Virus record (IMG/VR): IMGVR_UViG_3300022924_000032
Span: 1-22,825 of that record
From: a virus
Direction: 5' to 3' (one strand)
Length of the DNA: 22,825 nucleotides
The notes beneath the pieces were generated by a model, which saw only the letters and a list, made by a program, of their open reading frames with translations, searched no databases and had not been told where the DNA came from. Positions 1 through 22,825 of the stretch are shown here, in pieces. A program made the translations under genes and the position numbers. Within the stretch, counting starts at the first letter, position 1; each line of letters begins with the position of its first letter.

Positions 1-905
1 CTGGAGTTGGAGGCGCAACAAACCTATCAAGCACCCCGTCATCAACCGATTACACGATAAACAGTAGTACAGGTACAGGTGCGGTAATATCAGGGGCTAC
101 TACGTCTAATGCGGGTGTTTTAATAGCAAGTGATAAGGTTAAGCTAAACAATACTACTGGCACAAATTCAGGGGATAACGCCGCTAACACTACAAGTAAT
201 GCTTATGCTGATTCTAAAGTAGAAGACAACCTTACAACAAGCACAACGGTAGCCCCGAGTAAAACTGCCGTTAATACAGGTTTGGCTCTGAAAGCTAATT
301 TATCAGGGGGTAATGCATGGACAGGAACACAAACAGGATTTAACGTTACTACCCAAACTGCAGGTGATAATACTACATTGGCAGCTTCAACAGCTTTCGT
401 TAAAGTCTTGGGAGACTTGAAATTATCACTTACAGGCGGTGCCTTAGCAGGTAACCTAACGTTTGGCAGCGGGTACACCTATAACATAGGTACGCAGGCT
501 TCTCCTGCTGCTAACATCTATGGCGATTATTCCTGGATGAATATAATAAAAGCGATGACTACCGGGGGTATAGCTTTTAAAAATGCGGCAAATACAAATA
601 ACGCAACAATTTCAAATGGGGGTGTGTGGTCTTTTGTAAACAATATAACTATACCCGCAACACCATCTGCTTCAACTGACGCAGCAAGCAAAGGTTATGT
701 GGATGGGCTTACGGGTACTTATTCAATAAACACAACGACTACAGGATTATCTTCCGCTACACTAAACAGTACTTATCCGAGTGTGCCTGTAGGGTATAGG
801 GTTATTTGTGGTTCTATTACGTTGGGCGGGGCTATTTACGTTAAATATACCGAGGCTGGCAGTAGTGATGTGTGGCTAATGACAAGCGCACCGGTTGCGC
901 CATAA
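1..905 (+). CDS. Tail fibre protein, 3' part (5' end outside window)
   Basis: The frame is open from position 3 to the TAA at 903-905, with no need for the internal TTG at 282, so the gene enters from the left edge and about 300 codons are visible. The product is rich in Thr, Ser, Asn, Gly and Ala, as in shaft-forming phage fibres. Motifs typical of fibres are visible: LASDKVKLNNTTGTNSGDN near the start, and a linker STDAASKGYVDGL about two thirds along, which in many phage fibres precedes the C-terminal part. The last roughly 60 residues form a more compact, aromatic-containing domain that could be the distal tip. The role in host recognition is inferred from composition and linker motifs; no receptor-binding domain is recognised. 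It lies directly before the lysis genes. Confidence 0.8.
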   Translation, partial: GVGGATNLSSTPSSTDYTINSSTGTGAVISGATTSNAGVLIASDKVKLNNTTGTNSGDNAANTTSNAYADSKVEDNLTTSTTVAPSKTAVNTGLALKANLSGGNAWTGTQTGFNVTTQTAGDNTTLAASTAFVKVLGDLKLSLTGGALAGNLTFGSGYTYNIGTQASPAANIYGDYSWMNIIKAMTTGGIAFKNAANTNNATISNGGVWSFVNNITIPATPSASTDAASKGYVDGLTGTYSINTTTTGLSSATLNSTYPSVPVGYRVICGSITLGGAIYVKYTEAGSSDVWLMTSAPVAP

Positions 906-925
906 ATAACTAATAATTAAATAAA

Positions 926-1276
926 ATGGAAACACTAATATGTTTGTTTTTGGGGTTTTTGGGAGTGTGCATACATTCCGCAATAAAGTTTAACAGCTTG
1001 CAAAAAGATGCAACAGCCGCGAATATGACCTTTGATTTTAAGGACTACCTTAAAAAAGATTGGCTCGGTATAGCTTTATCATTTTTAGCCGTTTTAGCTT
1101 GGATATTTTTATTTGGTGAGGTTTCAAAAGTATATCCAAAAATAGAAACTTATATCCGATGCAGCTTTTTAGGTATGGGGGCTTTGGGTTCTTACTTTTT
1201 ACAAACTGCATTCAGCCGGGGTAAAAAAATAATACGCACTAACATCGCAGATAACGTAATCAATAAACAACAATAA
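926..1276 (+). CDS. Small membrane protein of the lysis region
   Basis: A 116-residue protein with three hydrophobic segments at about residues 1-22, 46-66 and 79-96, joined by a charged loop containing KDYLKKDWLG and ending in a polar, basic tail. The start is an ATG after an A-rich leader (AATTAAATAAA). Size, topology and its place between a fibre gene and the endolysin suggest a holin, antiholin or other lysis accessory protein in the inner membrane, but no named family is recognised and the function is inference from context only. Confidence 0.65.
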   Translation: METLICLFLGFLGVCIHSAIKFNSLQKDATAANMTFDFKDYLKKDWLGIALSFLAVLAWIFLFGEVSKVYPKIETYIRCSFLGMGALGSYFLQTAFSRGKKIIRTNIADNVINKQQ

Positions 1277-1278
1277 TT

Positions 1279-1437
1279 ATGGCAGCAGTAAAACATTTAG
1301 ACATTACAACAGATGGCGAGGTAACAGCAGCGCAAAAGAACGGAATAATAGCTATGGCGGGTACACCGGCTTTCTCGACTGTATGTGTTTACTTAAATGG
1401 AGAATACATAGGAGGGCGACCAAATGACAGGGGCTAA
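1279..1437 (+). CDS. Hypothetical 52-residue protein
   Basis: A short frame starts with ATG two bases after the previous stop and ends at TAA 1435-1437. It contains KHLDITTDGEVTAAQKNG and then a hydrophobic stretch with VCVYLNGEYIGGRP; there is no clear transmembrane segment. The tight spacing upstream and the 14-base overlap with the next start (1424) fit a translated member of the operon. A purine-rich GGAGGG at 1411-1416, inside this gene, could serve the next start. I do not recognise a family. Confidence 0.5.
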   Translation: MAAVKHLDITTDGEVTAAQKNGIIAMAGTPAFSTVCVYLNGEYIGGRPNDRG

Positions 1438-1837
1438 AAAGCAATATCTTTTATGGCTTGCAATGGTAATTTATACCGTTGCAAGCCTTTTTTTTAGTCA
1501 AAAGGGGTTTTCGGAGCGTTACGGTTTTCCCGTAAATCTTTACTACACGGCAAATAGTATAACACATGTTCTTTTAGGTTTGTTTATATTTGTTAACTTT
1601 AAAGAGTGTTTTACGGCTTTTATCCTTTTCGGATTTACAATAAATAGCCTATTAGATGAATTATTCTTTAATCCTACAAAACTACAGTTAAATGAATTGG
1701 TTTTTACTTTCAGCCTTATTAGCTTTGGATTATACAAATACTATTATAGAGCAGGTATTGGCTGGATTAGCAAAACTAATGCCAATGCTAATACCAGCAA
1801 CGGTAGTAACTATACTAAAGCTAATCGTGGAAAATAA
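1424..1837 (+). CDS. Multi-pass membrane protein, lysis region
   Basis: A 137-residue protein with about four hydrophobic segments (roughly residues 7-26, 40-60, 62-82 and 88-107), followed by a polar, low-complexity C-terminus rich in Asn, Ser and Thr. ATG 1424 sits about eight bases after GGAGGG. The low-complexity tail coincides with the region that overlaps the next gene in another frame, so this tail may be a by-product of coding constraint from the downstream gene. A holin or antiholin role is possible from topology and neighbours, but no family is recognised. Confidence 0.6.
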   Translation: MTGAKKQYLLWLAMVIYTVASLFFSQKGFSERYGFPVNLYYTANSITHVLLGLFIFVNFKECFTAFILFGFTINSLLDELFFNPTKLQLNELVFTFSLISFGLYKYYYRAGIGWISKTNANANTSNGSNYTKANRGK

Positions 1838-2075
1838 GAAAAATAAGATAACAGCATTTAATGCAATAACCTCATGGCTGGCAGCGGTGGGAGTTAGTTA
1901 TATTTTTTATCCGCTGGTGTTAGAATTTATAAAGGTTTCCTTTCAACCAGCTGTAATTGCTTTTATAGTTCTTACAGGAGAAAAGGTAATAACCTATTTT
2001 GTTTATAAATTTACGGTTGATGACAAGCTTGAAAGCTTAGGGCAATGGTTTATGGATAAAATCAAAAAACAATAA
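1692..2075 (+). CDS. Putative holin
   Basis: The 127-residue frame has hydrophobic segments around residues 28-46, 60-82 and 86-108 and a charged C-terminus ending DKIKKQ. This is the layout of small phage holins, which permeabilise the inner membrane and release the endolysin. An amphipathic stretch IIEQVLAGLAKLMP precedes the first segment. The start is uncertain: ATG 1692 overlaps the upstream gene by 146 bases, whereas ATG 1779 would cut the overlap to 59 bases and still leave 98 residues with all three hydrophobic segments. I recall similarity in style to LydA-type phage holins but cannot confirm it. The endolysin follows 200 bases downstream. Confidence 0.6.
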   Translation: MNWFLLSALLALDYTNTIIEQVLAGLAKLMPMLIPATVVTILKLIVENKKNKITAFNAITSWLAAVGVSYIFYPLVLEFIKVSFQPAVIAFIVLTGEKVITYFVYKFTVDDKLESLGQWFMDKIKKQ

Positions 2076-2076
2076 T

Positions 2077-2148
2077 ATGAAAAGTAATATAATTGAATTT
2101 GCAATTGAGTTTGTAATATCGTGGTTAACGTTTAAAATATTTTGGTAA
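2077..2148 (+). CDS. Possible 23-residue membrane peptide
   Basis: ATG 2077 lies one base after the TAA of the putative holin gene, and the frame ends at TAA 2146-2148. The peptide is strongly hydrophobic with two Trp and two acidic residues (EFAIEFVISWLTFKIFW at its C-terminal end) and could form one membrane helix. The near-abutting spacing suggests translational coupling. It is too short for composition alone to prove coding; it could be a lysis accessory or a chance frame. Confidence 0.35.
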   Translation: MKSNIIEFAIEFVISWLTFKIFW

Positions 2149-2167
2149 ACTATTTTTGGTATATTTG
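2141..2167 (+). promoter_or_regulatory. Bacteroidetes-type promoter 1 (before endolysin)
   Basis: TATATTTG at 2160-2167 matches the Bacteroidetes -7 consensus TAnnTTTG, with TTTG at 2141-2144 and a 15-base spacer. The spacer is slightly shorter than the 17-23 bases usually given for Flavobacterium. The same box (extended TATATTTGTA) recurs at 2901 and 3017. A transcript would start near 2172-2175. Confidence 0.55.
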
Positions 2168-2213
2168 TAAAAGCATAACAAAGTATTTAGGGACATTTAT
2201 TAGTTATCGACTT

Positions 2214-2242
2214 AAAAGCAATCTTAACGGGTTGCTTTTTTT
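2214..2242 (+). terminator. Intrinsic terminator 1
   Basis: Perfect 8-bp inverted repeat AAAAGCAA (2214-2221) and TTGCTTTT (2232-2239) with a 10-base loop, merging into a run of T. It lies about 45 bases downstream of promoter 1 and 36 bases before the endolysin start, so a transcript from promoter 1 would end before the gene unless read-through occurs. Confidence 0.65.
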
Positions 2243-2277
2243 ATTTGTAGATTTGTTGAAACAAAACATTATTGATT

Positions 2278-2889
2278 ATGAATCATGTAATAGATTTTCA
2301 AAGTAAGCACGGATTAAAACCCGATGGCATTATAGGTAAAAATACAATGCTAAAAATGTGTGAGGTTTGGGGTGTTAATCGTATTCAGTTGCTACACATG
2401 CTGGCAAATACACACCATGAGACAGGCGGGTTTAAAGTAGACACAGAAAACCTTAACTATAGCGCAAAAGGATTACGCGCAACGTTCCCTAAATACTTTA
2501 CTGATGCAGAAGCCAGAGAGTACGCAAACAAGCCCGAAAAGATAGCTAACAAGGTTTATGCTTATCGTATGGGTAACGGCAACCCTGCAAGTGGGGATGG
2601 ATGGAAGTACAGGGGGCGTGGTTCTTTACAGTTGACCGGTAAAAACAATTATACTGATTTCGCTAATTGGCAGTATAGCCCTGATATAATCACAAACCCC
2701 GATATTGTGGCAACTGATTATTTTTGGCAAAGCGCATTATATTATTTTGAAAGAAATAATCTTTGGTCTAAAATTAAAAATGAAAGTTACGATAATATAA
2801 AGCTAATCCGTAAAGCTGTTAATGGAGGTTATATAGGCTTGGATGATGTAGTTGCTAAATTCAATTATTACTCAAAATTATTTTCATAA
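2278..2889 (+). CDS. Endolysin, GH19 chitinase-like lysozyme
   Basis: Peptidoglycan hydrolase that would act on the cell wall at lysis. The N-terminus (residues 7-27, FQSKHGLKPDGIIGKNTMLK) looks like a shortened peptidoglycan-binding repeat. It is followed by a glycoside hydrolase 19 domain with HETGGF (E48, the expected catalytic acid), ENLNY (E57, a likely second acidic residue) and the conserved GWKYRGRGSLQLTGKNNY block near residues 108-125. I chose ATG 2278 (203 residues) over the in-frame TTG 2272 because the ATG is standard and costs only two residues. There is no signal peptide, consistent with export through a holin. It follows the small membrane proteins and is flanked on both sides by promoter and terminator elements. 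Confidence 0.9.
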   Translation: MNHVIDFQSKHGLKPDGIIGKNTMLKMCEVWGVNRIQLLHMLANTHHETGGFKVDTENLNYSAKGLRATFPKYFTDAEAREYANKPEKIANKVYAYRMGNGNPASGDGWKYRGRGSLQLTGKNNYTDFANWQYSPDIITNPDIVATDYFWQSALYYFERNNLWSKIKNESYDNIKLIRKAVNGGYIGLDDVVAKFNYYSKLFS

Positions 2890-2908
2890 AGATATTTAAC
2901 TATATTTG
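2882..2908 (+). promoter_or_regulatory. Bacteroidetes-type promoter 2 (after endolysin)
   Basis: TATATTTG at 2901-2908, again extended to TATATTTGTA, begins 11 bases after the endolysin stop. A TTTC at 2882-2885 sits at the same 15-base spacing as the TTTG of promoters 1 and 3, one base off the consensus and inside the endolysin stop region. Confidence 0.5.
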
Positions 2909-2954
2909 TAATAAGGTTTGGTTTTTTTTAGTGATGATTTGTTATTATTGGGTT

Positions 2955-2988
2955 AAAAGCGTATCGGTAAAATGGTACGCTTTTTTTT
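2955..2988 (+). terminator. Intrinsic terminator 2
   Basis: Perfect 9-bp inverted repeat AAAAGCGTA (2955-2963) and TACGCTTTT (2976-2984) with a 12-base loop, ending in eight T. It may end endolysin transcripts and any RNA started at promoter 2, which would be about 70 bases long. Confidence 0.75.
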
Positions 2989-2997
2989 GTTTTTTAT

Positions 2998-3024
2998 TTT
3001 GTAATATAAAAAAACATATATTTG
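2998..3024 (+). promoter_or_regulatory. Bacteroidetes-type promoter 3 (before head operon)
   Basis: TATATTTG at 3017-3024, extended to TATATTTGTA, with TTTG at 2998-3001 and the same 15-base spacer as promoter 1. It is the nearest candidate promoter for the head and tail operon that begins at 3151. Confidence 0.6.
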
Positions 3025-3087
3025 TAGTGAATTAAGAACTAATGTTGTGATAACATCGGTAAATGAAAAACATTGAAAGTATATATT

Positions 3088-3125
3088 AAGCACTATTGCG
3101 CATAACTGCGTGGTGGTGCTTTTTT
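3088..3125 (+). terminator. Hairpin and T-run in the head-operon leader
   Basis: AAGCAC (3088-3093) pairs with GTGCTT (3116-3121). The stem can extend to 13 bp using G-U pairs, with the loop at 3101-3108, and is followed by T to 3125. It lies between promoter 3 and the ATG at 3151, so it could be an attenuator or the end of a roughly 95-base RNA. A smaller hairpin, ATGTT (3042-3046) with AACAT (3052-3056), lies upstream in the same leader. Confidence 0.6.
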
Positions 3126-3150
3126 GCTTTTATATAATATCCAAAACAAT

Positions 3151-4401
3151 ATGAATTTCGCACTATTAAGAGAAATGTATACGCCGTGGTTTGTCGATAG
3201 CGGCTCGTTAGTTGGATTACTGGCTATACAAAAAGCTTTTAGTAGTGGGGCGCAATTAGAAATTCCTGAAATAAAATACAACATGCCTTGCGTGTTAGAA
3301 GTCAATAGTGAAACACGCATCATAAGCCGCCCATTTGGTAATGAATGGAATCCAGGACAACTCGATAACAAGGATAAATTTGATGGAATAGGACTTATAA
3401 ACATAAACGGGGCTATTACGTTAAGCGGTGGGGCTTCAACTGTAGGTATGGAGCAACTTAGCCAAATGATGTACCAAATGGCATCTGATGACAGGATAAA
3501 AGGTTTTTTAGTTAACGTAAATTCAGGCGGGGGTGCGAGCGGGGCAGTTGACACAATGAAAGACACTATCCGAGCCATAGACAAAACAAAACCTGTTTAC
3601 GGGCTTGTTAAAAAGGGAGGCATGGCAGCATCAGCCGCATACGGAATACTAACAGCCTCGCGTAAAATATATTCTGAAAGCGCAATGAATATCGTTGGTA
3701 GTGCAGGGACTATGATTGAGTTTGATGGTAAGGCCGCTAATACTGTTTCAAAAGATGGTACAAAGCATATCAGGATTTACGCTTCAAAATCGACAATGAA
3801 AAATAAGGCTTTTGAGGAAGCTTTAAATAACGATAATTACGAGCTTCTTACTAATGAGTTGTTAGACCCGATTAACGAAAACTTTTTGCAGGGAATGTTA
3901 AGCGACCGCCCACAATTAGCAATGAGTAGTTATGATAACGGGCATACTGTTTTTAGCAAAGATGCAGTAGGTACTTTTATTGATGGTATAGCCAGCTTTG
4001 ACGAAACCGTTAATTTATTGATGAACGAAATTAATTTTAAATCGGACTTAAGTCCAAAAAAAAGCGTAAAAATGAACAGAGAAGAATTTAAAAGCGCGCA
4101 CCCTACCGTGTACAACGAGATACGTTCAGAGGGTGTGAAAGCTGAAAAAGAGCGTGTAGCATCATGGATGGTGTACCAAAAAGGAGACCCTGAAACAGTT
4201 GCTAAGGGTATTGCAAGCGGCGAAGATATTAGCCCGTCGCAAACTCATGAGTTGATGCTTAAAATGATGTCGTTTAACCAGCTTGAAGCGTTGCAAAATG
4301 ATAGCGCGCCAGCGGTACAAACAGCAGCATCTAAAGTTGTAGAAAGTAAAGAAAAAGAAACCAGCACAGAAGCCAAAGCCGCTTTTGACTTTAAAATATA
4401 A
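3151..4401 (+). CDS. S49-family head maturation protease with scaffold-like C-terminus
   Basis: Head protease of the lambda gpC/SppA type, expected to process the procapsid. ATG 3151 is chosen over the in-frame TTG 3124, which lies in the terminator T-run. The S49 core spans about residues 80-290, with ININGAITLSGG, NVNSGGGASG and a MAASAAYG motif containing the candidate nucleophile S161. K213 (YASKS) lies 52 residues later, the same distance as the Ser147-Lys199 dyad described for Bacillus subtilis SppA. After residue 300 the sequence becomes charged and Glu/Lys/Ala-rich (residues 308-416), as expected for a scaffolding part. Decoration and capsid genes follow immediately, giving the lambda order C-D-E. 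Confidence 0.88.
   Translation: MNFALLREMYTPWFVDSGSLVGLLAIQKAFSSGAQLEIPEIKYNMPCVLEVNSETRIISRPFGNEWNPGQLDNKDKFDGIGLININGAITLSGGASTVGMEQLSQMMYQMASDDRIKGFLVNVNSGGGASGAVDTMKDTIRAIDKTKPVYGLVKKGGMAASAAYGILTASRKIYSESAMNIVGSAGTMIEFDGKAANTVSKDGTKHIRIYASKSTMKNKAFEEALNNDNYELLTNELLDPINENFLQGMLSDRPQLAMSSYDNGHTVFSKDAVGTFIDGIASFDETVNLLMNEINFKSDLSPKKSVKMNREEFKSAHPTVYNEIRSEGVKAEKERVASWMVYQKGDPETVAKGIASGEDISPSQTHELMLKMMSFNQLEALQNDSAPAVQTAASKVVESKEKETSTEAKAAFDFKI
4072..4401 (+). CDS. Possible internally started scaffold protein (nested in protease gene)
   Basis: ATG 4072 is codon 308 of the protease frame and would give a 109-residue, charged, probably helical protein beginning MNREEFKSAHP. In lambda the scaffold Nu3 is made from an in-frame start inside gene C, and the same arrangement is plausible here. 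The start lies in an A-rich stretch (AAAAAAAAGCGTAAAAATG), typical of starts in this genome. The domain change is visible; the internal start is inference. Confidence 0.35.
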   Translation: MNREEFKSAHPTVYNEIRSEGVKAEKERVASWMVYQKGDPETVAKGIASGEDISPSQTHELMLKMMSFNQLEALQNDSAPAVQTAASKVVESKEKETSTEAKAAFDFKI

Positions 4402-4407
4402 TTAACG

Positions 4408-5181
4408 ATGGCTATATACGCAAAACAAAGAAATGCCACCCGTAACCAAAGTACGGTTGACTATTTATCTACAAATGTATTTTTGTATGGCAACCGATAC
4501 CAAGAGGGTGTTTTGGTTAACAACATAGGAGAAACATTGGAAGCCGAAAGCGGAATACTGGTAGTGAGGAATGCCGGTACTTTTGAAACAGCCGCTGTAA
4601 ACTTCACGGCGGCTCTTACGGCTGGGCAAACAATGATACTTGGAGGACTTACATACACTTCTACAGGCGCAACAAGCCCGGCACAGCTTGCCATCGCATT
4701 TTCTAACCTTGCTGTAGGTGCTACAACAGGCGCGGGAACTGCCACCGGTACTTATTCGGGTACACTTGCAGGATGGTCTACGGGCGCAGTTGTGGATGAC
4801 CCGTCAGATGACACCGTTGTGTTTACAGCAACAACTGTAGGCAACGTTACCAACCTTGCCGCTACCGGTACTGGAACAGCCCCAACCATAACTACAATAA
4901 GCGGCACGGCCGGTACACAAAATGGGTTTTCGCCTGCAACAGCTTCTAACCTTGCCGATGTTATTGGCATACTTAGGATAGAGGGTATTAATACAATGGC
5001 TAACGCCGCCACATTACCATGCAATTACTGTGTTTTTGGAGATATTGACACAACGTTGCTTATTCTGCCGGTAGGTGTAACATTGACCACGCTTGTAGGT
5101 AACAAGGCTTTAAAAGATATATTAACCGGCTTGGGCTTCGTTCTTAAAAACGTTACCGAGCTAACAAACTACGGAAATTAA
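4408..5181 (+). CDS. Putative head decoration protein (gpD position) with inserted domain
   Basis: 257 residues, located between the protease and the major capsid gene, where lambda has gpD. The N-terminal part (1-57) and the C-terminal part (about 173-257, including FGDIDTTLLILPVGVTLTTL) would form the capsid-binding fold. Between them lies a Gly/Thr/Ala-rich beta-type segment (about 58-172) that makes it more than twice the length of lambda gpD (110 residues). This insert may be a surface-exposed domain on the capsid. The identity rests mainly on gene order plus the general character of the C-terminal part, so the decoration call is likely rather than proven. Confidence 0.6.
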   Translation: MAIYAKQRNATRNQSTVDYLSTNVFLYGNRYQEGVLVNNIGETLEAESGILVVRNAGTFETAAVNFTAALTAGQTMILGGLTYTSTGATSPAQLAIAFSNLAVGATTGAGTATGTYSGTLAGWSTGAVVDDPSDDTVVFTATTVGNVTNLAATGTGTAPTITTISGTAGTQNGFSPATASNLADVIGILRIEGINTMANAATLPCNYCVFGDIDTTLLILPVGVTLTTLVGNKALKDILTGLGFVLKNVTELTNYGN

Positions 5182-5183
5182 TC

Positions 5184-6269
5184 ATGGCAATCAGCATTAT
5201 TGAACACACCCCGTTAATGACCTCAAAGGTTGTAGGGGCTTTTAACGAGGTTATCACGGTAGCCGAGGGATTTTCACAATGGTTTCCACGCGAAACCACA
5301 CCATCTTTTTACGTTGATATAAGGGTAAGGAGAGGAAGCCGTAAAATAGCGGTAGACGTACAGCGTTTTACAGAGGGTAAAGCTACTAAAATGTCTAAAA
5401 TGACAGAAAACAAGTACCTGCCACCTTACTACGAATTAGAGTACTACTTTAACCGCGACGAGATATACATGCGCGCTTTGGAGTTTGGTACTCTTAACTC
5501 TGCCGGGGCAAACAGGATGATAGCGCAGAATGCACTTGACAACCTCGTAGAGCAACGCAATATGATTGAGCGTTCTATACGCCTACAGCAAGCACAAGTA
5601 TTGCAAACAGGCATTGTAACGCTTATAAACGGAGACAATATTGATTTCCGACGTAAAGCCGCATCAATCGTTAATATTACCACCAGTGGCAGCACATACT
5701 GGAACAACGCAACAACAGCCACACCGCTAACAGATATCGCTAAAGGAGCTGTGTTTTTGCGTAACGAGGGCACAGCTACAGGTAACGAGCTTAACCTTAT
5801 AGGTAGGAGCGGTGCAATACAAGCTTTAATGGCTACAGACCAGGTAACAAAACAGGCAGATTACCGTTGGATTGAAAGGATGAACATCGGTTTCCCTCAA
5901 TTTACAGATTCTACAGGTTTTACCTTTAACGGGCAAATTGCTGCTGGGGATTTTAGGGTAAACCTATGGTCTTATGACGAAATATACGAAGATGAAAATG
6001 GTGTAGACCAATACTATCTTGATGCTGGTAACGTTGTTTTATTGCCTGCAAATTTCCAAGGTAAAACAGTATTTGGTGCATTGCCGGGTATGAAAGATGC
6101 CACAATTGGCGGCGAGGGTACAAAAATACCTACTGCTGTTGAAGCGGAATTTTTGATACGTCCTTTCTATGACGAAAGAACACTATCGAGCGGTATTAAA
6201 ATGTCATCTGCTCCGATTGTATTGCCGATAACTGTTGACCGTATATTCACTATGAAAGTATTTGCATAA
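5184..6269 (+). CDS. Major capsid protein, lambda gpE-like
   Basis: 361 residues, close to lambda gpE (341). The N-terminal half has features of this family: VDIRVRRGSRKIAVDV, then the aromatic run LPPYYELEYYFNRDE, then a long helix with NALDNLVEQRNMIERSIRLQ. The C-terminal half contains IGRSGAIQALMATDQV, a WSYDEIYEDENGVDQYY segment and VLLPANFQGKTVFGALPG, a pattern found in gpE-type capsid proteins. It builds the icosahedral shell and is expected to be the most abundant product of the window. It starts two bases after the decoration gene, and its stop overlaps the next start. Confidence 0.9.
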   Translation: MAISIIEHTPLMTSKVVGAFNEVITVAEGFSQWFPRETTPSFYVDIRVRRGSRKIAVDVQRFTEGKATKMSKMTENKYLPPYYELEYYFNRDEIYMRALEFGTLNSAGANRMIAQNALDNLVEQRNMIERSIRLQQAQVLQTGIVTLINGDNIDFRRKAASIVNITTSGSTYWNNATTATPLTDIAKGAVFLRNEGTATGNELNLIGRSGAIQALMATDQVTKQADYRWIERMNIGFPQFTDSTGFTFNGQIAAGDFRVNLWSYDEIYEDENGVDQYYLDAGNVVLLPANFQGKTVFGALPGMKDATIGGEGTKIPTAVEAEFLIRPFYDERTLSSGIKMSSAPIVLPITVDRIFTMKVFA

Positions 6270-6532
6270 TGGAAAATAAGTATAAAGTATTGGTTATTGC
6301 ACACCAATTAAAAAACAACATCATTGCCAAAAGCGGTGATGTTGTTTCGGAAAGCCAGTTAAACGGCAATGCTGCTGAACTTGTTGCACAGGATTTCATT
6401 ATTCCTTTTAATGAGGATGACGAAAATGTAAACGATGAGAATCAGGACGAGGAAAACGGCAATGCTGCTGAACTTGACGAAAAGCAGGAAGTAAACGGCA
6501 TTGTTTTACCAAAGAAAAACGTTAAAAAATAA
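6269..6532 (+). CDS. Small acidic protein in the gpFI position
   Basis: 87 residues, starting at an ATG that shares one base with the capsid stop (TAATG), which implies translational coupling. The N-terminal half (YKVLVIAHQLKNNIIAKSGDVV) looks folded. The centre is very acidic, with EDDENVNDENQDEEN at about residues 50-64, and the C-terminus is basic. The peptide NGNAAEL occurs twice, encoded by an exact 23-base direct repeat (6361-6383 and 6454-6476). By gene order it matches lambda gpFI, a DNA-packaging accessory, but no sequence similarity to FI is claimed. Confidence 0.6.
   Translation: MENKYKVLVIAHQLKNNIIAKSGDVVSESQLNGNAAELVAQDFIIPFNEDDENVNDENQDEENGNAAELDEKQEVNGIVLPKKNVKK
6361..6476 (+). 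repeat. 23-base direct repeat inside the acidic protein gene
   Basis: Copies at 6361-6383 and 6454-6476 are identical and 93 bases apart (31 codons), so both encode NGNAAEL in frame. The repeat suggests a past internal duplication, and recombination between the copies would delete the acidic linker without shifting the frame. Confidence 0.85.
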
Positions 6533-6535
6533 GCT

Positions 6536-6919
6536 ATGACAGGAGATTTAATTCAGTTAATGAGACGTGATACAAAGGCTATAATCACAAGTTTAGGGTG
6601 GGGTGATACCATACATCTAACAACGAAAGATAAAAGCCTTACCGTGTCATTAACTGGGTTAGCTTCTAAACATCACTTAGGTATTGACCAAAACGGAATG
6701 CCTGCCAATACAAAAACAGTACATGTAACCGTAATTGAAAGTGATTTAGTTGCATTGGGTTATCCTGTGAGAAATGCAAACGGAGAAGTTAAAATGGTTA
6801 ACCATTATGCCGCTTATGCAGACAGTACAGGCACACCACGAAACTACGTAATTACTGGATCTTGGCCTGATGAAACTTTAGGCGCAATAATGCTCGTTTT
6901 GGGCGACTTCAAACCGTAA
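6536..6919 (+). CDS. Putative head completion / connector protein (gpFII position)
   Basis: 127 residues beginning MTGDLIQLMRRDTKAII, then beta-rich segments with TIHLTTKDKSLTVSLTGLAS and VHVTVIESDLVALGYPVRN. Size, predicted beta content and placement after the capsid and FI-position genes suggest a head-to-tail joining protein, as gpFII is in lambda. No diagnostic motif is seen, so the assignment is by order and size. It sits three bases after the previous gene and three before the next. Confidence 0.5.
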   Translation: MTGDLIQLMRRDTKAIITSLGWGDTIHLTTKDKSLTVSLTGLASKHHLGIDQNGMPANTKTVHVTVIESDLVALGYPVRNANGEVKMVNHYAAYADSTGTPRNYVITGSWPDETLGAIMLVLGDFKP

Positions 6920-6922
6920 AAA

Positions 6923-7525
6923 ATGGCAGTATTAATAACTGAAATTATACCAACCCAAGGCTTCGAGATAGTAGAATATACGCTCGGAGCTATTTTGTTA
7001 GAAGAGATTACCAACCAGGTTACATTGCAAAGCTTAGACGAAAAAGTTGAAGTTTATGTGGAACGAATGACCCCTTATGATAAAAGCGAGGATGTTTTAA
7101 TAAACGTACAATTAAGCAATATTGATTTAGGAGGGCAAACACAATCAGGGCAACAAGGTAATTGCACTTTTTTAATAGACGTTTATGTACGTGGCGAAGA
7201 AACTGAAATGTCAAGCGGTAGTGATGTTAGTTTGCTTAAACGAAACAAGTATTTAGGAATGATAAGGTACATCCTTGCAAGCACTAAATATAAAACGTTG
7301 GGATTTTCAGGTGGAGCAGTAACAGCAGTTCGAGTAACAAGCATTCAGAATGAGGTAAATGCTGGCAGGATGGATGCAGCATTTATAAAATACGGTCAAT
7401 TATCAGTAACGGTATTGGTAAATGAAAGTCAGGCAATGTGGGAGGGTATTCCTTTATTTGGAAACGATACCACAGTAAAAATAGAAAATACAGAAAAGGG
7501 TTTTAAATTAATCTTTAACAATTAA
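6923..7525 (+). CDS. Putative tail terminator / completion protein
   Basis: 200 residues lying between the connector-position gene and the tail sheath. The N-terminal helix region is followed by VEVYVERMTPYDKSEDVLINV, a TFLIDVYVRGE strand, a helix with RNKYLGMIRYIL and a late strand YGQLSVTVLVNES. This alpha/beta order resembles tail terminator proteins that cap the tail at the head-proximal end. The annotation is inferred from order and secondary-structure pattern and could instead be a head completion protein. Confidence 0.5.
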   Translation: MAVLITEIIPTQGFEIVEYTLGAILLEEITNQVTLQSLDEKVEVYVERMTPYDKSEDVLINVQLSNIDLGGQTQSGQQGNCTFLIDVYVRGEETEMSSGSDVSLLKRNKYLGMIRYILASTKYKTLGFSGGAVTAVRVTSIQNEVNAGRMDAAFIKYGQLSVTVLVNESQAMWEGIPLFGNDTTVKIENTEKGFKLIFNN

Positions 7526-7530
7526 AAAAT

Positions 7531-9054
7531 ATGGCTACAATTTCAACGGCTGTAGGCTTAGACAGGATTTCCCGGGTAAGCGGCTATAAGCTAAAAAAAG
7601 GCTATTTCAATAATGACATTGTTTATTTGCCGCAAATACTGGCACTGTTTGGGGAAGCCAATACAGCTAACCAAACAGGGTTATCGGTTATAGGCAGGCA
7701 GATAACAAGTGCCACCGAAGCAGCGAATTTATATGGCTATGGTAGCCCAATACACCAACAAGCCCGCATATTGTTCCCATCAAACGGTGGGGATGGCATA
7801 GGTGGTATTCCTGTAATCGTGTTTCCTCAATTAACCGATGGTGCAGCAACAGCAACAACCAGAGCGTGGACGGTAACAGGCACGGCAACGGCAAATACAA
7901 CACATTACCTTGTGGTAAATGGGCGCAAAAGCTTAGATTTCACAGAGTATTCTTATAATGTGGTAATTGGCGATACACCTACCATTATTGCAGGAAAAAT
8001 GCGTGATGCTATGACGGCTGTTTTAGGCGCACCAGCCACCGCAACAAGCGCAGTAGGTGTAGTTACATTCGTTACCAAGTGGAAAGGGCTTACAAGTGCG
8101 GAATTTAACGTAACAATTGATACAGGAAACAACGCGGCCGGGTTAAGTTATTCGCAAACCACAAGTACAGACGGTGCAGGTAGTGTAGATTTAGCTGCCA
8201 CGTTTAGCCAATTTGGCGATACATGGTACACAATGGCTACAAATCCTTATGGAACAGCCCAATTAGATGCTTTTGAGCAATTTAATGGATATCCTGACCC
8301 CGATGCACCTACAGGCAGGTATTCAGGGCTTATTTTCAAGCCGTTTATGGCGTTCTTTGGTAGTAAACTATCAACACGTACCGGACTGGTTGCAATAACC
8401 GATGCAAATGCCCGTGTTAACCAGGTAACAAATGTCCTTTGCCCTGCACCAAACTCTAAAGGCTTTACATGGGAAGCGGCTGCAAATGTGGTTTTATTGC
8501 TTGCTGTTGTGGCACAAAATACACCACACCGCGATGTAAACGCATTGTCCTATCCTGATATGCCAGTACCGGCCGATGGAAGCATAGGAGATATGGGTAA
8601 TTACAATGATCGTGATGTTTTGGTTAAAAACGGTAGTTCTACTGTAACGCTTGAAAACGGTAAATACACAATTCAGGATTTGGTTACAACTTACCACCCT
8701 GATGACGAAGTTCCATTGCAATATTCTTACGCCCGTAACCTTATTATTGACTGGAATATTAAAGACTTTTACACCACGTCAGAGAAGATTTATCTTAGGG
8801 ATAAAACTTTGGTGCAGGATAACCAAACGGTAACGGTAAGCGGAACGGTTAAGCCTCGCGAATGGAAAGGTATTGTTTTCGGCATATTTGAGGAGCTTGC
8901 AGAAAATGCTTTGATAAACGATACTCAATTCTCTAAAGACAGTTTAACGGTGCAAATAAGCACTACTAACCCGAACAGGTTTGAAACTTTCTTTAGGTAT
9001 AAAAGAACCGGCATTGCAAGGATTGAAAGCACCGATGTAGAAGCAGGATTTTAA
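7531..9054 (+). CDS. Contractile tail sheath protein (Mu gpL-like)
   Basis: 507 residues, the usual size for a Mu-type sheath. The N-terminal part has GYFNNDIVYLPQILALFGEAN and SATEAANLYGYGSPIHQQARILFP, a motif style characteristic of Mu-like sheaths. A Thr/Ala/Gly-rich beta domain (about residues 105-230) is inserted, as is common in this family. The conserved core resumes with DTWYTMATNPYG, GRYSGLIFKPFMAFFG and a C-terminus with VSGTVKPREWKG and FRYKRTGIARIEST, the strand-exchange end of sheaths. Presence of a sheath makes the virion a myovirus. The tube gene follows, as in Mu (L then M). Confidence 0.92.
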   Translation: MATISTAVGLDRISRVSGYKLKKGYFNNDIVYLPQILALFGEANTANQTGLSVIGRQITSATEAANLYGYGSPIHQQARILFPSNGGDGIGGIPVIVFPQLTDGAATATTRAWTVTGTATANTTHYLVVNGRKSLDFTEYSYNVVIGDTPTIIAGKMRDAMTAVLGAPATATSAVGVVTFVTKWKGLTSAEFNVTIDTGNNAAGLSYSQTTSTDGAGSVDLAATFSQFGDTWYTMATNPYGTAQLDAFEQFNGYPDPDAPTGRYSGLIFKPFMAFFGSKLSTRTGLVAITDANARVNQVTNVLCPAPNSKGFTWEAAANVVLLLAVVAQNTPHRDVNALSYPDMPVPADGSIGDMGNYNDRDVLVKNGSSTVTLENGKYTIQDLVTTYHPDDEVPLQYSYARNLIIDWNIKDFYTTSEKIYLRDKTLVQDNQTVTVSGTVKPREWKGIVFGIFEELAENALINDTQFSKDSLTVQISTTNPNRFETFFRYKRTGIARIESTDVEAGF

Positions 9055-9073
9055 TTTTAAAAAATAAAAAGAA

Positions 9074-9475
9074 ATGGCAAATTATTCTTTTGGAGATATA
9101 GACGAAATCGTATGCCAGCACACATTGGGAGATTTCAGGTTTCAGGGCAAATCGGGAGAGAGTTATACGCTCGATATGGGCGGTATAAGGGCTAATGATG
9201 ATGCTAACCAAATAACTACAGGCGGCAAGCTTATGAGCCAGTTAAACCGCGTTAGGGGAAGCTTTGAGGGGGTTGCTGCAAATGACAGCGACAACCAGGC
9301 GATTACCGATGTAGCTAAACTATCGGGGCATCCTGATTTAGGCACATGGACAATTTCATTTTTAAATGGAAAAGTGGTAAAAGGCAAAGGTCGTCCCGTT
9401 GGGGATATTCAGGAGGACAGCAACGCGGGTACATTTACCCTTAAAATCGCTGCCGAGTTCTTTGAGAAAATCTAA
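9074..9475 (+). CDS. Tail tube protein (Mu gpM-like)
   Basis: 133 residues directly after the sheath, the standard place for the tube. A conserved-looking core includes KLMSQLNRVRGSFEGVAAN, a WTISFLNGKVVKGKGRPVGD strand pair and TFTLKIAAEFF near the C-terminus, consistent with the beta-barrel tube fold. It is preceded by an A-rich leader (TTTTAAAAAATAAAAAGAA) rather than a Shine-Dalgarno sequence, the initiation style seen across this genome. Confidence 0.85.
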   Translation: MANYSFGDIDEIVCQHTLGDFRFQGKSGESYTLDMGGIRANDDANQITTGGKLMSQLNRVRGSFEGVAANDSDNQAITDVAKLSGHPDLGTWTISFLNGKVVKGKGRPVGDIQEDSNAGTFTLKIAAEFFEKI

Positions 9476-9486
9476 TACAAAACAAA

Positions 9487-9681
9487 ATGGCAGGATACAC
9501 CACATGCACCCAAGACCCTGAAAGGTTTGGAGAAAATGATTTCGTATATATGTTGCAAGACCTTTCTGAAAACAGGACTGTTTCGCCTGAACATTACGAA
9601 AACTTTACAAAAGCAATTGAGGCGTTTAAAGCTGTTGGAATTGTAATTGACGTAGGAATACGTTTTGAACATCCTTGGTAA
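9487..9681 (+). CDS. Hypothetical 64-residue protein between tube and chaperone
   Basis: A compact soluble protein with TQDPERFGENDFVYMLQDL and HYENFTKAIEAFKAVGIVID. The start ATG follows ACAAAACAAA, with 11 bases after the tube stop. The composition and A-rich leader support translation, but I do not recognise a family. Its place between the tube and the tail-assembly chaperone suggests a tail role, which is unproven. Confidence 0.6.
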   Translation: MAGYTTCTQDPERFGENDFVYMLQDLSENRTVSPEHYENFTKAIEAFKAVGIVIDVGIRFEHPW

Positions 9682-9705
9682 TTAATATTTAAAACTATCG
9701 CAAAA

Positions 9706-10122
9706 ATGAAAACAGACAAAACAGAACAAAAACAAGTAATGACGGAGGAAATGGCAATGGTCGAGATACACGACTTTTTGAAGTTGTATATTAGAAAGCC
9801 AGTTGCTATAGAAAAAGTAGCGGAGGAATACCCAAACATGCTTCAATCAGTAATTGAGGGTAATTTACTTTTTAAAGATGGTGTTCCGGAATATACTCTA
9901 ATATTCCCAGCTCCCGGATTAACGGTTATAAACTTCAAAACAAGGGTAAGCCCAGGGACTGCTGCTAATCTTGCAAAAGGCATTGACTTTAAAACTAATG
10001 CTGTGAGGTACTCTTTAGTTTTGGTGGCGTATATTACGGGATTTGCCACCGTTGCAGAATTGGAGGAGCTACATAAATTCGACTATGACACGCTAAGGGA
10101 AGTTACTACCGTTTTTTCATAA
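9706..10122 (+). CDS. Tail assembly chaperone, short (gpG-like) product
   Basis: 138 residues between tube and tape measure genes, the position of gpG in lambda and of its counterparts in many other tailed phages. The N-terminus is charged (TDKTEQKQVMTEEMAMVEI) and the rest is mostly helical with a domain ending ELEELHKFDYDTLREVTTVFS. The chaperone binds and coats the tape measure protein during tail assembly. The frame ends at TAA 10120-10122, three bases after a run of six T, and the -1 frame then stays open for another 58 codons, so this is probably the short form of a frameshifted pair. Identity is based on position, size and the overlapping downstream frame. Confidence 0.75.
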   Translation: MKTDKTEQKQVMTEEMAMVEIHDFLKLYIRKPVAIEKVAEEYPNMLQSVIEGNLLFKDGVPEYTLIFPAPGLTVINFKTRVSPGTAANLAKGIDFKTNAVRYSLVLVAYITGFATVAELEELHKFDYDTLREVTTVFS

Positions 10123-10292
10123 GGTGGCTTGTAGGGGATAGTGTTGATGTTGCAGTTAAAAACATAGTCAACAATTACAATTGGCCACCGAGTGAGATAG
10201 ACAAAATGTATAGCGATGATTATGATTATAAGGGTATTTTGTACTGGAATAATGAAGTCGAATTAATACAGAAAAAAACGAAAACGAAATGA
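10089..10292 (+). CDS. Frameshift (-1) extension of tail chaperone, gpGT-like
   Basis: The -1 frame is open from just after a TGA at 10086-10088 to the TGA at 10290-10292, overlapping the end of the short product. Translation from 10116 gives 58 codons starting FIRWLVGDSVDVAVKNIVNN and including YDYKGILYWNNEVEL, a credible alpha-helical domain with conserved-looking aromatics. It has no good start of its own at the beginning (first ATG only at 10206). A shift at the T-run gives a fusion of about 195 residues (137 from the first frame plus 58). This mirrors gpG/gpGT, where the T part binds the tube subunits. No gene would otherwise occupy 10123-10292. Confidence 0.75.
   Translation, partial: HAKGSYYRFFIRWLVGDSVDVAVKNIVNNYNWPPSEIDKMYSDDYDYKGILYWNNEVELIQKKTKTK
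10111..10119 (+). promoter_or_regulatory. Candidate -1 slippery site
   Basis: GTTTTTTCA read as GTT TTT TCA in the first frame, followed by the TAA stop. The P-site TTT codon re-pairs perfectly after a -1 move, because 10112-10117 are all T. The next codon TCA does not re-pair well, so this is not an ideal X XXY YYZ heptamer; slippage would be of the single-tRNA kind with a nearby stop. It is the only T-run inside the permitted window 10089-10122. Confidence 0.6.
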
Positions 10293-10295
10293 GAT

Positions 10296-10336
10296 AAGCC
10301 TTTATAGTTGTGAAAAATTATAAAGGCTTTACTTTT
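10296..10336 (+). terminator. Hairpin between chaperone and tape measure genes
   Basis: Perfect 11-bp inverted repeat AAGCCTTTATA (10296-10306) and TATAAAGGCTT (10319-10329), 12-base loop, followed by TACTTTT. The T tract is interrupted, so it may be a weak terminator, an attenuator or an mRNA-processing/stability element that adjusts chaperone versus tape-measure levels. Confidence 0.6.
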
Positions 10337-10353
10337 AAAACAAACAATGCATT

Positions 10354-12288
10354 ATGGCAGCAACAATGCGCATACCTACAGTATTTACTGCTGTAGACAG
10401 GTTTAGCAACGTGGTTAATAATATGACCAGGGGTGTTGATAATTTCACTAAAAATGCATCGGCATCAATAGGTAAGGTAAACAAGCGATTTGATAAAATG
10501 ATAGGTTTGACGGATACGGTAAAATCCGCCTTAGCAGGGATTAGTTTAGCTATGTTGCTAAGTACTGCTATAGATGGCGTAAAAGATTATGAAACAGCCT
10601 TACACAGCTTGGAGGCGGTAACAGGACAGTCAAGCGGAAAATTTGTAAAGCAAATAGAAACATTAGCCAAAGCGAATAAAGTCTCTGCTATAGATGTAGC
10701 GGGTAGCTTTGAGGTTATTGGTTCGGCAATGTCCCAATATTTAGATAACCCCGATGCATTGGCTAAAATTACGCAGGCAGGTATAACCCTTGCAAAGGCA
10801 TCAAGGCAGGAATTAACCCCAACACTTGAAAATCTTACATCGGTAATGAACCAATTTAAAATTGGGGCAGAAGATGCTAATAAAGTAATAAACCAGTTAA
10901 CTGCGGGGGAGATTGTCGGTAGTGTATCGACTGCTAAAATAGCACAAGGGTTACAGGAATTTGGAGCGAATGCATATAGTGCCAATGTGAAATTAAGTGA
11001 ATCGGTTGCATTACTTGAAACGTTAGGTAAGCAAATGAGCCACGATAAAATTGCAGTAGGGGCGCGTAATATATTAGGGGTTTTGAGTAGCGCAAAGGGA
11101 TTACCAAAAGAAGCTATCGAATCCCTTAAAAAGCACGGTGTAAATACATCTTTATTGATGGATAAAAGCAAATCTTTACAGGTTCGTTTAACCGAGTTAA
11201 GCAAGATACAAAAGGATGCCGTTGCAATAACAAAGGTTTTTGGTAAAGAAAACAGTACGGCTGCAAATGTTATATTTCAAAATATCGACACTTATGGGAA
11301 ATGGGAGGAAGAGATTAGAAAAACAAACAAAGCACAAGAGCAGGCTAAAATAAACTCCGATACATTTGCGACCAAAATAAATGAGCTTAAAGCCAGCTTT
11401 ATAAACCTAATTGTAACGAATGACAAATCAAATATAGGTTTGAATTACACTAAAGAGGTTTTTGGTTTTTTAGCCGATAATATGCAAACCGTTATAAATA
11501 TAGGTGCTGGGTTATTGTTGTTTTATGCGGGGCTTAAAGTTGCTTTGATTGTGTCAAACGCCTTGACAATCGCTAATAGTATAGCTATGGGCGTTATGGG
11601 GGCTGCAACCGGTACGGCTTCAATTGCAATAGGTAGTAACGCCATAGCATTGGGGGCTTATAACATTGTAGCGGGTATTATGACCGGTGTAACGTGGTTA
11701 ATGAATACAGCATTATGGGCAACCGCTGCCGCAGTAATAGCAGCCACATGGCCCATACTGGCTATTGTTGCAGCCGTGTTAGCAGTGGTCTATATTTTCC
11801 TTTATTGGGATGAAATATGTGCATGGTTCTCTAAACAATGGGAGAAATTTACATCTTGGATAGGCGATTTATGGGATAAGTTAGTATCGTGGTTTAAGGA
11901 TTTCAGTTTTGAAGAGTTCTTTAAAAACATAGGCAAAGCCATTATAGACTGGATGTTGCTGCCTTTAAGGGGTGTTTTGAAACTACTATCTTATTTACCT
12001 GGTAAAGTTGGGGATATGTCTCAAAAAGCATTAGACAGCATTAACGATATGACAGGTAATTTAGGTATTAGCCTTGTAGGTGAAAGCAAAGTAGCGGAGG
12101 ACAAAGCCAAAGTTAAAAGGCTGGATAGCCCACAAGAGGCGAATGCTAAAGTAATGCAGGAAAACAGGCTAAAAGGTGCTGTGGATATTAACGTAAAAGA
12201 CAAAGGAAACAACCTTGAAAGCGCAACAGGTAGTTTTAACGGCATACCGGCACGTGTAACACCTACACAGGGTGCGTTTGGTAGCTAA
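10354..12288 (+). CDS. Tail tape measure protein (TP901-type)
   Basis: 644 residues, the longest gene here. The N-terminus (MRIPTVFTAVDRFSNVVNNM) and the conserved block DYETALHSLEAVTGQSSGKF, with later ASRQELTPTLENLTSVMNQF, GAEDANKVINQL and LLETLGKQM, fit the PhageMin_Tail/TP901 tape measure domain. A hydrophobic region at about residues 375-490 contains several possible membrane-spanning helices, then a Trp-rich stretch WFSKQWEKFTSWIGDLWDKL. The protein sets tail length and is thought to take part in DNA passage through the host membrane. It follows the chaperones, as expected. Confidence 0.9.
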   Translation: MAATMRIPTVFTAVDRFSNVVNNMTRGVDNFTKNASASIGKVNKRFDKMIGLTDTVKSALAGISLAMLLSTAIDGVKDYETALHSLEAVTGQSSGKFVKQIETLAKANKVSAIDVAGSFEVIGSAMSQYLDNPDALAKITQAGITLAKASRQELTPTLENLTSVMNQFKIGAEDANKVINQLTAGEIVGSVSTAKIAQGLQEFGANAYSANVKLSESVALLETLGKQMSHDKIAVGARNILGVLSSAKGLPKEAIESLKKHGVNTSLLMDKSKSLQVRLTELSKIQKDAVAITKVFGKENSTAANVIFQNIDTYGKWEEEIRKTNKAQEQAKINSDTFATKINELKASFINLIVTNDKSNIGLNYTKEVFGFLADNMQTVINIGAGLLLFYAGLKVALIVSNALTIANSIAMGVMGAATGTASIAIGSNAIALGAYNIVAGIMTGVTWLMNTALWATAAAVIAATWPILAIVAAVLAVVYIFLYWDEICAWFSKQWEKFTSWIGDLWDKLVSWFKDFSFEEFFKNIGKAIIDWMLLPLRGVLKLLSYLPGKVGDMSQKALDSINDMTGNLGISLVGESKVAEDKAKVKRLDSPQEANAKVMQENRLKGAVDINVKDKGNNLESATGSFNGIPARVTPTQGAFGS

Positions 12289-12300
12289 CAAAAAGTAATT

Positions 12301-12780
12301 ATGGACACAAAAGATATTTTACTATATGAAACGGGAGACGGTGGCGATGCATCATTACAAAACAATGATTTAGCACTATCTGAAACCCTTTACATGCAGG
12401 TTTATTTAGCGTTGTTTGGTGGCAATATAGAAGCCAATACAGTAACTAATACCCTACCAACAGAGCAACGCTTTGATTGGTGGGGCAACTCGCTTATAAT
12501 GGCAGATACACCAAACACGCAATTTAACAGCAATACGGAGCGCGTTTTGAGTACAACGGCATTGAGTAGTGCGGGGCGTTTGGATATTATTAGGGCTGTA
12601 GATGCTGATTTAAGCTATTTAACGGAACTATTAGACTATTCGGCAGGTGTAGAGTTGCTAAGTATAAACAGGGTGCGTATAACGGTTAATTTTACGCCTA
12701 AGACAAACCAACAAAATAAAGTGCTAATTTTGGTGTACGACAATGCCAAAAAAGAATTAATAACAGAGCAAACGATATGA
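12301..12780 (+). CDS. Baseplate protein, Mu gp46-like
   Basis: 159 residues, of the size of Mu gp46 and gp25-like wedge components. It shows the early GDGGDASLQNNDLALSETLYMQVYL-type N-terminus, FDWWGNS at residues 58-64 (a Trp pair typical of gp46 proteins) and RVRITVNF in the C-terminal strand. It would form part of the baseplate wedge and anchor the first sheath ring. Its TGA overlaps the ATG of the J-like gene (ATGA at 12777-12780), which implies coupled translation, the same gp46-gp47 pairing as in Mu. Confidence 0.75.
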   Translation: MDTKDILLYETGDGGDASLQNNDLALSETLYMQVYLALFGGNIEANTVTNTLPTEQRFDWWGNSLIMADTPNTQFNSNTERVLSTTALSSAGRLDIIRAVDADLSYLTELLDYSAGVELLSINRVRITVNFTPKTNQQNKVLILVYDNAKKELITEQTI

Positions 12781-13964
12781 GGGATATACCTACAACAAAC
12801 GAGTTAGAAGAGCGATTAAGCAACGACTTTAAAAGTAGGCTTAACCTTTCGATAGATACGCTTAAAAAAACGCTTAAGGCATTTACTATAGTATTTGCAG
12901 CCAAATTTAAACTGGCTTACTATTACCTTGCAGATATTCAAAGTAATGTTTTTCCGGATACGGCAGATAGTGAAAGCGTAGGCGGTACTTTAGAAAGGCA
13001 GGGGCGTATATATTTAGGTAGAAATCCTTATCCTGCTGCAAGCGGTGTTTTTGTATTTAACGTAACCGGTAACGCGGGTGCAGTAATCAGATCGGGGCTA
13101 ACATTCAAATCCAACGATGACAGCAAAAACCCCGGTCAATTATATGTTACTGATGCCGAGTATATTTTAACGGGTACTGATGACACTATAGAGGCGCGTT
13201 CATTAGGTGGCGGGGCGGTGTTTGTTTTGGATAATGATGACAACCTTACAATTACGGAGCCAGTATTGGGAATTAACCAAACCGTTAGTGTTGATTACAC
13301 CGTAACACAACCAACCGAATCCGAAAATATAGAAGTCTATAGGCAGTTGATTTTGGATTCAATTCAACTTGAAGCGCAGGGCGGGGCTAAAACAGATTAC
13401 AGGCTTTGGGCGGCAGATGCACAGGGGGTACGTAAAGTTTACCCATACGTTAGAAATGGAAGCCCGGGGCTTGTCGATGTGTATGTTGAAGCAACGCCTT
13501 TAGATAGCACCGATGGAAATGGAACGCCTGCAACTGGTATTTTAGAGAATGTTTTTGATGTTATTGAATTTGACCCCGACGATACAAAACCAATTAATGA
13601 AAGAGGGCGCAGACCAATACAGGCAATAGTAACCACTTTGCCAATTGAAACGATACCGGTAGATATTGCAATAACAGGATTAAACACGGTAAACACCACC
13701 GTAGTAAATGCCATTAAAAACAATGCTAAAAGCTATTTATATACCGTTAGGCCGTTTATTGATGGTGCGGATTTGTTAAGAAACAGGAATGATACACTTT
13801 ATTCCGCAAGGCTTCAAAGTGTGATTACAGATGTTTTTGATAATGGCAATTTTTACACAGGTTTTATAATGAATGTAGATGGTAATGCGGTGCAATCTTA
13901 TTTATTTGATTTAGGCAATATCCCATATTTAAGGAACGTATCTATTAACGGAACACCGGTATAA
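12777..13964 (+). CDS. Baseplate J-like protein (Mu gp47-like)
   Basis: 395 residues. The N-terminal helical part contains SNVFPDTADSESVGGTLERQGRIYLG, then beta-rich segments with PYPAASGVFVFNVTG, then the conserved J-family area around GGAKTDYRLWAADAQGVRKVYPY and GSPGLVDVYVEA, and a helical C-terminus. Baseplate J proteins link the wedge to the tail fibres. Neighbours on both sides (gp46 and gp48 types) support the assignment. Confidence 0.88.
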   Translation: MRDIPTTNELEERLSNDFKSRLNLSIDTLKKTLKAFTIVFAAKFKLAYYYLADIQSNVFPDTADSESVGGTLERQGRIYLGRNPYPAASGVFVFNVTGNAGAVIRSGLTFKSNDDSKNPGQLYVTDAEYILTGTDDTIEARSLGGGAVFVLDNDDNLTITEPVLGINQTVSVDYTVTQPTESENIEVYRQLILDSIQLEAQGGAKTDYRLWAADAQGVRKVYPYVRNGSPGLVDVYVEATPLDSTDGNGTPATGILENVFDVIEFDPDDTKPINERGRRPIQAIVTTLPIETIPVDIAITGLNTVNTTVVNAIKNNAKSYLYTVRPFIDGADLLRNRNDTLYSARLQSVITDVFDNGNFYTGFIMNVDGNAVQSYLFDLGNIPYLRNVSINGTPV

Positions 13965-13966
13965 TT

Positions 13967-14758
13967 ATGTATGAAGTAACCGAAAATAGTACACAGCATG
14001 GGGTTAAAACACCACATGGTTATAAAACACCGCACCGTTACCCAGCGACCGGCATAAACTATACGCAGTTATTTGAGGACTTGAATTGGAAACTATACCC
14101 TACAGGCAGGGCATGGTATATGAAAAAAGGCGGTATTTTTGACAGGATACACAAGGCAATTGACCGCAGTTTTATCCGCTTGCTTGAAGATGGCAGATAC
14201 ACATTAGATAGTGTTTTTCCTGACAATGACAATTTTGATATTAACGATTGCCGCCTTTGGGAGTATAGACTTGGATTAATAACCAATGAAACGTTAAGCG
14301 TGTCGGTAAGGCGTGAAGCGATAAGGCGAAAAATAGCTTATCCAAATAATGTGAAAGCCAGGCAGCACCCGTTATTTATCCAAAGCCAATTACAGGCAGC
14401 GGGTTTTAATGTTTGGGTGCATGAAAATAAGTTTTTTGAGGGTGGCGAATGGGTGTATAAAACACCTGCTCAAATAACAGAAACAAGCATTACAGTAACA
14501 CAGCACGGGGGCGACACACAGCACGGTGGAGGCACTCAACACGGTTTTACCGGCTTTGATGTAATTGCCAACCAAGCGCGACCAAACGAGAGTTTTTCGG
14601 TAGATGATGAAAGCCTATGGGCAACGTTTTTTATAGGAGGAGAAGTTTTAGGGGATGCCGCTATTGTACCCGAAAGCAGGCAAATAGAGTTTAGGGAATT
14701 AGTTTTGAAATTAAAACCAGCGCATACGGTAGTTTTTACCTTTGTGGCGTATGCATAA
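13967..14758 (+). CDS. Tail protein, Mu gp48-like, with two histidine hexapeptide repeats
   Basis: 263 residues starting two bases after the J-like gene. The core (about residues 30-140) has NYTQLFEDLNWKLYPTGRAW, FDRIHKAIDRSFIRLLEDG and LWEYRLGLITNETLSVSVRR, matching the DUF2313/Mu gp48 type (tail protein I-like). These proteins connect the baseplate J ring to fibres. Two short stretches are unusual: T-Q/P-H-G/R units with His at 11, 17 and 23, and TQHG units with His at 180, 186 and 192, all at exact six-residue spacing. These might bind metal or form a repeated beta element; the function is unknown. Confidence 0.75.
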   Translation: MYEVTENSTQHGVKTPHGYKTPHRYPATGINYTQLFEDLNWKLYPTGRAWYMKKGGIFDRIHKAIDRSFIRLLEDGRYTLDSVFPDNDNFDINDCRLWEYRLGLITNETLSVSVRREAIRRKIAYPNNVKARQHPLFIQSQLQAAGFNVWVHENKFFEGGEWVYKTPAQITETSITVTQHGGDTQHGGGTQHGFTGFDVIANQARPNESFSVDDESLWATFFIGGEVLGDAAIVPESRQIEFRELVLKLKPAHTVVFTFVAYA

Positions 14759-14770
14759 CAAAATAAGAAA

Positions 14771-15829
14771 ATGAGAAAATTATTAGATGCCGGGAACGTT
14801 GATAATTCAAATCCTGCTGATTATCCCGATGGCAGGATAAAAGACAATACAGGGGCTGGCAATGGAACGCCTGTAAATGAGTTTACGAAAGGGGATATAC
14901 ACCAAACATTTTTAAAAGCCAAAAGGCTATACGGAATTGTTGAGAATGATTTGCCGGACAATGAAACAAACGGCTTTCAAATGCTTGACGGTATTATTGC
15001 CTTAGCTTCAAAAAACGACTTCATTTTAACCATAAGCGACAATGCGGGTATTTTGAATGTACCCGTTAAATTAGGGTATATGATAGTTGGGGAGCAAATT
15101 GTTTGCAAAGCTGGGTTAGATAAATCCACCCAAACACAAATACAAGGCACTGATGGGGCTTTATCTACCATAACGTATATTGGCAACTTTAAAACTAATG
15201 AGTATGTTAGATTGATTAAAACAGCATCAAATGCAATTACCCTTGTTCGGCTTGTAGATTCTGTAAATGCTGATTTGGTGGCGGGGGAAAATGGTTATCT
15301 AAAAAAAGCCAATCAAACCCAAAGTGATGCAGGTACAAGTGATTTGGTTGCTTTAACGCCTTTAGTTGACAAAGTAACCTTTACAAAAAGGGTAAACGGT
15401 ACTGATAGCGATGATTATTTAGCTAAACCAACAGGCGATGTGGATGAAAGAAACGGGCTTATATCCGCAGAGCTTATTAAGAAATTAATAGATTTTGAAA
15501 GCAGCGTTAAAAACACAGGCTTTATAAGCGGTATAAATCCAGGTTCAAGCGGTTCTTATACTGTAGGTGGGGACGTGGTTAGCGCGGTGGTTTTTGATGC
15601 TGGTAGTGGTCATACGGCAATAACGGTAACTGTTGCTAATACGCTTACTGATTTAGATTATTTTGTGCGCATGAGCGTTCAATCTTTATCCGTTGACATA
15701 AATACAGATACATCAATAGAAACACCTGTTTTTAAGCCTATTTCGGCAACTGTTTTCAGAATATCAATCAGGGAATCCGCAGGGTCTACACAAAATTTGA
15801 AAATACACATTGAAACTGTAAAACTATAA
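14771..15829 (+). CDS. Fibre-type structural protein, first paralogue
   Basis: 352 residues following the gp48-like gene, the usual place for tail fibres. The N-terminus (MRKLLDAGNV, then DYPDGRIKDNTG and NGTPVNE) resembles the start of the next gene, suggesting a shared baseplate-attachment domain of about 75 residues. The centre has GENGYLKKANQTQSDAGTSD, a phrase common in fibre proteins, and the C-terminal part (from about residue 250) is Ser/Gly/Val/Thr-rich beta structure that may be the distal domain. The receptor-binding role is inferred from position and composition. Confidence 0.6.
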   Translation: MRKLLDAGNVDNSNPADYPDGRIKDNTGAGNGTPVNEFTKGDIHQTFLKAKRLYGIVENDLPDNETNGFQMLDGIIALASKNDFILTISDNAGILNVPVKLGYMIVGEQIVCKAGLDKSTQTQIQGTDGALSTITYIGNFKTNEYVRLIKTASNAITLVRLVDSVNADLVAGENGYLKKANQTQSDAGTSDLVALTPLVDKVTFTKRVNGTDSDDYLAKPTGDVDERNGLISAELIKKLIDFESSVKNTGFISGINPGSSGSYTVGGDVVSAVVFDAGSGHTAITVTVANTLTDLDYFVRMSVQSLSVDINTDTSIETPVFKPISATVFRISIRESAGSTQNLKIHIETVKL

Positions 15830-15832
15830 CCA

Positions 15833-16981
15833 ATGAGAAAAATAAGCCAATTACCGGTAGTGAAGCAAGTTGATGCTGATTTTCCTAACGGTGCAATAAT
15901 AAACGAAACAGACACTAATGACGGAACACCCGTTGTTAGGGAAATATATAACGACCCGCTTGTAAATCTTTATAGAGTGCTTGACATTACTGGTGTGGTT
16001 GCTGATGGCGACGAAGATAGGGAGGGTAATTACCAACTTGTAGAAGCCCTGCAAAAACTACCAAACCTACTTAATGGTGTAGAGCATAGTTTATCGCTTT
16101 CAAGTGGTGTATGGAGCATACCGGTAGACCTTGCATTTGTGCCAAATAAATACATTTTTATTGCCCGTGCAACTGATGCCTATGTTTCAGGAACATTTAA
16201 AGGTTTTAATACAACGCCAAATTATTCGTTTACAAGTGCCGGGTTTAATGCTGGGGATGAGGTGCTGATTATAAAAGACAATTCAGGGGTAAGGGCATAT
16301 TCGTTAACAGGTGTTTCGGGGGGCGGAGGCATTGTTGACACCATAACTACAATAATGGGGATGCCATTGCAATATAATAACGATGTGGTTTTAAGGTATC
16401 AAAGCAACGGAACGCTAATGACTGACATTCCGAGTGTGTCTAACGTACAGTCAACAATAAGGGCTTTTGTAGCTGATACTGGTGTTATTGTAACGGATAT
16501 GTTTATTACGCAAAATAAGCTGATATGTGTTGTTTATTTTCCTACTGAAATTACATATAAATTTTATGATTTTAGCCTTTCAAACTTAAACGTGCCTACA
16601 TTGATGTCTATATCAGGTTTTACAATACCAGTAGGTACAGATTTTACACCGTATTTTTATGCTGACGACCAGTATATATATATCACAAACGACAACGGCA
16701 CAACGGTAAACGATAACAGGGTAACGCTTGCTACAATAGGCGCACATTCGCTTACATATTCTTCAATTGTAACTTTAGACACTTCATTTGTTAAGACTAC
16801 AAACGGGGCTTTAAAAGAAAAAAAACTATATACTTTTGTTGATGGTAAATTATCACGATTTGACGTTAACACAGGTTCGGTTATTGACTTAGGAACGTAT
16901 GATAGCGTTGTTGGGCAGTTATTCAGTTTTAGGGATAATGTATATTTTGGATCGGGGGAAATAGCAAGAAAATGGTTTTGA
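15833..16981 (+). CDS. Fibre-type or adhesin protein, second paralogue
   Basis: 382 residues. The first ~75 residues (MRKISQLP, DFPNGAIINETDTNDGTPV) align by eye with those of the preceding gene. After a Gly-rich hinge (SGGGGIVD near residue 165) the C-terminal ~215 residues contain repeated beta-type segments such as QNKLICVVYFPTEITYKFYDF, DDQYIYITND, KKLYTFVDGKLSRFD and RDNVYFGSGE, which look like blades of a beta-propeller. Such a domain could recognise a host surface glycan. The function is inferred; no catalytic motif is seen. Confidence 0.55.
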   Translation: MRKISQLPVVKQVDADFPNGAIINETDTNDGTPVVREIYNDPLVNLYRVLDITGVVADGDEDREGNYQLVEALQKLPNLLNGVEHSLSLSSGVWSIPVDLAFVPNKYIFIARATDAYVSGTFKGFNTTPNYSFTSAGFNAGDEVLIIKDNSGVRAYSLTGVSGGGGIVDTITTIMGMPLQYNNDVVLRYQSNGTLMTDIPSVSNVQSTIRAFVADTGVIVTDMFITQNKLICVVYFPTEITYKFYDFSLSNLNVPTLMSISGFTIPVGTDFTPYFYADDQYIYITNDNGTTVNDNRVTLATIGAHSLTYSSIVTLDTSFVKTTNGALKEKKLYTFVDGKLSRFDVNTGSVIDLGTYDSVVGQLFSFRDNVYFGSGEIARKWF

Positions 16982-16982
16982 T

Positions 16983-17633
16983 ATGCATTTAAACATAAAT
17001 ACAAGGGAGTGTATTAATCTAACGACACGGTTAACACAGTTGCACCGTTCGGCATTCCCTGTCGCTGTTAGAAGCACATTAAATGATGCTGCATTCAAAT
17101 CCAAAGCATTAATACCACAAGAAGCGGATAGCGAGTTCACTATTAGGCAAAAGAACCTGTTTAAAAACTTTTCAGGAGTAAATAAAGCAACTGGTTTTAA
17201 CCTTAACACCATGAAGTCAGAAGTGGGTTTAACAGATAAGCCGGGGGCTGATAAATTGGTTAAGGGTTTGGCAACGCAGGAAAAAGGCGGGACTTTGAAA
17301 GGGCGTAAATTAATACCTAATGATATGGGGCGTGTGTCGGGAATGCACAGTAAGAAACTTAAGGCTAAAAACAGATTTTCAAATATAAGGGTAGGCACAA
17401 GGGAAAACAGAATTAGCGGTACTAAGTTTTTCCTGCTTAAAAAAGGAAATAAGGGTACTGTTTTTGAAAATACAGGCAGGGGAATAAAACCTATTTATGT
17501 TTACCGTTCAAACCCAAATGTAAACTTAAGAAAAAAGCCATTTATAGAACCAAGTGCATTAAAGGCCGCGCAGGAAATGGATGAGTTTTACCGAAAAAAT
17601 GCAGAAAAACAATTTGCAAAATACCTAAGATAA
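16983..17633 (+). CDS. Minor tail protein Z-like / HK97 gp10-like protein
   Basis: 216 residues, strongly basic. The N-terminal helix TQLHRSAFPVAVRSTLNDAAFKSKALIP and the later RNPNVNLRKKPF-type end are in the style of minor tail protein Z and gp10-like tail completion proteins. The centre is rich in Lys and Gly (GMHSKKLKAKNRF). In lambda, Z lies between head completion and tail tube genes, so its place here after the fibre genes and just before gpN is unusual. The assignment is tentative. Confidence 0.45.
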   Translation: MHLNINTRECINLTTRLTQLHRSAFPVAVRSTLNDAAFKSKALIPQEADSEFTIRQKNLFKNFSGVNKATGFNLNTMKSEVGLTDKPGADKLVKGLATQEKGGTLKGRKLIPNDMGRVSGMHSKKLKAKNRFSNIRVGTRENRISGTKFFLLKKGNKGTVFENTGRGIKPIYVYRSNPNVNLRKKPFIEPSALKAAQEMDEFYRKNAEKQFAKYLR

Positions 17634-17635
17634 AA

Positions 17636-18871
17636 ATGGCAACATGGCAGGATAAAATAGACAACGTAATATTTACGATAACCACAGGGGATGGAAAAGT
17701 ATTTTATCCCCTTTGGCGTAATGCTTCAAAAAACACAGAATTTAATACTACAGGATTTGACTTTATTAATGTTCCAGGCACTTTGTATGAGCGAAAAGAA
17801 AACAGGGGGAGCGCGTTCCCTTTACAATTCTTTTTTGATGGTGCTGATTGTTTGGATAAAGCAGAAGCATTTGAAACGGCTGCAAAAGATAAACGCATAT
17901 GGACGGTGTTACATCCATTTTACGGAACGATTAAGGGACAACCGGTATCTATAGGCAGGGTAGACACATTAAACTTTGTAGAGATAAATGTAGACTTTTG
18001 GGAGAGCATAGATGTAGATTATCCAAATGCAAATTACAGCGTAAAGGATAACACGTTTGCAAAGAAAACCGATGTATTAGAAAATTGCGCTGATAGTTTT
18101 TCAAGCAAGCCCGTATTTGAGAGTTCAGACATCGTAAAGAGTAAAGATACCGTTAAACAATTTGCATCTACTATAGAGCCTGTAGTTACATCAGGGATAG
18201 GATTAGATGATGCTTTATATACAGAATACCAATATTACGCCTCGGTAGCTTTAAAAGCAGTCGATAACCTGCTTTCAAATTCAAACGGATATATCAAATC
18301 GGTGCAGGATTTATTGGGTTTGCCAGCGAGAATAGAAACATCGGTAACAGTTCGTTTAGATGGGTATAAAAGGGCTTATGGTAACATAAAAACAACACTT
18401 ACTACTATTGCGGATAAGTTAGGCTTTGAAAGTAATGGAGGGGCTATAATAGCAAATTATTGTGATGCGGCCGTAAATCCTATTGATACAGATTATACTA
18501 CCATGCCACAAGTGCAACAGGCGGCAACCGATCTAATGCAAATGTACACCGATTATGTAGCTACTTTAGATGAGGCGGCAGTTAGCATATACGACACGTC
18601 AGACACTTACCAAGCTGATGCAAGCGTACAAAGTGAAATATACGGCATCGTTATGTACACTATCGCAAACCTGCAACAACTGGCTTTTAACGCACAACAG
18701 GAGCGTATAGTTTACACGGATAACGACACAAATATTATTTTGCTCGTGCATCGTTATTTAGGGCTTGACGTACTGGATGAAAACATTGATAAATTCAGGG
18801 AGATAAACGGGATTAAATTAAACGAGTTGTTTAATATCCGTAAGGGGCGAAAAATCATTTTTTACATATAA
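17636..18871 (+). CDS. DNA circularisation / baseplate protein (Mu gpN-like)
   Basis: 411 residues. The N-terminal ~110 residues carry the DNA_circ_N-type pattern: a Trp start (MATWQDKIDN), DFINVPGTLYERKENRGSAFPLQFFF, and an HPFYGTIKGQPVSIG strand, which in Mu gpN lies at the baseplate. The C-terminal ~40 residues (HRYLGLDVLDENIDKFREIN then a basic, aromatic end) resemble the LysM-like end of this family. It would form part of the baseplate hub ring around the tube end. gpP-like and gp45-like genes follow, the same N-P-45 order as in Mu. Confidence 0.75.
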   Translation: MATWQDKIDNVIFTITTGDGKVFYPLWRNASKNTEFNTTGFDFINVPGTLYERKENRGSAFPLQFFFDGADCLDKAEAFETAAKDKRIWTVLHPFYGTIKGQPVSIGRVDTLNFVEINVDFWESIDVDYPNANYSVKDNTFAKKTDVLENCADSFSSKPVFESSDIVKSKDTVKQFASTIEPVVTSGIGLDDALYTEYQYYASVALKAVDNLLSNSNGYIKSVQDLLGLPARIETSVTVRLDGYKRAYGNIKTTLTTIADKLGFESNGGAIIANYCDAAVNPIDTDYTTMPQVQQAATDLMQMYTDYVATLDEAAVSIYDTSDTYQADASVQSEIYGIVMYTIANLQQLAFNAQQERIVYTDNDTNIILLVHRYLGLDVLDENIDKFREINGIKLNELFNIRKGRKIIFYI

Positions 18872-18874
18872 GTT

Positions 18875-19939
18875 ATGCCAAGAAGATTTACAGGTAAAAT
18901 AGAGATAAGCGGTAAAAAGATAGAGTTCTTAAGCGATATAAAAATAGATTTATCGCTTGATAGCATTGCATCTACATTCTCATTTAGAACACGGTTTAAC
19001 CCTGAAAATGACGACCACAAAGAATTGTTTAAGCCACTATCTTACCAAACATGCAAGATATATAGTTCAGACGATAAATTGATGCTTACAGGCACGATTT
19101 TAAACCATGCTTTTGAAAGCAATAAAGATGTTAATTTAGTGGCAATATCCGGATATTCAAAATGCGGCATTTTGGAGGATGTTTGCGTACCTGTAAGCGC
19201 ATACCCTTTAGAAAGCCTTAATCGTTCTTTAAAAGACATTGCAAGCCGTTTATGCGGGTTATTTGGCATAGGTTTAGTAATTGATAGTTCAGTTTCAAAT
19301 TTAGCAGGACAGGTTTTTGCAACTACAGAAGCAAGCCCAACCGATACAATTAAAACCTACCTGTCAAAACTAACCAGCCAAAAGAATATTGTATTGAGCC
19401 ACGATGCAAAAGGGAATGTGGTAATGTTTAAGCCCAATGGCGAAATGAAAGCGAAGTATTATTTTAATAGTACAAATTCATTAAGCATGAGCAGTAGTTA
19501 TAACGGTCAGGGTATGCATAGCCATATACAAGTTGTAAGACAACCGAGCGAAGGTAATGAGGGTTCAGGGGTTGCGGATAGCATAACTAACCCATTGATT
19601 AAATTATACAGGCCATCGACAAAGGTTTTAAGTAGTGGCGAAGATACTGACACGGCAAACGCGGCAAATAACGAACTTGCAGCAGAATTAAAAAACATCG
19701 GGCGTAAGGTTAAACTACTTGGATGCTTTGATGACATAAAGCCAGGGGATATTGTGAATATTCACGACCACGCAACATACTCATTCGCATATAGTAGATA
19801 CATGGTTTCATCGATTAATTTTACATTTAGTGAAAAAGAAGATATAACCGAGTTAGATTTGGTATTGCCCGAAACGTACACAGGCGAAATACCTAAAGAT
19901 ATATTGTTTTTTTATAAAACCCATTTACACAATATATAA
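18875..19939 (+). CDS. Baseplate hub protein (Mu gpP/gp44-like)
   Basis: 354 residues of the gp27/gpD/gpP hub type. It starts MPRRFTGKIEISGKKIEF and contains the SYQTCKIYSSDDKLMLTGTILNH barrel portion, the LKDIASRLCGLFGIGLVID segment, and a second barrel with KLLGCFDDIKPGDIVNIHD. Hub trimers close the end of the tube and hold the spike. Its stop shares one base with the next start (TAATG at 19937-19941), implying coupled hub and spike synthesis. Confidence 0.75.
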   Translation: MPRRFTGKIEISGKKIEFLSDIKIDLSLDSIASTFSFRTRFNPENDDHKELFKPLSYQTCKIYSSDDKLMLTGTILNHAFESNKDVNLVAISGYSKCGILEDVCVPVSAYPLESLNRSLKDIASRLCGLFGIGLVIDSSVSNLAGQVFATTEASPTDTIKTYLSKLTSQKNIVLSHDAKGNVVMFKPNGEMKAKYYFNSTNSLSMSSSYNGQGMHSHIQVVRQPSEGNEGSGVADSITNPLIKLYRPSTKVLSSGEDTDTANAANNELAAELKNIGRKVKLLGCFDDIKPGDIVNIHDHATYSFAYSRYMVSSINFTFSEKEDITELDLVLPETYTGEIPKDILFFYKTHLHNI

Positions 19940-20436
19940 TGAACATTTATACAAAATTTGTAGAATTAATAAGCAACACAGGTAAACGCGTGTTTAAGCT
20001 TAAAGGTGTTGGGGGTTCGGCTGTTACTGCTAAAGAAGCAATGCCGTGGGGTTATGACGGAAACCCTATAAAAGGCACAGCCGCATTAATGGCTTACACT
20101 TCAAATGCATCGGAACGCGCTGTTATAGGTTATTCAAATTCGTTTCAAGAAGCAGCAGATGGGGAAGTTAGGATATATTCTGTAGACCCCGAAAAAAGCA
20201 GCGTATCGAGTTATGTATGGTGTCATACTAACGGGATAACTGAAATAAACGGCAATCAATATTCGGTTGTTAGATACGAGCCATTGAATACTAATTTAGC
20301 AGATATGGTAAGCCAAATAAATGCACAGTTAACCGCTATACAGGCAGGTACAACGCCAATAGGGGGTACTTACGTTGCTGTACCTATAACACTAAATATT
20401 AATCAATCTAAAAGCCCAACGGTAAAAATTAAATAA
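19939..20436 (+). CDS. Baseplate spike-type protein (Mu gp45-like)
   Basis: 165 residues. The start resembles gp45/gpV proteins, with NPIKGTAALMAYTSNASERAVIGYSN and DGEVRIYSVDPE forming an OB-fold-like region. The C-terminus is short and ends in Thr/Pro/Lys-rich sequence (NQSKSPTVKIK), with no obvious HxH apex motif seen in many spikes. It may therefore lack the metal-capped tip, or the tip may be another protein. The assignment rests on the gpP neighbour and the OB-like region. Confidence 0.6.
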   Translation: MNIYTKFVELISNTGKRVFKLKGVGGSAVTAKEAMPWGYDGNPIKGTAALMAYTSNASERAVIGYSNSFQEAADGEVRIYSVDPEKSSVSSYVWCHTNGITEINGNQYSVVRYEPLNTNLADMVSQINAQLTAIQAGTTPIGGTYVAVPITLNINQSKSPTVKIK

Positions 20437-20477
20437 GGACTAACTTGCGATAGTTGGGAATTTGTTTTGTTTGTTTT

Positions 20478-20507
20478 GCCCTGTCATTAATTTGGCAGGG
20501 CTTTTTT
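20478..20507 (+). terminator. Strong intrinsic terminator of the late operon
   Basis: GCCCTG (20478-20483) pairs with CAGGGC (20496-20501). The stem extends to 9 bp with one G-U pair, loop TTAATT (20487-20492), followed by six T. It closes the head-tail operon 41 bases after the gp45-like stop. Confidence 0.85.
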
Positions 20508-20565
20508 ATTTAAAATAAATTTTAAAGTTTTATTGTAAAAAGTTTTTTTATTAAAATTTATTTTA

Positions 20566-20573
20566 TAGTTTTG
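20566..20573 (+). promoter_or_regulatory. Bacteroidetes-type -7 box before second operon
   Basis: TAGTTTTG matches TAnnTTTG and lies 31 bases before ATG 20605. No good TTG box is found at normal spacing; the upstream sequence is very rich in A and T. It would drive the pentapeptide gene and the small genes after it. Confidence 0.5.
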
Positions 20574-20604
20574 GGGTGTAATTAAAACTAAATAATAGTA
20601 TTTT

Positions 20605-21219
20605 ATGAAAACAAGATTAGAAATTAAAAACAGATTTACCGGTAAAATTATTTTTGAATTTGAAACTGAAAATAACACAATTAAAAAAACAATAGACGCT
20701 TATATAAAGCAAGAACTTAAAACTAAATTCCGTGCTGACCTGACCGATGCTAACCTGACCGATGCTGACCTGACCGATGCTAACCTGACCGATGCTAACC
20801 TGACCCGTGCTAACCTGACCGATGCTAACCTGACCCGTGCTAACCTGACCGATGCTAACCTGACCGATGCTAACCTGACCCGTGCTAACCTGACCGATGC
20901 TGACCTTTTAATGTTTAAGTCTGATTTATGGAGAGTTTTACTTATGTATAAAACAGAAGTAAGTGGATTAAAAAATGCAATCATATGTGGTCGAATTAAC
21001 GGGTCTGTGTATTCAGGAGAATGTGCGTGCCTAAAAGGGACTATTGCCAATGTAAAGGGTTGTGAAATAGATTTACTCCCTAATATAACTAAATCTACAA
21101 GCGAGCCTTCTGAGCAATGGTTTTTACAATTTAAAGAGGGTCAAAATCCTGAAAATTCAAAAACAATGAAATTAACTTTAGATTGGATTGAGGAATTTGA
21201 AATATTTTTAAAAGCATAA
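20605..21219 (+). CDS. Pentapeptide-repeat protein
   Basis: 204 residues in three parts. Residues 1-42 form an N-terminal domain ([20 protein letters not shown]). Residues 43-100 are twelve A(D/N)LT(D/R) pentapeptides, which would form a right-handed quadrilateral beta-helix. Residues 101-204 form a C-terminal domain with [21 protein letters not shown] and [15 protein letters not shown] recall this domain downstream of pentapeptide repeats in many phage proteins. A 16-residue N-terminal stretch is Lys/Glu-rich. Its function is unknown; some pentapeptide proteins mimic DNA and bind gyrase, but nothing here shows that. It is the first gene after the late terminator. Confidence 0.8.
20731..20904 (+). 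repeat. Tandem 15-bp repeats encoding pentapeptides
   Basis: A 9-base partial unit followed by eleven full 15-base units (20740-20904) of form CTGACC-GAT/CGT-GCT-AAC/GAC. Units differ only at two codons, GAT or CGT (Asp/Arg) and AAC or GAC (Asn/Asp); all other bases are identical. Such low divergence implies recent expansion or ongoing homogenisation. Copy changes would keep the reading frame. Confidence 0.9.
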
Positions 21220-21225
21220 AATGTA

Positions 21226-21348
21226 ATGCCAGATCCAAACGACGAATTATTTAACTTAACAATTGAAGAATATGAGCGACTTAAACAACAAGGATTTCAC
21301 GGAACAGAAACCGGAGAACCCGCCAGCATTCCCAACGACATGGGATAG
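21226..21348 (+). CDS. Possible 40-residue protein overlapping the next gene
   Basis: ATG 21226 to TAG 21346-21348 encodes a sequence beginning MPDPNDELFNLTIEEYERLK, which looks like an ordinary acidic helical peptide. Its last 77 bases overlap the next gene (start 21272) in another frame. It begins six bases after the pentapeptide stop. It is either a real small gene or the upstream lead-in of a translationally coupled pair; support is limited to composition and spacing. Confidence 0.35.
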   Translation: MPDPNDELFNLTIEEYERLKQQGFHGTETGEPASIPNDMG

Positions 21349-21529
21349 TTCACATAACGCATCTGTGATTACCGAAAACGGCATGACATTAAGAGATTAT
21401 TTTGCGGCAAAAGCTATGCAGGCATTTGCTACATCCCCACGAGAGTATGATGTGGTTAATAGTCATATAACTTGTGCTAAAGAAGCTTATTTATTGGCCG
21501 ATGCAATGATTAAACAACGTGAGTTATGA
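21272..21529 (+). CDS. Conserved phage protein with TLRDYFAAKAMQ motif
   Basis: 85 residues. I chose ATG 21272 over the in-frame TTG 21263. The sequence contains PPAFPTTWDS and NGMTLRDYFAAKAMQAF, a motif that I recall from many short phage and prophage proteins of unknown function. The N-terminus is polar and the C-terminus helical (HITCAKEAYLLADAMIKQ). Its last codons overlap the next start (ATGA at 21526-21529). Confidence 0.7.
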   Translation: MSDLNNKDFTEQKPENPPAFPTTWDSSHNASVITENGMTLRDYFAAKAMQAFATSPREYDVVNSHITCAKEAYLLADAMIKQREL

Positions 21530-21852
21530 GAGAAGCAGAAGTAAGAAAAGAGATAGTCTTATACGGCCTAACGTGGGAAGATTTCCAGGCCTTTATATTC
21601 GGTAAAAGAGTTGAAGTCGATGGTATGGGTAAGTACTATTTTACCAGCGAGGTTAGCGATTTTATCAACGCGAATAAGCCCAAAGAAATGAAGCAATTAA
21701 TCAATCAGTATGATACCAAATCGGATGCTAATTTAGCAATACAAAGAGATGTTTATTTATTTATACAGAGAAATTACACAGTGCTTTTTGGTAGTACATT
21801 TTTTGATACCATATCGAGTAAACACACATCAATAATTTTTTATTACGAGTAA
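21526..21852 (+). CDS. Hypothetical 108-residue protein
   Basis: Starts at an ATGA overlap with the previous gene. It contains LTWEDFQAFIFGKRVEVDG and YYFTSEVSDFINANKP, then an alpha-helical middle. The C-terminal end is aromatic (HTSIIFYYE). No family is recognised. The tight spacing on both sides (no gap to the next gene) shows it belongs to the same operon. Confidence 0.65.
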   Translation: MREAEVRKEIVLYGLTWEDFQAFIFGKRVEVDGMGKYYFTSEVSDFINANKPKEMKQLINQYDTKSDANLAIQRDVYLFIQRNYTVLFGSTFFDTISSKHTSIIFYYE

Positions 21853-22164
21853 ATGGCAAAGAGAACAATTATAGATTTAATAAAGGCTTTTGAGATACTT
21901 AAGAGCCGGGGGATAAAATACAATCAAAGCATGGTTGTAGAGCAATTTAAGGTAACAGCACCAACTATTAACCTTTGGCAAAAACAAGCTCCTGAAACGG
22001 TTGTATGTATGCAGTATTGCATAAAAGAAAGCAAACGAGAGTTTCCGGATATATTGAAAAAAATAAGAGCAAACAATGATTTCAAGGATAAGCCCCTGGA
22101 TTTCATTATGGCTTTCTGCAATTCAACAGGTTTAACTTTTAAAGAAGTAGTAAGGGAGGTTTAG
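21853..22164 (+). CDS. Small protein with possible helix-turn-helix
   Basis: 103 residues, beginning directly after the preceding stop. Residues 25-44 (QSMVVEQFKVTAPTINLWQK) have the spacing and character of a helix-turn-helix, with a turn at VTAP and a candidate recognition helix TINLWQK. The C-terminal half is helical (PDILKKIRANNDFKDKP, LTFKEVVREV). It may regulate phage transcription or replication, but this rests on motif shape only and could be a DNA-binding recombination accessory. Confidence 0.5.
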   Translation: MAKRTIIDLIKAFEILKSRGIKYNQSMVVEQFKVTAPTINLWQKQAPETVVCMQYCIKESKREFPDILKKIRANNDFKDKPLDFIMAFCNSTGLTFKEVVREV

Positions 22165-22167
22165 ATT

Positions 22168-22371
22168 ATGTCGCCAATAGCAAAACAATCAAAGTTAACA
22201 CCCCAATATTTTAACGAGTTTGGGAAAAACATTACAAGTGCCATAAACGCAGGAACTACTTTATTTTTCCCTGAACGTTCAAAGGCAGCGGAACATGCAC
22301 GTAAAACCCGAAGTTACTCTTTTGAGGTTTTCGATGAGAAAATATTAATCGGATTTGGAGTATCAAAATAA
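22168..22371 (+). CDS. Hypothetical 67-residue protein
   Basis: A basic small protein starting MSPIAKQSKLTPQYFNEF, with a C-terminal strand pattern RSYSFEVFDEKILIGFGVSK. It sits three bases after the previous gene. No family is recognised; position in a compact operon is the main support. Confidence 0.6.
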   Translation: MSPIAKQSKLTPQYFNEFGKNITSAINAGTTLFFPERSKAAEHARKTRSYSFEVFDEKILIGFGVSK

Positions 22372-22382
22372 AAACCTAAATA

Positions 22383-22619
22383 ATGGACAAAGAACAACTA
22401 AAACAAATCACAGACCCATCAATTAAGAGAAAAAGAGCTAATGGCTTTTACTGGGCTAAATGGCAAAATGTTTGGGAGGTTATAGAATGGAACGGTTACA
22501 ATTGGCTTATACCGGGAGTTGAAGATGAATTTTACGACGAACAAATGCAACAAATAGACGAAAACAGAATTATTAACCCAAATATATTAGATCATGGCAA
22601 ATTGGAGAACAGCATTTAA
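22383..22619 (+). CDS. Conserved small phage protein, Trp-rich
   Basis: 78 residues. The block GFYWAKWQNVWEVIEWNGYN with the later EQMQQIDENRI is a pattern that I recall in small phage proteins from several hosts, with unknown function. It has five Trp and two Tyr in about 25 residues, suggesting a compact beta-sheet. The C-terminus overlaps the start of the next gene. Confidence 0.65.
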   Translation: MDKEQLKQITDPSIKRKRANGFYWAKWQNVWEVIEWNGYNWLIPGVEDEFYDEQMQQIDENRIINPNILDHGKLENSI

Positions 22620-22825
22620 ATCTGACTTTTTAGCCTCATGGGATTTGGATAGCAATGTTACGCTAACCATAAAAACAGTTGAAGTTAAAGAGGTACAGTT
22701 GGCGAAAAAAGAGGTTAAAGTAATAGCCAATTTTGTTGACACACATTTTCCTAATGGCGAAATAATAAAGCCAATGGTTTTGAATGCTACCAACTGTAAA
22801 AAACTAAACACTTTTACTGGAACAA
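22594..22825 (+). CDS. Conserved phage protein, 5' part (cut by window end)
   Basis: ATG 22594 opens a frame that stays open to the right edge (77 codons seen). It begins MANWRTAFKSDFLASWDLD and has TLTIKTVEVKEVQLAKKEV and KPMVLNATNCKKLNTFTGT. I recall this layout (a FKSDYLASWDL start, then a beta-rich part with a VLNxTNxK motif) from proteins that often lie near phage recombination and replication genes. Its role is not known. It overlaps the previous gene by 26 bases. Confidence 0.65.
   Translation, partial: MANWRTAFKSDFLASWDLDSNVTLTIKTVEVKEVQLAKKEVKVIANFVDTHFPNGEIIKPMVLNATNCKKLNTFTGT

Follow-up and report, generated by a model that had tools for sequence, protein, structure and literature searches.

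A predicted -1 frameshift at GTT_TTT in the tail assembly chaperone gene of a Bacteroidota phage family

Two overlapping frames between the tail tube and tape measure genes

The window analyzed here is the whole 22,825-nucleotide stretch of a viral record (IMGVR_UViG_3300022924_000032, positions 1 to 22,825). It contains a run of tail genes, with a tail sheath gene (phrog_165) among the neighbors, and a pair of overlapping frames was located between the tail tube and tape measure genes:

9074..9475, + strand: tail tube protein (context; phrog_4699, E 4.9e-37)
9706..10122, + strand: tail assembly chaperone, short form (138 aa, zero frame; phrog_4648, E 4.2e-20)
10116..10292, + strand: -1-frame extension, an E'/T-like domain with a WPPSE motif (58 codons plus TGA; phrog_5697, E 3.6e-17)
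10354..12288, + strand: tape measure protein (context; phrog_28, E 3e-53)

The position after sheath and tube and before the tape measure is the usual place for a tail assembly chaperone, and phages FL-1, V182 and phi3:1 share this gene order. The AlphaFold model of the zero-frame protein (pLDDT 93) resembles three unnamed viral proteins and has a weak structural match to a protein named 'tail assembly chaperone'; a search of PDB structures with this model returned nothing significant. Between the tail tube and chaperone genes lies a further ORF of 64 aa (9487-9681), which has a homologue in the related locus L004 and for which no counterpart is annotated in FL-1, V182 or phi3:1.

The zero-frame ORF (9706-10122) ends with the codons GTT (10111), TTT (10114), TCA (10117) and TAA (10120). 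The -1 frame, preceded by a TGA at 10086-10088, is open from 10089 to the TGA at 10290-10292 and translates as HAKGSYYRFFIRWLVGDSVDVAVKNIVNNYNWPPSEIDKMYSDDYDYKGILYWNNEVELIQKKTKTK followed by the stop. In the window, no ATG, GTG or TTG was seen near the beginning of this frame, just as the original prediction had stated. That prediction had also joined the -1 frame to the 138-aa chaperone in a fusion of 195 aa, and its coordinates and lengths were confirmed: the predicted fusion, join(9706..10116, 10116..10289), comprises 137 + 58 = 195 aa, with T10116 used twice. The count of 58 credible residues for the extension was likewise correct, and the C-terminal end had to be revised, as the frame runs past the YWNNEVEL named there to ...KTKTK. 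Judging from the matches to phrog_5697 and phrog_4648, the 58-residue extension is not a chance ORF.

A tblastn search with the fusion identified 86 phage records, from Flavobacterium and Cellulophaga phages, at a query coverage of at least 80%, and every match among those listed at this coverage consisted of two separate pieces. When viral contigs were scanned, the fused alignment gave 42 loci and a profile of the tail (the extension) 59, on partly shared contigs. After removal of near-copies, first 34 and then 52 non-redundant viral loci with both halves were examined. The halves were in different frames in all 52 and fused in none, a layout that supports the proposed -1 fusion of the tail assembly chaperone. 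No stops were seen in the tail frame of the relatives. Two scans of bacterial genome contigs found no relative. In public records, the second half is either not annotated as a gene (FL-1, V186 and FCL-2; our loci L007, L010 and L011) or annotated as a separate one (V182 and phi3:1; L008 and L009).

The protein encoded by the extension is conserved. In the near-identical contig L003/L013, which has the same T6 run, the tail shows 2 synonymous changes relative to that of the window and no non-synonymous one. When three close pairs were pooled, synonymous changes were found at 2 of ~92 sites in the tail and at 34 of ~252 sites in the zero-frame ORF (Fisher p 0.0012), a comparison weakened by the fact that the pairs were chosen after the results had been seen. 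Fewer synonymous changes in the tail would be expected under an added RNA constraint, and we regard this difference as suggestive.

Slip site and downstream stem-loop

At the junction of the two frames the following elements were recognized:

10111..10116, + strand: slip site GTT_TTT (Val-Phe); NTT_TTT in 52/52 of the loci where both halves were present and the slip site was located
10117..10122, + strand: 6-nt spacer TCATAA, including the zero-frame stop TAA at 10120-10122 (spacing determined by inspection)
10123..10189, + strand: predicted stimulatory stem-loop (synonymous-codon randomisation, arm swap, window fold)

The TTT slip codon occupies 10114-10116; after a -1 shift, tRNA-Phe would pair at 10113-10115 and be followed by TTC at 10116-10118. 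In the 49 loci that have no further TT after the TTT, the preceding codon was GTT in 40, CTT in 6 and ATT in 3. The junction Phe is encoded by TTT in all 34 loci of the first set versus 141 of 182 Phe codons elsewhere in the gene. Among the 4515 other codons of these loci, an in-frame TT.TTT was encountered just 15 times. Because related sequences enter these counts as if they were independent, the significance is overstated. The codon following TTT varies (ATG 19, TCN 13, TAA/TAG 11 and others 6 in the 49 loci) and is therefore not what re-pairs. The original prediction had placed the slip at the T6 run. While the site itself was right, six T's are not required, since 19 of the 34 loci have only T5 and the other 15 have T6.

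As had been predicted, the site in the window (C_GTT_TTT / T_TTT_TCA) does not conform to the canonical X_XXY_YYZ heptamer, at which both the P-site and A-site tRNAs re-pair in the -1 frame, and a canonical heptamer was present within the overlap in only 1 of 34 loci. In a set of distant relatives (L101, L102, L106, L109, L112, L113, L114 and L115), a canonical T_TTT_TTC/G/A replaces GTT_TTT; L113 was missed by the automatic slip-site search and is left out of the 52 loci. Because these distant cousins and phage P2 carry T_TTT_TTN, the sequences suggest that the window site is a form of the canonical site that was shortened during evolution.

Folding and inspection showed that a long stem opens ~6 nt past the TTT in most loci, regardless of the position of the stop. 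In the window, the 5' arm GGTGGCT (10123-10129) of the outer helix pairs with the 3' arm GGCCACC (10183-10189), and the inner helices are formed by 10130-10134/10175-10179 and by 10142-10173. Compared with synonymous-codon randomisations that keep the extension protein, the family mean stability was z -2.69 (sem 0.32), versus z -0.36 for an upstream control stretch. For the window alone, the signal was marginal against synonymous shuffles (z -1.63, 5.5%), with its own upstream control equally low (z -1.99). Swapping arms between loci made the pairing weaker: own arms paired with -11.60 kcal/mol and permuted arms with -9.17 kcal/mol (sd 0.34), with 0 of 2000 permutations as good.

Alignment-based analyses gave a more modest signal. 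RNAalifold returned no consensus pairs when all 30 rows were aligned and just 4 for a tidy subset. Column pairing amounted to 68.5% of cells versus 34-53% in slid controls. In a shuffle test, the covariation score was reached in 1/500 shuffles on 30 rows and in 37/500 on the 21 tidy rows, and across the observed covariation values of the tidy subset the range was 15 to 37/500. We consider covariation past the invariant GGTG/CACC pairs to be supportive but modest. In 11 of 30 rows, two G.A mismatches occur together in tandem, and loci L043, L046 and L053 keep the pairing with very different arm sequences. The standard stem is absent in L022, L038, L063, L066, L072, L088 and L098. Three of these (L063, L066 and L072) read CTT_TTT_ATG/ACC_AAC and have a short local hairpin in place of the long stem (L063 and L072) or none.

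In the stretch that separates the extension from the tape measure gene, a second, terminator-like hairpin was noted at 10296-10329 (AAGCCTTTATA..TATAAAGGCTT, followed by TACTTTT). Hairpins of similar form but different sequence are present in L045, FL-1, V182 (L008), L027, L031, L018 and L044, and absent in L009, L014, L051 and L023. This element might lower transcription of the tape measure gene relative to the chaperone. A search of Rfam yielded no matching family; its sole match, RsaJ, was far below the gathering score and overlaps this terminator-like hairpin.

Proposed slippage and alternative explanations

The comparative data strongly support a -1 fusion of the tail assembly chaperone, and we consider it very probable that two chaperones are made from one gene by -1 slippage at GTT_TTT before the stem-loop. 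For the slippage itself, its efficiency, the ribosomal site of the TTT and the function of the extension, we infer the following course of events. The majority of ribosomes would end at the TAA at 10120 and release the 138-aa short form. A minority would pause at the stem-loop that opens 6 nt downstream, the P site then holding GTT and the A site TTT. A distance of 6 nt from the A-site codon is usual for a frameshift stimulator. Since the stem lies 6 nt past the TTT, this placement of the two codons is the likely state. The tRNAs would then back up by one base, with tRNA-Phe re-pairing fully on TTT and the P-site tRNA-Val re-pairing partly on NGT, and translation would pick up at TTC 10116 to yield the 195-aa fusion with its extra P2 E'-like domain. 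By analogy to lambda gpG/gpGT, the short form may coat the tape measure protein while the extension would recruit tail tube subunits, and thus link them with the tape measure-bound chaperone. A subgroup of relatives would use the same codons for a two-base slip, or for a one-base forward slip.

The original prediction had suggested that the slip may occur in the P site only, with a stop nearby. Here tRNA-Phe would sit on TTT in the P site with a slow codon or a stop next in line, and the same 195-aa fusion would result. Such a single-tRNA slip would be economical, given that re-pairing of tRNA-Val on NGT is poor (the base preceding the slip codons is G in 16, A in 12, C in 4 and T in 2 loci), and the stop is indeed found 0-1 codons past the TTT in 31 of 34 loci. 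However, the next codon is not conserved and the distance to the stop is not fixed, being 0, 1 or, in several loci, 4-5 codons, so that the zero-frame stop does not seem to be the driver of slippage. Moreover, with the stem mostly 6 nt past the TTT, a TTT in the P site would leave a spacer of only 3 nt. The P-site version is therefore less well supported, and we regard it as rather unlikely.

The fusion could also be translated from edited transcripts, if polymerase slippage at the T5-T6 run left some of the mRNA with one T too many or too few. Members of the family differ in the direction of the shift, which in other families has been interpreted as pointing to transcriptional realignment (PMC3711429). 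Yet the homopolymers at which such realignment has been reported (PMC3711429), An of n >7 or Tn of n >8, are longer than the runs of five (19 loci) or six (15 loci) T's found here, and a stem kept at a constant distance from the slip codon is a hallmark of ribosomal events. We therefore consider transcriptional slippage very unlikely.

Translation of the tail as an independent gene, coupled to the chaperone stop and with its own, perhaps non-standard, start, is how V182 and phi3:1 were annotated, and in the window an ATA in the -1 frame overlaps the zero-frame stop. Codons aligned with this ATA are often GTA, CTA or TTA elsewhere in the family, however, and 29 of 34 loci lack any ATG, GTG or TTG in the tail frame ahead of the slip. 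V182 does have an in-frame TTG, but in FCL-2 and V186, with otherwise near-identical tails, a stop comes directly after it. With no consistent start among the relatives, this explanation is extremely improbable. Finally, a sequencing or assembly indel, or decay of a gene meant to be one ORF, has a virtually negligible probability: homopolymer runs are error-prone, but the T6 run and the two-frame layout recur in the independent near-identical contig L003, and the layout is also present in cultured, separately sequenced phages, with 0/52 loci fused.

Second shift size and comparison with known systems

Slippage at GTT_TTT may not be confined to one base. FL-1, L027, L028, L029 and L038 have their tails in the -2/+1 frame, and a later scan added L073, L088 and L098, so that this subgroup accounts for 8 of the 49 non-canonical loci, with the same codons at the slip. 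A -2 slip at TTT would keep the length of the fusion, as a comparison of the window (VFFIRW) with L027 (VFFHRW) illustrates. A +1 slip, giving a product one residue shorter, is possible too, all members of the subgroup having T6. At the FL-1 site, ATT_TTT_TCA_TAG, the -2 and +1 slips would yield IFFHRW and IFHRW, respectively. In each class, slippage by the other amount would run into a stop after no more than 29 residues of extension. The first five -2/+1 loci sit among -1 members in a well-supported group of nine; a single origin was not rejected (AU p 0.165), and the tree needs 3-4 label changes. On these grounds we put forward, at roughly even chances, that GTT_TTT with its stem-loop is a dual-purpose site in the tail chaperones of Bacteroidota phages. 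It would be used mostly for -1 and in a subgroup for -2 slippage, the switch apparently having come about through the loss of a single base from the spacer region, with fusion length preserved. If true, this site would be the bacterial equivalent of the -2/-1 signal at GUU_UUU in arteriviruses.

The arterivirus nsp2TF/nsp2N signals (G_GUU_UUU and U_GUU_UUU) use the same codon pair as the window (PMC6675879), and their slip codons correspond to the GTT_TTT found in 40 of the 49 non-canonical loci. At the arterivirus site, tRNA-Phe re-pairs after a shift of either -1 or -2, with limited re-pairing in the P site, which provides a precedent for both shifts at GUU_UUU with A-site re-pairing (PMC6675879). 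The arterivirus case differs in its eukaryotic ribosome, its transactivation by a protein, its C-rich motif instead of a stem-loop and its unrelated gene. The resemblance is one of mechanism only, and membership is not claimed.

Among phages, the closest likeness is to the E/E+E' pair of P2. P2 has the same myovirus-type order of sheath, tube, chaperone with -1 extension, and tape measure, and the window extension has in common with P2 E' a W-P-P-S-E motif and a downstream W. The family profile matched P2 E' in hhalign with a probability of 76% (P 2.3e-5), while comparison of the zero-frame half with P2 E gave no significant sequence similarity. P2 differs in slipping on the canonical T_TTT_TTG, whereas the window has GTT_TTT followed by TCA and a long predicted stem-loop 6 nt downstream. 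The slip site of lambda is the canonical G_GGA_AAG, unlike that of the window. The proteins of lambda gpG/gpGT differ as well, but here too a short chaperone and a minority -1 fusion are encoded upstream of the tape measure gene (PMC5009743). Tail-chaperone frameshifting is established in -1, -2 and +1 forms, including a -2 shift in phage Mu (PMC5009743). The FL-1 subgroup would be comparable to Mu, except that in the window family the -2 (or +1) members adjoin -1 members and share their codons.

Pfam assignment was less clear-cut. Against PF10109 (Phage_TAC_7; P2 E, Mu 41) the fusion scored 18 bits and the short form 12.7 bits, with a cutoff of 25, and 3 of 32 relatives matched this family (best E 2.2e-4). 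PF06528 (Phage_P2_GpE, the P2 E' domain) matched the extension in 1 of 33 members (E 0.055). With G/GT-type pairs the window locus shares the gene position, a conserved start-less downstream frame across the stop, and a conserved slip sequence in the overlap. We therefore regard the pair as working like a G/GT or E/E+E' pair that falls outside strict Pfam membership.

The literature searched contained no published frameshift in Flavobacterium or Cellulophaga phages. As far as this search reached, the Bacteroidota-phage family, the GTT_TTT site with its stem-loop and the putative switch of shift size within one family would be new. An unannotated and probably essential fusion protein would thereby be added to the Flavobacterium and Cellulophaga phage group. 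An annotation procedure that demands X_XXY_YYZ would overlook the GTT_TTT site. The family also offers a set of naturally varied frameshift signals: the slip codons are constant, but the position of the stop, the size of the shift and the sequence of the stem differ between members. With this set, one can directly test whether re-pairing of tRNA-Phe in the A site suffices by itself for -1 and -2 slippage on bacterial ribosomes.

Elsewhere in the window, near the end of the record, the ORF at 20605-21219 contains pentapeptide-like repeats and by eye appears to encode a pentapeptide-repeat protein.
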